From the IMG/VR virus record IMGVR_UViG_3300027733_000070, positions 1-51,172 of that record: a stretch of 51,172 nt of DNA; one strand, given 5' to 3'. The DNA comes from a virus. Both the position numbers and the translations under genes were made by a program. How positions within the stretch are numbered: position 1 is the stretch's first letter; each line of letters opens with the position of its first letter. Below the pieces are notes generated by a model. The model did not search any database and was not told the DNA's origin. It saw only the letters and a program-made list of their open reading frames with translations. Positions 1-51,172 of the stretch are shown here, piece by piece.

Positions 1-235
1 CCTTAACAGGATAATTCTGATAATCAATCAATTCATCAAGAGACCTAACAGATAAATCACATAATTCCTCTAGTTCCTTATCTGATTTAATAATACCAAC
101 ATTTAACGCACTCAGAACACATAGAGCGATTGCTGGAGGATTTTTATCTACGATGACATCCTCATAAAAATATTCATAATTTTGCATATCTTCAGATTCA
201 TTTTCATCAACAAATTCGTATAGTAAATTAGACAT
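1..235 (-). CDS. nrdA-b: Ribonucleotide reductase large subunit, C-terminal piece (NrdA-b), 3' end outside window
   Basis: The 78 visible residues contain IALCVLSALNVG and SVRSLDELIDYQNYP, which match the region of class Ia NrdA immediately after the substrate-site block (E. coli GEIALCTLSAFNLG and VRALDALLDYQDYP). The Cys in IALC corresponds to the second redox Cys (E. coli C462). The ATG at 235 is preceded by GGAG and overlaps the stop of the upstream small ORF by 8 nt, so translation is probably coupled. About 34 N-terminal residues (MSNLLYEF... rich in Asp/Glu) have no NrdA counterpart and form a b-tail. The N-terminal piece of NrdA is a separate gene at 2056-4005. The rest of this protein runs off the left edge. 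It is expected to assemble with NrdA-a to reduce ribonucleotides; that assembly is inferred from the phage Aeh1 precedent. Confidence 0.88.
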   Translation of the reverse strand, partial: MSNLLYEFVDENESEDMQNYEYFYEDVIVDKNPPAIALCVLSALNVGIIKSDKELEELCDLSVRSLDELIDYQNYPVK

Positions 236-446
236 TAAAATCTCCATTTTTTCTAATTATGTGTAAACTTAATCCTGTTTTTTCCGACGCTTCCCTCATA
301 CAATCGTATATTACTTCCTCAATCTTAACTTTTTTACTCCATCCATTTTTTGAACCATAATTTACTCCTCCTGGTTTCCCTTTACTTTCCCATTCATTGT
401 AATCGTATTTTACATTTTTAATATTTGTCAATTTTTCAATGGTCAT
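228..446 (-). CDS. Small ORF resembling the DNA-binding tail of a homing endonuclease
   Basis: This 72-residue ORF starts at the ATG at 446, preceded by GGAGG with 8-nt spacing; the SD and start both lie inside a 69-bp direct repeat. A longer reading begins upstream at 491 but lacks an SD. The C-terminal half (KKVKIEEVIYDCMREASEKT then GLSLHIIRK) looks like the IENR1/NUMOD1 helix-turn-helix modules of intron- and intein-type nucleases, in which an EVIYDCMREA-type stretch is followed by a short HTH. No catalytic HNH or GIY-YIG motif is visible. It is probably what remains of the nuclease that split nrdA. It overlaps the nrdA-b start by 8 nt and may now serve mainly to couple translation. The function is inferred. 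Confidence 0.6.
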   Translation of the reverse strand: MTIEKLTNIKNVKYDYNEWESKGKPGGVNYGSKNGWSKKVKIEEVIYDCMREASEKTGLSLHIIRKNGDFNV

Positions 447-499
447 ATAAAATCCCTCCAGTATCTTTAAGATATTTTTTATATTGTTCAATTTTGTCT
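431..499. repeat. 69-bp direct repeat, copy B
   Basis: It matches 2051-2119 with three mismatches in 69 bases and no gaps. On the minus strand it supplies an SD and the ATG of the small ORF at 228-446. The same bases in copy A encode the end of NrdA-a (DKI.QYKKYLKDTGG.LYDH plus stop). The two copies bracket a 1,551-bp insert (500-2050). Confidence 0.95.
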
Positions 500-504
500 A
501 TCTT

Positions 505-957
505 TTATGCCTTTTTTGGTTGTGTTTTTGTTCTTCTTTTGAATCTACTATTTGGATTATCTTTAAAATATTCTTTTCTATACTCTGTAGGAATCTTTGG
601 AGAATGAATTACACCTTCTCCTCCTTTTGTAATATGTTTCTTTGCATAATTTGGATTCATTACAGTAGAATAATGTTCTCTTCCCCATTTATCAACTGCT
701 CTTTGTCCATCCGTTTTCATTAATTTGCCTGGAGTGTTAATATCTTTTTTAGGAACATTAAATGCAATCACTTTTGTTGGTTTACCGTGTCTTCTGCCAA
801 AACTTTGTGCAATTCCTCTATCAGTTGAAGTATAAACATCTGATGTATTAAATCCAGATTTTTTAATTTTATCCTCAGAAGATGAAGAAGTTCCATGATA
901 CATTTTTACAAACTTCAATCTTTTTGCCTCTGCAATAAATTCTTGAAATGTTTTCAT
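505..957 (-). CDS. Capsid-targeted ADP-ribosyltransferase-like protein
   Basis: The 150-residue protein begins MKTFQEFIAEAK, essentially the T4 capsid-targeting sequence (MKTYQEFIAEA) of internal head proteins, which the gp21 prohead protease cleaves after Glu10. What follows looks like a compact ART fold: YHGTS (His21), VYTSTDRGIAQSFG (Tyr42 and the STD/A..F helix) and GGEGVI (Glu114), giving an H-Y-E triad. The C-terminus is strongly basic (RFKRRTKTQPKKA), suiting DNA packing. By family logic it would be packaged with the DNA and injected to modify host proteins, as T4 Alt is. A late-like box lies 19 bp upstream. It sits between the two nrdA pieces in the repeat-bounded insert. The CTS is very clear; the ART call rests on motifs alone. 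Confidence 0.72.
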   Translation of the reverse strand: MKTFQEFIAEAKRLKFVKMYHGTSSSSEDKIKKSGFNTSDVYTSTDRGIAQSFGRRHGKPTKVIAFNVPKKDINTPGKLMKTDGQRAVDKWGREHYSTVMNPNYAKKHITKGGEGVIHSPKIPTEYRKEYFKDNPNSRFKRRTKTQPKKA

Positions 958-975
958 TTCTTGTTCTTTTTTAAG

Positions 976-983
976 TATTTAGT
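976..983 (-). promoter_or_regulatory. Late-promoter-like box (ACTAAATA)
   Basis: The minus strand reads ACTAAATA 19 bp upstream of the ATG at 957. The same box at nearly the same spacing precedes the other capsid-targeted ORF in the insert and also gp18. Confidence 0.5.
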
Positions 984-1656
984 TTTCATCATATTGAGTA
1001 TGACGATGCAAATGTTTCGGTTCAATTGGCGAAAGTCTTTTTTTACCTTTTTCTTGTTGTTTGCGAGATGGATTTCTTCCTACTTTTGCAAATTGATCGC
1101 CGTCAGAATCTTTTGATCCAAATCCACCTCGTGTAGAATACAATCTTTCTCTACGATTTCTATGTTCATTTCCCCAATCATCTGATCCCGAACTTGAAGG
1201 ACTATTATGTGCTACTGTATTATGAGGTATGCGATGAGATACATGTCTATTCCAAACTCTTTCCGCATCTCTTGCAATTTTAATTTTGTCTCCTTCTGTT
1301 TTTGGAGTTTTATTATGTCCCCATTCTATTGTATTCACATTATTAAACGGAGATCCTAGAGCTTTATATACGTTATATGTAATTCCAGATGGTTTATGGT
1401 GAACATCAATTCCACTAGAATGAGATATTACTTCTACTTCCTTTTCATCTTCACGACTTACATGTGGATTTGGATTTGGATTATCTGCCCCGTGTCTAAC
1501 TTTAGTTAGAGTCAAATTACTTTGTCTTTCTTGTCGTTGTCTATCTTTAAATTTTTTATTACTTGCTTTTTGCATTGGAGTTTTGCCAGAAAGAAGTTTT
1601 TCATCAGGTTCATAATATTTTTCTGCAATATACATAAATTCTTTAAATGTTTTCAT
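979..1656 (-). CDS. Capsid-targeted internal protein of unknown activity
   Basis: The 225-residue protein opens with MKTFKEFMYIAEKYYEP, a T4-type capsid-targeting peptide with a plausible prohead-protease site near Glu13, then a low-complexity Lys/Arg/Gln region (KDRQRQERQ). The central part (SGIDVHHKPSGITYNVYKAL, NNVNTIEWGHNK, DAERVWNRHVSHR) is rich in His, Trp and Arg, suggesting an enzymatic or toxin-like fold. The C-terminal stretch RLYSTRGGFGSK...GDQFAKVGRNP faintly resembles the end of a GNAT fold, too weakly for a call. It lies directly upstream of the ART-like gene in the transcript, with a late-like box 20 bp before its ATG. It is probably packaged and ejected with DNA. I do not recognise its reaction. 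Confidence 0.65.
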   Translation of the reverse strand: MKTFKEFMYIAEKYYEPDEKLLSGKTPMQKASNKKFKDRQRQERQSNLTLTKVRHGADNPNPNPHVSREDEKEVEVISHSSGIDVHHKPSGITYNVYKALGSPFNNVNTIEWGHNKTPKTEGDKIKIARDAERVWNRHVSHRIPHNTVAHNSPSSSGSDDWGNEHRNRRERLYSTRGGFGSKDSDGDQFAKVGRNPSRKQQEKGKKRLSPIEPKHLHRHTQYDEN

Positions 1657-1659
1657 TTC

Positions 1660-2055
1660 TTACTTTGCTTTTAGGTATTTAGTTTTTTCATAACTCCATC
1701 TATACCCCTTACAATGGTTAAATTTTCCTTCACAGGTATATTTAATGTTGGAAGGATTTGTTCCTACAAATTTAGAGACATCACTAATAGATTGAAACTC
1801 TCTTAAAAAGTTTCCTTCAATGTCATACTGAAATACTTTAATTCTTTTTACATTTGGATTATTTTTGAGTGTTTGAGATGTCTTACTTTTGCTTTCTTCT
1901 TTGTGAGATTTTCCAGCAAATCCACAAGGAGATGGTTGCCCCTTTCTCATTTTACTCCATTTTTCTTTTTGTTCTTCTGTATGTGTTTGATTGTAGAATG
2001 GATTTTCTTCTCCAACAAATTTTCCTTTTCTTTTTATACTGCTATTAATAATTTT
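1660..2055 (-). pseudogene. Decayed homing endonuclease, NUMOD3 and NUMOD1 modules only
   Basis: The reading frame is open from just after the NrdA-a stop codon and is the same frame as nrdA-a. It encodes two NUMOD3-like repeats (GEENPFYNQTHTEEQKEKWS and GFAGKSHKEESKSKTSQTLK) followed by a NUMOD1 module (VFQYDIEGNFLREFQSISDV, then KYTCEGKFNHCKGYRWSYEK). These modules are the DNA-reading tails of GIY-YIG and HNH homing endonucleases. No catalytic domain remains. The only internal ATG (1950) falls between modules, so expression is doubtful. I read it as the remnant of the nuclease whose insertion broke nrdA. Confidence 0.75.
1676..1683 (-). promoter_or_regulatory. Late-promoter-like box (ACTAAATA)
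   Basis: The minus strand reads ACTAAATA 20 bp upstream of the ATG at 1656, almost the same arrangement as at 976-983. Confidence 0.5.
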
Positions 2056-2119
2056 TCAATGGTCATATAAAACCCCCCCAGTATCTTTAAGATATTTTTT
2101 ATATTGTCCAATTTTGTCT
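2051..2119. repeat. 69-bp direct repeat, copy A
   Basis: It matches 431-499 at 66 of 69 positions. It covers the last ~21 codons and the stop of nrdA-a. Its internal ATG (MTIEKL on the minus strand) now leads to a 10-residue dead end, whereas in copy B the same start opens a 72-residue ORF. The SD has decayed to a run of G. Confidence 0.95.
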
Positions 2120-4005
2120 TTGGAAACTTTCACTCTTCGTTTTTCAGTTTTTCCTATGTCATCAATATGTTGAATTGGTTTGGTTGGTAGAGTAATCTCT
2201 AGGCAATTATGAACCAGAATATTATTTGCAAAGAAGTTATGTGTTCCTTCTACAGTAATATCATAAACTGGTATTTCTTCTTCAAGATATTCAATTATAA
2301 GAAATGTACCGACAGTATGACTTTCCCCAACATAAACTAATTGGTCATTTGGAGTTAAATCTTTTGCCATCACATATCCACGATTTTTTGTGAATACTTT
2401 ATGCTCTGGTGTCACTACAATACTCTTACCACTTTCTTCATCAGTAATTCTCATTACCTTTGCTTTTGGAGAAGTTTCCGCAAATGCAGTTATTGGTGCC
2501 CATCTCTGCTCACCAGTTTCAATGTCATATGAAAGAACTTCAAGATTTTTGATAAACATATTATTTAAAAATTCATCCAAATCTTTAATTTTAATTTCAG
2601 TCATTTTATCATTACAATCACCGACAATAGTATTGTCCGAATAATCGTCAAGATTATGTTTGATCCAAATCAAAGTGTTTCCAGCAACACAAAGGTTACT
2701 CATATCAATTTTATCCTTAAAAGAAGAATGAGAATTGGAATGATCGATATTCATAATATAAATCCTACCAGTTTCATTCCTCTCATTTAAGAGCGAAAGA
2801 ATGAGTTCTTGAGCCTTAACAGTTTTTTTCTTAATGGACGAATCTTTCTCATATTGAACGTATAAAGAGTCAAATAAATCTGTTCCGAAAGAATCATATA
2901 GTCCAGGTACATCATGTGGGGAGAATAATGTAATTTCACCATCTTTAATAAATCGCTCATAAAAAATCTTAGATATACAAATTCCATAATCAATATTCCT
3001 TACTCGGTTCTCATCATTTCCTTTATTATTTTTAAGAACCAAAACACTTTCAATTTCCTGGTGCCAGATAGGAACATAAGCAGTCATACTAGCCTTACGA
3101 ATACCACCCTGGTGGCATGATTCTAGTGAAGATTGGAATTTCTTTAGAAATGGAATCAATCCAGTAGAAATAACTTCACCGTTACGAATCTTACTACCAA
3201 TTCCACGTACACTACCAACATTTAATCCAATTCCAGCTCTACCAGCAATATACCTAATCATTGCCCCATCAGTAGCAATAATACTTTCCAATGAATCTCC
3301 ACAAGAAAGTAAGGTGCAAGAAGCAAATTGTTTTAGTTGAGTTCTAACTCCAGCCATAATTGGAGTAGGAATATTAATCTTATGTTTACTAATTGCATCA
3401 TAATATTTCTTAACATATCCCATTCTTGTTTCCTTAGGATATCTAGAGAATATAACAAGAGATATCATAATATACATGAACTGAGGACATTCATATAAAT
3501 TACCATTACTCCTATCTTGTATGAGATACTTATCCACTACTTGACGCAATCCAGCATAAGTGAATAGATAATCTCTACCGTGATCGATGTAACTATTTGC
3601 CTTATCTATTTCTTCCTTTGAGTAATGATTATAAATCTCGTTGTCATATAATCCAAGAGATATACAAGAATTAATTTGGTCCTCAAGATGAGGCATATCA
3701 ATTCTTCCACCATAAATGCTTTTACGAATTGAGAATAGAAGAAGTCTTGCCGCAACAAATTGATAATTTGTATTTTCTAGTGATATCAAATCACTAGCAC
3801 TCTTAATAAGAATCTCCTGAATCTCAGACGTAGTAATTCCATCATAAAATTGAATACCCGATGCCATCTCTACTTGAGACGCAGAAACCCCAGAGAGACC
3901 CTTACAAGACTCACCAACCATATTATGAAGTTTTTCTAGATTCAGGTCTTCTATTGACCCATTTCTTTTAGTTACCTTAATTCTACTACTCATTTTCTTT
4001 TCCAT
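2056..4005 (-). CDS. nrdA-a: Ribonucleotide reductase large subunit, N-terminal piece (NrdA-a), with in-frame intein
   Basis: The protein starts at 4005 (or the ATG at 3993) and overlaps the primase stop. Residues up to SNL match T4/E. coli NrdA, including the ATP-cone-like N-terminus, LPTPIMAGVRT, the first redox Cys in FASCTLLSCGDS, and GIRKASMTAYVPIWH. A 162-residue mini-intein follows SNL; after splicing the next residue is the thiyl-radical Cys of SNLCLEITLPTKPI. Instead of continuing to GEIALC, the chain ends with a foreign ~32-residue a-tail (KTEKRRVKVSKDKIGQYKKY and onward) and a stop. The rest of NrdA is a separate gene at 1-235. After splicing this piece would be about 487 residues. 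Activity requires both protein splicing and assembly with NrdA-b (inferred). Confidence 0.93.
   Translation of the reverse strand: MEKKMSSRIKVTKRNGSIEDLNLEKLHNMVGESCKGLSGVSASQVEMASGIQFYDGITTSEIQEILIKSASDLISLENTNYQFVAARLLLFSIRKSIYGGRIDMPHLEDQINSCISLGLYDNEIYNHYSKEEIDKANSYIDHGRDYLFTYAGLRQVVDKYLIQDRSNGNLYECPQFMYIMISLVIFSRYPKETRMGYVKKYYDAISKHKINIPTPIMAGVRTQLKQFASCTLLSCGDSLESIIATDGAMIRYIAGRAGIGLNVGSVRGIGSKIRNGEVISTGLIPFLKKFQSSLESCHQGGIRKASMTAYVPIWHQEIESVLVLKNNKGNDENRVRNIDYGICISKIFYERFIKDGEITLFSPHDVPGLYDSFGTDLFDSLYVQYEKDSSIKKKTVKAQELILSLLNERNETGRIYIMNIDHSNSHSSFKDKIDMSNLCVAGNTLIWIKHNLDDYSDNTIVGDCNDKMTEIKIKDLDEFLNNMFIKNLEVLSYDIETGEQRWAPITAFAETSPKAKVMRITDEESGKSIVVTPEHKVFTKNRGYVMAKDLTPNDQLVYVGESHTVGTFLIIEYLEEEIPVYDITVEGTHNFFANNILVHNCLEITLPTKPIQHIDDIGKTEKRRVKVSKDKIGQYKKYLKDTGGVLYDH
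2206..2691 (-). mobile_element. Mini-intein in NrdA (162 aa) at the catalytic Cys
   Basis: Boundaries are clear. Block A begins CVAGNTLIW directly after SNL, block B is VVTPEHKVFT (TxxH), block F is VYDITVEGTHNFFANN, and block G is ILVHN followed by Cys. The +1 Cys is the radical-carrying residue of the SNLC motif. There is no LAGLIDADG or HNH domain, so it cannot home by itself. All residues needed for splicing (Cys1, block-B His, His-Asn, Cys+1) are present. Confidence 0.93.
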
Positions 4006-4958
4006 TCATTAAACTTAAGAGTTGCTTCTAGACCAGAATATGTATTTGATTCTAGTACAGATTGTATTTTATGTCCAGCCAAAATCATATCATTGACATC
4101 CTTATCCCTAATTATACTTGGCCAAATAACAATTGACTCGCCGTTTTCTATCTTTCTAATCATTCTATTGTGTATATCAACATTTCTCGGCTCATTATCA
4201 TAAACATAAATCGGATGTTTAATATTTAGATTGAATAGATTAGCATCTGCTCCACACATAGCAATAGAATTATTAACAAACTCAGAATCAAATGGTCCTT
4301 CCAATACATAAACTGGTAATTCTAAATTAACATCATCATATCCATAAATTTTAGGTGCCGTATCATTTAACATTACTGTTATATACTTTACCTGATTATA
4401 TTTTATAGACCTTCCCTGAATACCAATTAATTCCTTTTTAAAATACAACGGAATTATAATTCTGGATTCTTCAATAGAAGTATCATCAAATATATGTTGT
4501 AATGTATTCACCCAAGTTTTAAAATTCTCAGCGTAAAAAAATCTTGTTGGATTAATGCCACGATTCTCCAAATAAAATTTAGATTTTGAATTTTCTGATG
4601 CTTTCGGTAAGTCAATACTTTTTTTAAATGTTGGAATTTTGAATTCTATTTTTGGTTCTTCCACAACAAAATTCTTTCCAGTATGACCATTCTTAAATTT
4701 TTCTAAACAATATTGCTGATGAAGAATTGGGTCAATTTGTTTAAGAAAGTTATTCAGAGAAATATTAACTCCACAATTATGGCATTTATAATTTGTGTTA
4801 TTCTTAACCGAATAAAAATATCCCCTAGTCTTTGACTTATTTCTTTGTGAATCTCCACAAATTATACAACGACAATTATAGAGATTTGAATTCTTTTTTA
4901 TAAGTCTCTCAACGTGAGTAGACAAAAGATTAATATATTTGTCATCTATCAAATCCAT
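3990..4958 (-). CDS. 61: DNA primase (T4 gp61-like)
   Basis: The 322-residue protein (T4 gp61 is 342) has an N-terminal zinc ribbon, with Cys31-x2-Cys34 in CRCIICGD and Cys59-x2-Cys62 in YKCHNCG, followed by a TOPRIM-type core with VYVLEGPFDS (catalytic Glu) and YVYDNEPRN. It makes RNA primers for the lagging strand and works with helicase gp41, encoded in this window. It is the first gene behind a near-consensus sigma70 promoter (4982-5009) and is followed by nrdA-a with a short overlap. Confidence 0.93.
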   Translation of the reverse strand: MDLIDDKYINLLSTHVERLIKKNSNLYNCRCIICGDSQRNKSKTRGYFYSVKNNTNYKCHNCGVNISLNNFLKQIDPILHQQYCLEKFKNGHTGKNFVVEEPKIEFKIPTFKKSIDLPKASENSKSKFYLENRGINPTRFFYAENFKTWVNTLQHIFDDTSIEESRIIIPLYFKKELIGIQGRSIKYNQVKYITVMLNDTAPKIYGYDDVNLELPVYVLEGPFDSEFVNNSIAMCGADANLFNLNIKHPIYVYDNEPRNVDIHNRMIRKIENGESIVIWPSIIRDKDVNDMILAGHKIQSVLESNTYSGLEATLKFNEWKRK

Positions 4959-4981
4959 ATTATGAGAATTACACCATAGCC

Positions 4982-5009
4982 ATTATAGCACAGTTTACTC
5001 GGATGTCAA
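4982..5009 (-). promoter_or_regulatory. Sigma70-type promoter of the primase-nrdA operon
   Basis: The minus strand reads TTGACA, 16 bp, TATAAT with an extended TG (TGTGCTATAAT). The -10 is at 4982-4987 and the -35 at 5004-5009, about 24 bp upstream of the primase ATG. Both hexamers match consensus. Confidence 0.88.
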
Positions 5010-5013
5010 CCGT

Positions 5014-5424
5014 TCAAGGCTTCTGAGTGGAATGAGAATACTGCTGAATCTCAGATGGAGTTACGATACCACCCATCAATTGAGTTCCTGCGGCAACTAA
5101 AACGGCAACTACAGTACCAATCCCAACTACCATCCATTTTACCTTAGAAACCTCACTAATTCTTTCTTCTAACTTAGATATTTTATCTCTAGACCTCTCA
5201 TGTTCACGTTCATTATTTTCTTTCATTTCACCATACATTCTAAGAATCAATTCATCATTCCTTTCCGTTTGAATGATTTTTTCGTCATGAGCAGCTAACA
5301 TATTTCTTATATCCGCACTAACTTCACTAAGACGAATAATAGCATCATCCAGCTTGCTTATATTATTTCCAAAATCTATCAGCTTCTGTTCTAGAACAGC
5401 AATTTTTACAATTTCTTCGGTCAT
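5014..5424 (-). CDS. Coiled-coil protein with one C-terminal membrane segment
   Basis: The 136-residue protein starts at the ATG at 5424; the longer frame would need a TTG. Residues ~1-95 form a heptad-rich charged helix (NNISKLDDAIIRLSEVSADI, then SRDKISKLEERISEVSKV). One hydrophobic segment follows (WMVVGIGTVVAVLVAAGTQL) and then a short polar tail. The design resembles small XhlA-like phage membrane proteins near lysis or virion genes, but no specific family is recognised. A canonical TATAAATA late box lies ~59 bp upstream. It could act at the host membrane late in infection. Confidence 0.7.
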   Translation of the reverse strand: MTEEIVKIAVLEQKLIDFGNNISKLDDAIIRLSEVSADIRNMLAAHDEKIIQTERNDELILRMYGEMKENNEREHERSRDKISKLEERISEVSKVKWMVVGIGTVVAVLVAAGTQLMGGIVTPSEIQQYSHSTQKP

Positions 5425-5482
5425 AGTTCTGTACAAAGTGAAAGGTGGAGAACAAAATCACTTTGAAACATCTTGTTATTAT

Positions 5483-5490
5483 TATTTATA
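5483..5490 (-). promoter_or_regulatory. Late promoter TATAAATA
   Basis: This is an exact T4-type late box on the minus strand, ~59 bp upstream of the ATG at 5424. Confidence 0.72.
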
Positions 5491-5492
5491 AT

Positions 5493-5711
5493 TCAGAGAA
5501 GTCCCATAGATTTAAGCCAGTGCTTATATCTATTATTCACAGACCTACCATCTATATTATCATCTCTTCTTCTTCTGAATCCCATTACTGGGTCAAATCC
5601 CGCAGTTGGGTCGGCTGAATTAGCACCAAATCCTCCACCAGTACTAGGAGCATTTGCTACGTTTGCTATATCCTCACGAACAATAGCTATAATTTTATCA
5701 ATTTTTGCCAT
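5493..5711 (-). CDS. Small conserved T4-like marine phage protein
   Basis: The 72-residue protein starts at MAKIDKIIAIVRED (ATG at 5711), and the start overlaps the end of the upstream gene. The N-terminus is helical, a Gly/Ala-rich linker follows (PSTGGGFGANSADPTAGFDP), and a basic C-terminus (GFRRRRDDNIDGRSVNNRYK) ends the chain. The linker resembles one near the gp23 cleavage region (GGFGGSAAPGG...AGFDPV), suggesting a head or tail assembly role. I recognise the layout from cyanophage virion clusters but not a function. Confidence 0.72.
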   Translation of the reverse strand: MAKIDKIIAIVREDIANVANAPSTGGGFGANSADPTAGFDPVMGFRRRRDDNIDGRSVNNRYKHWLKSMGLL

Positions 5712-6084
5712 TAGAAAGTCCCTGTAATTCTGACATACAATATTCATTCATTGGAATATCATGAATATAACAAATTGGATAATCTGGAAGTCTATTAAGA
5801 AATACTACAAATGTTTTCATTTCAGACCATAAGGTATTGTCTATTTTATAAAATAACATAGGAGTTGTTGCGTCACCAAAGATATTATAAAGAACTATAA
5901 AATGATTAATTATCAGGTGAGTTTTTAATTCACCTGATTTCTTATATCTTTTCAGAAGTCGTTTAATATACTTAAAATGATTTAAATCCTTATGGAAATC
6001 TGCCTCAGTCACTGCCTGAGGATTCTCATAATGTTTAATAGCAAAAAGGAGAAATGTCTCCTCATTCAACTCATTAAATATCAT
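5698..6084 (-). CDS. Conserved hypothetical protein of T4-like phages
   Basis: The 128-residue protein is mostly alpha-helical, beginning MIFNELNEETFLLFAIKHYE, with a basic helix LNHFKYIKRLLKRYKKSG and a hydrophobic stretch HLIINHFIVLYNIFGDATTP. It overlaps the downstream start by 14 nt and follows the virion gene at 6092 by 7 nt, so it is in the same late operon. Proteins of this shape are common in marine T4-like genomes next to structural genes. No catalytic motif or membrane segment is evident. Confidence 0.75.
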   Translation of the reverse strand: MIFNELNEETFLLFAIKHYENPQAVTEADFHKDLNHFKYIKRLLKRYKKSGELKTHLIINHFIVLYNIFGDATTPMLFYKIDNTLWSEMKTFVVFLNRLPDYPICYIHDIPMNEYCMSELQGLSNGKN

Positions 6085-6091
6085 TTAATAT

Positions 6092-7108
6092 TCAGGCAGT
6101 TACGGTTAATGTAGTTGTGCCAATACCAACACCAGAACTAAAGGCTCCGGCTCCCCCAACATTACGAATCAAATCTGTAATTAGTGAGCTAGTAACACCA
6201 GCAGCACCATAAGCATCTGTGATTACACCGATGAAACCTCTTGCTAAATCAATCTTAAGAATAGTAGCATTTGTACGAGTACTAAAGGTAGCAGCCAATC
6301 CTGCAGCAATAGTAGAACCAATAGTAGAAGCTGTACCAATTCTAACGAAAGTATTACCAATGGAAACAACTGGAACATTGGTTAGTTTACCAGTAATTGA
6401 TAGTGAACTACCTACCGCTACATTAGCAACAGAATTTACGTGAATTACAGTGGCACCAATAGCAACAGTTTGACCAGTTGAAACTGCGGTGGTTAGTAAA
6501 TTAACATTGGCAGCAAGAACCGTAGAAGGAGCAGTGAATGAGAATGATACTCTATTGGTTATTTGACCATTATAACTTGTGGTTGGAACAAAACTACCAT
6601 TATTAACAAAGTTAGTAACAGTGGAACCGTTAGTAAATGAACCAGCAGTAGCTACAATCGCAGCAGATTCATTAGCATGATTAGCATCAAATGTACGAAC
6701 ACGAACAGTGGCAGCGGCACCAGCATATACTAATTCGTTGAACACTAAATGAACATAACCAGTATATCCAGTAGTAATTCCAGTAGTACCACCAGCACCA
6801 ATAGAAATTGGAGAGGCTAGATTTGGGTCCTCAAAGAATACAGCAACTGGAGTAGCAAGACCAAGACCAGTTGAATTGGCGGAACCACCAGTAGTGTTTA
6901 GTCCAATAACTGGAACAATAACTTCATCATAATAAGAAGTAGAAAGACCAGATTGTTCTACAGTACCATAATGACGATAAATCCAACCACGGTTATCTGC
7001 GAAACTGTTGTGTGGAGTACGTGTTCTATCAGCATCACTCAGAAATTTCGGAATGGCGTAATTGTTTGCTGTTGTCTCAGTTGTTGTTGAAATTCCCCAG
7101 AGAGCCAT
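6092..7108 (-). CDS. Virion structural protein, cyanophage type
   Basis: The 338-residue protein begins MALWGISTTTETTANNYAIP, a characteristic start of cyanophage virion proteins. The body is Gly/Ala/Thr/Val-rich beta sequence with short repeats (IGATVIHVNSVANVAVG, SIGNTFVRIGTAS), typical of tail-fibre or tail-decoration proteins. There is no signal peptide or membrane segment. A late box (CATAAATA) lies 32 bp upstream and an AGGT SD precedes the ATG. The exact position in the particle is unknown. Confidence 0.8.
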   Translation of the reverse strand: MALWGISTTTETTANNYAIPKFLSDADRTRTPHNSFADNRGWIYRHYGTVEQSGLSTSYYDEVIVPVIGLNTTGGSANSTGLGLATPVAVFFEDPNLASPISIGAGGTTGITTGYTGYVHLVFNELVYAGAAATVRVRTFDANHANESAAIVATAGSFTNGSTVTNFVNNGSFVPTTSYNGQITNRVSFSFTAPSTVLAANVNLLTTAVSTGQTVAIGATVIHVNSVANVAVGSSLSITGKLTNVPVVSIGNTFVRIGTASTIGSTIAAGLAATFSTRTNATILKIDLARGFIGVITDAYGAAGVTSSLITDLIRNVGGAGAFSSGVGIGTTTLTVTA

Positions 7109-7139
7109 TTTTGCTACCTTTACTAATTTATTCTAAGAA

Positions 7140-7147
7140 TATTTATG
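7140..7147 (-). promoter_or_regulatory. Late-promoter box CATAAATA
   Basis: CATAAATA on the minus strand, 32 bp upstream of the ATG at 7108. Confidence 0.6.
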
Positions 7148-7155
7148 TCGTTGAA

Positions 7156-7686
7156 TTATTCTAAAATTTCTTGAATGCTGTTTAAATATAATTGATAGAA
7201 TTCAGAAACTTGACCAGTTCTGTATTCTCCTCTTGCTAATCTAATTTTACTATTTGGTCCGTGTATAGTGGCTCTTATTCTATCATCCCGAGCTCTTCCT
7301 GGTTTTAATGGTTTACCATTATGGGTTAAATCTATTGGACCACCAACTGGTAATCCAAGTCTGCGCCTTGTTGCTGCTGGGAATCTATTTTGATCTACCG
7401 GTGGTGTTGGTGGTTTTGGTGCTTCAACCGGTTTAGGTTCTGGAGCAACGGCGGTAAATGTAATCCCCCCTTTTCGGTTTGGTTCTGGTCCTGGTGGTTT
7501 TGGTGGTAGAGAAGACCACATACTACCACCAGGACCAGAACCAAAAGTTCTACCTAGTGGTGGTCTTACTCTTTCTGGTTTAAGATTAGACCTTTTTAGT
7601 GGGGTTCCTCTACCTTTATCATTTCCCCACATAACAACTTCATGAATACACTCTGCTTTTTGGACAAACTCACTAAATCTTATCAT
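7156..7686 (-). CDS. Proline-rich internal virion protein with CTS-like N-terminus
   Basis: The 176-residue protein starts MIRFSEFVQKAE, a variant of the M-(K/x)-x-F-x-EF-x3-E capsid-targeting peptide with possible prohead-protease cleavage after Glu12. Residues ~25-110 are rich in Pro, Gly and Arg (RVRPPLGRTFGSGPGG, PPKPPGPEPNRKGG, EAPKPPTPPVDQN) and probably disordered. The C-terminal ~50 residues are basic and then helical. It overlaps the upstream gene with ATGA, so the two are translationally coupled. A DNA-associated internal head protein is the likeliest role. No enzymatic motif is visible. Confidence 0.65.
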   Translation of the reverse strand: MIRFSEFVQKAECIHEVVMWGNDKGRGTPLKRSNLKPERVRPPLGRTFGSGPGGSMWSSLPPKPPGPEPNRKGGITFTAVAPEPKPVEAPKPPTPPVDQNRFPAATRRRLGLPVGGPIDLTHNGKPLKPGRARDDRIRATIHGPNSKIRLARGEYRTGQVSEFYQLYLNSIQEILE

Positions 7687-9113
7687 CTTAGATATTCTGT
7701 AAGTTCTCTTACCATTTCCACATCACCATTCTTTAGGGCAATATCAAGTGCTTCTTGAACATCTGCTCTCTTTGGAAGATTTTCGTGCTTTGTCTTAGCA
7801 AACTTACGAATTTCCTTTTCAGAAACGTTATCTACAATATTCAGAACTTCTTTACTTACTTCGGTACGTGGAGTTTCGCCTCTCACTACTGATAATGCAA
7901 GACCAAAGAGTTTTTGTTGTTGTTGACTTTCAGCTTTTTCTTGTAGTTCTTCCTCCCATAAACCCCTGACAAATGCCCCAACTCTATCTGTTGGCCTACC
8001 TTCACTACGCCTAGCTGCGGAGACTGCCCGTTTAGTTGTTTCAATATCATCCCTAATCTTACCCCTAATATTTTTAGTAATAGCACCAAAAGCTGTTCTA
8101 GCTAATCTTCCTTCCCGAGAAGCAGCAGCTATTTCACCAGCTTTCTTGGCTACTTCAACTGCCTTTGTAATTGTTTTACCAGTTTTGCCAGCTAATTCCT
8201 TAGCAGTAGTTGTTGCTGCGTTATGTTTATCTACCCCACGTTTAACAGTTTCAATTGCTCTTAAAATGTTCCTTGCAACTCCGTCTTTTACCTTGGAAGA
8301 AGGTTGTATTTGTGTAGTAGTGGAAGGCTGCGCTTCAACTGCTTTTTTTGTTGCTATTTTTCCCCTATCTTGCAGAATTTTCTTGCTAATAGTTGATTGT
8401 GGGCGTTTGGTAGTTATGGTTTGACCACCTTTTCTTATTCTAGCATTGGTAGTTTGATATTGTTTAGTTCCTTTTGGTGCCTTAGAAGTTTTCACATTTG
8501 ACTTTGGCTTTTTTAGAAAAAATGCCTCATTCAATAAATATTCCTCACCCAAATCAAACACATATTCAACAAACTTATCTTCACCGAGTTCTTCAATAAC
8601 CATCTCAATGCCATATTCATTAAGACCCTGTTCATAAAAATATTCAGTAGCAATGTTCACAATATCATTGACATATTCTTCATCTAGTTCAACTAAATCA
8701 CCAACTTGAGTTCCCTCATTAACACCATCACCACCAATAACTGGATTTATTGTTACTTTATTTTTTACTTGATTTTCTTTAACTTGAGTATCATCAATTT
8801 CATCAATAACTTCTTTTAGGTCATTTCTCCAATTTGAAAATGATTCTTTTTGAGTTTTTGGTGGTTTAGTAGAAGGTGGTGTTTGTGGAGGTACTTCTTT
8901 CCCCGGGATCGGGATCAATCCGTTTGTACTATCCCGGACGAATTCTCCACTTTGATTAAAACCCTCTGTTTGAGTTGGTTTTTTTACTGGACTATTCTTC
9001 TTCTCTTCAAGATAATTTACATATCTATGTTCTTCTGTAAGATAATTACCGGCAATATTATTGATGTATACCTGCCCCATTTCATTGAAGCCGTCTATGA
9101 TTCTTTCAGACAT
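7683..9113 (-). CDS. Large virion-associated protein, function unknown
   Basis: The 476-residue protein has three parts. The N-terminal ~110 residues are polar and Pro/Lys-rich (KKPTQTEGFNQSG, PPQTPPSTKPPKTQ). A helical acidic module at ~125-200 (YVNDIVNIATEYFYEQGLNE, FVEYVFDLGEEYLLNEAFF) recurs in cyanophage structural proteins. A long basic Ala/Lys/Arg helical region (~205-385) is followed by a C-terminal helical bundle. It sits between two CTS-bearing genes and has a late box 29 bp upstream. It could be a DNA-binding internal or portal-side protein. There is no known domain I can name. Confidence 0.72.
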   Translation of the reverse strand: MSERIIDGFNEMGQVYINNIAGNYLTEEHRYVNYLEEKKNSPVKKPTQTEGFNQSGEFVRDSTNGLIPIPGKEVPPQTPPSTKPPKTQKESFSNWRNDLKEVIDEIDDTQVKENQVKNKVTINPVIGGDGVNEGTQVGDLVELDEEYVNDIVNIATEYFYEQGLNEYGIEMVIEELGEDKFVEYVFDLGEEYLLNEAFFLKKPKSNVKTSKAPKGTKQYQTTNARIRKGGQTITTKRPQSTISKKILQDRGKIATKKAVEAQPSTTTQIQPSSKVKDGVARNILRAIETVKRGVDKHNAATTTAKELAGKTGKTITKAVEVAKKAGEIAAASREGRLARTAFGAITKNIRGKIRDDIETTKRAVSAARRSEGRPTDRVGAFVRGLWEEELQEKAESQQQQKLFGLALSVVRGETPRTEVSKEVLNIVDNVSEKEIRKFAKTKHENLPKRADVQEALDIALKNGDVEMVRELTEYLR

Positions 9114-9140
9114 CTGGATAAATTCTATATTTCTATACTG

Positions 9141-10355
9141 CTATTTATGACTTTTACTCTTACGGAAATTGGAGAGGAAGTTCTTAATTTCCTCAGTTCC
9201 AGTCATTTTCATAGCATATTTAAGTAATTCAGGAGTACCAACTTCTCTTTGGTCTGCTGAAACACCAGAAACATCGGTCCATTCTTTTAAGTCTTTTATC
9301 CAAGACTTAAACATAATATTATTCTCAGTGACACAAATTAAATAATTAGGACCACGACGGGTAACTTTACCAACCAATCCAGTATTTAAGCTTTCTACAA
9401 CATCATCAATTTTAAAAATATTATCATTATAATATTGTTCTCTGAGACCATCAAAATCCAATAAAGGGGCGATTTCCCACGTTTCAAATGTCTTTTGTTC
9501 ACCTAACATTTTCTTCTGGACAGCGTGAAATAATGCCTCAGAATCTTTCGGTTTCATTTTCTTAGGAACACCAACCCTAAATGTATTATAATCATTTTCA
9601 GCGGCTGCTTTTCTTAATTTTGAAGAAGATGCTGCTTCTACTCCTTGAGCATCTGGGTCACGAGCACCAGCAGAAAGTACATTAATCTCCGAGAAATCAT
9701 AAAGCTGACCATTATATTGTTTGGCTAACCTCTCAAATTCAGAAAGGCGGTCTGCACCAACAACTATATTAATTTTTTTATATCCATCTTCTTGCGCACC
9801 CACTAATACATCAAATATAGTTTTCATATCTTCATTATTAATAATGTTCTCAGCATAATCTGGAAACATCTTTCGCATATACTTAATCTTCTGGTCTGGA
9901 TTAAGTGGATTTTTAGCTGGGTCTACTGTTCTAGATGGATAAATCTTAAAGTCTCCGCCAGAAGATATTTGTTTTCCTTTTTGTATTAGTTTTTCGTGTC
10001 CAATTGTTGGTGGATTAAACTTACCAAAAATTATAGTGAGTGGAGTTTCGTTTTCTGGTTCTGGGGCTGGTGGTGCTTCTTGTGGTGGTGGAACACCCAG
10101 TCTTTGTCCACCTGGGGTTTGTGGTTCTTGTGCTCTTATATTTTGTTTTCTTTCTGGTGCTGTGGTAGATTGTTTCTCTGGTGAAGGAGATTTCTTTTTA
10201 ATAATAACAAGCTGACCCTTAACAGTTTTCGCCTTAAGATTCCCCTGTCTATCAACCCAGGAGCCATGAGCATCACTAACCCAACCCATTCTCTGGGCTT
10301 CTGCGGATGCTCTTGACCCTCTTGATTCTTGTATAAAGTGTGAGAACTTCTTCAT
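9141..10355 (-). CDS. Capsid-targeted cytidylyltransferase-like protein
   Basis: The 404-residue protein begins MKKFSHFIQESRG, a CTS-like peptide with possible cleavage after Glu10. A short DNA-like basic module (RMGWVSDAHGSWVDRQGN) and a Pro/Gln linker follow. Residues ~105-280 carry the nucleotidylyltransferase signature: TIIFGKFNPPTIGHEKLIQK (the HxGH-type motif in its TIGH form), NIVVGADRLSEFERL and a late SSSKLRKA motif. This alpha/beta fold transfers NMP groups, as in NadM/CTP:phosphocholine-type enzymes. The C-terminal ~100 residues form a separate domain (KIDDVVESLNTGLVGKVTRR). A TATAAATA box lies 23 bp upstream. The nucleotidylyltransferase fold is convincing; the substrate and packaging are inferred. 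Confidence 0.78.
   Translation of the reverse strand: MKKFSHFIQESRGSRASAEAQRMGWVSDAHGSWVDRQGNLKAKTVKGQLVIIKKKSPSPEKQSTTAPERKQNIRAQEPQTPGGQRLGVPPPQEAPPAPEPENETPLTIIFGKFNPPTIGHEKLIQKGKQISSGGDFKIYPSRTVDPAKNPLNPDQKIKYMRKMFPDYAENIINNEDMKTIFDVLVGAQEDGYKKINIVVGADRLSEFERLAKQYNGQLYDFSEINVLSAGARDPDAQGVEAASSSKLRKAAAENDYNTFRVGVPKKMKPKDSEALFHAVQKKMLGEQKTFETWEIAPLLDFDGLREQYYNDNIFKIDDVVESLNTGLVGKVTRRGPNYLICVTENNIMFKSWIKDLKEWTDVSGVSADQREVGTPELLKYAMKMTGTEEIKNFLSNFRKSKSHK
9142..9149 (-). promoter_or_regulatory. Late-promoter box CATAAATA
   Basis: CATAAATA on the minus strand, 29 bp upstream of the ATG at 9113. It overlaps the stop region of the upstream gene. Confidence 0.6.
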
Positions 10356-10377
10356 CTTATAATAGTCCTATACCAAT

Positions 10378-10385
10378 TATTTATA
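10378..10385 (-). promoter_or_regulatory. Late promoter TATAAATA
   Basis: Exact TATAAATA on the minus strand, 23 bp upstream of the ATG at 10355. It overlaps the stop of the preceding gene. Confidence 0.72.
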
Positions 10386-10938
10386 ATATTTGATTCCGGG
10401 TTGTAATTGGTCTATTTGGGTTTTGGGCAGGTCGTTGTCTTGTTGGTCTCCTTCTTTCCTGTGGAGTTTCATGTGAATGTGGATTTTGTGCCTCTGCAGA
10501 TCCCTGAGACGACAAGTCTTGTATTATTCCACTACGGTCTACGTAAGTAGGTGTAGCTGTTGGTCTTTTTGGATTTTCAGTTTCTCTATTAGTATTTAAC
10601 ATACTAGTCGCAGTGTTAGTTAATCTCGTTTGGAGTATAGTTTCTGGTTTTGTTGGGTCTGGTAAATTCTTTCCAGTAGATTGTGGTATACCACCACCTG
10701 TAATAGAATGTGGATCTGGTGGTGTATTTCCTCTAAGCTCACGACCAACAGCAGCACTGGCGACTGGTTGCAGCTCGGCCATTTCCCGTTCAATTTTTTC
10801 TAATTCTGCACGATCTTCTGGTCTATTACGTTGTCGTAACATCCTGGCTTCACGGCGTAATTTAGCCATTTCAGCAGCATTTTCTAATAAGTCTCTTGCG
10901 CCATAAGACTCCAATGTAAACCGAGAATATGTCTTCAT
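10381..10938 (-). CDS. Internal virion protein with capsid-targeting peptide
   Basis: The 185-residue protein begins MKTYSRFTLESYGARDLLEN, close to the T4 internal-protein leader MKTYQEF, with a TLE tripeptide that fits the (L/I/T)xE prohead-protease site. Residues ~20-60 form a charged coiled coil (AKLRREARMLRQRNRPEDRA then ELEKIEREMAELQ). The remainder is Pro/Thr/Asn/Arg-rich and probably disordered (NPHSHETPQERRRPTRQRPA). It is the first gene of the late virion block after the MazG terminator. No catalytic motif is seen. The role is inferred from the leader and composition. Confidence 0.68.
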   Translation of the reverse strand: MKTYSRFTLESYGARDLLENAAEMAKLRREARMLRQRNRPEDRAELEKIEREMAELQPVASAAVGRELRGNTPPDPHSITGGGIPQSTGKNLPDPTKPETILQTRLTNTATSMLNTNRETENPKRPTATPTYVDRSGIIQDLSSQGSAEAQNPHSHETPQERRRPTRQRPAQNPNRPITTRNQIL

Positions 10939-10960
10939 TTACTAATTCTACTATTATGTA

Positions 10961-10968
10961 TATTTAGT
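10961..10968 (-). promoter_or_regulatory. Late-promoter-like box ACTAAATA
   Basis: ACTAAATA on the minus strand, 22 bp upstream of the ATG at 10938 and directly after the T-run of the MazG terminator. Confidence 0.5.
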
Positions 10969-10991
10969 AAAAAAGCACCCTTGCGGATGCT
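10969..10991 (-). terminator. Rho-independent terminator after mazG
   Basis: The minus-strand RNA forms AGCATCC-GCAA-GGGTGCT (7-bp stem with one G-U pair and a GNRA loop) followed by six U. It lies 6 bp beyond the mazG stop and closes the gp43-uvsX-gp41-mazG operon. Confidence 0.85.
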
Positions 10992-10996
10992 AAATA

Positions 10997-11407
10997 TCAA
11001 CTATCTCCTTCTACCCTATTTTCGGAACGATGTACACTAAATGTTCCTTCAGGATATCTAGCAGAAAGTTTTTCGTAATTAATCTGCATAATATCCTCAA
11101 AGCTAACGTCAATGGCAATACACAATTGAGCAATATACCAGAATGAGTCGGAAATTTCCCTTACTAATTTATCCTTAGTATCGGAATTGAACTCTTTTCC
11201 TTGTAGCAAACACTTTTTAATAATATCAACTGTTTCACCAAGTTCAGCAGAAGCACCAAGAGCAAAGGTAAGTAAATGGGTAAATTTTACACCTTGTTCA
11301 TCAAGTGCCTTAATTCTCTCAATGAGTATATTTACATCACTACTTGTTGGGCTAGTAGTCTGTTTTACAAATTCAATATACTTTGCGCTATCAATCTTAT
11401 TAGTCAT
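10997..11407 (-). CDS. mazG: MazG-like nucleotide pyrophosphohydrolase
   Basis: The 136-residue protein starts at ATG 11407, which overlaps the gp41 stop by 8 nt and has GGAGGAA upstream; the longer frame uses TTG. The MazG helical-bundle motif is present: ALGASAELGETVDIIKKCLL (the E..E metal site) and, after a spacer, LVREISDSFWYIAQLC (E..D half). MazG hydrolyses NTPs or alarmone-type nucleotides; in cyanophages it is thought to tune nucleotide pools or the stringent response. It is the last gene of the replication operon before a terminator. Confidence 0.85.
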   Translation of the reverse strand: MTNKIDSAKYIEFVKQTTSPTSSDVNILIERIKALDEQGVKFTHLLTFALGASAELGETVDIIKKCLLQGKEFNSDTKDKLVREISDSFWYIAQLCIAIDVSFEDIMQINYEKLSARYPEGTFSVHRSENRVEGDS

Positions 11408-12773
11408 TAAATTTAATTCCTCCAAATTTACTTGTTAAACTTTTTCGTTCTTGACCATCTACCTTATTGTCTATAAGGTCTTCTTGTGCCTTTTGTTCTA
11501 CATCATAAAACCGCATCTTCGGTCTATCAATACCAACCACAAATTTCCTAAACTTATTTACATCACCATATCTATTCTTAAGTTGTTTAAAAATAATCTG
11601 ATTTGCTGCTTCTAGTTCCTCGGTGCTAATCATAGCAAATATAAAATCTGCTGTATATACAATACCAACAGAATCACTTGTGTTTGTTAAATCTGGGTCT
11701 GTATTATACCCACCTTCTCTATTAAATTGAACCCCAGAAAAAACAGGAACATTATATTCAACAGCTAATCCACGAACCTCTTCAGCAATAGACTTAACAT
11801 AAGAATATGAGTTTGGGGATGTATTAACTTTCTGTCTACTAGAAGCACATATGTTCAAATAATCAATAAAGATAATATCTGGAACAAATGATTTTTTCAA
11901 TGCCAAATCATTCAATAAGGCACGAAAATGACCAACGTGCGCAGAAGACGTTGGATATTCCTTAATAACCAAGGCTCCTTGCGTTTTACTAGAAATAGAA
12001 TTTACCTTATTGATAAATGTAGTCTTAGATAAATTTTCAATATCCTTGATATTTACATCCATCAAATTAGCATCTATTCGTCTTGCTATTTCTTCCTCTG
12101 CCATTTCAAGAGTAATATAAAGAACATTCTTACCTTGTGTTAAAAGAGATGCTGCATAATGGCACTTCCACGCAGATTTACCAACACCAGAGAAAGCAAT
12201 AACCAACGATAAAGTCTTAGGAGAAATACCACCATTAGTAATCTTATCCATATATTCTAATCCGAAGGGTAGTTTTATATCCTTCCTATTATAAAATTCA
12301 AACCGTTCCTCATAATCAGAAAGATAATCGTGCCCAATATGAGAATCAAAGCTTACTGCTAAAGCATCTTGTAAAATTGATGGAATAGAATCTCTACTTT
12401 TATTTTCATCATTACCATCCGCTATATGAATAGATTCCATTAGAGCTAAGTAAATAGCCCTGTCTCTACACCACTTTTCTGTTGTATTAATTAACCAATC
12501 AAACTCAACGTAAACATCATCTAAATTAGAAATTACCTGCGAAATTTCCTTAAAGGTAGTCTCATTCAAGTCTGTTCTATTTTCTAATTCAATAGCTAGA
12601 ACCTCTTGTGTTGCTAATTTATTATATTCTGATATAAATGATGATATTTGCTCAAATACTATTTTCTGAGAATAGTCCTGGAAATAATCCGATTTGATAA
12701 AAGGCAAAACTTTTCTAGTATATTCATCATTATATAATAAATTCCTAAGAATTAAAAACTCAATTTTTTCCAT
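11400..12773 (-). CDS. 41: Replicative DNA helicase (T4 gp41, DnaB-like)
   Basis: The 457-residue protein (T4 gp41 is 475) has an N-terminal helical domain and a RecA-like core with Walker A AFSGVGKSAWKCHYAA at ~193, ITLEMAEEEIARRID (H1a), IIFIDYLNICASS (Walker B/H2) and SGVQFNREGG (H3). It forms the hexameric 5'-3' helicase that works with primase gp61. The start overlaps the oxygenase stop as TAATG. It is uninterrupted here, although gp41 is a known split-intein target in marine phages. Confidence 0.93.
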   Translation of the reverse strand: MEKIEFLILRNLLYNDEYTRKVLPFIKSDYFQDYSQKIVFEQISSFISEYNKLATQEVLAIELENRTDLNETTFKEISQVISNLDDVYVEFDWLINTTEKWCRDRAIYLALMESIHIADGNDENKSRDSIPSILQDALAVSFDSHIGHDYLSDYEERFEFYNRKDIKLPFGLEYMDKITNGGISPKTLSLVIAFSGVGKSAWKCHYAASLLTQGKNVLYITLEMAEEEIARRIDANLMDVNIKDIENLSKTTFINKVNSISSKTQGALVIKEYPTSSAHVGHFRALLNDLALKKSFVPDIIFIDYLNICASSRQKVNTSPNSYSYVKSIAEEVRGLAVEYNVPVFSGVQFNREGGYNTDPDLTNTSDSVGIVYTADFIFAMISTEELEAANQIIFKQLKNRYGDVNKFRKFVVGIDRPKMRFYDVEQKAQEDLIDNKVDGQERKSLTSKFGGIKFND

Positions 12774-13330
12774 TAAATGTAGTGAAGGTATGTGCTCATA
12801 ATATATTTGTTGTTGCTAATTGGAGCGTGGCCCTTATGGGGATACAACCATATCGGTGGGAAGATTAGCATTCTACCAGCCTTAGGTGTAATAGTCAAGC
12901 CATCAAATGTAGTTTCACCTCCTTCAGATACATCATTAAGATAGAATAAAAAGGATAGAAATCTACGAGACCCAGAATAATCAGCAACATCAACGTGAGT
13001 ATCAAATAATTCCTCTCCATTATTGATATATCTCTTTATTCTTAACTGTTCAAATAAATTAGTAGAGGGAAAACAAACATCATCCATTAAATCATAATAA
13101 GACTTCTTATATTGAATAACTTTTGATATCAAATACTCGTGTATGGTTTCAATATCCGAAGACTTTGACTTATTTTCAGTTAAATTAAACTGAGTAAAAT
13201 TTGGCTTTTTATCATCACGTATAACCTGGTGAAGATTATTATTATTCTCAAATGTCTGTATTAAAAATTCACATACGTCTGGAGATATTACATCATCATA
13301 AACTCTAGCAAAATAATCAAGATTCTTCAT
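12773..13330 (-). CDS. 2OG-Fe(II) oxygenase, prolyl-4-hydroxylase-like
   Basis: The reading starts at MKNLDYFARVYDDVISPDVC, with alternative ATGs at 13342 and 13366; all overlap the uvsX end. The double-stranded beta-helix motifs are visible: DTHVDVADYSG (HxD iron ligands), RFLSFLFYLNDVSEGGETTF, TPKAGRMLIFPP and LYPHKGHAP (distal His, with the 2OG-binding basic residue expected after it). Such oxygenases are common in cyanophages between recombination and replication genes; their substrate there is unknown. It probably hydroxylates a protein or nucleic acid in the infected cell. Confidence 0.85.
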   Translation of the reverse strand: MKNLDYFARVYDDVISPDVCEFLIQTFENNNNLHQVIRDDKKPNFTQFNLTENKSKSSDIETIHEYLISKVIQYKKSYYDLMDDVCFPSTNLFEQLRIKRYINNGEELFDTHVDVADYSGSRRFLSFLFYLNDVSEGGETTFDGLTITPKAGRMLIFPPIWLYPHKGHAPISNNKYIMSTYLHYI

Positions 13331-14360
13331 CTTCTTTATCATCGGAAGTATATTTACTAGACCCATAACTAAACTTCTGTTTAGCTACCTCATTTAAGTC
13401 ATTCAATAATTCTTTAGTAAAATATTCCTCTGGATTTTTTAGAATAACATTCTTACCAACCTTTTTACCATTTATCTCATATCTATTACCAACTCTTGGT
13501 ATAATTCCAGATTCTTCACCGAGTTCAATTAATCCATAATACTTATCAAGTCCTCGTTCATCATAAAACAACCTCACATCAACTTTTTGATTCTCTTTTG
13601 ATAGTCTTGACTTATGTGTCCTTGCACCAATAACATTACCAACAATCTCGGTTCCATCTTTCTCTTTTGATTTTGATAATTCTACAATTGTTGATGCGGA
13701 ATAAGAGAGTCCCGTTCCTCCACTCTGAACATTAACTGGACCATATCCACCAACATTTGCATATAAGTGATTAGTGACAATCATAGGTATTTTAGCCTGA
13801 CCCAACTTCAAAGTAAGCATTCGGAAAGTGGCTTTAATTAATTGTGCCTTAGTCATATCACGAGTCTCTTTCTCGGCAAGGGTATCATTGATTTCCTTAT
13901 TGGTAGAAAGCATACCCAAGCTATCAAGAACAAACATACAAGGGTTTCGTTCTTCTTCAGATTTCTTCAGATACATATCAACGGCTTTAAGTGCCTTTGT
14001 TCTGAATTCTTCAATGGTAACAACGTTCAATACGATAACCCGTGTTAAATCTATACCCTTACTTTCCAGCATTGATTTTGTTACCGCAGCTTCAGTGTCA
14101 AAATACAAACAATATCCAGTTGGATTATTGTTCAAAAAGTTGTTCACTACTGCTAATGAGAAGAAAGTTTTTCCACACCCGGAAAGTCCAGAAAATGCGG
14201 TAATTTTGTTACCAGAAACACCACCAAAGATACTCCCACTAACAAGAGCATTGAGAATGTAAGAACCAGTGTCCACATACACCTCAGTTTCATTAATATC
14301 TGATGCAAGTTGAGTATACTCCCCTCCAATAGTTTTTACTATATCTTTTAAAAAGTCCAT
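13317..14360 (-). CDS. uvsX: UvsX recombinase (RecA-like)
   Basis: The 347-residue protein has Walker A GLSGCGKTFFSLAVV at ~60, Walker B CMFVLDSLGML, and the RecA-family loop near PMIVTNHLYANVGGYGPVN. The acidic C-terminus (DDKEDEES) is typical of UvsX. It forms filaments on gp32-covered ssDNA for strand exchange and recombination-dependent replication, with UvsY (31876-32304) as loader. It lies in the gp43-gp41 operon. Confidence 0.94.
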   Translation of the reverse strand: MDFLKDIVKTIGGEYTQLASDINETEVYVDTGSYILNALVSGSIFGGVSGNKITAFSGLSGCGKTFFSLAVVNNFLNNNPTGYCLYFDTEAAVTKSMLESKGIDLTRVIVLNVVTIEEFRTKALKAVDMYLKKSEEERNPCMFVLDSLGMLSTNKEINDTLAEKETRDMTKAQLIKATFRMLTLKLGQAKIPMIVTNHLYANVGGYGPVNVQSGGTGLSYSASTIVELSKSKEKDGTEIVGNVIGARTHKSRLSKENQKVDVRLFYDERGLDKYYGLIELGEESGIIPRVGNRYEINGKKVGKNVILKNPEEYFTKELLNDLNEVAKQKFSYGSSKYTSDDKEDEES

Positions 14361-14363
14361 AAA

Positions 14364-14498
14364 TTAATTCTCCTTTTGTTGGTATTTTATTCTAAAATTA
14401 TAAGCCCATAATTTATTATATAAGTCAAATTCCCCACTCAATTTCAATAATATTAAAATCCGCTCAAACTCAGATTCTGTTATTGTTAGATTGATCAT
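14364..14498 (-). CDS. Small conserved protein between gp43 and uvsX
   Basis: A 44-residue ORF starting MINLTITESEFERILILLKL at 14498, 4 nt after the gp43 stop and ending 3 nt before uvsX. It is helical, with the pattern EFERILILLKLSGEFDLYNKLW; similar tiny ORFs sit at this position in cyanophages. A longer frame reading into gp43 is not needed. The tight spacing argues it is translated. Function unknown. Confidence 0.65.
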   Translation of the reverse strand: MINLTITESEFERILILLKLSGEFDLYNKLWAYNFRIKYQQKEN

Positions 14499-14502
14499 AG
14501 CA

Positions 14503-17004
14503 TTAAGTAAAGAAAGAAGCAAGTGTATTTCTCTTCTCAACATCCCAACCAACCACATCTAGAATTACTTTCAGTGGTTGAATAAAAGATTTATCAAATT
14601 GAACATTGTAATCAACATAGGAATTCAAACCCAATTCAGTTGGGAATTTCTGTATAAAAGTAATTACATTTTCTCTAATTGGATTAGGCAACTTCAGATA
14701 ACAATACTTCACTCTCTCTCCATTATTAATTAATGAATATTTATTGGTGAGTTTCTTATCTTTTATGTAATGATTATACAAGAGAGCACCTCTTGAATGA
14801 ATTGGTGTTCCAGAAGAATATATGAATGTATTACATTTGAATTTATCTACATATGATACTGTCCTGGGAAATGATATTTCTTCTGGAGAAAGCGTATTAA
14901 ATTCCTCACGAGTTTTAGCAATAAAATCAATAACTGATTGCTCATCAGAATTCATAACCAACTCAAGTGCAGTTTTTAATTTATCCCGACAAAATCCTGG
15001 AGTAGATGATTTAATTGCCTCAATTCCAGTAATATAAAGTTTTGGCTTAGAGAATCTAACACCTTCATTTTCCCAAACATTAATAATATATTTCTTCTTT
15101 CTTAAAAATATAGCACGAGAAGCAATCTTTTCTAATTTCATATGAAGCTTATGTTCATAAACATTTAGATAAGTAGCTAGTTCCTTATATGAATCATTAA
15201 TATAATCCTGAATTGTAGTAGTGAAAATTTTATTCAAGAAATCTACAATCTCAACATCAGTAGGATTCTTATTCTTAAATATTTTATCCACCAATGGTTT
15301 CATATTTAAAAATTCAGAATCTGTATCTGAATAAATTCCATAATCAACATTTTCAGTTTTCAATAAACTATTAAAATATGTGTTTAACTTCTTTTCAATC
15401 CAACGAATCGCAAGTTGACCAGAATATGTTACTGCCTCTGCGTTTCTTAAATCATAAAACCTAAAATATTCATTTCCAAAAGAACCATAACAAGAATTTA
15501 AACATACCTTTAATCCCTTCTCCATTACACTATATCTTGAAATTTCCTTTAAAAGACTAGGTGATGGAGTTTTTTCATATTGTATCTTCAATTCTAGCAT
15601 CTTATTTTTATAAGCTTTTCTATCATCAAACATACTCTGAAGAAGTTCTGGAATAAATCCCTTCACATCTTTACGATACATTGATCCATTTGGGCATATG
15701 GAATATTCAGGATAAATGGTTGTATCAATCTCCTCATTTAATACAGAATCTACAGAAATATTAGGAAATCTAGTATCCACCAATGTTTCTGGAGATATAC
15801 CAAATTCCATCATTAGATGTGGATATAGACTTGTTAAATCCAGAGAAACAACATAATCATATGAACCCGGAATGGGCTCCTTCACATAAGCACCAGAGAA
15901 CTTATTTTCTTTAGTTATAGACTTCTTCTTCTGAGGAATAACTATATTTTTACTTCTTAAATGATTGTATATAATCATATCCCACATACGAACTTGGAAA
16001 TATACATCCCCATAATTAACTTTGGCAGTATAAGCCATAGTCATTGCGAGTTCAATAAGATGAAGTGTATCTTCTAATTTATCCACAAGAACACAATCTA
16101 TACGATTATATTCTGTATATAATTGGAAATTATTAGTGTAAAAATCCTTAAACGTTTCATACTCGGTGTGGTCTAATTTACGCTCCCCAAGCTCATTGAA
16201 TGCTATAGTGTCAAGACGATAATTTTCTGGATTCTTGAATGAATACTTTTTATACAAATCCATATAATCTAGAATTGTTACGCCAGTAATATCATATACC
16301 GTCTGATATTCATCATTGCGCTTCTTTGCTTGCTTAGCCTTAACACAATTCCAAGGAGATAATCTTTTTATTTCTTTATCATTAAGAACTCTTGACATTC
16401 TACCAACGATATATGGCATATCAAAAAATTCTAATGCCCAACCAGTTACAACCTCTGGAGAATAGTCTTCCCAGTAAGCTAGAAATGACCTAAGTAAATG
16501 TTCCTCATCCCTACACCTAATATAAGTGTAATTTGGGTCGGTCTCCTTAAAATCTCTAGACCCCCAAGTAATAATCTTTTTAGTTGAATATTCTTGAATA
16601 GTAATTAAAAGAATCTGTTCTTCACAGGTCTCTGGGTCTGGAAATCCATTCTCGGAAGTTGTTTCAATATCTAATGTAATTAGCTTAATTTTCTTAATAT
16701 CAAATTCAATTGTCTCTTCTGGATATTGGTCGGAAATATATTGATATAGAAACCACTCATTACCATATATGTCAAATCCATCAATATCAGTATATTTCTC
16801 AATAAATTCCTTGGATTCTTTTAATGTCCCTGGTTGTATTGGTTTTACATATTCCCCTTCTAATGTTTTGAATTCGGTTGGTTTATCGCTCTTTAAATAT
16901 AGAGTTGGCCTATATTCAATTCTATCTTGGAAATATTGTCCATTATCATATCCACGAACAACAATAAAATTACCAAGTTGTTTGACATTAGTATACCAGC
17001 GCAT
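14503..17004 (-). CDS. 43: Family B DNA polymerase (T4 gp43)
   Basis: The 833-residue protein carries the 3'-5' exonuclease motif LDIETTSE (~111), VVTGWALEFFDMPYI (Exo II), the palm motif A SLDLTSLYPHLM (~390), motif B KVCLNSCYGSFGN (~500) and motif C IYSDTDSEF (~558, with S replacing the usual G of GDTDS). The length is slightly shorter than T4 gp43 (898). It starts as TAATG on the upstream LSm-like gene. It is the processive replicative polymerase with clamp gp45 and loader gp44/62, all encoded in this window. It contains no intein. Confidence 0.96.
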   Translation of the reverse strand: MRWYTNVKQLGNFIVVRGYDNGQYFQDRIEYRPTLYLKSDKPTEFKTLEGEYVKPIQPGTLKESKEFIEKYTDIDGFDIYGNEWFLYQYISDQYPEETIEFDIKKIKLITLDIETTSENGFPDPETCEEQILLITIQEYSTKKIITWGSRDFKETDPNYTYIRCRDEEHLLRSFLAYWEDYSPEVVTGWALEFFDMPYIVGRMSRVLNDKEIKRLSPWNCVKAKQAKKRNDEYQTVYDITGVTILDYMDLYKKYSFKNPENYRLDTIAFNELGERKLDHTEYETFKDFYTNNFQLYTEYNRIDCVLVDKLEDTLHLIELAMTMAYTAKVNYGDVYFQVRMWDMIIYNHLRSKNIVIPQKKKSITKENKFSGAYVKEPIPGSYDYVVSLDLTSLYPHLMMEFGISPETLVDTRFPNISVDSVLNEEIDTTIYPEYSICPNGSMYRKDVKGFIPELLQSMFDDRKAYKNKMLELKIQYEKTPSPSLLKEISRYSVMEKGLKVCLNSCYGSFGNEYFRFYDLRNAEAVTYSGQLAIRWIEKKLNTYFNSLLKTENVDYGIYSDTDSEFLNMKPLVDKIFKNKNPTDVEIVDFLNKIFTTTIQDYINDSYKELATYLNVYEHKLHMKLEKIASRAIFLRKKKYIINVWENEGVRFSKPKLYITGIEAIKSSTPGFCRDKLKTALELVMNSDEQSVIDFIAKTREEFNTLSPEEISFPRTVSYVDKFKCNTFIYSSGTPIHSRGALLYNHYIKDKKLTNKYSLINNGERVKYCYLKLPNPIRENVITFIQKFPTELGLNSYVDYNVQFDKSFIQPLKVILDVVGWDVEKRNTLASFFT

Positions 17005-17264
17005 TAGGTTAATAGTCCCTTGTATTTTTCAAGAATTGTTGAATTTGGTTCTATAATAGTTAAAATCTTATCAGAATGAATCAAGAAGTAATTCTGATTA
17101 GTATATTCAACCAACCACGGTTCTAGGAATAGTCCCGGATTAATAGTAAATGGTTCAACTAATTTACAATCTGGTTCTCCAATATCTGAGCTAACTTCTT
17201 CAATCTGACTTATTAGAATCTCCTTGGTCGGAAGAAGAACTATCTTGATTGTCTGATTTTCCAT
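17004..17264 (-). CDS. LSm/Sm-like small protein, paralog 1
   Basis: The 86-residue protein begins MENQTIKIVLLPTKEILISQ, an Sm1-like strand pattern, and continues with PFTINPGLFLEPWLVEYTNQ and KILTIIEPNSTILEKYKGLL. The layout TIK(I/L)VLL.(S/T)..(E/D).(L/V)IS, then a P-x-x-(I/V) strand, PW, and a final ILTI.EP...Y is shared with the neighbour at 17200-17547 and the protein at 29987-30385. Its first 65 nt overlap the end of the upstream paralog in another frame. RNA or translational control next to gp43 is plausible (in T4, RegA represses polymerase-region genes), but this is inference. Confidence 0.68.
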   Translation of the reverse strand: MENQTIKIVLLPTKEILISQIEEVSSDIGEPDCKLVEPFTINPGLFLEPWLVEYTNQNYFLIHSDKILTIIEPNSTILEKYKGLLT

Positions 17265-17547
17265 AATTTAATACCTCATTGTCATACATTTGCTTAACTT
17301 GGTCTATCGGTTCTGTGATTGTTATTACCCAATCAGAAACAATTGGAATTTGTTTATCCTTGGATAATGGCATCCAAGGATTCATAATAATTTTACACGC
17401 TGTTGTATTATCATTTTCTGATTTAATCTTAACGATACACGGTTGTTCTAAAAAATATCCAACAACCTTATCGTCTACAATCATCTCAGAAACATCGGAG
17501 ATTACATCTTCTCCAGATTTAAGTAGAACTAGTTTAATAGTCATAAT
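17200..17547 (-). CDS. LSm/Sm-like small protein, paralog 2
   Basis: The 115-residue protein starts at ATG 17547 (MTIKLVLLKSGEDVISDVSE). The KSGEDVISDV stretch resembles the L-x-x-G-x-x-(I/V) Sm1 motif. EQPCIVKI, MNPWMP and WVITITEPIDQVKQMYDNEV match the paralogs. It ends in a disordered acidic/polar tail (SDNQDSSSSDQGDSNKSD), and the tail's codons overlap the next ORF. It is the first gene after a consensus promoter (17567-17595), ahead of gp43. A longer upstream frame would read through that promoter and is rejected. Confidence 0.72.
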   Translation of the reverse strand: MMTIKLVLLKSGEDVISDVSEMIVDDKVVGYFLEQPCIVKIKSENDNTTACKIIMNPWMPLSKDKQIPIVSDWVITITEPIDQVKQMYDNEVLNYGKSDNQDSSSSDQGDSNKSD

Positions 17548-17566
17548 TTGTATATAGCATAAAAGT

Positions 17567-17595
17567 AGTATAGCTTGAAAAAGAGAAGCTGTCAA
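17567..17595 (-). promoter_or_regulatory. Sigma70-type promoter of the LSm-gp43-uvsX-gp41 operon
   Basis: The minus strand reads TTGACA, 17 bp, TATACT. The -10 is at 17567-17572 and the -35 at 17590-17595, 20 bp upstream of the ATG at 17547. An imperfect inverted repeat overlaps the -35 (AGAGGCTATCTGG with CCAGTTGACAGC), which could be an operator. Confidence 0.88.
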
Positions 17596-17658
17596 CTGGA
17601 TTTTACCAGATAGCCTCTCTTGTTGCGACAACGATAGTTGGGAATAACCCAATGTTAT

Positions 17659-17806
17659 TTAGCGTTTACGTTTAAAAGAACATACCCATTTTTGGATTTG
17701 TTGATAAAAAGTTTTCCTACCATAACAATTTTCTTCCGGTTTAGTGTAAGTAGCTGTTTGCTTTTTATTTTCTAAATCCTTGGCAAATTCCCCTAAACGA
17801 TTTCAT
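17659..17806 (-). pseudogene. Possible small frame-shifted ORF after hsp20
   Basis: Downstream of hsp20 the minus strand has an open frame ending at 17659 that encodes LGEFAKDLENKKQTATYTKP and then a basic C-terminus (WVCSFKRKR), with no start codon of its own. An ATG at 17806 (ATG AAA TCG TTT) is in the neighbouring frame, offset by one base. Removing one base at the AGGGG run would give a ~48-residue protein starting MKSFGEFAKDLENK. It is either a decayed gene or a site where a frameshift is needed. The remaining ~60 bp up to the promoter hold only a weak 5-bp hairpin. Confidence 0.35.
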
Positions 17807-18236
17807 ATTGCTGCTTCTTCTGATGTTCTGGAATAACTCTATTTAGTTTTATAACTAACAAACCATCTGAGAAAGAAACCCCACCAACAACTACATCATC
17901 TGATAAAGTCCAAGTACGAGTAAATGCTCTCTTAGCTAATCCTTGATACAAATATTCATCATTAGAATCACCAACCTTATTTACTTCTACAAAGAGTTTA
18001 TTCCACTCTGTAGTTACTTGAATCTCTTCTTTACTAAATCCAGCAAGTGCTATTTCTAACCTAAAATCAACTGAAGTCTCTTTAATTAAATTATATGGTG
18101 GATAATTATGATGAGTTTCAAAAGCAGTATCAAATCTCTTAAACCACTCATCTAATCCAATACTATTTCTTTGTATTCCGGCAAGATATTTAGCCGTATC
18201 TGGTACTGAAAGTGTAACCGAACTTGTTCCTAACAT
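17793..18236 (-). CDS. hsp20: Small heat-shock protein, Hsp20 family
   Basis: The 147-residue protein has an alpha-crystallin core: YNLIKETSVDFRLEIALAGF then SKEEIQVTTEWNKLFVEV, and a final strand GVSFSDGLLVIKLNRVIPE with the IxI-like tail region. Hsp20 genes are a common feature of T4-like cyanophages and probably assist folding of virion or replication proteins. It sits behind a TATAAATA late box within a palindrome, so it may be late-expressed, unlike its replication neighbours. The ATG at 18236 has AGTAGG upstream. Confidence 0.88.
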   Translation of the reverse strand: MLGTSSVTLSVPDTAKYLAGIQRNSIGLDEWFKRFDTAFETHHNYPPYNLIKETSVDFRLEIALAGFSKEEIQVTTEWNKLFVEVNKVGDSNDEYLYQGLAKRAFTRTWTLSDDVVVGGVSFSDGLLVIKLNRVIPEHQKKQQYEIV

Positions 18237-18289
18237 AATAGACCTACTAAAGCATCTGTGTAATTAAATGTCCCTTATGGCAACATTCA

Positions 18290-18310
18290 TTACTATTTAT
18301 ATGATAGTAA
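18290..18310 (-). promoter_or_regulatory. Late promoter TATAAATA inside a palindrome
   Basis: TATAAATA (18294-18301) lies 58 bp upstream of hsp20 and is embedded in TTACTAT-CATATAA-ATAGTAA, a perfect 7-bp inverted repeat. The palindrome could also act as a weak terminator or operator after regA. Confidence 0.62.
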
Positions 18311-18337
18311 GGATTTTTTATGTTCCAGTTAACCGAA

Positions 18338-18799
18338 CTAAATGTTTGGATCTACTGCGGTTACTTCTTCTATTGGTTGCTTTCTACCACCAATTGTATA
18401 TTTTTGAACTAGACTCCACTCTGACTTTTCCTTATAAGAGATTACTTTTATCTGATTCAGTGGAGCCATATCAGTAATCTTCTCTGGATTAACTACAGTT
18501 AGGAGTCCCCAATCGGAAAGAAGTTTAACGATTCTATTTCGTCTTTGTAGGTCGTTTTGAGTAATAGTGGTTGGTTTTTGGTCAATAGCGAAAAGTTCCT
18601 TAAAATGCATCGCATAATAATGTCCTCTCTTATGAAGAAGCATCACAGATTGATATAGAGTCTTTTCTTTACGACTAGCAACTCCAATTCTGGTTAATGT
18701 CTCCCTAAGTTTTAGAAAATCATCTGGTTCAGATAATAAAATCTCAACCATCATAGATTCATCCCAAGGAATATAATTCTCTTCAATTTTAGTAGTCAT
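18338..18799 (-). CDS. regA: RegA translational repressor
   Basis: The 153-residue protein matches T4 RegA (122 aa) throughout: PDDFLKLRETLTRIGVASRK, TLYQSVMLLHKRGHYYAMHF, LLSDWGLLTVV, IKVISYKEKSEWSLVQKYTI. It has a ~15-residue N-terminal extension (MTTKIEENYIPWDES). The start overlaps the gp62 stop (ATGA), preserving the T4 order 45-44-62-regA. RegA binds initiation regions of early mRNAs and represses translation. Confidence 0.95.
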   Translation of the reverse strand: MTTKIEENYIPWDESMMVEILLSEPDDFLKLRETLTRIGVASRKEKTLYQSVMLLHKRGHYYAMHFKELFAIDQKPTTITQNDLQRRNRIVKLLSDWGLLTVVNPEKITDMAPLNQIKVISYKEKSEWSLVQKYTIGGRKQPIEEVTAVDPNI

Positions 18800-19170
18800 T
18801 TCATTCCGCCAGTATCAAGTTGTTGTTTAATAAAGGATAGTTGTTCCTTGGTTAAAATACGAAGAGCACTGAAAGCCTTTTCGTTATTATAATTATAATA
18901 ACGCTTAACTACTTCCAAATCTTCTAATTTATCCTTACGAATCCAAGGAGCAAATCTTTTCTTTTTTCTGATACTATTTAGATAAAATGAATATTGCATA
19001 TCTACATCTAACTCGTGATTAATATTCATTTCATTAGAAAAAAGAATAGTATCAATGCTACCAGATATACAACGATTAATTATAAATGGAGTATAGTCAC
19101 TTATATTTTCTGAAAGGTCATTCTTATTGAAATTAATTGAATTCAACCAATCCTTTAGTTCAATCGTCAC
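18796..19170 (-). CDS. 62: Clamp-loader small subunit (T4 gp62)
   Basis: The 124-residue protein lies between gp44 and RegA and starts with GTG overlapping the gp44 stop (GTGA). It shows DWLNSINFNKNDLSE, YTPFIINRCISGSIDTILFS and QYSFYLNSIRKKKRFAPWIR, the typical gp62 pattern including the conserved KRFxPW stretch. With gp44 it loads clamp gp45. It is shorter than T4 gp62 (187), as is usual in cyanophages. Confidence 0.9.
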   Translation of the reverse strand: MTIELKDWLNSINFNKNDLSENISDYTPFIINRCISGSIDTILFSNEMNINHELDVDMQYSFYLNSIRKKKRFAPWIRKDKLEDLEVVKRYYNYNNEKAFSALRILTKEQLSFIKQQLDTGGMK

Positions 19171-20126
19171 TTAAAATTAACCTCAACCATAATCTCAGTT
19201 AAACACGCCAATAAATTTATTTCTTGGTCAGCAACAAATGCTCCTTGAAATTGATATTTAGCAATAATAAGAACAGAAGCAGCAATACTAGGGCCGTCTA
19301 AAACACCATAAAGAGCATCATATACTCTACGAAGAATAATATTGTGGTCATTATCAATATTAGCAACAACCCATTTTCTTACTTCTGGGAAATTTTTTCC
19401 CCTAAGATATCCAATCAAATCATTAATCTTAACATCAGAAAAAGAAGCAAGTATTCCAGAATCAATTTTACCACTAGATGAATATCTTTGAATAGCATTC
19501 AACAACTGCCTAATATCAGGAAAATAATTCTCAACTAATTTAATGATGACCTTTTTATCATAATTAATGTTTTCTTTTTCTAAAATATAAGAAACTCTAT
19601 TAAATACATCGGCCATCATTTTTGGCTTATCTTCTTTAGATATTGGAGTATATTTTAGAATAACACAACGTGATTGAATGGGCTCAATAATCTTATTTAA
19701 ATTATTACAAGTAAAAACAAAACAAACATTATTATGAAGTTGTTCAATAACTCCACGAAGACAATTCATTACATCTGAAGTTGACCCATCAAACTCATCA
19801 AAAAAGATAACCTTCTTCTTATCACCAAATAATGAAACAGATGTTCCAAAATTTATTACCTGATTGCGAATAGTATCTAGAAATCTACCTTCTGAAGAAC
19901 CATTCAGAAAAAGAACATCTTGGTTAGTTTGTTTACATAAAGTTTTTATAGTCTGTGTTTTTCCACTACCACAAGTTCCCTGAAGAATAATATTCTGATT
20001 AAGATTCCCATCTTCTTGTATCTTAAGAAAGAATTCTTTATTCTTCGGTGTTAAAATTAAATCCTCTACTTTATCTGGTGCCCATTTCTCAACAAAAAGA
20101 AATGGCTTATTCTCAATTTTATTCAT
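19167..20126 (-). CDS. 44: Clamp-loader large subunit, AAA+ ATPase (T4 gp44)
   Basis: The 319-residue protein starts at the ATG at 20126 (a longer reading would use TTG). Walker A is LQGTCGSGKTQTIKTL, Walker B is KVIFFDEFDGST, sensor 1 is VFTCNNLNKI and the arginine-finger motif is PIQSRCVIL. A C-terminal collar domain follows. It lies two bases downstream of the previous stop. Confidence 0.95.
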   Translation of the reverse strand: MNKIENKPFLFVEKWAPDKVEDLILTPKNKEFFLKIQEDGNLNQNIILQGTCGSGKTQTIKTLCKQTNQDVLFLNGSSEGRFLDTIRNQVINFGTSVSLFGDKKKVIFFDEFDGSTSDVMNCLRGVIEQLHNNVCFVFTCNNLNKIIEPIQSRCVILKYTPISKEDKPKMMADVFNRVSYILEKENINYDKKVIIKLVENYFPDIRQLLNAIQRYSSSGKIDSGILASFSDVKINDLIGYLRGKNFPEVRKWVVANIDNDHNIILRRVYDALYGVLDGPSIAASVLIIAKYQFQGAFVADQEINLLACLTEIMVEVNFK

Positions 20127-20128
20127 AA

Positions 20129-20656
20129 TCAAATCCAATCAGGTTTCATTTCTGGACGGCGAAGATAATTATCGCACACCCAAGTTTTTGAAGCAATATA
20201 TTTTCTATAAGCAGTAAAGGTATCAATAGTATTATCAAGTTTATATTCATCTGGCATAGCACGAACAAATTCTTTTACATTGATATGTTCGGCAATGGAA
20301 ATCTTAGCATTATTATGAAAGATTACCATTGCTTCTTCCATAGTATTCAAACAAGCATGTCGTTTCTGATACCTATGTTCGTACTCAAAGCATAAATGTA
20401 TTCCGTGTGTAATCAACCAAGCAAGATTGTAGTGATTATCTGCAGCCCATTTGGTGCAGGGATGATTTCTATGAGAACCTTTTTCGGTATTATATGGAGA
20501 ACCATCTTTCTTAGAAATAGTTCCCCAATCATAGTACCACTTAGAATATATGATGGAGACCATTTGACAGGTCTCCAGGCTCATCTTCACTGAGTATTTG
20601 TCAGGAAGTACTTGAGCAGACTTTGCGGGACATTTATCAACAACGAATATATTCAT
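20129..20656 (-). CDS. Conserved phage protein between gp45 and gp44, function unknown
   Basis: The 175-residue protein begins MNIFVVDKCPAKSAQVLPDK and has conserved-looking polar motifs: KMSLETCQMVS, NHPCTKWAADNHYNLAWLI, HLCFEYEHRYQKRHA. The spread of His, Cys, Trp and Arg suggests an enzyme, perhaps nucleic-acid directed. Proteins of this type occur widely in T4-like marine phages, often unnamed. It overlaps the gp45 stop as TAATG and so is made with the clamp. I do not assign a reaction. Confidence 0.75.
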   Translation of the reverse strand: MNIFVVDKCPAKSAQVLPDKYSVKMSLETCQMVSIIYSKWYYDWGTISKKDGSPYNTEKGSHRNHPCTKWAADNHYNLAWLITHGIHLCFEYEHRYQKRHACLNTMEEAMVIFHNNAKISIAEHINVKEFVRAMPDEYKLDNTIDTFTAYRKYIASKTWVCDNYLRRPEMKPDWI

Positions 20657-21321
20657 TATCCAAATTTAGAATCGGGTTCCATTGCAATCCAGTATACCAC
20701 AGAACGATTGGATGCAGTGAATTTAGAAAGAAGTTTTTCCGAAATCACCACATCATAAGAACCAGGAATAATCTTAAGATTCTCCACCTTGAAATTCATA
20801 ATAAATTCAGTACTAGTTTCACCAACTATAATTGAATATTCATTAGAAGTGTCGTTATTCTTATCACGAACAACAAGCTTAATAACTCCAGCTTCACCAA
20901 CAATGGAGAGGTCATTTAGTTGATATACAGCAGCTGCTTTCTTTAGTTTATCTAATTGTGAATGTTCTAAATTAAAACTAATGTCCTCAGAAGGAAGAGA
21001 AATATTCTTATCTGGAGGAGAAACAATAATAGATGAGTCTGCAAAGAAATACTTCACACGGCGCTTTCCTTCTCTGATAATAACGTACCTATCATTAGTA
21101 AAATCAAGTTCTGGACTATCGTGAAGACCAATACCATTAAGAAATTGATTTAGGTCGTAAATAGCAAAGTCCCTAGGAAACTCCTCATCTACAATTGCTT
21201 CCGCTAGAATAGTTTGAGTAACTGAAATTGTACGAAGCTTATTTCCCTCCCTAACAAAAATAGATTGATTAATAGAAGAAAAGTTCTTCAGAATATTCAG
21301 AGTTTCAGCGGAGAGTTTCAT
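20656..21321 (-). CDS. 45: Sliding clamp (T4 gp45)
   Basis: The 221-residue protein (T4 gp45 is 228) starts MKLSAETLNILKNFSSINQS, nearly the T4 start, at ATG 21321. A slightly longer frame exists upstream but lies in DUF3310 coding sequence. FAIYDLNQFLNGIG and the C-terminal VYWIAMEPDSKFG are typical. In T4-like systems the clamp also activates late transcription with gp55, which is encoded here. Confidence 0.94.
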   Translation of the reverse strand: MKLSAETLNILKNFSSINQSIFVREGNKLRTISVTQTILAEAIVDEEFPRDFAIYDLNQFLNGIGLHDSPELDFTNDRYVIIREGKRRVKYFFADSSIIVSPPDKNISLPSEDISFNLEHSQLDKLKKAAAVYQLNDLSIVGEAGVIKLVVRDKNNDTSNEYSIIVGETSTEFIMNFKVENLKIIPGSYDVVISEKLLSKFTASNRSVVYWIAMEPDSKFG

Positions 21322-21763
21322 ATTTGTCCTTTGGTTCATTGTGTAGTCCAGAAAAATTATAAAGTAAAATGCAATAGTGTATTGCTTTCAGTAAATCAAG
21401 CTTACTTTTTCCACCCTTCTTACCAAATCGGGATAGATATTTGATAGCGTTTGACCTACTAAATGGTTCAGCATCTCCAATACTCTCAATTAAATCAAGA
21501 GTCTGGGTTTTGGAGGATTCTGATGTATAATGGGAATGATAAGTACTAGAAATATACTCCTCAATTTTCCGAAGAGTTTTATCTTCGTTATACTTCCAAA
21601 ATCCATTTCTGTTATTGGGTTTAGGTGGGGCAGTCAATTGAATATGATCATCACCAGATGGAGCTGGATTACCAACTAAACTGTGACCATCGTCCCCCCA
21701 ATCTCCACCAGGAAGAGCAGAACCAATAAACGCAATATTATCAAAAGCTAAGTGGTCAGACAT
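21305..21763 (-). CDS. DUF3310 protein
   Basis: The 152-residue protein has a ~60-residue Gly/Pro/Asp-rich N-terminus (LPGGDWGDDGHSLVGNPAPS) and a DUF3310 domain: QTLDLIESIGDAEPFSRSNA, IKYLSRFGKKGGKSKLDLLK and AIHYCILLY. The family is common in phages and usually small; its function is unproven. The start lies behind an overlapping terminator/promoter. It overlaps gp45 by 17 nt, so it is the first gene of the 45-44-62-regA operon. Confidence 0.85.
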   Translation of the reverse strand: MSDHLAFDNIAFIGSALPGGDWGDDGHSLVGNPAPSGDDHIQLTAPPKPNNRNGFWKYNEDKTLRKIEEYISSTYHSHYTSESSKTQTLDLIESIGDAEPFSRSNAIKYLSRFGKKGGKSKLDLLKAIHYCILLYNFSGLHNEPKDKYETLR

Positions 21764-21776
21764 AATATTAAAAAAT

Positions 21777-21800
21777 AAAGAAGGTGTATTCGCCTTCTTT
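21777..21800 (-). terminator. Terminator between cobS-C and the DUF3310-gp45 operon
   Basis: A perfect 8-bp stem (AAAGAAGG / CCTTCTTT, 8-nt loop) is followed on the minus strand by TATTTTTTAA. The left T side is also rich, so it may work on both strands. The expected start of the downstream promoter falls within its 5' arm. Confidence 0.72.
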
Positions 21801-21801
21801 T

Positions 21802-21830
21802 ATTATATCAGACAGACTCAGTTTCGTCAA
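21802..21830 (-). promoter_or_regulatory. Sigma70-type promoter of the DUF3310-45-44-62-regA operon
   Basis: TTGACG (21825-21830), 17 bp, TATAAT (21802-21807) on the minus strand. The -35 is within the last cobS-C codons and the cobS-C stop lies in the spacer. The ATG is 39 bp downstream. Confidence 0.85.
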
Positions 21831-22557
21831 CCCCCTCTTTTTCATCCGAAGAATCTAAATTAAAATGCTCATCAAGAGTATTGTATAGATTTAAGAATGC
21901 TGTTTTTACGCAATCATCAAACCTATTAGTAGCAATTTTAATTGCCTTTGATTTATTGCCAAAAATAGCATATGCCTTAATTATATGAACTAACCGACGA
22001 GTTGAAATAATTTCATCAACACCACCCTCATAAAAAGTTTTACGAATAGAATCACCCCAATCAACAAGTTTCTTGATAAACTCATCATCAACAACATTAA
22101 GTAATTTAGCGATTTTAGTTAAAATCTTCGTTTCAATAGCTGGGGATGGATAAGCCTGCTCAAAGGTAACACTAAACCGTTCTAGAAATGCTTCATTCAT
22201 AACAGACGTACCAATAAACCGACCATCATCTGAACCCTTACCCTTTGTGTTAGCAGTGGCAATGATATTAAATCCAGCCTTAGGATGAATTAGCTTAGAA
22301 ATCTTCTTAAGAAATAAAGGCTTTCCTTCCATTACAGATTGTAAAACCATAATTTTATTAGATGCTAGGTCAATTTCATCCAATAAGAGAATAGCACCAC
22401 GTTGAAGTGCTTCAATCACAGGACCATTTTGCCAAGAGGTTTCTGTAGTATAGTCAGTTTTTACATTGTAATTATAATTATCTTCATAACCATTATTTTT
22501 AGACCAAAGAATAAAATCACGAAAATCGGTATCAGTTAGAGAGAAAGTTTGGTTCAT
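21808..22557 (-). CDS. cobS-C: CobS-like AAA+ ATPase, C-terminal piece (Walker B onward)
   Basis: The 249-residue protein has ~41 unrelated N-terminal residues (MNQTFSLTDTDFRDFILWSK and on), then matches CobS from WQNGPVIEALQRGAILLLDE (Walker B) through IIATANTKGKGSDDGRFIG (sensor 1), NEAFLERFSVTFEQAYPSP and EIISTRRLVHIIKAYAIFG. Walker A is missing and lies in the separate ORF at 22645-23220. It has its own extended -10 and no clear SD. It must assemble with the N-piece to bind ATP, or splicing must join them. CobS/CobT homologues in cyanophages resemble cobalt-chelatase subunits, though a MoxR/vWA-type remodelling role is as likely. Confidence 0.85.
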   Translation of the reverse strand: MNQTFSLTDTDFRDFILWSKNNGYEDNYNYNVKTDYTTETSWQNGPVIEALQRGAILLLDEIDLASNKIMVLQSVMEGKPLFLKKISKLIHPKAGFNIIATANTKGKGSDDGRFIGTSVMNEAFLERFSVTFEQAYPSPAIETKILTKIAKLLNVVDDEFIKKLVDWGDSIRKTFYEGGVDEIISTRRLVHIIKAYAIFGNKSKAIKIATNRFDDCVKTAFLNLYNTLDEHFNLDSSDEKEGVDETESV

Positions 22558-22597
22558 AATGAATTGGATGTAATGAAAGTTTTTTGACTACTTTAGT

Positions 22598-22607
22598 AGT
22601 ATAGCAC
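22598..22607 (-). promoter_or_regulatory. Extended -10 promoter before cobS-C
   Basis: GTGCTATACT on the minus strand, 41 bp upstream of the ATG at 22557. There is no good -35 at 17 bp. The same GTGCTATACT is found before cobS-N. A 6-bp inverted repeat (ACTACT-AGTAGT) overlaps the start region. Confidence 0.6.
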
Positions 22608-22644
22608 CGAATACCATCAATTGGGAGGAAGGGTGGTCAGTTTT

Positions 22645-23220
22645 TCAACTGCCACAATGTCCGTATGATATTTTCTTCCACTCAAGATACTTTGAATAAG
22701 TGTACGAATCACAGGTAATTGTGTGATTCGGTACAGATGTTAATCTAAATCCACCAATTAGTTCGTCAGCATCCGTTTCAATCGTGAGATTCACACGAAT
22801 CATCTCCCTCTTTAACTGAGCACAAGCTTGCTCAACTGCCATTGTTTTACCATTACCAGAGAGACCAGTAATAAAGGTAGGATAAAAAATACCAGATGAA
22901 ATAATTTTCTTAATATCCCTGAAATTACCAAAGCTGACGAAGTTAACATCTTTATCAGGAATTAAATTTTCTGTATACATCGGACTGGCTGGTGATGCAT
23001 TATATGAATTTTCAATTGACTTAATAGCCTCAGTGGTCACTTCCAAATTCCACTTACCGTGACCAGTCTTATATTTTTCAAGACGCTTAGTAATTGTTTG
23101 ATATGAGACACTGTTGATAGCACAGTATCCACGAATATCACCAGAAGTTACTTCTGTTCCATAAATATCGGTTAAATCAGAAATAATTTGTTCTTCGTTC
23201 ATAATAATTTTGCGAGACAT
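22645..23220 (-). CDS. cobS-N: CobS-like AAA+ ATPase, N-terminal piece (Walker A)
   Basis: The 191-residue protein has an HTH-like or helical N-terminal region, then FYPTFITGLSGNGKTMAVEQ (Walker A, ~113-132) and ETDADELIGGFRL, after which CobS proteins normally read on to the VWQ.GPV segment. Here the homology stops at ~160 and ~31 novel residues (TSVPNHTITCDSYTYSKYLE and on) lead to a stop. The C-piece resumes at 22434 in the same reading frame, 306 nt away. It follows cobT in the transcript with an extended -10 promoter of its own. Confidence 0.86.
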   Translation of the reverse strand: MSRKIIMNEEQIISDLTDIYGTEVTSGDIRGYCAINSVSYQTITKRLEKYKTGHGKWNLEVTTEAIKSIENSYNASPASPMYTENLIPDKDVNFVSFGNFRDIKKIISSGIFYPTFITGLSGNGKTMAVEQACAQLKREMIRVNLTIETDADELIGGFRLTSVPNHTITCDSYTYSKYLEWKKISYGHCGS

Positions 23221-23244
23221 AGTTTTGTTGTTTGTGACTAATTA

Positions 23245-23254
23245 AGTATAGCAC
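23245..23254 (-). promoter_or_regulatory. Extended -10 promoter before cobS-N
   Basis: GTGCTATACT on the minus strand, 25 bp upstream of the ATG at 23220; the 83-bp gap to cobT holds nothing else clear. Confidence 0.6.
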
Positions 23255-23303
23255 GGCTCTTAGGAAAAGGAATCTACCAAGAGCCAGTTTGTAAGGTGGA
23301 TAA

Positions 23304-25418
23304 TCAAGAAATTAATTCAGTAAATTCTGAAAGAATTTTTTTATTTGTTTTCTTTAACATTAATGATTTCTTAAAGGCATTGCGAATAGTAATAAGTGTT
23401 GGTGAGTCATCTTCAATTCCAGTATCCCAATCCGAATCCAAAGATAACGAATTACCCGAAATAACAAAATAACTAGTATATCCAGAAGTCTTAATAGAAC
23501 AAGATTTATTCTTATTCCAATTGGATATAATTTTTTCATATTCAGAAGATGGATATTCGGTATATCGTTTAATAAATGAACTAATGCCACTATTACCAAA
23601 AAGAACCCGCATTCCAATAAAATTTACTGTAGAGAATTTATCCCTAAGATGTCTTAAAATAATATCAGTAAGTTCGTAACCATGATGATAATATCCACTA
23701 AAAGGAAAATTATAAGTAGTTCCCAATTTCCTATCCCTCAATATACAACCACCAGCAACAATAGAATTATTATATCCATCATCATCACATTCATATTTTG
23801 CTGGCATAACCCTATCATATGTTAGTGTATTTGAATCCCCATCGGTAAGAATAACACATTGAACTTTTTGTAGATTATATTTACTCTGAAACATTGGAAT
23901 AATTTTATGTAATGTAATCAATGCCTCGTTTAATGGAGTACCAGAAAGTTGCATTTTTTTTGGAACAACATATCCGCTATCATAATACTCCCCAGAAAAA
24001 TAAGATGCAATACGATATATACTTTGAAGTTGGGAATCAAATTTACTTGTTGTTGTTTTGCTGGATAAAATATTCATAAGATTAAAATCTGGATGAACGT
24101 GTAATAATCCATGAGAAACATCATAATGCTTATATGGTTGATACGTACACCAATCAGAGGTAAATGCATATACCTCAAATGGAATAGATACCTTCCTACA
24201 AAACCAAACCAAATTGAACAATTGTTTACAAGTATCAAGCATAACCTTGTCCATTGAACCAGACCAATCTAAAATAAAAATCAATCCGTGATTCTTACCT
24301 TCTGCAAGAGTTGTTACTCTCTTAAAAATATCATCATTATATTGATAAGAGTGTAAATTAGAACAATCTAATGTTCCAGTTCGTGAAGTAGATGAACGAG
24401 TATATGAATCTGCGGCTTTGCGACACTCAAATTCTTTAACTAAGTAATTAACTTCTTGTCGTGCTGATTGCTTAAATTTACGATATTCTGAATCTGGTTC
24501 GTTAAAAACAGAAGCGGCATACTGTTTCCACTGTTTATCACAAACTTCATGAACAGCTTTATTAGAAATAATTATGGTATCTAAATTGAGATTTGGTATC
24601 TCCAAATAAGTAATAGTAGACCCATCATTTGTCTTAGTAAGTTTACGAATAGACTCACTAAGGGAGGTATCGGTCTTTACCTGTGGTTCGGAATCACCAC
24701 TAGAACCATCAGCCCCATTAGAACCATTAGAACCATTAGAACCATCAGCCCCATTAGAACCATTAGAACCAGCCCCATTAGAACCATCAGCCCCATTAGA
24801 ACCATCAGCCCCATTAGAACCATTAGAACCATTAGAACCATCGGATGTGGCATTACCACGTATTTTAATAGCCTCCTCCTTACAATACGCATAAAGAAGT
24901 TCAGCGGCTTTTATTGCATCAGCAAAGGTTTCAGAACTCTCAACAGCCTTCAAAATAACCTTTTCTTGTTCATTAAATACGATATCAATACAACTACCAA
25001 CTTTGCAGCAGATATTGATACGGTCAGCTAAATTATATGATGATACATCATCATCTCCAATCATAAAGAAATCTTTATCAAGCAGCTCCTTATATCCACT
25101 ATAAAAAATCTTGGCAGAACCTGGATATCGTCGCTTACATAACTTTTCAATACGAGCATCCTCAGTAATATTCAGAAATGACATCGGAACCTTAGTGAGT
25201 TCCCTCCAGTCATCATTTGGTGTATAATTAGCATGACTTGCCTCGTGTAGAAGTAGAAGCTGATATACATTCTCAGAAACATTTTCCCAAATAGGAAGAG
25301 TAAGAATCCGATTTTCTACATCAAATGATGCAGTATCTACATTCTTATGCTCAACTAAAAGATCCTCAGTTGCTAAAAGCCTAGCAAGATTTCCATGAAT
25401 TTCGTGATTTACAGACAC
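23304..25418 (-). CDS. cobT: CobT-like protein with HExxH and vWA domains
   Basis: The 704-residue protein has an N-terminal metallopeptidase-like HEASH motif (residues 58-62, LLLLHEASHANY), a helical stretch, a Ser-Asn-Gly repeat linker (~193-239), then a C-terminal von Willebrand A domain with the MIDAS motif ILDWSGSMDK, SGTPLNEA and CVILTDGDSN. CobT and CobS form an AAA+/vWA pair; in cyanophages they occur together as here. The vWA binds Mg2+ and partner proteins. Whether this acts on cobalamin or remodels host proteins is unresolved; the HExxH argues for a peptidase or structural zinc. Confidence 0.9.
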   Translation of the reverse strand: MSVNHEIHGNLARLLATEDLLVEHKNVDTASFDVENRILTLPIWENVSENVYQLLLLHEASHANYTPNDDWRELTKVPMSFLNITEDARIEKLCKRRYPGSAKIFYSGYKELLDKDFFMIGDDDVSSYNLADRINICCKVGSCIDIVFNEQEKVILKAVESSETFADAIKAAELLYAYCKEEAIKIRGNATSDGSNGSNGSNGADGSNGADGSNGAGSNGSNGADGSNGSNGSNGADGSSGDSEPQVKTDTSLSESIRKLTKTNDGSTITYLEIPNLNLDTIIISNKAVHEVCDKQWKQYAASVFNEPDSEYRKFKQSARQEVNYLVKEFECRKAADSYTRSSTSRTGTLDCSNLHSYQYNDDIFKRVTTLAEGKNHGLIFILDWSGSMDKVMLDTCKQLFNLVWFCRKVSIPFEVYAFTSDWCTYQPYKHYDVSHGLLHVHPDFNLMNILSSKTTTSKFDSQLQSIYRIASYFSGEYYDSGYVVPKKMQLSGTPLNEALITLHKIIPMFQSKYNLQKVQCVILTDGDSNTLTYDRVMPAKYECDDDGYNNSIVAGGCILRDRKLGTTYNFPFSGYYHHGYELTDIILRHLRDKFSTVNFIGMRVLFGNSGISSFIKRYTEYPSSEYEKIISNWNKNKSCSIKTSGYTSYFVISGNSLSLDSDWDTGIEDDSPTLITIRNAFKKSLMLKKTNKKILSEFTELIS
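24702..24842 (-). repeat. In-frame Ser-Asn-Gly repeat array in cobT
   Basis: About 15 near-identical 9-nt units (minus TAATGGTTC, TGATGGTTC or TAATGGGGC) encode a (SNG/ADG) linker of ~46 residues. The unit order is irregular, suggesting slippage. The linker separates the HExxH and vWA domains. Confidence 0.92.
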
Positions 25419-25439
25419 ATTAAAGTTTCAATTGAACCC

Positions 25440-25445
25440 ATTATA
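25440..25445 (-). promoter_or_regulatory. -10 element before cobT
   Basis: A perfect TATAAT on the minus strand (CTTGTATAATGGG), 21 bp upstream of the cobT ATG. Only a weak -35 (GTGACA at 15 bp) is seen. Confidence 0.5.
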
Positions 25446-25465
25446 CAAGGAAATCACCATTGTCA

Positions 25466-25642
25466 CTAATGAAATAGACAGTTTAAAAATTGGCACATAT
25501 TAAAAAAGCGTCCTTTTTCGGGACGCTTCTTGAGTTTGTTTATAAAATTTTTAGCTCGCTTTTTAGCTTGTCTTAATGCTTGTGGCTTAAGATGTCTCTT
25601 CTGGTCTTTTTTAGAATGATGTTTCCAATTTGGGGTAATCAT
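25466..25642 (-). CDS. Small very basic protein downstream of gp46
   Basis: A 58-residue ORF begins 3 nt after the gp46 stop (TAAAAAATG): MITPNWKHHSKKDQKRHLKP, then QALRQAKKRAKNFINKLKKR. It is strongly Lys/Arg-rich and helical, so nucleic-acid binding is likely. Its last third is encoded by the gp46 terminator hairpin, which would usually stop transcription before the end; a shorter product or read-through is possible. Confidence 0.45.
   Translation of the reverse strand: MITPNWKHHSKKDQKRHLKPQALRQAKKRAKNFINKLKKRPEKGRFFNMCQFLNCLFH
25501..25529 (-). terminator. Terminator of the gp55-gp47-gp46 operon
   Basis: The minus-strand RNA forms AAGCGTCC-CGAAAAA-GGACGCTT, a perfect 8-bp stem followed by a run of U (CTTTTTTTAAT). 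It lies ~117 bp after gp46. Confidence 0.88.
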
Positions 25643-25645
25643 TTT

Positions 25646-27373
25646 TTAATTATTTAGTTGATTCTCTGTCTTATGAGTAAAGTTACCCTTCTTCTCAAAC
25701 GTAATAACATTATCAAACTTATCTTGTATTCCTTCCTTATGGGAAATAACGAATACATTAGCATCTGTAATTACATTACGAATAATATTAAGGAAATCAT
25801 CTGTACCAGAAGAATCCAATGACCCATCAAACACCTCATCAAAAATTAATAAGGAAACATTTGTAGAATTCTTTATTTTAGCAATTTCTCTCCAGGAGAA
25901 TAACAGTGCCAAATTTATACGAGCTTTCTGTCCTTCAGAAAAAGAGTTATAAGAAAAATTTTCATATATCGGAGAGCATATCTTCTCATTAAATTCTTCA
26001 TCTAATGTAAAATTAATATATAAATCCATCATATGCAAATATCTATTAACCTGTTGATTAATCAATGGTAGATACTTTTTAATAATCCTAGATTTAACTC
26101 CACCATCCTTCAATAAATTATATGAGAATTCATAATACTGAGATTGTTCTTTTTTATTAAGTAATTCAGTCTTGGCTTGTTTAAAATTCAAAATAAATTG
26201 TTCTAATTTATCGTGTTCTACATTACGATTCTGAATCTGGTCCTCAATTATTAAAATTTCAGATTGTATATCTTTAATCTGAGAATGATACTGAGAAATC
26301 TTAGTATTATTCTTTGATATGTCATGAGTAAGAGATACAATCTCCTTAGATAATTGAGAGAATATATTCTCTCTCTTCTCCTCTTCATTGATAGTAGACT
26401 CAAGTTCCTTATATGCCGCTTCTAATTCCACTGAAATACTCTGAAATTCATCAATTTTAGATTGCCTAAATTCATCTTTCAATTCTTGGGTACAGGTTGG
26501 ACAAACCGTATTCTCATTAAAAAACTTATAATCTTTACCTATGGATGAAATCTTTTGGGACAATTTACCTCTGAGATTTCCAAGTTTTTTCAATTTGCTA
26601 GAAGCACCAACAAATTGTCCAAGATTTAAATTTAATTCCTCTAATTTTTCTGTTGTTACTTTATTTTCATCACCACAAGAAGTCTCTTGATTAATTAAGG
26701 ATAATATTTTATCTTTTTTGGTCTGAATATTATCCTTGCCTCTCTTCTCAATTTCATCAATAAAGTTTTTTTGCATCTTAACTTTATCAGATAATGACTC
26801 TTTCTGTTGTTCTAAAGATTGCAATTCAACTTTAAGTTGTCTAATCTTATCCTTAACTACAATATTCATTGATGAGAATATCTTAATATCTAATAAATCT
26901 TCAATGACCTCTCTTCTATTGGCAGATGATAATTGCATAAAAGGAATAAAATTACTAGTTCCAAGAATCGCAATCTGAGTAAATGATTTATAAGTCATCT
27001 TTAGAACTGATTGTTCAAACCACTTCTGTTGGTCAACAGTTGATGAATTTTGGTCTAATAACTTACCATCACGATATATTTCAAAAATATTTGGCTTTAT
27101 TCCTCTACACACCTTCCATTTTGTTGTCCCCACAGAAAGTTCCAATTCAACTAAACAATCCTTCTCATTAATTGAATTAACTAATTGTGGTTTATTGATA
27201 GGTCTATAAGGTTTACCAAATAATCCAAAGGTTATTAGGTCACATATGATAGATTTGCCGTGAGAATTTTTACCCACTAGACAAGTAGTATGGTTCTTAT
27301 CCAACTGAAATTCAATTGGATGATTACCAACCGATAAAAAATTCTTACCACTAATTTTATGAAATGTAATCAT
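25646..27373 (-). CDS. 46: Recombination endonuclease subunit gp46 (SbcC/Rad50-like)
   Basis: The 575-residue protein has an N-terminal Walker A (VGKNSHGKSIICDLI), long coiled coils from ~170, a zinc-hook motif CPTC at their apex, the ABC signature SFSEGQKARINLALL and Walker B LLIFDEVFDGSLDSSG. With gp47 it resects DNA ends for recombination-dependent replication and degrades host DNA. It is slightly longer than T4 gp46 (560). Confidence 0.96.
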   Translation of the reverse strand: MITFHKISGKNFLSVGNHPIEFQLDKNHTTCLVGKNSHGKSIICDLITFGLFGKPYRPINKPQLVNSINEKDCLVELELSVGTTKWKVCRGIKPNIFEIYRDGKLLDQNSSTVDQQKWFEQSVLKMTYKSFTQIAILGTSNFIPFMQLSSANRREVIEDLLDIKIFSSMNIVVKDKIRQLKVELQSLEQQKESLSDKVKMQKNFIDEIEKRGKDNIQTKKDKILSLINQETSCGDENKVTTEKLEELNLNLGQFVGASSKLKKLGNLRGKLSQKISSIGKDYKFFNENTVCPTCTQELKDEFRQSKIDEFQSISVELEAAYKELESTINEEEKRENIFSQLSKEIVSLTHDISKNNTKISQYHSQIKDIQSEILIIEDQIQNRNVEHDKLEQFILNFKQAKTELLNKKEQSQYYEFSYNLLKDGGVKSRIIKKYLPLINQQVNRYLHMMDLYINFTLDEEFNEKICSPIYENFSYNSFSEGQKARINLALLFSWREIAKIKNSTNVSLLIFDEVFDGSLDSSGTDDFLNIIRNVITDANVFVISHKEGIQDKFDNVITFEKKGNFTHKTENQLNN

Positions 27374-27381
27374 AATGAATT

Positions 27382-27651
27382 CTATAAAACGACAAAATTC
27401 TCACGAGGAATAACCATATCGTGAGGAGTAATAACAGTGTACTTATTTCCAGTTATTTCACAAGTTTTAATCAGTAACTCCGAATCATATTCTATTACGT
27501 GAGTTTCTGGATATCCCAAATCTTCCAACATTATAGCGTATCTAACGGCATCATCCTCTTCTTGAAAAATGTATATAATCTTTTCATCATCAGAATTTGT
27601 AACTGAAAATGCTCCTCCCTCTTCTGAGCCATCTATGGTAATTAAGAACAT
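27382..27651 (-). CDS. DUF3110-like protein
   Basis: The 89-residue protein starts at the ATG at 27651, overlapping the gp47 stop (TGATG). It has the pattern IYIFQEEDDAVRYAIMLEDL then GYPETHVIEYD, which closely follows the DUF3110 family of cyanobacteria and cyanophages. The function is unknown; a role in a redox or DNA-repair complex is speculative. It supports a cyanobacterial-phage affiliation. Confidence 0.7.
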   Translation of the reverse strand: MFLITIDGSEEGGAFSVTNSDDEKIIYIFQEEDDAVRYAIMLEDLGYPETHVIEYDSELLIKTCEITGNKYTVITPHDMVIPRENFVVL

Positions 27652-28685
27652 CACACCAACTCACAGGCTTCTTGATATACCAAATTCATCAAATTCTGAA
27701 TCTTTGATTTATCCAAATCAATATCAGATTCTTCAATATAACGATTTAGAATGTCCATTGTATTTTCGGACTCAAATGCCTCAAAATTCTCAGACTCATC
27801 AATCAAGAAATTCTCAACTATCTTCAGTTCATAAACATTAGCCTCATATAATTTCTCAATATATTTTTCAAATTGCTTAACATTTGATTTCTTTCTAACT
27901 ATAACTTTCACTATCTTACCAGAATACTTAGAGAAATTTATTATTTGATAAGGAGTATCATCATAGTACAAATGATGAAACATTGAATATGGATTATTTA
28001 CGTGATAATGTTCTAGAGTATCAGTATCAAAAATGGTAAATCCTCTTGTATCACCAACGTCATTAAAAAACATCTCATAAGTATTTCCAAGATAAAAAAT
28101 AGTCCCATTATCTGAACGAGTATGATAATGTCCGGAGAAAACTTTTTTAAATTTATTGAATATAGCTGGCTCTCTACCATCAACCATCGTATGTCCTTTA
28201 TGAGCCATAAATCCATTTAATTCCAAATGACCCATAGCAATATCTACTTTAGTTTTTTGAATTAAATCCATTGATTCCTTTTCATTTTCTGAATTAATCC
28301 AGGGAAGAAAAAGAATTGGAAGTTTATCTATAATAACTTCAATTGGTTCGGAATAAACTTTTATATTTGAATATTCCTTCAATAACAAATCTGGAGAATT
28401 TATGCGATTGGTATTACGTAAACTACAATCGTGATTACCAGTAATCAGATGAACATCATATTTTCTTAGTGGTTCTAAAACCACTCTTTGCGTCCATTCT
28501 AGTCCACCAAAATCAATAGATTTACGAGTATCAAAAGCGTCCCCCAAATGAATAACAGTATCAATACCTAATTCTTCTAATTTAGGAAAGAATATATTTT
28601 TATAAAATAACTCAAAGTAATCTTGAAAATGTTTTGATGATTTTCTCGCACCGAAATGGCTGTCCGTAAAAATTCCGATTTTCAT
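27651..28685 (-). CDS. 47: Recombination endonuclease subunit gp47 (SbcD/Mre11-like)
   Basis: The 344-residue protein has the calcineurin-type phosphoesterase motifs IFTDSHFGARKS (DxH), VIHLGDAFDTRKS (GDxxD), LITGNHDCS (GNHD) and FSGHYHTRSD (GHxH). It is the nuclease partner of gp46. Its start overlaps the upstream HNH gene as ATGA, so the endonuclease has joined the operon without disturbing gp47. Confidence 0.95.
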   Translation of the reverse strand: MKIGIFTDSHFGARKSSKHFQDYFELFYKNIFFPKLEELGIDTVIHLGDAFDTRKSIDFGGLEWTQRVVLEPLRKYDVHLITGNHDCSLRNTNRINSPDLLLKEYSNIKVYSEPIEVIIDKLPILFLPWINSENEKESMDLIQKTKVDIAMGHLELNGFMAHKGHTMVDGREPAIFNKFKKVFSGHYHTRSDNGTIFYLGNTYEMFFNDVGDTRGFTIFDTDTLEHYHVNNPYSMFHHLYYDDTPYQIINFSKYSGKIVKVIVRKKSNVKQFEKYIEKLYEANVYELKIVENFLIDESENFEAFESENTMDILNRYIEESDIDLDKSKIQNLMNLVYQEACELV

Positions 28686-29212
28686 AATAATTTGTTTCCT
28701 TTACGGATATTTTCAGTAGCAGTCAAAATTTGCAAATTATCTGGGTGATATTTACCACCTTTTGAGATTGGATGGATGTGGTCAACATGATGAAGAACAC
28801 CTGTCTCTTCTGTAATTCTACCACATTCTTTGTAAATGAGCAATATACGTTGATGTTCTTCGGGTGTTAGGATTGGCGTCTCACCAAACTTTTTAGATCT
28901 ATATCTATAAGTTTTATTATTTTGTTTTTCTTTTGTCCTATAAGGTTTCATCAACTCTTTATTATTAAGTTTTTCCAAACCAGATTTTATAGAACACGGA
29001 GCACAGTTATAAGAACTTACGTATTTCTCACAACTACCACAATGCTTACATGGTGTATTTCCGATATAAGTTTTTTCACCTTTCTCAATTGCCTCTTCAC
29101 GGGCAGCACTTTTTTGAGTATATCCTTTTGATTCTGCCCTTTCTCTATTCCTTTTTAAATTTTCCGCCATTACCAGTTTTCGTTCTTCTGGCGTATATTT
29201 TGGTTTAGTCAT
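28682..29212 (-). CDS. Free-standing HNH endonuclease (homing type)
   Basis: The 176-residue protein has a zinc ribbon (CKHCGSCEKYVSSYNCAPC, ~55-75) and a C-terminal HNH/5-domain nuclease motif HHVDHIHPISKGGKYHPDNL followed by TATENIRKGNK. The N-terminal 40 residues are charged and NUMOD3-like (TPEERKLVMAENLKRNRERA). Such free-standing HNH proteins nick phage DNA at specific sites and spread between relatives. It sits between gp55 and gp47, has its own TATAAATA box and couples to gp47 by ATGA. Confidence 0.88.
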   Translation of the reverse strand: MTKPKYTPEERKLVMAENLKRNRERAESKGYTQKSAAREEAIEKGEKTYIGNTPCKHCGSCEKYVSSYNCAPCSIKSGLEKLNNKELMKPYRTKEKQNNKTYRYRSKKFGETPILTPEEHQRILLIYKECGRITEETGVLHHVDHIHPISKGGKYHPDNLQILTATENIRKGNKLL

Positions 29213-29240
29213 TCCCTTTCTAACTCCACAATACTATAAT

Positions 29241-29248
29241 TATTTATA
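29241..29248 (-). promoter_or_regulatory. Late promoter TATAAATA before HNH gene
   Basis: Exact TATAAATA on the minus strand, 28 bp upstream of the ATG at 29212, within a gap that otherwise belongs to an early-type operon. Confidence 0.7.
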
Positions 29249-29270
29249 ACACTTTGGAGTTAGAAATAGT

Positions 29271-29768
29271 TTAATTTCTCAATTTAGTTTGAATGTTCTC
29301 CTTAATACTATTATAATCACTGTAATTAGACCCATCTATATTATTATCATCAGTGAATACCGCATCAAATCCAGTTCTCTCTAGAATCTTATTTTTAATT
29401 TCTAGTTGCCTTTTTTCTCTTTGTATACGACGAAGAAATGCATAATGAGTTACCTGAGTAAAATAAGCAAATGGATTAGATGACTTCTCTGGGTCAAAGT
29501 TCAGACAATATTGTAAGCAATTTTCAACCGCATCACTTATCATGTCATCTTTATACGAGTAGTTGACAAAATTGGGCTTAAAGGACAAATGAGTAGCAAT
29601 CTTAAGAAAACACTCACCAAGGTAATTTGGAATTCTTGGTTTTGGTTCACCCGCATCCTTTGCTTTCTGTGCAAGAACACGATAATCAACCATAGCAGAG
29701 AGAAATTCTTTATTGTTGACGTAATGAACGCTTCTTTTTCTTTTAGTCATTACAGCAGTTGTTATCAT
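29271..29768 (-). CDS. 55: Late-transcription sigma factor (T4 gp55)
   Basis: The 165-residue protein (T4 gp55 is 185) starts MITTAVMTKRKRSVHYVNNK (ATG at 29768; 29750 is also possible). The sigma2-like part is visible: KDDMISDAVENCLQYCLNFD, NPFAYFTQVTHYAFLRRIQR (-10-recognition-like helix, conserved NPFAYFT) and EKRQLEIKNK. It directs host RNA polymerase to TATAAATA promoters and contacts clamp gp45. Many such boxes occur before virion genes in this window. Confidence 0.93.
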   Translation of the reverse strand: MITTAVMTKRKRSVHYVNNKEFLSAMVDYRVLAQKAKDAGEPKPRIPNYLGECFLKIATHLSFKPNFVNYSYKDDMISDAVENCLQYCLNFDPEKSSNPFAYFTQVTHYAFLRRIQREKRQLEIKNKILERTGFDAVFTDDNNIDGSNYSDYNSIKENIQTKLRN

Positions 29769-29794
29769 TATCTTTTATTCATTAGTATGTAGTT

Positions 29795-29823
29795 ATTTTA
29801 GCACATCATATCAGTTTTGGCAA
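29795..29823 (-). promoter_or_regulatory. Sigma70-type promoter of the gp55-gp47-gp46 operon
   Basis: TTGCCA (29818-29823), 17 bp, TAAAAT (29795-29800) with TG at the extended position, on the minus strand. One mismatch in each hexamer. The gp55 ATG is 27 bp downstream. Confidence 0.8.
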
Positions 29824-29898
29824 GTAGGTATTTGTGCCTATTGACAAGATAGTGAATTGCCTGTAGAATAGGTTTGTCGCTTTTGAAGTCAGGTTGTA

Positions 29899-29987
29899 GT
29901 TAATAAGTTCTAAAGGTTATTAACTGTACTTAAGGAAAGAAACAACAAGGAAGGTTACCTTCGGTAACGTTTTTACGTAGTAAAAAC
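29899..29987. other. Structured intergenic segment with three perfect hairpins
   Basis: In order on the plus strand: GTTAATAA-10 nt-TTATTAAC (29899-29924), GTTACC-TTC-GGTAAC (29954-29968) and GTTTTTAC-GTA-GTAAAAAC (29969-29987). The last two are directly adjacent and begin at the stop codon of the LSm-like gene. They could be a terminator or RNA 3'-end structure for the UvsY-UvsW-LSm transcript; on the plus strand the second is followed by GTTTTT. No tRNA cloverleaf or ORF was seen between 29824 and 29986. Confidence 0.6.
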
Positions 29988-30385
29988 TAATTAGTATTAA
30001 ATATCTTCTCTAGTAATTCTTTAGTATCATTAACGTTACCTAAGTAACCCATACTTTCATCTATTTTAGCATAACTTGAATGAGATGTAAACTCATTTGT
30101 TTTCTTTCTCATATAAGCCTGATACATAGAAATCATTTCTATATCAGAAGATTCAGTCATAGTTATTACGGTATTCAAATTAATAATAAACATATCTTCA
30201 GTGGTTGTCTTAATCCAGGGTTCGACCTTATAAGCATAAGAACCAGTTCTAGTTCTTATTTCTGATATTACTATCGGATGTAATAGAATCAATAAGGTTC
30301 TATTTTCTTCTTCTGATACTGATATTTTAGAGAATATCTCTTCACCAGATACTAATTTAATTGTTGAATAAAATTCTTCTTCCAT
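29987..30385 (-). CDS. LSm/Sm-like protein, paralog 3
   Basis: The 132-residue protein begins MEEEFYSTIKLVSGEEIFSK, with the L-V-S-G-E-E-(I/V) Sm1-like motif, HPIVISEIRTRTGSYAYKVE, a PW pair and NLNTVITMTESSDIEMISMY, matching the two proteins by gp43. It has a longer polar tail with a Tyr-rich motif. It starts as TAATG on the uvsW stop. Shared features are strands and the PW/VITMTE segment. Post-transcriptional regulation is suggested, not shown. Confidence 0.7.
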   Translation of the reverse strand: MEEEFYSTIKLVSGEEIFSKISVSEEENRTLLILLHPIVISEIRTRTGSYAYKVEPWIKTTTEDMFIINLNTVITMTESSDIEMISMYQAYMRKKTNEFTSHSSYAKIDESMGYLGNVNDTKELLEKIFNTN

Positions 30386-31875
30386 TATTGTGTTAGGTTA
30401 ATCGGTATAATTTCGTACTCAAATTGTTCTTCATTGTATATTTTAACTCTTTCTAGAAAATGATTAAGTGTGTAATTTTTATGAGAAGCTGTTGCGCAAT
30501 CATCAGAAATATCGTATAATGTGGCTCTATCCTTATTACTTCCTTTTCTTAGTACTCTACCAATACTTTGTAAATTACGAATTCTAGATTTACTTGGAGA
30601 AGCAAAGATTACATTATGTAAATTTCTAATGCTAACTCCAGTACTAAAAACCCCATAAGAAGCAACAATAATTGCGTTTGATTCTCTTTCTGTAATTTCT
30701 CTTACTTTCTCTCTTTCTTCCGCATTCACTCCACCATGAACAAAGAATATTTTACGATTGATTTCACTGCTACTATTTATCAACTCATAAAGTGGCTGAC
30801 CATGAGTTTCCACTCTAGAGAAGAGAATAAGAGTATTTCCTTTGAGACTGAGAGCAAGATTTTTAATGAAATTATTTCTTTTCTCATTAGTAATGATAAA
30901 TTGAATTTCATCTTCATACGTATCAAATTTTTGTGGAGGATGTTTCAACACCAAACAATGTATATCAAGTTGAGATGCTCTTCCTTTGTCCATCAGTTCT
31001 TTAGTCCCAACTGCTTTATATGCTGGTCCAAAGAGTCCAGAAATTACCCATTCGTGAGTTTGTCCATCTTTTCCACCGCTTGATAAAGTTCCAGTAAAAC
31101 CAAATCTATATTTGATATTGTGGCATTTCTTCATAATATCAACTAGACTTTTTGATTTTACACAATGGCACTCATCTATAATAATAACATCATAAGAATC
31201 AAAGAACGATTTATCCATTGTAATAAGTGATTGCCAGGTAGATAGTGTAACTGATAAATCTGTTACTTTTTCTCTACCAGAGAAAATCTTATGACAATGT
31301 TCTTCGGAATTCCATCCATATTCATTGAAGTCATTATACATCTGATGAATCAATCCAGTAGTAGGAAAGACTATTAGTATTTTTAAATTCTTGGCTACGT
31401 AATATCTAATTAACGTATAAATTAGAAAACTCTTTCCAGAAGAGGTTGCAGAAACAATAGTCTTACGATTATATCTCAAACATTCATAAACTGCATTTAT
31501 CTGATAATCATAAGGTTCAAATGGTTTGCTAGCCTTAGCTATAATCGCCCGCATATAGCCCTGTACGCCCTCAGAAGAGACTTCTTCGTTGATTTCAAAT
31601 GGAAGTCCATAAAACTTACTAAACTTAAATTCATAGGTATATCCGAGATTTTTTAGTTTAGCAATTACTCTATCTAGAAGACCAACATAAATTTCTCCAG
31701 TATGAGTTGATAATAAATGTATTACCCCATTCCAAGATTTGCTTCTATATTGAGGCATAAACTTGGCCGATTCCAACTCAAATGTAAAGAATGGTGCTAG
31801 TTCATATAGTACATGAGGTTCACATTCAAGCTTGATGAAAACCTCATTCTTCTTAGATATTATAACATCAGACAT
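30385..31875 (-). CDS. uvsW: UvsW RNA-DNA/recombination helicase
   Basis: The 496-residue SF2 helicase (T4 UvsW 503) has motif I VSATSSGKSFLIYTLIRYY, motif II VIIIDECHCV, motif III FGFTGTLSSG, and motif VI LQSIGRVLRKGSN. UvsW unwinds R-loops and branched DNA and drives the switch from origin-dependent to recombination-dependent replication; in T4 it is late-expressed, which fits its place behind a late box (32874-32881). It follows uvsY with no gap (TAAATG) and leads into the LSm-like gene. Confidence 0.95.
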   Translation of the reverse strand: MSDVIISKKNEVFIKLECEPHVLYELAPFFTFELESAKFMPQYRSKSWNGVIHLLSTHTGEIYVGLLDRVIAKLKNLGYTYEFKFSKFYGLPFEINEEVSSEGVQGYMRAIIAKASKPFEPYDYQINAVYECLRYNRKTIVSATSSGKSFLIYTLIRYYVAKNLKILIVFPTTGLIHQMYNDFNEYGWNSEEHCHKIFSGREKVTDLSVTLSTWQSLITMDKSFFDSYDVIIIDECHCVKSKSLVDIMKKCHNIKYRFGFTGTLSSGGKDGQTHEWVISGLFGPAYKAVGTKELMDKGRASQLDIHCLVLKHPPQKFDTYEDEIQFIITNEKRNNFIKNLALSLKGNTLILFSRVETHGQPLYELINSSSEINRKIFFVHGGVNAEEREKVREITERESNAIIVASYGVFSTGVSIRNLHNVIFASPSKSRIRNLQSIGRVLRKGSNKDRATLYDISDDCATASHKNYTLNHFLERVKIYNEEQFEYEIIPINLTQ

Positions 31876-32304
31876 TTAAAATCCTGCTGTGAATTTAATA
31901 TATTCAATACTATTTTTAATTTGGAATCCACGATTATGAATCATCTTTATGATATCTTCTAGGTACTTCAACATCGTGTCATAATACATAACTTGGAGTT
32001 TATTGTCTCCTAACTGTTTATCTGCACTCAATGTTTTTTCTAGGTGGTCTTTATCTCTTATTTTTTTATCATAGGGATTTTGTTCATATACCTCTTTATC
32101 TGCCTTTCCAGTATAGTATTCATATTTCTCGTGTAATAATTTATTATTTTCTTGTTCTTGTTTTTTTCTAAGAAGAAGTAGATTATTATAAATTTCGTAA
32201 TACTTTGCGTGTAATGATGATATTTTTAATGATTCATCTTGTAAGTTATCAATATCAATTTTGGAATCTTGATTCCACATAGTTTGTATTTCATTTAAAT
32301 TCAT
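31876..32304 (-). CDS. uvsY: UvsY recombination mediator
   Basis: The 142-residue protein (T4 UvsY 137) has EKYEYYTGKADKEVYEQNPY, which parallels the T4 LDYYSGRGDGDEF stretch, then TLSADKQLGDNKLQVMYYDT and AIK/IKNSIEYIKFTAGF at the C-terminus. UvsY loads UvsX on gp32-coated ssDNA. The start overlaps the upstream virion gene as ATGA. Confidence 0.92.
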   Translation of the reverse strand: MNLNEIQTMWNQDSKIDIDNLQDESLKISSLHAKYYEIYNNLLLLRKKQEQENNKLLHEKYEYYTGKADKEVYEQNPYDKKIRDKDHLEKTLSADKQLGDNKLQVMYYDTMLKYLEDIIKMIHNRGFQIKNSIEYIKFTAGF

Positions 32305-32861
32305 AAAAGATTTCCGCTGTTGTCCGTTATTTCATAATAAGTATATTTAAATTTGACTTCTGCAGACATAAATGTTGTATCATTTTCTGTTGCATCAAAT
32401 AGTAAAGTTGTTAAGTCATAGGGAAATAAATCATAAAATTTTATTTGAAAATTTGGTCTCAAATTACTATTTAAAATTTGAAGCGTTCCGTCTGAGTATA
32501 TATTTAGGTTAGTTCCATTACGATTTTTAATATAAGTATTATCACTTTGTAAATCATAAATTTGTTTCAATGATTCTGGGAATCCCAATCCTCTCATCCA
32601 ATTCTGAATTTCCATATAATTCTCTAAATCCTCATCTACCATAAATTTGAGACGGAAATCTTCAAATTTAATAATATCTCCTGGTTGAGGAATATTTGTC
32701 AGATATGATGGTTGATTAGCTATTCCTAGAGTAATTGATGGTATATTAGATGTATTAGTAAAGAATGCTACCTTTGGTGCTCTTATTAGAGTGAACTTAA
32801 ATTGAGTGGGGGATAAGAAATTTCTATTCTGTATCTGCCCACTATAAACATTTCCAGTCAT
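32301..32861 (-). CDS. Tail-tube-like virion protein
   Basis: The 186-residue protein has FLSPTQFKFTLIRAPKVAFF, TSNIPSITLG, QPGDIIKFEDFRLKFMVDED and LENYMEIQNWMRGLG. This order parallels gp19 in this window (FEVSIP, ANLPAS, GRILKVAGDRTFDIW, VINDEDFKLRTAFEQWM), so a gp19/gp48/gp54-type tail-tube fold is likely. It might be a tube-initiator or baseplate-cap protein. A late box lies 13 bp upstream. The name is inferred. Confidence 0.75.
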   Translation of the reverse strand: MTGNVYSGQIQNRNFLSPTQFKFTLIRAPKVAFFTNTSNIPSITLGIANQPSYLTNIPQPGDIIKFEDFRLKFMVDEDLENYMEIQNWMRGLGFPESLKQIYDLQSDNTYIKNRNGTNLNIYSDGTLQILNSNLRPNFQIKFYDLFPYDLTTLLFDATENDTTFMSAEVKFKYTYYEITDNSGNLL

Positions 32862-32873
32862 ATGATTTTTAGT

Positions 32874-32881
32874 TATTTATG
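32874..32881 (-). promoter_or_regulatory. Late-promoter box CATAAATA
   Basis: CATAAATA on the minus strand, only 13 bp before the ATG at 32861, which would leave a very short leader. Confidence 0.5.
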
Positions 32882-32887
32882 TTGCTA

Positions 32888-32916
32888 TTGACTATAAGAA
32901 GATTATCATATATAAT
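32888..32916 (+). promoter_or_regulatory. Sigma70-type promoter of the plus-strand endonuclease
   Basis: TTGACT (32888-32893), 17 bp, TATAAT (32911-32916) on the plus strand. It drives the only plus-strand gene here and starts 7 bp past the divergent late box. Confidence 0.85.
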
Positions 32917-32937
32917 ACACTTGGTTGGGAGGTTGAT

Positions 32938-34440
32938 GTGAATATTGTAGAGATTATTAAAAATAATTGGGATAAAAATAAATTCATATCATTATCCCTT
33001 AATAAGAATATAAAGTTACAAATTGAGAATGAAACATCGTTTTTAAATTCTTATTATGCTTCTATTCCTCTAAGGACTAGGGCTTATGTGATAATTAATG
33101 ATATTACCGAGAAGACACTACCAAGATGTAAATGTGGATGTGAAAAAGTAGCGGCTATTAATAAAACATATTCAGACCAAGGATTTAGAGAATATTCTGG
33201 ACCGGATTGTTCTAGAAAAGATAAAACAATCAACAAGGATATTCTAAAAAAACTTGAGGATAAAGAATGGTTGTACGAACAAAGAATAGTTCAAAAAAAA
33301 GCAATAGAATTAATTGGAACTGAATTAGGAATATCTCCCATACCAGTTACTAAGTGGTTAAGAATACATAAAATTGATATAATGCTTGATGCTAGAAGAA
33401 GAAATAGTCTTGCCACTAATATATTAAATGATAAGGCTAAATTGGAAGAATTATATGGTTCTGGAATGACCTGTGAGCAAATTGCTGAAACTCTTAGTAC
33501 TACTAAATCAACAGTTGCAAGATGGTTGTCTTTTTATGACATTGAGACAAGACCATCTAATTCTTATGAACGAAAAATCAATAAAGTTAGTAATGAGGAG
33601 AAGTCTCTCTTAGAATTTATTGTTGGTATATATTCAGGTGAGATAATATCATCAAATCGTTCTATATTAAATGGTAAAGAATTGGACATATATTTACCAG
33701 AAAAAAATATTGCTATAGAATATAATGGATTATATTCTCATTATTATAGACCCTGGGAATCTAGTGAATCACTTATTAAAGATTCGGCATATCATTTAAA
33801 TAAGACACTACAATGTGAATCTGAAGGAATACAATTAATTCATTTATTTAGTGATGAGTGGTTAATTAAAAGAAGTATCGTAGAGTCTATTCTAAAAAGT
33901 AAATTAGGAATTAATGAAAGGATATATGCACGAAAATGTAAAATTGATGAGGTGGATACTCATACCAAAAATATATTTCTAAATTCCTATCATATTCAAG
34001 GGGAGGATAAGAGTAAGATTAAACTTTGTCTAAAATATAATGAGGAAATATTATGTGTGATGACATTTACTAATTCTAGATTTAATAAAAATTATAAATG
34101 GGAACTTTCTAGATTCTGTACTAAAAGTGGATATAATGTTATTGGTGGATTTACTAAATTATTATCACACTTCAGAAAGAGTAACATTGGGTCTATTATT
34201 TCTTATGCAGATCGTAGATATTCTAATGGTAATGTTTATAGAACCAATGGATTTGATTTGATTCATATTAATTCACCATCTTATTATTATGTTGATAAAA
34301 ATTGTTTAGAGAGACACAATCGGATGAAATTCCAGAAGAAGTATATTGATGCTTATGATTGTACTGAATATGAGAAAGCTAGAGAATTAGGATTCAATAA
34401 GATATTTGATTGTGGTTCTTATGCTTTCGGATTATCATAA
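32938..34440 (+). CDS. Free-standing VSR/EDxHD-type homing endonuclease
   Basis: The 500-residue protein starts with GTG (SD GGGAGG, 5-nt spacing). The N-terminal third has a cluster CKCGCEKVAAINKTYSDQGF, two helix-turn-helix segments (WLYEQRIVQKKAIELIGTEL, SGMTCEQIAETLSTTKSTVA) and a nuclease core ELDIYLPEKNIAIEYNGLYS, HY, KDSAYHLNKTLQCESEGIQL, IHLFSDEW, which follow the EDxHD/VSR fold of phage homing enzymes such as I-Bth0305I. It is the only gene on its strand, between virion genes at 32301 and gp23, with its own promoter, as expected for a mobile insertion. It contains no obvious frameshift and looks intact. Confidence 0.86.
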   Translation: MNIVEIIKNNWDKNKFISLSLNKNIKLQIENETSFLNSYYASIPLRTRAYVIINDITEKTLPRCKCGCEKVAAINKTYSDQGFREYSGPDCSRKDKTINKDILKKLEDKEWLYEQRIVQKKAIELIGTELGISPIPVTKWLRIHKIDIMLDARRRNSLATNILNDKAKLEELYGSGMTCEQIAETLSTTKSTVARWLSFYDIETRPSNSYERKINKVSNEEKSLLEFIVGIYSGEIISSNRSILNGKELDIYLPEKNIAIEYNGLYSHYYRPWESSESLIKDSAYHLNKTLQCESEGIQLIHLFSDEWLIKRSIVESILKSKLGINERIYARKCKIDEVDTHTKNIFLNSYHIQGEDKSKIKLCLKYNEEILCVMTFTNSRFNKNYKWELSRFCTKSGYNVIGGFTKLLSHFRKSNIGSIISYADRRYSNGNVYRTNGFDLIHINSPSYYYVDKNCLERHNRMKFQKKYIDAYDCTEYEKARELGFNKIFDCGSYAFGLS

Positions 34441-34443
34441 AAA

Positions 34444-34465
34444 AAGAGACCCTTTCGGGTCTCTT
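34444..34465. terminator. Bidirectional terminator between the endonuclease and gp23
   Basis: Perfect 9-bp stem AAGAGACCC-TTTC-GGGTCTCTT. On the minus strand it is followed by TTTTTTTAT, making it the gp23 terminator; on the plus strand a stronger A-run precedes it. It begins 3 bp after the endonuclease stop. Confidence 0.9.
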
Positions 34466-34485
34466 GAGTCAAATGTGAATGAGGC

Positions 34486-35898
34486 TCACATTAGATTGGT
34501 GATTTTAACACGACGATAGTATCTGTTAGCATTGATGGTCAATGCACCTAGACCCTTGGTTAGACCTTCAGCAAATGGATTGGCAACTAGACCATAGCGA
34601 GTCTTGAAGCCAATTTTTGGTTGGAAGGTATTCTCACCAACGGCACGAACCATTTGGAGAGGAATATAAGGACAATAGAAGAGACCAGCATCATAAGGAG
34701 AAGAACCCTTATAACCAACAACGTAATACTGATTAGCAGATACGTTAGCAGAATATGGGTCAATATAAACGCGATACTTACCCATTAGAACACCAGCGAA
34801 GGTGTTACCGGTATCATCAACATTTAGATTGGCGTTTAGAGCAGGGGTATAGTCAAGTACACCAGCCATAGTTAGCGCAGAGGCTACGTCAGCTGAGCAC
34901 AGAATTACATTGCCCTTCCCTCTACGAGTTCTTTGTGCGATTGCGTTAGCATCACGCTCAATTTGGAATAGAAGACCCTTGAACTTTTCAACGGACCAAC
35001 GACCATTGGAGTCAACATCAAGGTCAAATACACCAGGAGTAGCTACGTTAACAGCAGCACCTTGCTCAGCAACCTTATAAATGGTACGAATAACTTCGCG
35101 GTTGATTTCAGCAAGAATCTCAGTGGAGAGAATATTTGCTAGTTCCGCTTCAGCATTCAAACCGTGAATTGCCTTAAGGTCTTGAGCTAGTTCAAGGGTG
35201 TATTCTGCCTTTAGAGCACGGCTCTTGGCTTCAACAAGAACCTTCTCAATTGAGAAAGCCATTTCGTTGAACTGGTCACCAGTACCAGCACCAAGATTTT
35301 CAGAATCGCCAGTCTTCATACCTTGGCCTACTTGGTAGGCGGTAGAAGAAGCACTACCAACAGGATTAAGAAGACCAGGATTGGTACCAGAGTTGGTGTT
35401 ATTGGTAGTACCAAAACCAACAGCAGGATCGGTGAAACCAGCGGTTGCATTAAAGCCTGAATCTTGACCGGAGAAAGTAGTATCTACTTCATTGTAGAAA
35501 GCTTCTTCACCAGCTTGATTGGTATAGCGTGATCGCATCGCAAAGATTAGTCCAGTAGGACCAGTCATTGGTTGAACGCCAGCTAGGTCATAAGCAACTA
35601 GATTAGGCATAGCCCGACGAATTAGGCTGATTAGAACGGGGTCAAAACCAGCAACAGGACCACCAGGAGCAGCACTACCACCGAATCCACCACCAGCACC
35701 AGCAGCATTAGCTGCGTTAGTTGGAGTTTCAGTTAGTAGACCAGCTCCACCGAAGGCGTGTTCGTCTCTTAGGGATTTTTCTTGATTTTCGAGCAAGACA
35801 GCGGTTACTGCTTTACGATGAGAATCTCTGATGGGGTCTAGACCATCATAGTTCAGAAGCGGTGCCCACTTTTCTTGCAGATGTTCAGATTGAAACAT
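34486..35898 (-). CDS. 23: Major capsid protein (T4 gp23)
   Basis: The 470-residue protein starts MFQSEHLQEKWAPLLNYDGL, with DPIRDSHRKAVTAVLLENQE and later MTGPTGLIFAMRSRY, TAEYTLELAQDLKAIHG-like and GRWSVEKFKGLLFQIERDAN segments typical of gp23. The N-terminal prodomain ends at LLTE (Glu57), a fitting gp21 cleavage site followed by an Ala/Gly-rich linker. An AGAGGT SD lies upstream. It assembles the head around scaffold gp22. Confidence 0.96.
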   Translation of the reverse strand: MFQSEHLQEKWAPLLNYDGLDPIRDSHRKAVTAVLLENQEKSLRDEHAFGGAGLLTETPTNAANAAGAGGGFGGSAAPGGPVAGFDPVLISLIRRAMPNLVAYDLAGVQPMTGPTGLIFAMRSRYTNQAGEEAFYNEVDTTFSGQDSGFNATAGFTDPAVGFGTTNNTNSGTNPGLLNPVGSASSTAYQVGQGMKTGDSENLGAGTGDQFNEMAFSIEKVLVEAKSRALKAEYTLELAQDLKAIHGLNAEAELANILSTEILAEINREVIRTIYKVAEQGAAVNVATPGVFDLDVDSNGRWSVEKFKGLLFQIERDANAIAQRTRRGKGNVILCSADVASALTMAGVLDYTPALNANLNVDDTGNTFAGVLMGKYRVYIDPYSANVSANQYYVVGYKGSSPYDAGLFYCPYIPLQMVRAVGENTFQPKIGFKTRYGLVANPFAEGLTKGLGALTINANRYYRRVKITNLM

Positions 35899-35952
35899 TT
35901 GCGTTTACCTCTTTTAAAAATTGTGTTTGTTTTGTTTGAATTAATAAGAAAT

Positions 35953-37137
35953 TCATTTATTGGACAGCAGAGAGGCTGCTTTCAGATAAGATTCCATTGA
36001 ACCTGAATAAGATACAGGAGCAATATCAAATCCTTCAGAAAGAGTTTCTGGCTGGGATTTTTGGTTTCTCAGTTGTGAAGGGAAATATGATTCCTTCAGA
36101 GTCACCAATTTGTCACGGTATTCTCTCTCACCTTCAAACTCAACACTTTCGGCAAGTGAAGCGAGCTTTTCTTTCTGAGTGATCGCAAGACCATCAGCTA
36201 CAACACCAAAGATTCTATCGGCAACAGACTCAGAGAGTCTCTTGTTTAATTGAATGTTTCTGTCAATTTGCTCGTTGAGTTTTGTCTCCATATCATCAAG
36301 TTTTTCTACCATATTTTCAAGTACATCATATTTTTCTTCAGGGAGTTGTACATAATGTTCTTCAAAAAGTTCCTTCATACCAGATAGGAAGGACTCAGTA
36401 AGTTCTTCCTTAAGACCACGCTCTACAACAAGAGCGTTTTCTTGAATCCACTCTTCAGCAACATACTCAAGATAGGAATCAACCCTATCTTCAAGTTCTT
36501 CTTTAATAGTTTGAACTTCTTCAAGAAGAGCTTCTTCATACTGAACTTCTAAAGCTTCACGAATATCGCTTACTTTAGAACGAAGAGCAGCCTCAAAAAT
36601 GGTGCGAGCCTTTTCTTGGAACTCTTCAGAAAGCTCTTCACCAGATAGAAGAGCATTTACATCATCCTCAATATCAAACTCTTCTTCTTCTTCTTCGTCT
36701 TCATCAGTTTCTTCGTCTAGTTCTTCCTCAGGCTCATTAGACTTCTTAGACTTCTTAGACTTCTTAGACTTATCATTTTCGTCTTCCTCTTCATCATTTT
36801 TAGGAGCTTCCTCTTTCTCATCTTCAGGGGCTTCCTCTTCATCATCTTCAGGGGCTTGAAGACCTTTCAGTGGGTCAGCTGCTTTTGCTCCACGGTTAAC
36901 AACATCACTCACTTGAGCTAATGTTTTACCTGGGGTTACTAATTTAGCTGAATCATCATCAGACTTATAATTCTCCGGAGTAGGACCACCAAGGTCTTCC
37001 CAGCTACCAGTTTGACCATCTGGAATACCAGTGGTTAATTTTTGGATTGGGTCACCAGGACGCGCATTAGCATTTACTGCAGTGCGTGACTGAGAATTTT
37101 TTGCTTCCACTTCGTTTAGTGTTTTACCACGAGACAT
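35953..37137 (-). CDS. 22: Prohead scaffold core protein (T4 gp22)
   Basis: The 394-residue protein has an intrinsically disordered N-terminal third (repeated GKTL motifs: MSRGKTLNEVEAKNSQS, TPGKTLAQVSDVV), an acidic segment with many Glu/Asp and a KKSKKSKKS stretch, then long acidic coiled coils (EELEDRVDSYLEYVAEEWIQ). It ends in ESYLKAASLLSNK. In T4 gp22 is cut by gp21 during maturation. It lies directly upstream of gp23 in the transcript, as in T4. Confidence 0.92.
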   Translation of the reverse strand: MSRGKTLNEVEAKNSQSRTAVNANARPGDPIQKLTTGIPDGQTGSWEDLGGPTPENYKSDDDSAKLVTPGKTLAQVSDVVNRGAKAADPLKGLQAPEDDEEEAPEDEKEEAPKNDEEEDENDKSKKSKKSKKSNEPEEELDEETDEDEEEEEEFDIEDDVNALLSGEELSEEFQEKARTIFEAALRSKVSDIREALEVQYEEALLEEVQTIKEELEDRVDSYLEYVAEEWIQENALVVERGLKEELTESFLSGMKELFEEHYVQLPEEKYDVLENMVEKLDDMETKLNEQIDRNIQLNKRLSESVADRIFGVVADGLAITQKEKLASLAESVEFEGEREYRDKLVTLKESYFPSQLRNQKSQPETLSEGFDIAPVSYSGSMESYLKAASLLSNK

Positions 37138-37173
37138 TTGAACTCTCCGTTTTAACCTTTTAATATCTTTATT

Positions 37174-37181
37174 TATTTATG
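37174..37181 (-). promoter_or_regulatory. Late-promoter box CATAAATA before gp22
   Basis: CATAAATA on the minus strand, 36 bp upstream of the gp22 ATG, with a second overlapping AAATAAAT. Confidence 0.6.
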
Positions 37182-37206
37182 CTGATTAGATTTTTAAGAA
37201 TCTAAA

Positions 37207-38961
37207 TTAAAGCATACTTAAATAATTTTCAAAGTGAAGAAGTTTTCTTTCTTCAGTTAGTCTATTATTAAAAGCATCCTTTTCAATTTGCTTCTTCATA
37301 TTTGAAGCAATATATTCTTGTTTATTAGTATCATATAACCAATTTACTCCTTCCATAATTCCTTCTACAAATGCCGTCTGGCAACTTGGGTCGTGAACTA
37401 TATCAGCAGTGGCCAATTTAAAGTCTTTGGCTACCATTGAGTATCCATATTGAGTAGGAATTAAACTACCCACTCCACGAGTGGATATTCCAAGTTTAAT
37501 TCCAGCTTCATAAAGATTTTGGGCGATTTTACCCATTGGGGTATCTAGAAGTTTAGCCTTACCAATAAATCTATTGCCGTCTTGTTTAAGGCTTTCAATT
37601 ATATGTGATACTCTGTCTAGATTTATAGATGGTCCACAATTACCAGTCCAGTAAGTATATCCATTTTGTTCAACCATAAAGTTAGTATTCTCAACTTGAA
37701 TGCAATATACTTTATTATTCCAATCTTCCTCCAAGATTTTTAAAAATCTCGCATCTAGATATATTCCTTTTGTAGATAAGAATCTACAGAAGTATAGTTT
37801 CGATTTAGTTGTAGCTTTAATAGTCCTATCTGCAAAGGTATAGTCCTTCTCACATAGCTCATCAAATCTTGAAATTCCGAGTCCAGCAATAACTGCTATG
37901 TGTGAAATATCATCAATCAATTTTTTAGAAGTGCTGAATACATCGCAACGAGAATATTTCTCATCAATACTACCTCTACCATCCCCAAGCACAAAGTAAT
38001 CAATAAAGATTCTAGCTGCCTCTGAATTTAAGTTCCATATTACATCTTTCGGGACATATTTATGATAACAATCTCCAATAGGATATAAATATTCACCAAG
38101 TCGCCTATCATAACAAGACCAATCTATTCTATTTCCATACTTAGATTCATTCCACTCCAATCCATCTAGTGAATATAAAACCTCCCGAATTGCATCGGCT
38201 TTATGTCCTTCATTTTGACAGATACTAATGGAATATGAGCCATTACTTTTTTTAGAGCAACTTCCTTCTGATAAATAAATACCCAAAAATGCAACAAAGC
38301 TACTAAATTCTAACTCAAGATTGGAAAGATATTTTAAAGTTTTATCAGTAATTGCGGTAATAGTATTGGATTTTGGGATAGTATACACATCGGGATGAGT
38401 TGTATTCACCCCTAATGAATATTTTGGGATATACCACTTGGATAACTTATTTTGCCCACTCAAGTCTTCAAATATTTCTTGAGCGGTAACGAATTTATAT
38501 TCATTATGATTTCTTGAATTGTAGATTAAAAATCTATGATCGGGAGTTACTTTAGTATCAATTCCCCTATTCTTTAAATTATACAATATTCCTTTATGGG
38601 AATTGACGACTACCTTTTTAATTGGGTGTAGCTCTACTTCTTTCGTGGTGGGATTCAATGTGTAAACTAACTCACCTTCCTTTGAATCTTGAATATGCTT
38701 CCACCCATCATCTGCAGTTAATAGTTTAGCATCACCACTTAAGCAGGGATGACCAAGTTCACCTAAGGCGCGATTTTCATTTACATAAGTTTTCACATAA
38801 TCATTTACGGCATTTTCTAATACATCTCTACTATATTGTCTTTTATTTCTATTTGTGGAATTTGCTTCCATAAAAATACCTTGTATATAAAAGGTCTTTT
38901 TACCATTCCTTTCTTCAGTTAGAACCTTAATGTCCTGTGCTTCTTCTGTTATCAGTTTCAT
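37207..38961 (-). CDS. 21: Prohead protease (T4 gp21) with in-frame LAGLIDADG intein
   Basis: The 584-residue ORF codes for a 215-residue gp21 once the 369-residue intein is removed. Extein parts are MKLITEEAQDIKVLTEERNG, NRNKRQYSRDVLENAVNDY and RALGELGHP (catalytic His region), then CGPSINLDRVSHIIESLKQD, AGIKLGISTRGVGSL (Ser nucleophile region), and the usual C-terminus. The protease cleaves after (L/I)xE motifs in gp22, gp23 and internal proteins, so splicing gates head maturation. It lies between gp22 and a small virion gene and starts with the stop overlap of that gene. Confidence 0.94.
   Translation of the reverse strand: MKLITEEAQDIKVLTEERNGKKTFYIQGIFMEANSTNRNKRQYSRDVLENAVNDYVKTYVNENRALGELGHPCLSGDAKLLTADDGWKHIQDSKEGELVYTLNPTTKEVELHPIKKVVVNSHKGILYNLKNRGIDTKVTPDHRFLIYNSRNHNEYKFVTAQEIFEDLSGQNKLSKWYIPKYSLGVNTTHPDVYTIPKSNTITAITDKTLKYLSNLELEFSSFVAFLGIYLSEGSCSKKSNGSYSISICQNEGHKADAIREVLYSLDGLEWNESKYGNRIDWSCYDRRLGEYLYPIGDCYHKYVPKDVIWNLNSEAARIFIDYFVLGDGRGSIDEKYSRCDVFSTSKKLIDDISHIAVIAGLGISRFDELCEKDYTFADRTIKATTKSKLYFCRFLSTKGIYLDARFLKILEEDWNNKVYCIQVENTNFMVEQNGYTYWTGNCGPSINLDRVSHIIESLKQDGNRFIGKAKLLDTPMGKIAQNLYEAGIKLGISTRGVGSLIPTQYGYSMVAKDFKLATADIVHDPSCQTAFVEGIMEGVNWLYDTNKQEYIASNMKKQIEKDAFNNRLTEERKLLHFENYLSML
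37639..38745 (-). mobile_element. LAGLIDADG intein in gp21 (369 aa)
   Basis: Block A is CLSGDAKLLTADDG after GHP, block B is DTKVTPDHRFLIY, and two LAGLIDADG-like helices are visible (FLGIYLSEGS and YFVLGDGRGS). Block F is VYCIQVENTNFMVEQNG and block G is YWTGN followed by Cys. The penultimate His of most inteins is replaced by Gly, so Asn cyclisation must be His-independent. The nuclease motifs have an E/D in each helix and look complete, so homing could be active. Confidence 0.92.
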
Positions 38962-39509
38962 TAGGCGTCTCCTGAGATTTGTACTTGTTGGTAATAAAGA
39001 ACTCCAGTTCCAGTTCCATAAGAAGCAACTTTCACGGACTTTCTTAAATCTCCATCGGAGTTGAATGATGTAACAATTCCACTAGTATCAGTTCCAATAG
39101 ATACTCTAGTTGAGAAGTATCCACCTGGATTGGCTGAATTGTTTATAGATATTACTGGTTGATGGGTAAAATTATGATATGGTTGGGTTACAGAGGTGAA
39201 GGTAACATAATCACCAACTACAAATGGGCTACCGGTTCCTTGTGGGAAATCAATAGTGGTGGTAGTTCCTGTTATAATACCAACCACACTTTGAGATGCT
39301 GGACTTAAAGCAAGTGTTGCGGTTCCACCAGAAGGAACATAATAATCCGTTGCCGATGCCGTTGGTTCAGTACCAATTGCAATAAAGGCACCAGAAGCTG
39401 TGGCTACAACTCTTAGTACCTTTGATTGAATAGATAAAGCCGATGACTTTACTGATGTGGCGGCGGTAATTGCGATTGAATTACCAAGTCCCACTGGTTT
39501 ATGCGCCAT
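38961..39509 (-). CDS. Small virion structural protein
   Basis: The 182-residue protein is beta-rich (MAHKPVGLGNSIAITAATSV, VLRVVATASGAFIAIGTEPT, ASATDYYVPSGGTATLALSP). Similar proteins occur among cyanophage head genes. No enzymatic motif, signal peptide or membrane segment is visible. It ends exactly at the gp21 start (overlap of one base) and has a TATAAATA box 26 bp upstream. The placement between gp20 and gp21 suggests head or neck decoration. Confidence 0.78.
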   Translation of the reverse strand: MAHKPVGLGNSIAITAATSVKSSALSIQSKVLRVVATASGAFIAIGTEPTASATDYYVPSGGTATLALSPASQSVVGIITGTTTTIDFPQGTGSPFVVGDYVTFTSVTQPYHNFTHQPVISINNSANPGGYFSTRVSIGTDTSGIVTSFNSDGDLRKSVKVASYGTGTGVLYYQQVQISGDA

Positions 39510-39534
39510 TATCTTATTATACAGTTATATTAGT

Positions 39535-39542
39535 TATTTATA
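39535..39542 (-). promoter_or_regulatory. Late promoter TATAAATA
   Basis: Exact TATAAATA on the minus strand, 26 bp before the ATG at 39509; probably also serves gp21. Confidence 0.72.
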
Positions 39543-39561
39543 GAATTATTAGTTCTAAAAA

Positions 39562-39744
39562 TCACTTAACTTCTTTTGCACCATTCTTTTTTAGTTGGTC
39601 TTCAACTTGAAGGATAATAAATGAAACAATTCCATTAGATTTGATTTGGGGAATTGCACCAAGAGCTTCAGAAAGAATAAGAAGAACTGTTGCGATTGTT
39701 GCTTTATTTGCTGCTAAAAATGTGAGAAGTGCTGCTAAAGACAT
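39562..39744 (-). CDS. Small two-segment membrane protein, possible holin
   Basis: The 60-residue protein starts at ATG 39744 with GAGGT upstream; a TTG frame further up is rejected. Two hydrophobic stretches (AALLTFLAANKATIATVLLI and GIVSFIILQV) are joined by a short polar turn, and the C-terminus is charged (EDQLKKNGAKEVK). The size and topology fit a holin-like or other small membrane protein made late. Late timing is supported by a GATAAATA box ~28 bp upstream. Confidence 0.6.
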   Translation of the reverse strand: MSLAALLTFLAANKATIATVLLILSEALGAIPQIKSNGIVSFIILQVEDQLKKNGAKEVK

Positions 39745-39771
39745 AATGACCTCAAATGTTGTGTTCAATAT

Positions 39772-39779
39772 TATTTATC
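39772..39779 (-). promoter_or_regulatory. Late-promoter box GATAAATA
   Basis: GATAAATA on the minus strand, 28 bp upstream of the ATG at 39744. Confidence 0.55.
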
Positions 39780-39808
39780 AAATTATATGTTTTCGTTCAA
39801 TTTTCATA

Positions 39809-40162
39809 TTAATTATATGAAGTGGTTGCAGAACCTATTCTACTTACTTTAAAATATGAGTTCGGTTGAACTATACCAGCAGCAGCAGAACCCAGAGATA
39901 CTTGTGGAATAATTGTTCCAGCAACAGTTATTCTGATAGTTCCTTTAATTTGTGCCGTACATTCATTTCCGTTTGATTGTGTTAATTGAACATTTGCCGA
40001 AGTATTCCAAGACATATTTGGACTTCGTGGAGTAGTAACACCAGAACCTTTAGTTGCAATTGCTTGCCATCCTTCAGTTTTTGTTGCAGTTCCATCTAAT
40101 CCAAACCCAAAACCATTATTACCACTATTAATTGAAGTAATATAAAAATTGCATTCAAACAA
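39809..40162 (-). pseudogene. Detached C-terminal domain of a fibre-type protein
   Basis: An open frame of 117 codons starts only with TTG and has no SD. Its content (QAIATKGSGVTTPRSPNMSW, IRITVAGTIIPQVSLGSAAA, NSYFKVSRIGSATTSYN) looks like the terminal beta domain found at the ends of cyanophage fibre proteins, beginning without a normal N-terminus. It directly follows the 1,186-residue fibre gene. I read it as a detached or swapped fibre tip. An AATAAATA box is only 8 bp upstream, so a transcript is possible. Confidence 0.5.
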
Positions 40163-40194
40163 ACTGGATTATTTATTACTTTACAAGTTCTCAA

Positions 40195-43100
40195 TTAAGC
40201 ACCACCATATGCAAATATCCAAACACCACCAATAGCAGTTGAAGTTGAAAATAGTTCTATCATCATACTTGCCTGAGCAGCACCACCACCACCAAGTTGA
40301 TAAACATTGCTACCATTACTACATTGACTTGCGGTTACTCCAGTAAATGTAAAAGTATTTGCATCAGCATGAGGAGTAATAAAAATCCTAACACCTCTAT
40401 TTGCTGTAAAATTAGTTAGTGTAACTGCTCTATTTCCATTAGCACTTGGTTGCCAGAATATTACATTAGGACCAGTAAAATCTACTGTAAGTGTGCTTGC
40501 CTGTGTAGTAGAAGTGGAAATAAAATTAGATGGTGTTGAACTAATAGTAACTTGCCCTGTGGAATTGGAAATAGTAACACCAGCACCAGCAACAATAGAA
40601 GTTACAATACCTGTTAGATTATTCCCAGAACCACTATAAGAAGTTGCAGTAACTACACCAACAAATGTTCCACCATCACTACTTACAAGTTTAGTAGTAG
40701 TAATAATACCAACATTAATGTTTGGAGTTCCGGTAAGACCTTGTGAGGTGGAGGAAATTCCTGCTGTTGTAGCATAAGTTGCTATTCCGGCTCTTGTAGC
40801 ATAAGTTGCTATTCCTGCTGTTGTAGCATAAGTAGCAATACCGGCACTAATAGCATAAGTTGATATTCCACTAGAAGTAGCATAAGTAGCAATACCTGCT
40901 GTTGTAGCATAAGTAGCAATACCAGCAACAGGTGCATAAGTTGTTGTGACAGTAACAATACCAATTCCATTAGAAGGTGAAATTGTAACTCCAACACCAG
41001 CAATAATTTGATTAACAATATCTGGTTTGTTTAGAATGGATGAAATACCACTAATAGCATTCCAATCAGAATTTACTTGGGCATCAGGAATTATTGGTTT
41101 GTTTAGAATAGACGCAATACCAACATTTGAAGTCCAATCACTATTGAATTGTGGAGTTGCATTAATTGTAACTTTTCCTGTTGAACCTGATACTGTAATT
41201 CCACCAGTACCAGCAACAATAGAAGTCACAATACCGGTTAATTTTGTTCCACTACCATAGTAACAAGTTGCTGATACAACTCCAACATTTATTCCAAGTG
41301 CTGAGGAATTTCCGTTAGTTAATACAGAATTTAAGTTCTGTGTTCCTGATGCATTAATCGTGACTGTACCAATTCCATTAGAAGGAGATAGTGATACACC
41401 AGTTCCTCCAATAATCTTATTAACAATTGTTGGTTTGTTTAGAATTGCAGAAACACCAGTAGTAGCATTCCAATCAGAATTTATTTGGTCGTTTGGACCG
41501 GGAATTAAATCATAATGAACTCCACTATGAATTAATAAGTCACCTTCTCTAAGATATAAATCTCCATTTAATCCAAAATTAGTTGTACCTACTCCAACTA
41601 CTGTATATTGCCACCCTGCTTCTCCAGTTGCATCAGTTATTGGTGGAGTATTAGTCTCAACATTATATAATCCTTTGTAAATAACAGCACCAGTAATAGT
41701 TGGAGGTGTCTCCCACGACATTACATAATCACCACCAACATTACTAACTTTTAAGAACTTGTCTGCTTTGTTATCTTGTGATGGGAAAGTTGTTAATCTG
41801 GTACTATCTTGGAATGTGATACCACCATTAGAGTTACCAACAAAACTTAAACCATCACCTTTAAATGACCCTGCTAATGACCTTGCAGTTGAACCTATTC
41901 CTACGGCATAAACATTAACATCAGCACCAAATCCTGTGCTTGAGAATGTTTCTGTGGATACCATTTCAATAGTGGGGAAACTATTGGGAATTCCATTATT
42001 GTAGTTTGATGTTGCCCATCCTGTTCCTGCTAATCTAAAAATTATGTCACCATTCTGCACTCCTTGTGGAGATGCCGCAGTGCCACGAGCACGACGAGCA
42101 TTAATAAATGCTGGTGTATTTGAAACACTGCCATATGCTTCTATATTAATTCTTGCTGGTGCTCCATTACCAGCATCTGGTCCTACTAAGTGCAATAATC
42201 CACCTGATCCAACTACTGGTTGATAACTACCATCAGTTGATGCATTAATCAGTAGTGATCCAGGGTCATTTCCTGGAATATTTGGAGTATTGATTTGAAC
42301 TCTACCACTACGAGTGACGGCAAAAGTAGTAGAACCAGCAGATGTTTGAACTTGAAGATTACGATTGACGGTAAGACTACCAGTATCAGAAGTTTGTCCG
42401 ATATATACATCTCTGGTGGAATTTCCAATAGAAATATAGTTATCTCTGAGTAACCATTCACCAACTTCTAAACCTGCACCACCTTTAATATAAAAATTGC
42501 CATCCGATGCTCCTAATGCCTGGTCGGTTCCTAATGTTTCATCCTGAACGTAAATCGTACCGGTTCCGAACCAACATTCTTTAAATCTTTTTACAGGAGA
42601 ACCTAATCTCCAAACATTCGTTGTATATGGAAGAATATCAGTGTGTGTAATAACATTACCACCACCACCAGTATGTAATACCAAGTCGGTATTATCAATA
42701 GTTGCTATTGATAGTCCAGGATTGATGACTGGACGAGCAAAAGTGATTACCGAATTCACTAATGGTAGAATGTAAGGTGGAGGAAAATTAATATCAGCAA
42801 TAATAACATTACTATAAGCACCAGTACCAATACCTATAATTTTACTTCCAACTGGAATTGCCGCACCACCAATAATATCATTTAATTCAAGTACTGGGGA
42901 TGGAACTACTTTAAGTTCATATACTACATATGGAACACCAACAATAGCATAAGTTATTCCATAACTACCAATACCAATATTGGCACTATTTCCGTTTTCA
43001 AGAACTGCATTTAAGTTTGCATTCGTAATATTTGCAACAATTGAAGATACACCACTAATCACAGAACCAACTGGAAGATTTAGGAATGAAACTCCAATAC

Positions 43101-43755
43101 CATTCGTGGTTGTATTTCCACGATTTGTGACTGTATCTAATGTCTCATCAATTAGAAGTCCAGTAGTTCCAATACCAGTAATAGATACAAACTCTGCATT
43201 ATTTGTATTTGAGTTCCATTGTAGATACTTATTATCATAAGCACCAGAATTCGTTGCAAGTCCTACAACATCATCCAAATACCTCAACCGAGTTTCACCA
43301 CCACCACCTATCGTAGAGAGTTGTTGCTGAATACGGGAAAGGAAGATTTTATAGTGATTTTGTAAATCATCAAGTGTTGCAAACTTTTGATCTAGAGGAG
43401 TTAATGGGTCTTTTGTTTTTATTTTTGATGGGTCTGTAAGAAGTCCCAAAGCTCTCTCTATAAGTATATTTTTTGGTTTTTCAAGTTCTTCTTGAAGTTC
43501 TTCTACTACTTCATAAATTTCTTCAATTTCTTCTTCAATATTTGGTTCCATCTCTCTAGATGAGAGTAAATCCTCAAATACTTTGAGTGCCTTATCACCT
43601 TTTTTATTTTTTATTTTACTCTTAGTTTTAAGAATAGAAACTTCTTCAAAGATATCATTCAAGTCCAAGTCACCAACCAGAGAATTGAATTGTTCTTTTT
43701 TATGTTTCTTTTCTTCTGATACTATTTTAAAGAAATCTGATAATTCTGATGACAT
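40195..43755 (-). CDS. Large fibre-like virion protein with helical stalk and repeats
   Basis: The 1,186-residue protein starts at MSSELSDFFKIVSEEKKHKK (ATG 43755, after the stop of the preceding 51-aa gene). Residues 1-160 are charged coiled coil similar to the anchor of cyanophage fibre/structural proteins and end in QQQLSTIGGGGETRLRYLDD. A long beta-rich Gly/Thr/Ser region follows, with short GTGG(I/V)TVS and LNKP repeats, and a tandem array of 9-residue units near ~940-1000. The C-terminus is a compact domain ending in GGVWIFAYGGA. It is probably a tail or neck fibre or tail-attached host-range factor; the identity of the receptor-binding tip is not visible. Confidence 0.82.
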   Translation of the reverse strand: MSSELSDFFKIVSEEKKHKKEQFNSLVGDLDLNDIFEEVSILKTKSKIKNKKGDKALKVFEDLLSSREMEPNIEEEIEEIYEVVEELQEELEKPKNILIERALGLLTDPSKIKTKDPLTPLDQKFATLDDLQNHYKIFLSRIQQQLSTIGGGGETRLRYLDDVVGLATNSGAYDNKYLQWNSNTNNAEFVSITGIGTTGLLIDETLDTVTNRGNTTTNGIGVSFLNLPVGSVISGVSSIVANITNANLNAVLENGNSANIGIGSYGITYAIVGVPYVVYELKVVPSPVLELNDIIGGAAIPVGSKIIGIGTGAYSNVIIADINFPPPYILPLVNSVITFARPVINPGLSIATIDNTDLVLHTGGGGNVITHTDILPYTTNVWRLGSPVKRFKECWFGTGTIYVQDETLGTDQALGASDGNFYIKGGAGLEVGEWLLRDNYISIGNSTRDVYIGQTSDTGSLTVNRNLQVQTSAGSTTFAVTRSGRVQINTPNIPGNDPGSLLINASTDGSYQPVVGSGGLLHLVGPDAGNGAPARINIEAYGSVSNTPAFINARRARGTAASPQGVQNGDIIFRLAGTGWATSNYNNGIPNSFPTIEMVSTETFSSTGFGADVNVYAVGIGSTARSLAGSFKGDGLSFVGNSNGGITFQDSTRLTTFPSQDNKADKFLKVSNVGGDYVMSWETPPTITGAVIYKGLYNVETNTPPITDATGEAGWQYTVVGVGTTNFGLNGDLYLREGDLLIHSGVHYDLIPGPNDQINSDWNATTGVSAILNKPTIVNKIIGGTGVSLSPSNGIGTVTINASGTQNLNSVLTNGNSSALGINVGVVSATCYYGSGTKLTGIVTSIVAGTGGITVSGSTGKVTINATPQFNSDWTSNVGIASILNKPIIPDAQVNSDWNAISGISSILNKPDIVNQIIAGVGVTISPSNGIGIVTVTTTYAPVAGIATYATTAGIATYATSSGISTYAISAGIATYATTAGIATYATRAGIATYATTAGISSTSQGLTGTPNINVGIITTTKLVSSDGGTFVGVVTATSYSGSGNNLTGIVTSIVAGAGVTISNSTGQVTISSTPSNFISTSTTQASTLTVDFTGPNVIFWQPSANGNRAVTLTNFTANRGVRIFITPHADANTFTFTGVTASQCSNGSNVYQLGGGGAAQASMMIELFSTSTAIGGVWIFAYGGA
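40755..40930 (-). repeat. 27-bp tandem repeat array in the fibre gene
   Basis: Six to seven copies of a 27-nt unit encode AGIATYATT-like nonapeptides (AGIATYATS, SGISTYAIS, AGIATYATR variants). The periodic hydrophobic residues fit a triple-helical or beta-solenoid shaft. Confidence 0.88.
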
Positions 43756-43762
43756 ATTAGCA

Positions 43763-43918
43763 TTATTCCTCGGTATATCCATTAAAGAGTGAAGATGCTA
43801 CTACAGGACGAAATTGGTCAATTTTATCTGCAGATTTCGCAAAAAGTATATCTTTAATTTTATCACTAATCTGAGAAGGAGATTCATCAGCAGCAATCAT
43901 ATCCATTAGTTCATCCAT
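43763..43918 (-). CDS. Small prohead-core-like protein
   Basis: The 51-residue ORF MDELMDMIAADESPSQISDK continues to KIDQFRPVVASSLFNGYTEE. It is acidic and helical; small ORFs of this pattern (DESPS...IK..L..K...) precede portal-proximal genes in cyanophages and are annotated as gp67/68-like core proteins. The stop is 8 nt before the next gene's ATG. A CATAAATA box lies 26 bp upstream. The role is inferred from position and composition. Confidence 0.62.
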   Translation of the reverse strand: MDELMDMIAADESPSQISDKIKDILFAKSADKIDQFRPVVASSLFNGYTEE

Positions 43919-43943
43919 AATTCTTTTTTGTTTATGTATACTG

Positions 43944-43951
43944 TATTTATG
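43944..43951 (-). promoter_or_regulatory. Late-promoter box CATAAATA
   Basis: CATAAATA on the minus strand, 26 bp before the ATG at 43918. Confidence 0.55.
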
Positions 43952-43953
43952 AG

Positions 43954-46683
43954 TTAGATTTCTCCACCCTTAGGCATTTCTATTGCCTTTGTATTGGCTT
44001 CTGGGTCCATTGGTACTTTACCTAAATCCCCTTCTTGTCCAGTAAAATCTGGCATTGGTTGTCCAGTAGTTGGGTCAATTGGTATAGATGGGTCTGGAAT
44101 AACTCCATCTTCAATTTCCTTTTTCATTAATTCGTCTTGGTCAATAATCTCTTGATCTGTTTGACGAAGAATATGTCGTCTAACGTAATCTTGTGAATAA
44201 TATTTACCAATATATGGTTCAGCAGCCGAAACTAGATTTAATCTATCTGTAAGAAGTTCAGAATCTTTTAGTTCAGCAAAGTGATTATCATATAAGAAGT
44301 CATACTGAATATGTTCATTCATTTTATCCCAGTCTTCTGGGGTTATTATATTCTTAAGAAGTAATTGAGTTCTTAACATATCACTAAACATATTAGAAAA
44401 TCTCTTTCTTAATCTAGCAACAAATTTACTAAACTTTACCTCATCTCTTAGAATTTCTGAAGAACGACCAAGATTAAATCCACCATCACCATCTATTCTA
44501 GAAGATGGAACATTTAGGGATTTATAAAGCTTCTTCTGGAAGTAAGCCAAATCCGTAATTTCACCTAGATTACTATTTTTTGTAAATACTCCAGATGACA
44601 AAGCAAATGTATGATAATTATGAAAAATTTCATCGGAGTCAATTGTAAGTGTCCCAACTTCAATTTCATTAGGTAGATATTCAATGGATGTAATGTTATG
44701 ATTAAATAAACTACATTCAGACGCATTTTTTCTAGATTCCTCAGACCACCCATCAGATAATCTTTGTCTAAACCACTCATTATCTTGTAATTTAATTTGC
44801 AATGCCTCAGATACCCCTTCTAAATTAGAAATGGATGTATTAATTTTTTTGGCATATTCCTCATCAGAAATATTATTAAAATGATTAATACTACCATTTC
44901 TAATTTTTTCAATTTGATCTATTCTTTCCTCTTCAGATAAATTATTCCAGAAAGCCTTTGAATTTTGTGATATTCTTGAGCAATATTTTTCATATTCAAT
45001 TGGATTATTTTTTAATTCAATTAATTTTTCTTTTGCCGCCAAAGTCCACTTCAATTGTTCCTCAATAGAGAATCCAATAGATTTATGATATAGTATATGA
45101 TCCAAAGAATTCATAAAGCATAAATTTTCTGGGGAGTTGTCAAACCGATTTAGATTTATATGGTGTATTGTATTCTTATTTTCATCGTTTTGTTCAAATA
45201 CATTATCTTCACAAATAATTTCCTTAAATGTATTAGCAACTAATCTGTGTGTATAAATCCATTTTTTACTTTCATTATCATAAATCATTTCATATTCATT
45301 TGATCCTTTTTTTATTTCTTTAGTTTTTTTGTAAAATGGTATCATACTTTGACCAACTTCTAAATCTTTAGCCTCAACAAATCCAACATTATAAATTGGG
45401 AATTTGTGGTCGTAAGTACAAGTAATACTTTCTCCATTATCTAGAGTTATTTTAATTACTTTAGCACTCTTTTGTGTTACTCCAGCCCAACTAATTAATC
45501 CTGGTTCAATTTTTCCCGTTGTTGGGTGACAGGAATACGCCCACAACTTATTTCCAGTATTCAATTCAGTTTCTATATCTTTAATGGATAATTCTCTACC
45601 ATCAAGAAGCGGAACCTTTGTACTCATCTCAAGACATCCACCAGGTAAGGTGGTAACCTCGGTACCTCTACCACCTTCTCTTCTTGGTAACCAGAAGTCC
45701 TCCATCATACTCATAAACTTCTTATCATCTTTAATTTCGCCTGTTGCGCTATCATAAACCTGTTTATTACGATAACGCATCATAACATCTTTAAGATATT
45801 GTTCTGCTTTCTGCTTCGGAAGATTACCAACATCAATATAAAAAATTCTTCTTTCTGATGCTCTTGATAGTCTATAAATTACTAAACTATCCTCAATCAT
45901 TCTTAGTTGATTTAATGATTTAATTGCCTTATGTAAAAATGATAGAATAGTTCCTTTATTTAAATCTACTAATCCAGAAGTACAATAAGTGATGGAATCC
46001 TTAGACATCTTAATTCCTTTCTCGCTACCTCCACTCATTGCGGATGGAGTTCCTACTGGATATTGAGTTTTTGGATTATAAACAAAGTATTCTTCAATTT
46101 CTGGAAACTCAAAGTCCATTGGGTCTTGGCTTCCATATATTAAAGTTTTTCTTGCTCCATCATTCTTTACTTTCTTCTGTTGCCTGATATGGCGTATTTT
46201 TAAAGAATCAATATATCTTAGTTCTTGTATTCCCTCGTGTGGCTTCTTCATATCAATTACTTTATGATAATAAAGTCTCCCATCTATAAACCAATTTCTA
46301 TAGATTTCGTGGGATTTCTTATCAAAATCCAATAATTCTAGTATATATCTAAATTCATCTCGTATCTTCTGTTTGATTCCATCACTAGCATTCAAATTGG
46401 ATAATTCAATCTGAATAGGAGAATCGTTTGTATCGGATACAATTGCCTCATTAACAACGTCTTCAATAGCACTATCCACTTCTGGATGTAGTGCCATTTC
46501 TCTATATCTTTTAATTAAATCAAATTCAGTTTTATAAACACCCTCAATATCTACATAAGACCCAAAGAAGCCACTAGTTAAATAATAATCACTCCCGTCC
46601 TGATTATTAGGCGGAACGGGAGAAATAATAGATGGGGATTGCTTCTCAGTATCCTCAATAGAAAATCCAAACAATTTAGCCAT
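43954..46683 (-). CDS. 20: Portal protein (T4 gp20) with in-frame HNH intein
   Basis: The 909-residue ORF gives a 555-residue portal after removing the 354-residue intein. Extein signatures include MALHPEVDSAIEDVVNEAIV, WFIDGRLYYHKVID, IYRLSRASERRIFYIDVGNL, FWLPRREGGRGTEVTTLPGG, then SNLGEITDLAYFQKKLYKSL and SRIDGDGGFNLGRSSEILRD. The junction TLPGG|SNLGEI corresponds to the strongly conserved TLPGGQNLGEI stretch of portal proteins. It forms the dodecameric portal, binds terminase gp17 (next gene set) and nucleates prohead assembly. A GATAAATA box lies 26 bp upstream. Confidence 0.95.
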   Translation of the reverse strand: MAKLFGFSIEDTEKQSPSIISPVPPNNQDGSDYYLTSGFFGSYVDIEGVYKTEFDLIKRYREMALHPEVDSAIEDVVNEAIVSDTNDSPIQIELSNLNASDGIKQKIRDEFRYILELLDFDKKSHEIYRNWFIDGRLYYHKVIDMKKPHEGIQELRYIDSLKIRHIRQQKKVKNDGARKTLIYGSQDPMDFEFPEIEEYFVYNPKTQYPVGTPSAMSGGSEKGIKMSKDSITYCTSGLVDLNKGTILSFLHKAIKSLNQLRMIEDSLVIYRLSRASERRIFYIDVGNLPKQKAEQYLKDVMMRYRNKQVYDSATGEIKDDKKFMSMMEDFWLPRREGGRGTEVTTLPGGCLEMSTKVPLLDGRELSIKDIETELNTGNKLWAYSCHPTTGKIEPGLISWAGVTQKSAKVIKITLDNGESITCTYDHKFPIYNVGFVEAKDLEVGQSMIPFYKKTKEIKKGSNEYEMIYDNESKKWIYTHRLVANTFKEIICEDNVFEQNDENKNTIHHINLNRFDNSPENLCFMNSLDHILYHKSIGFSIEEQLKWTLAAKEKLIELKNNPIEYEKYCSRISQNSKAFWNNLSEEERIDQIEKIRNGSINHFNNISDEEYAKKINTSISNLEGVSEALQIKLQDNEWFRQRLSDGWSEESRKNASECSLFNHNITSIEYLPNEIEVGTLTIDSDEIFHNYHTFALSSGVFTKNSNLGEITDLAYFQKKLYKSLNVPSSRIDGDGGFNLGRSSEILRDEVKFSKFVARLRKRFSNMFSDMLRTQLLLKNIITPEDWDKMNEHIQYDFLYDNHFAELKDSELLTDRLNLVSAAEPYIGKYYSQDYVRRHILRQTDQEIIDQDELMKKEIEDGVIPDPSIPIDPTTGQPMPDFTGQEGDLGKVPMDPEANTKAIEMPKGGEI
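44575..45636 (-). mobile_element. HNH-type intein in gp20 (354 aa)
   Basis: Block A is CLEMSTKVPLLDG after LPGG and block B is SITCTYDHKFPIYN. A homing core carries an HNH motif (THRLVANTFKE, IHHINLNRFDNSPENLCFMN, DHILYH). A long helical DNA-binding region with KAFWNNLSEEERIDQIEKIR-type modules follows. Block F/G is IFHNYHTFALSSG ... VFTKN before Ser+1. The penultimate residue is Lys, not His. The extein +1 residue is Ser where Q is usual in relatives, so the insertion also changed the first residue. Confidence 0.9.
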
Positions 46684-46708
46684 AATTTAATTTTTAACTT
46701 TATTCAAC

Positions 46709-46716
46709 TATTTATC
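46709..46716 (-). promoter_or_regulatory. Late-promoter box GATAAATA before gp20
   Basis: GATAAATA on the minus strand, 26 bp upstream of the gp20 ATG and overlapping the gp19 stop codon. Confidence 0.6.
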
Positions 46717-47326
46717 AGCTAATTTCCGTGCCAGTTTGGTCTACAGTAGACGCCCCATCTTTACCAATTGTAACGTATTGTACTTGTAATTCTACAGTGA
46801 AATCTTCAATTTGATCAGAACTATCATAGGATAGGTCAATGGCACTTACATTAGTTGGAAAAACATCGTGTAGATGATAAGACCTAAGAGCGTTAGTGGT
46901 AGTTGTAGAACTATTTGTTGTGGATTCCTTCTTGTCTGCTCCACGACCAAGTTGGCTTACATATGCCTGAGCCATATAAGAACTTGGATTTGTTGCACCA
47001 GTGGCGTTTTCTAATTTATTAACAATATTCATCCACTGTTCAAATGCTGTTCTTAGTTTGAAGTCTTCATCATTAATTACAGTAACAGTCCAAATGTCAA
47101 ATGTGCGATCTCCAGCAACCTTAAGAATTCTTCCTCTAAAAGGAACATCTACAGATGATATATTAGAGGCTGGAAGATTGGCGGATTTACATAAAAATTG
47201 GAATATGTCATTATCCCAAGTTACTCCGGTCATGAGGGTGGGAATACTTACTTCAAATAGATTTCTGCGGGCACCACCACCAGCTAGTTTAGATTTGAAG
47301 TTAGATAGTGTTTTGAGTGTAGCCAT
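46715..47326 (-). CDS. 19: Tail tube protein (T4 gp19)
   Basis: The 203-residue protein (T4 gp19 163) begins MATLKTLSNFKSKLAGGGAR and has NLFEVSIPTLM, CKSANLPASNISSVDVPFRG, RTFDIWTVTVINDEDFKLR and AFEQWMNIV, followed by the typical Ser/Thr-rich insert and FPTNVSAIDLSYDSSDQIED. It polymerises inside sheath gp18. No late box was found in the 33-bp gap, so it is probably co-transcribed with gp18; the SD is GGAGA. Confidence 0.95.
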   Translation of the reverse strand: MATLKTLSNFKSKLAGGGARRNLFEVSIPTLMTGVTWDNDIFQFLCKSANLPASNISSVDVPFRGRILKVAGDRTFDIWTVTVINDEDFKLRTAFEQWMNIVNKLENATGATNPSSYMAQAYVSQLGRGADKKESTTNSSTTTTNALRSYHLHDVFPTNVSAIDLSYDSSDQIEDFTVELQVQYVTIGKDGASTVDQTGTEIS

Positions 47327-47359
47327 TTTGATTCTCCTTGTGTTAATTAGTTATAAGAA

Positions 47360-49546
47360 TTAAACTCTGCCAGCAGCTTCTTCAAAGCTAATACCAGTAC
47401 GAGTAGCTACGAAGGTAAGGGTAACATAATTAATTGAGCGAGAAGGTTTCAGGAAGATATCCGCTCTAAACTCATTATTATCAATTATATCTGGAGTATT
47501 ATTAGACTCATCACATATAACACGGAAATCATAAACACCTCGTTTAGCCTGAACATCACGAAGATATGGTTCAACAATATTAATAAAGTTTGCTCTAGTA
47601 ATATCATCATTAAATTGGAATATCTGCGCATTAGCAGTTCTTTCAAATGCTTGTTCTACAGTTAGGAACAATCTACGAACGTTAATTCTATCAAACGCAG
47701 AAGCATAACCAAGAGCAGTCTTATCGCCAAATAGAATAATACCAATTCCTGGTTGATTTACTATGGCATTTACCCGAGCTGTATAAAGTAAGTCTCTTTG
47801 AGCCTTTGATGCATTATATGCCAGTTTAATAGCATTATTAAGTACACCTCGTTGTTGACCAGCAGGAGAGAACCAAGGATAGGAATTAATATTTGTTCTG
47901 CACATTAAACCTGCAATATCAGCATTACAAGGAATGTAACGGAATAGATTATTGAATCGGTCATAAGTGTACTTATAACCATCATCAAATACTGCATAAG
48001 AAGAAGAACTTAATGGACTAAAGAATGATACAACGTTAGTAGTTTGTGTATCTGAATTTGCAACGTCAACAACATCTGCTCTATGAGGAGAAATAACTGC
48101 AACACAATCCTTTCTTGATTCTGCAATGGAAATTAGTTGATTTGCCTTTGCTTGAGATTCTGACTTATTAACAAGTCCAGGACCCTGAATAAGATAATCA
48201 ACTCCAATTTGGTCTTTGTTACTGAATAGATTATATGCAGTGACTAAATTTGCTAAAGTAGCAGTAAATCCATTAGATGCTGAATAATCTACTCCACCAG
48301 ATAGATTATATGTTTTATTACCAATAGCACTAAAGGTAACTCCCTGTGCATTTTGATTCCATAGACCAGCAGTAGTTGTTATTCCAGTATATGATGTTGA
48401 GAATCCAGTTGCAATTGGAGTTGTTCCTTGAATTACACTAGTAGCCGAAGATGGATTAGCACCAGCATACACATAAGAAGAGAAGTTAGCAAGATAATTC
48501 TTGTACCAAATCTTCTGAGGTGAATTAACTGCTGATACTGTATCTGTTGCCTTAGATAGACTTACGTGCTTCTCAAGAATGTTACCCCGAACTCCAGTGA
48601 TTGAACCGGTATCATCTACCAATACAACGTGTAGTGCATCATTCTTACCATTTCTGTCTAGTGAATAACTATTGGAAATTGGCTTTGGTGCAATTGATTT
48701 CCAGTAGATTGTACTATTAGATAGTCCAAGAGTTTGTTGCTCGTACCAATCTACTGCAGTTTCTACTGTTCCTGTAGTTGTGCTAGAAACACCAGAATTA
48801 TTTACGAATCTAATTATGTTAGCTACACCAAATGATGCTGTTGAATTACCTGAAGAGTAAGAGATTGGAGTTTCTGTATTAGCAGAGGATACTCTGGATA
48901 ACACTTTAACACTAATTGTGCTATTAGAATTAGTAGCATCAGTTGATACTCCAGTAATAATACCCTTTAGATATCCGTTGAATAATGAAGTGGAACCAAC
49001 ACCAGGAATTGTTACATTAGAAAGAGCAGTAGTAACACCATATCCAATCTGAATACCAAGAGCAGAAGGATTAGTGGTAGAAATACCGATAATTTGATCT
49101 GCAAGGTCATCAATAACACATACTTTAAGATTATTTGACCAAGCACCCGGATTCTTAGCAGCATAAACGAAATCTACAGAATCTGCAGACCAAGTTGAGT
49201 TGTAGTTGTCGTAATTCTTAATCTTAGCAGTAACAGAAGTTGCGCTAACACCAGCATTGGCGTTATTAAGAGTTGTGCCATCTGTTCTTACTACCTTAAG
49301 AATACCACCATATGAGAGGTAGGATGATGCACTCATCCAATATTCATATTGGGCATCTGTGGAAATTGGTTTACCAAATGTATTGATAAGTTCTTGTTCT
49401 GTATTGATGGTAGTTGCCTGTTCTACAGGACCAATAGCAAAGGGACCAGCAATGGCGCCCACATTATCTAGTACATTATCAACTCTACCTACTGTTAAAT
49501 CAACTTCTCTGGTAATAATTCCAGGAGATAATTGGGGAGTTGCCAT
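47360..49546 (-). CDS. 18: Tail sheath protein (T4 gp18)
   Basis: The 728-residue protein (T4 gp18 659) starts MATPQLSPGIITREVDLTVG. The N-terminus and the C-terminal ~220 residues (NSYPWFSPAGQQRGVLNNAI, FDRINVRRLFLTVEQAFERT, VEPYLRDVQAKRGVYDFRV) are diagnostic for the contractile sheath. The central part is a Ser/Thr-rich cyanophage-type insertion. It works with gp19 to contract and eject DNA. Confidence 0.96.
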   Translation of the reverse strand: MATPQLSPGIITREVDLTVGRVDNVLDNVGAIAGPFAIGPVEQATTINTEQELINTFGKPISTDAQYEYWMSASSYLSYGGILKVVRTDGTTLNNANAGVSATSVTAKIKNYDNYNSTWSADSVDFVYAAKNPGAWSNNLKVCVIDDLADQIIGISTTNPSALGIQIGYGVTTALSNVTIPGVGSTSLFNGYLKGIITGVSTDATNSNSTISVKVLSRVSSANTETPISYSSGNSTASFGVANIIRFVNNSGVSSTTTGTVETAVDWYEQQTLGLSNSTIYWKSIAPKPISNSYSLDRNGKNDALHVVLVDDTGSITGVRGNILEKHVSLSKATDTVSAVNSPQKIWYKNYLANFSSYVYAGANPSSATSVIQGTTPIATGFSTSYTGITTTAGLWNQNAQGVTFSAIGNKTYNLSGGVDYSASNGFTATLANLVTAYNLFSNKDQIGVDYLIQGPGLVNKSESQAKANQLISIAESRKDCVAVISPHRADVVDVANSDTQTTNVVSFFSPLSSSSYAVFDDGYKYTYDRFNNLFRYIPCNADIAGLMCRTNINSYPWFSPAGQQRGVLNNAIKLAYNASKAQRDLLYTARVNAIVNQPGIGIILFGDKTALGYASAFDRINVRRLFLTVEQAFERTANAQIFQFNDDITRANFINIVEPYLRDVQAKRGVYDFRVICDESNNTPDIIDNNEFRADIFLKPSRSINYVTLTFVATRTGISFEEAAGRV

Positions 49547-49580
49547 TTCTTTCTCCTAACGGGGTCAGTTTCTCTAAAAA

Positions 49581-49588
49581 TATTTAGT
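49581..49588 (-). promoter_or_regulatory. Late-promoter-like box ACTAAATA before gp18
   Basis: ACTAAATA on the minus strand, 35 bp upstream of the gp18 ATG. Confidence 0.5.
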
Positions 49589-49604
49589 AAAATAAGCATT
49601 TACG

Positions 49605-50813
49605 TTATAGATATTCCCACATATATTCCATTCCACCATACTCAGAACTATCTGATGCATACCATCTATCACCATCATTATCTACAAATGTTTTTTCATT
49701 ATCAAATGTAGTAATAAACCCAAACGGAGCCATATCATTCTCTAGTTGTTCTTGACTTTCTTCATATATTTTCTTTCTTACATCATTATCAGTCATTTCC
49801 TTGAAATAATCCTGACAAATCAACCACGCAAATAATACTAAACACATACATAAATCATCGTGATTTCCATCTTCCGCCTCAAATGTATTGTATTTTTGTA
49901 CAAACGTAGTTAATTCCGCTATGATTTCATAATCATTGAATATTAACTTCTCTTCTTCTATAATTGCTTTTAAATTGATACATCCAACTTTCTTAACTGT
50001 CTTGGACATCTTGACTCCCATTTGAGTCTTCTTTCCAGAAAATCCTTGACCAACAATTTGACCAGCTCTTCCTCGCATACTACACATAAGAAGATTTGAA
50101 TATTCTAAGTCATAATGAAGTGCTGTTGCTACTTGGTCTCCAACGTCATTTATTTCACAAAGTACGTGAGCATCATTATATAATCTACCAGCTTCTCTGA
50201 CGTTATAGGGAAACATCATCGGTTTAATCTCATTATTTCTATACTTTCCAACAACTCTATATGGAAATGATGTTATATCAAATATAACAAATGCAGAATA
50301 ATCAATTTCTACTCCTCTAGCAACGTCTACTGTAATTACATATTGGCTATCTTCTAATGGTTCTTCATATATGTCTAATCCAGCTTGAGACCTAATTGGC
50401 CGTGATTGAGTAAATGTTGCTAATTTAGCTCCAGAAATTAGTGTATCTACGGACCCAAGAAACTCACAATTGTGTGATACAATATTATTACTATAATATA
50501 GATGATGAGTTCCTGAATTTACAATATCATATAACTCAATTTCTTTGTTTATTATTTTCTTACTTATTAAAAAACAACCACCAGTTTTAGTATAAATCTC
50601 TGTGGTTTTATCTAAGTCTTTTGCTTTTATTATTCCTTCAATAGTGGATAATGGATGGTCTAAAGAACACTTTAGTTCCTCTCCATTAGTAAATTGTAAA
50701 TGCGCATATTTGTCCTTTGTTATCTTATTAACACCATAAAAATCCTCATATCCATAAGGCGTAAGGATTTTTATGTTCTTATTGTTTAATACTACTGTTT
50801 CTGGTAAATTCAT
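49605..50813 (-). CDS. 17-C: Terminase large subunit (T4 gp17), C-terminal piece, with IntC half of a split intein
   Basis: The ORF starts at ATG 50813 (50834 also in frame). The first ~115 residues are IntC; after VSHN comes CEFLGSVDTLISGAKLATFT, the gp17 extein. The nuclease domain is complete: TVDVARGVEIDYSAF (first Asp), VLCEINDVGDQVA (Glu), DGNHDDLCMCLVLF (second Asp). The ATPase half with Walker A/B lies beyond the right edge, on the ORF ending at 51125. Trans-splicing must join them to make the packaging motor. It is followed by the gp18 promoter. Confidence 0.93.
   Translation of the reverse strand: MNLPETVVLNNKNIKILTPYGYEDFYGVNKITKDKYAHLQFTNGEELKCSLDHPLSTIEGIIKAKDLDKTTEIYTKTGGCFLISKKIINKEIELYDIVNSGTHHLYYSNNIVSHNCEFLGSVDTLISGAKLATFTQSRPIRSQAGLDIYEEPLEDSQYVITVDVARGVEIDYSAFVIFDITSFPYRVVGKYRNNEIKPMMFPYNVREAGRLYNDAHVLCEINDVGDQVATALHYDLEYSNLLMCSMRGRAGQIVGQGFSGKKTQMGVKMSKTVKKVGCINLKAIIEEEKLIFNDYEIIAELTTFVQKYNTFEAEDGNHDDLCMCLVLFAWLICQDYFKEMTDNDVRKKIYEESQEQLENDMAPFGFITTFDNEKTFVDNDGDRWYASDSSEYGGMEYMWEYL
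50469..50813 (-). mobile_element. IntC of an atypically split TerL intein (AceL-TerL type)
   Basis: The 115-residue half contains KNIKILTPYGYEDFYGV, block B EELKCSLDHPL (xxxH), FLISKK, ELYDIVNSGTHHLYYSNN (block F) and IVSHN|C (block G and Cys+1). The split point is therefore before block B, close to the N-terminus, which is the rare AceL-TerL layout; the sequence is similar to that IntC (NIKIL.P.G...F.G, INHP or LDHP, VVSHN/IVSHN, CEFLGS extein). Splicing residues are intact. Confidence 0.9.
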
Positions 50814-51124
50814 TCTGTTAGGAACTGTATACATCTATTTAAGGTTTCTTGTGGGTCATTTTTATACTCATCATCAAATATGTGTATAATATCAAATCCT
50901 TTATGTATTAGAAACACATCTTTAATGTTTTCTTTTTCTTTATCAGATGCCAATACCTCCCATCAAATTCAATAATGTTATTATTGAATACGAAATCAAT
51001 ATTATATTTAATCTTATTTAATTTTGGATAATCCTTAAATTTCTCTTTATTAGTGTTCCGTAAAACCGCGAAGTCTTTAGCTTCGCAGATGTAAGGAACA
51101 AACTTTACTAAATACTTATGTAGT
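50810..51124 (-). pseudogene. VSR-like homing endonuclease between the intein halves, frame-shifted
   Basis: Two overlapping frames encode one nuclease-like protein: VPYICEAKDFAVLRNTNKEK... IDFVFNNNIIEFDGRYWH, then after one missing base SDKEKENIKDVFLIHKGFDI and IHIFDDEYKNDPQETLNRCI up to the stop at 50810, which overlaps the IntC start (ATGA). The D..F..N.IIEFDG.YWH and K-G-(F/Y)-D-I-I-x-I motifs are VSR-fold type. No start codon is visible upstream. The shift at ~50960 and the missing start suggest it is dead. Confidence 0.78.
51061..51086 (-). other. Hairpin after the IntN stop, possible terminator or start-blocking stem
   Basis: The minus strand reads GCGAAG-CTAAAGA-CTTCGC followed by GGTTTT. 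It is a perfect 6-bp GC-rich stem. It is located inside the endonuclease remnant and could end the transcript or hide its start. Confidence 0.4.
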
Positions 51125-51172
51125 TTAACCTATTTCACATAAAAATGTATAGAGCATTTCGTTATAGATTTT
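51125..51172 (-). CDS. 17-N: C-terminal end of gp17-N plus IntN (partial, runs off window)
   Basis: The last 15 residues before the stop at 51125 read KIYNEMLYTFLCEIG, which align with the end of the short IntN of AceL-TerL (KI..E.LY..L pattern). The frame reaches the right edge. If correct, IntN is very short (around 25-35 residues) and preceded by the terminase ATPase domain outside the window. Only 45 coding bases are visible, so this is an inference from the downstream IntC. Confidence 0.55.
   Translation of the reverse strand, partial: KIYNEMLYTFLCEIG

What the first reader, a model, noticed from the sequence alone, without database searches (positions are those of the whole stretch)
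49605..51172. Fractured terminase gene with an AceL-TerL-type atypically split intein and a frame-shifted VSR-like nuclease between the halves
IntC (50469-50813) carries blocks B, F and G, ends in VSHN|CEFLGS and starts directly on the stop of a VSR-like ORF; the ORF to the right ends KIYNEMLYTFLCEIG, fitting a very short IntN. Established: AceL-TerL has a ~25-residue IntN in TerL, and fractured genes with VSR-fold nucleases are known from environmental phage data. The new points here are the decayed nuclease with the intein still intact in its catalytic residues, and the full C-extein context in a contig with portal and sheath.
Basis: partly seen in the sequence, partly recalled or inferred. 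Interest (0 to 1): 0.88.

Follow-up and report, generated by a model that had tools for sequence, protein, structure and literature searches.

The report
Split terminase gene with dead nuclease
A phage DNA-packaging gene is broken in two, and its halves are predicted to be rejoined as proteins by a split intein; the selfish DNA-cutting gene that sits in the break has died here, and relatives show that this nuclease is lost again and again while the gene stays broken.

Summary
Confirmed: the contig end carries the C-terminal part of a T4-like terminase (TerL) behind an intact 115-aa intein C-part, preceded by a wrecked Vsr-like nuclease and the last 15 codons of an ORF that matches the end of related IntN parts. 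The window is the whole IMG/VR record, so the TerL N-half and the first IntN residue lie off the contig. Relatives settle the reading: the site is FE|CEFLGS, empty in most alleles, and 36 of 40 related loci start IntN with Ser, not Cys. This makes it GOS-TerL-like (IntN 37/IntC 115, Ser1/Cys+1 in the literature); AceL/Cat-like Cys1 inteins, with GIY-YIG nucleases, form a separate clade. The nuclease lost about 270 N-terminal residues, shifted frame and has no start codon; it died recently. Nuclease presence changed at least 8 (best tree 11) times among 41 related alleles, often leaving scars; all 22 nuclease-less relatives with a readable N-half keep a stop between the halves. The window is a new member of a known kind. 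The surrounding series (repeated nuclease loss, re-fused inteins, terminases in three pieces) is more interesting. Splicing is inferred, not shown.

The parts
51125..51172 (-). 3' end of the TerL N-half ORF: C-terminal tail of IntN (KIYNEMLYTFLCEIG, TAA stop 51127-51125); cut by the contig end
   Evidence: frame; profile match, 3/1862 null tails as high; relatives' IntN ends IG-x-[LI]-Y-x-x-[LM]
50810..51110 (-). Remnant of a Vsr/EDxHD-like homing endonuclease: N-terminal HTH part missing, -1 frameshift near 50950, no start codon for the first frame; stop TGA 50812-50810 overlaps the IntC ATG. Homology to intact copies begins at about 51069
   Evidence: tblastn with intact relatives; no ORF with a start in the first frame; DUF559 match of the joined read-through; intact relatives
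51068..51086 (-). Stable RNA hairpin GCGAAG-CTAAAGA-CTTCGC inside the remnant, found only in this contig and its twin
   Evidence: folded stretch z = -3.1
50469..50813 (-). IntC, 115 aa, with conserved H in block B, D in block F and terminal HN; predicted HINT fold
   Evidence: alignment; CatC 6dsl, E 9e-18; AlphaFold pLDDT 92.6; 6dsl top Foldseek hit
49605..50468 (-). C-extein: TerL C-terminal nuclease domain starting at Cys+1 (CEFLGSVDTL...), stop included
   Evidence: Terminase_6C PF17289, 1.3e-10; PHROG terminase large subunit; empty alleles ...FE|CEFLGS

Best explanation
The window ends in the downstream half of a TerL gene fractured by an atypically split, GOS-TerL-like intein inserted at FE|CEFLGS. 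The upstream gene (off the contig) encodes the TerL ATPase part followed by a short IntN, probably starting with Ser1; the downstream gene encodes a 115-aa IntC followed by the TerL nuclease domain from Cys+1. The two products associate, the IntN strand completes the HINT fold, and trans-splicing (Ser1 acyl shift, transfer to Cys+1, Asn cyclisation) yields full-length TerL for DNA packaging. The gap once held a free-standing HTH-Vsr homing endonuclease that spread the split intein; here it has been destroyed by an N-terminal deletion and a frameshift, so this is a no longer self-mobile but still functional split intein. Shown: gene layout, insertion site, intact IntC residues, nuclease wreck, relatives' IntN. 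Inferred: Ser1 in this phage, splicing, former homing, translational coupling through the ATGA overlap.
For: IntC matches solved atypical split intein CatC in sequence and predicted fold. Catalytic positions are conserved in 14 relatives. Empty alleles read FKVEFE|CEFLGS or WRQEFE|CEFLGS. N-halves with IntN and stop sit upstream of the same kind of IntC in 40 relatives of this clade. Intact nucleases of about 320-390 aa occupy the same gap in 19 loci, with HTH and DUF559/MTES_1575 domains. IntC pN 0.13-0.16 against pS 0.62-0.79. IntN-like tail at the contig end.
Against: IntN itself is seen only as 15 codons; Ser1 and the TerL ATPase half are off the contig. The DNA between the IntN tail and 51069 could not be aligned to relatives better than chance, so the deletion junction is undefined. 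No splicing test exists for this pair.
Confidence: 0.9

Rival explanations
1. The nuclease is intact in the phage and only looks broken: the frameshift and truncation come from assembly error at the contig end.
For: The remnant is still conserved at amino-acid level (pN 0.20-0.26, pS about 0.7, like intact pairs), and both contigs stop within 4 bases of each other, which suggests an assembly fork there.
Against: The same frameshift is in a second contig with 3 differences over 6700 bases; the shift is not in a long homopolymer; an IntN-like end and stop sit directly upstream; other relatives carry similar deletions. The two contigs may share a sample, so full independence is not shown.
Confidence: 0.08
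2. It is an AceL-TerL-type intein with Cys1.
For: Same TerL site; CatC is the closest solved structure; L067, which joins the window weakly (87/74) in the DNA tree, has Cys1.
Against: Own clade apart from the AceL/Cat-like set; IntC 115 aa against 104; Ser1 in 36 of 40 related loci; Vsr instead of GIY-YIG nuclease.
Confidence: 0.12
3. The terL C-half is a dead gene fragment and packaging uses another terminase.
For: The nuclease next to it is dead; the N-half is not on the contig.
Against: Open reading frame of 409 codons with conserved intein and TerL residues and low pN/pS; no second TerL in the window; genes around it are ordinary head and tail genes.
Confidence: 0.04
4. The nuclease piece is still made through -1 frameshifting at GAAAAAG and is a working small nuclease.
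For: A G AAA AAG run lies just after the break and joining the frames keeps homologous length.
Against: The first frame has no start codon; the HTH part is gone; in an ungapped reading the invariant Glu of LN-x-E-K is replaced.
Confidence: 0.03

Closest known systems
GOS-TerL split intein (Bachmann and Mootz 2015, as described in PMC11766414)
   Same: TerL host gene; atypical split; IntC 115 aa; Cys+1; relatives L003-L007 have an IntN of exactly 37 aa with Ser1
   Different: Sequence of GOS-TerL was not available here for direct comparison; this window has a nuclease remnant in the gap and its own Ser1 is not readable
AceL-TerL / Cat atypical split inteins
   Same: TerL, short IntN, long IntC; CatC (6dsl) is the closest solved structure
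   Different: Cys1, IntC about 104 aa, 36-37% identity between the clades, GIY-YIG nucleases in that clade
Fractured genes with Vsr-like nucleases (Dassa et al. 2009; known from memory and from citing papers, the paper itself not held)
   Same: Conserved phage enzyme broken by a split intein with a free-standing Vsr-like nuclease in the gap
   Different: Nuclease is a wreck here; the series shows repeated nuclease loss with the split kept
I-Bth0305I (EDxHD homing endonuclease, 3r3p)
   Same: Catalytic domain fold of the intact relative (Foldseek prob 0.99, but E 0.06)
   Different: HTH-rich N-terminal part in the relatives; in the window only the C-terminal catalytic piece survives, in two frames

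Membership tests
Atypically split intein (GOS-TerL/AceL/Cat kind) | IntC of about 100-115 aa with blocks B, F, G and terminal HN before a nucleophile | tested here: met
Atypically split intein (GOS-TerL/AceL/Cat kind) | Short IntN (25-40 aa) on a separate ORF ending in a stop | tested here: inconclusive
   Window shows only the tail; 40 relatives of the clade meet it
GOS-TerL type | Ser1 with Cys+1, IntC 115 aa | tested here: inconclusive
   Cys+1 and 115 aa met; Ser1 in 36 of 40 relatives by alignment register, not readable in the window
AceL-TerL type | Cys1, IntC about 104 aa, grouping with CatC-like IntC | tested here: not met
   Length and clade not met; Cys1 not readable
Fractured gene with split intein and free-standing nuclease | Nuclease ORF between the two intein halves | tested here: inconclusive
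   Present as a broken remnant only; intact in 19 relatives
Vsr/EDxHD homing endonuclease | DUF559/MTES_1575/Vsr-like catalytic domain with conserved E, D, H | tested here: inconclusive
   Met for intact relatives; the window remnant keeps D and H but the invariant Glu is not recognisable
Split intein | Protein trans-splicing | not testable with these tools
   needs expression of both halves

The most novel reading that the evidence does not exclude
Gene fracture by split inteins in phage terminases is a reversible cycle rather than an end state: a homing nuclease gene sits between the halves, is repeatedly lost by internal deletion that leaves scars, and the locus then either persists as a solo split intein or is re-fused into one ORF (L185 re-fused through the nuclease's own zinc-finger scar; L159, L160 and L171 continuous next to fractured and solo-split sisters). 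In some phages two such elements stack, so that TerL is made from three polypeptides.
Probability: 0.45. Interest if true: 0.65.

Novelty: new member of a known kind. Interest (0 to 1): 0.47.

Why it matters
The locus and its relatives give a dense natural series at one site in one essential gene: empty, nuclease-bearing split, wrecked nuclease, solo split and re-fused. This makes the order of events in split-intein evolution testable, explains why solo split inteins exist without a homing gene, and supplies dozens of new Ser1/Cys+1 short-IntN pairs of a kind used in protein labelling.

Tried and rejected
Extending the contig: a 30-base exact search of viral contigs found only the near-identical contig that ends at the same place. 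Aligning the DNA between the IntN tail and 51069 to intact nucleases: no better than shuffles, so the deletion junction was not placed. The hairpin as an intrinsic terminator or known RNA: no Rfam match, and the terminator scan does not list it. T4-type late promoter TATAAATA: no site near the locus and fewer in the window than chance. The idea that remnants keep an in-frame relay ORF for translational coupling: only about 3 of 7 scars are in frame, near what chance gives. Functional -1 frameshifting: rejected for want of a start codon. Bacterial genomes: 16 candidate stretches, only three weak matches. The joined two-frame nuclease reading with an added start was made only for a family search.

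Full report
Observation. The window is one complete IMG/VR record of 51172 bases; its right end is the contig end. Reading the minus strand from that end: 15 codons KIYNEMLYTFLCEIG and a TAA at 51127-51125; a stretch similar to Vsr-like nucleases spread over two frames; an IntC of 115 codons (50813-50469); and the TerL C-extein to 49605. IntC begins on an ATG overlapping the TGA of the nuclease frame (ATGA). Pfam finds Terminase_6C in the C-extein (E 1.3e-10), and PHROGs names it terminase large subunit.

The intein. Over 14 relatives the IntC keeps the block B His, block F Asp and terminal His-Asn; Cys+1 follows. The nearest solved sequence is CatC, the consensus atypical split intein (6dsl, E 9e-18). 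An AlphaFold model of the window's IntC has mean pLDDT 92.6, and 6dsl is its best structural match (TM 0.81). Silent change far exceeds amino-acid change against relatives (pS 0.62-0.79, pN 0.13-0.16).

The insertion site. A search with the C-extein brought 80 loci, most of them uninterrupted TerL genes that read ...FKVEFE or ...WRQEFE directly followed by CEFLGSVDTL. The intein therefore sits between Glu and Cys+1, and the IntN of relatives begins right after FE. Of the 40 loci of the window's clade with a readable N-half, 36 have Ser at IntN position 1 by alignment register and four (L067, L125-L127) have Cys. IntN is 28-43 residues long and has a block IG-x-[LI]-Y-x-x-[LM] near its end. The window's KIYNEM scores 11.0 against a profile of 19 such blocks (members 11.8-18.9), which 3 of 1862 random ORF tails reach. 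The TerL N-half is absent from the window, with the C-half as positive control; a 30-base search for an overlapping contig found only the twin contig.

Which family. In the IntC tree the window lies in a 41-row clade (99/98) that carries Vsr-like nucleases; AceL/Cat-like inteins with Cys1 and GIY-YIG nucleases form the other main group at the same site. A review gives GOS-TerL as IntN 37, IntC 115, Ser1/Cys+1 and AceL-TerL as 25, 104, Cys1/Cys+1 (PMC11766414). L003-L007 have exactly a 37-aa Ser1 IntN and a 115-aa IntC. The window is thus best described as GOS-TerL-like; the sequence of GOS-TerL itself was not available, so identity with it was not tested.

The nuclease. Intact relatives encode about 319-389 aa with HTH segments and a C-terminal DUF559/MTES_1575 domain. 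The predicted fold of one matches the catalytic domain of I-Bth0305I with probability 0.99 but a weak E-value of 0.06. The window keeps only the last 90 or so residues, in two frames (51069-50911 and 50947-50813); the first frame has no start codon. The same break is in the twin contig, which differs at 3 of 6700 bases, all in the sheath gene. The remnant's pN (0.20-0.26 to L011, L014 and L121) is no higher than between intact copies (0.27-0.29), so the inactivation is recent.

The series. Among relatives, nuclease-less alleles come in several forms. Some keep one or both ends of the nuclease ORF as scars (L013/L115, L023/L129, L027/L145, L125-L127, L132-L135, L140). L145 has an 8-base repeat AATTGGAA at its deletion ends, and L130 differs from the nuclease-bearing L134 by the loss of roughly 1.1 kb in otherwise 95% identical DNA. 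Others have no trace left (L003-L007, L010, L067). On the IntC DNA tree nuclease presence changes 11 times, at least 8 on well-supported branches; scars show that at least several of these changes are losses. In all 22 nuclease-less loci of this clade with a readable N-half a stop still separates the halves. In the Cys1 group some alleles are continuous: L159, L160, L171 and L150. L162 is a solo split that differs from nuclease-bearing L156 by a 581-base deletion, and L160 and L171 lack a 600-base segment relative to fractured sisters. At another TerL site (PRQTGK|...|STT), L185 is one ORF that still contains the nuclease's N-terminal zinc-finger piece, which shows that it was re-fused from a fractured form; it lacks 925 bases plus two single bases relative to L184.

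Mechanism and limits. The supported model is trans-splicing of two TerL halves by a split intein whose mobility gene has died. Layout, site, residues and the wreck are shown. Splicing, Ser1 in this phage and past homing are inferred. Dassa et al. 2009 and Bachmann and Mootz 2015 could not be read, so how far the decay series is already described is uncertain; nine literature searches of the held library found no description of it.

Verdict. The interpretation needs correcting from AceL-type with Cys1 to GOS-TerL-like with probable Ser1. The locus is a new member of a known kind; the wider cycle is the part worth following.

Noticed in passing
L187:219-2311 and on to about 3500; L188:1222-3314 and on; L005/L184:1097-3562; L014/L190: TerL fractured at two sites, so that the protein must come from three polypeptides joined by two different split inteins. 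L187 and L188 carry a nuclease-bearing split intein at the Walker A site and a GIY-YIG nuclease at the FE|C site; L005 has a nuclease only at the first site; L014 shows the first site only in part.
   Followed up: partly
L185:3303-4466: Walker A site intein of TerL re-fused into one ORF through a remnant of its former nuclease (zinc-finger stretch LLDCGKSIKSRSHIPRHVKISHG).
   Followed up: yes
L159, L160, L171, L150: Continuous mini-inteins at the same TerL site as the split ones, mostly sisters of GIY-YIG-bearing fractured alleles.
   Followed up: partly
window 2-4005 (-): NrdA is also in pieces: residues 1-450 and an intein (about 2640-2200), then about 2 kb with a NUMOD-like ORF (1660-1950) and other genes, and NrdA-like sequence (residues 448-497) resumes at 151-2 at the left contig end.
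   Followed up: partly
window 43954-46683 (-) and 37207-38961 (-): Portal protein and prohead protease each carry an intein, so at least four proteins of this phage are intein-interrupted.
   Followed up: no
window 32938-34440 (+): Free-standing homing endonuclease (PHROG 3339, E 3.7e-97), on the opposite strand to its neighbours.
   Followed up: no
window 51052-51094 (-): Strong RNA hairpin inside the nuclease remnant (two stacked stems, z = -3.1), unique to this contig and its twin; origin unknown.
   Followed up: partly
L181 (Vibrio phage VP-1), L182 (Vibrio phage 1.244.A), L180 (Escherichia phage phiS): Cultured phages with split terminase inteins; in the two Vibrio phages the C-part precedes CSFLGSVG or CSFRGSVG (the window's site), and the phiS N-half carries a nuclease-like C-terminal part; phiS uses another site (SHN|CAFIQNW).
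   Followed up: partly
L008:2549-4876: TerL N-half with two further continuous inteins before the split one, so three intein sites in one gene.
   Followed up: no
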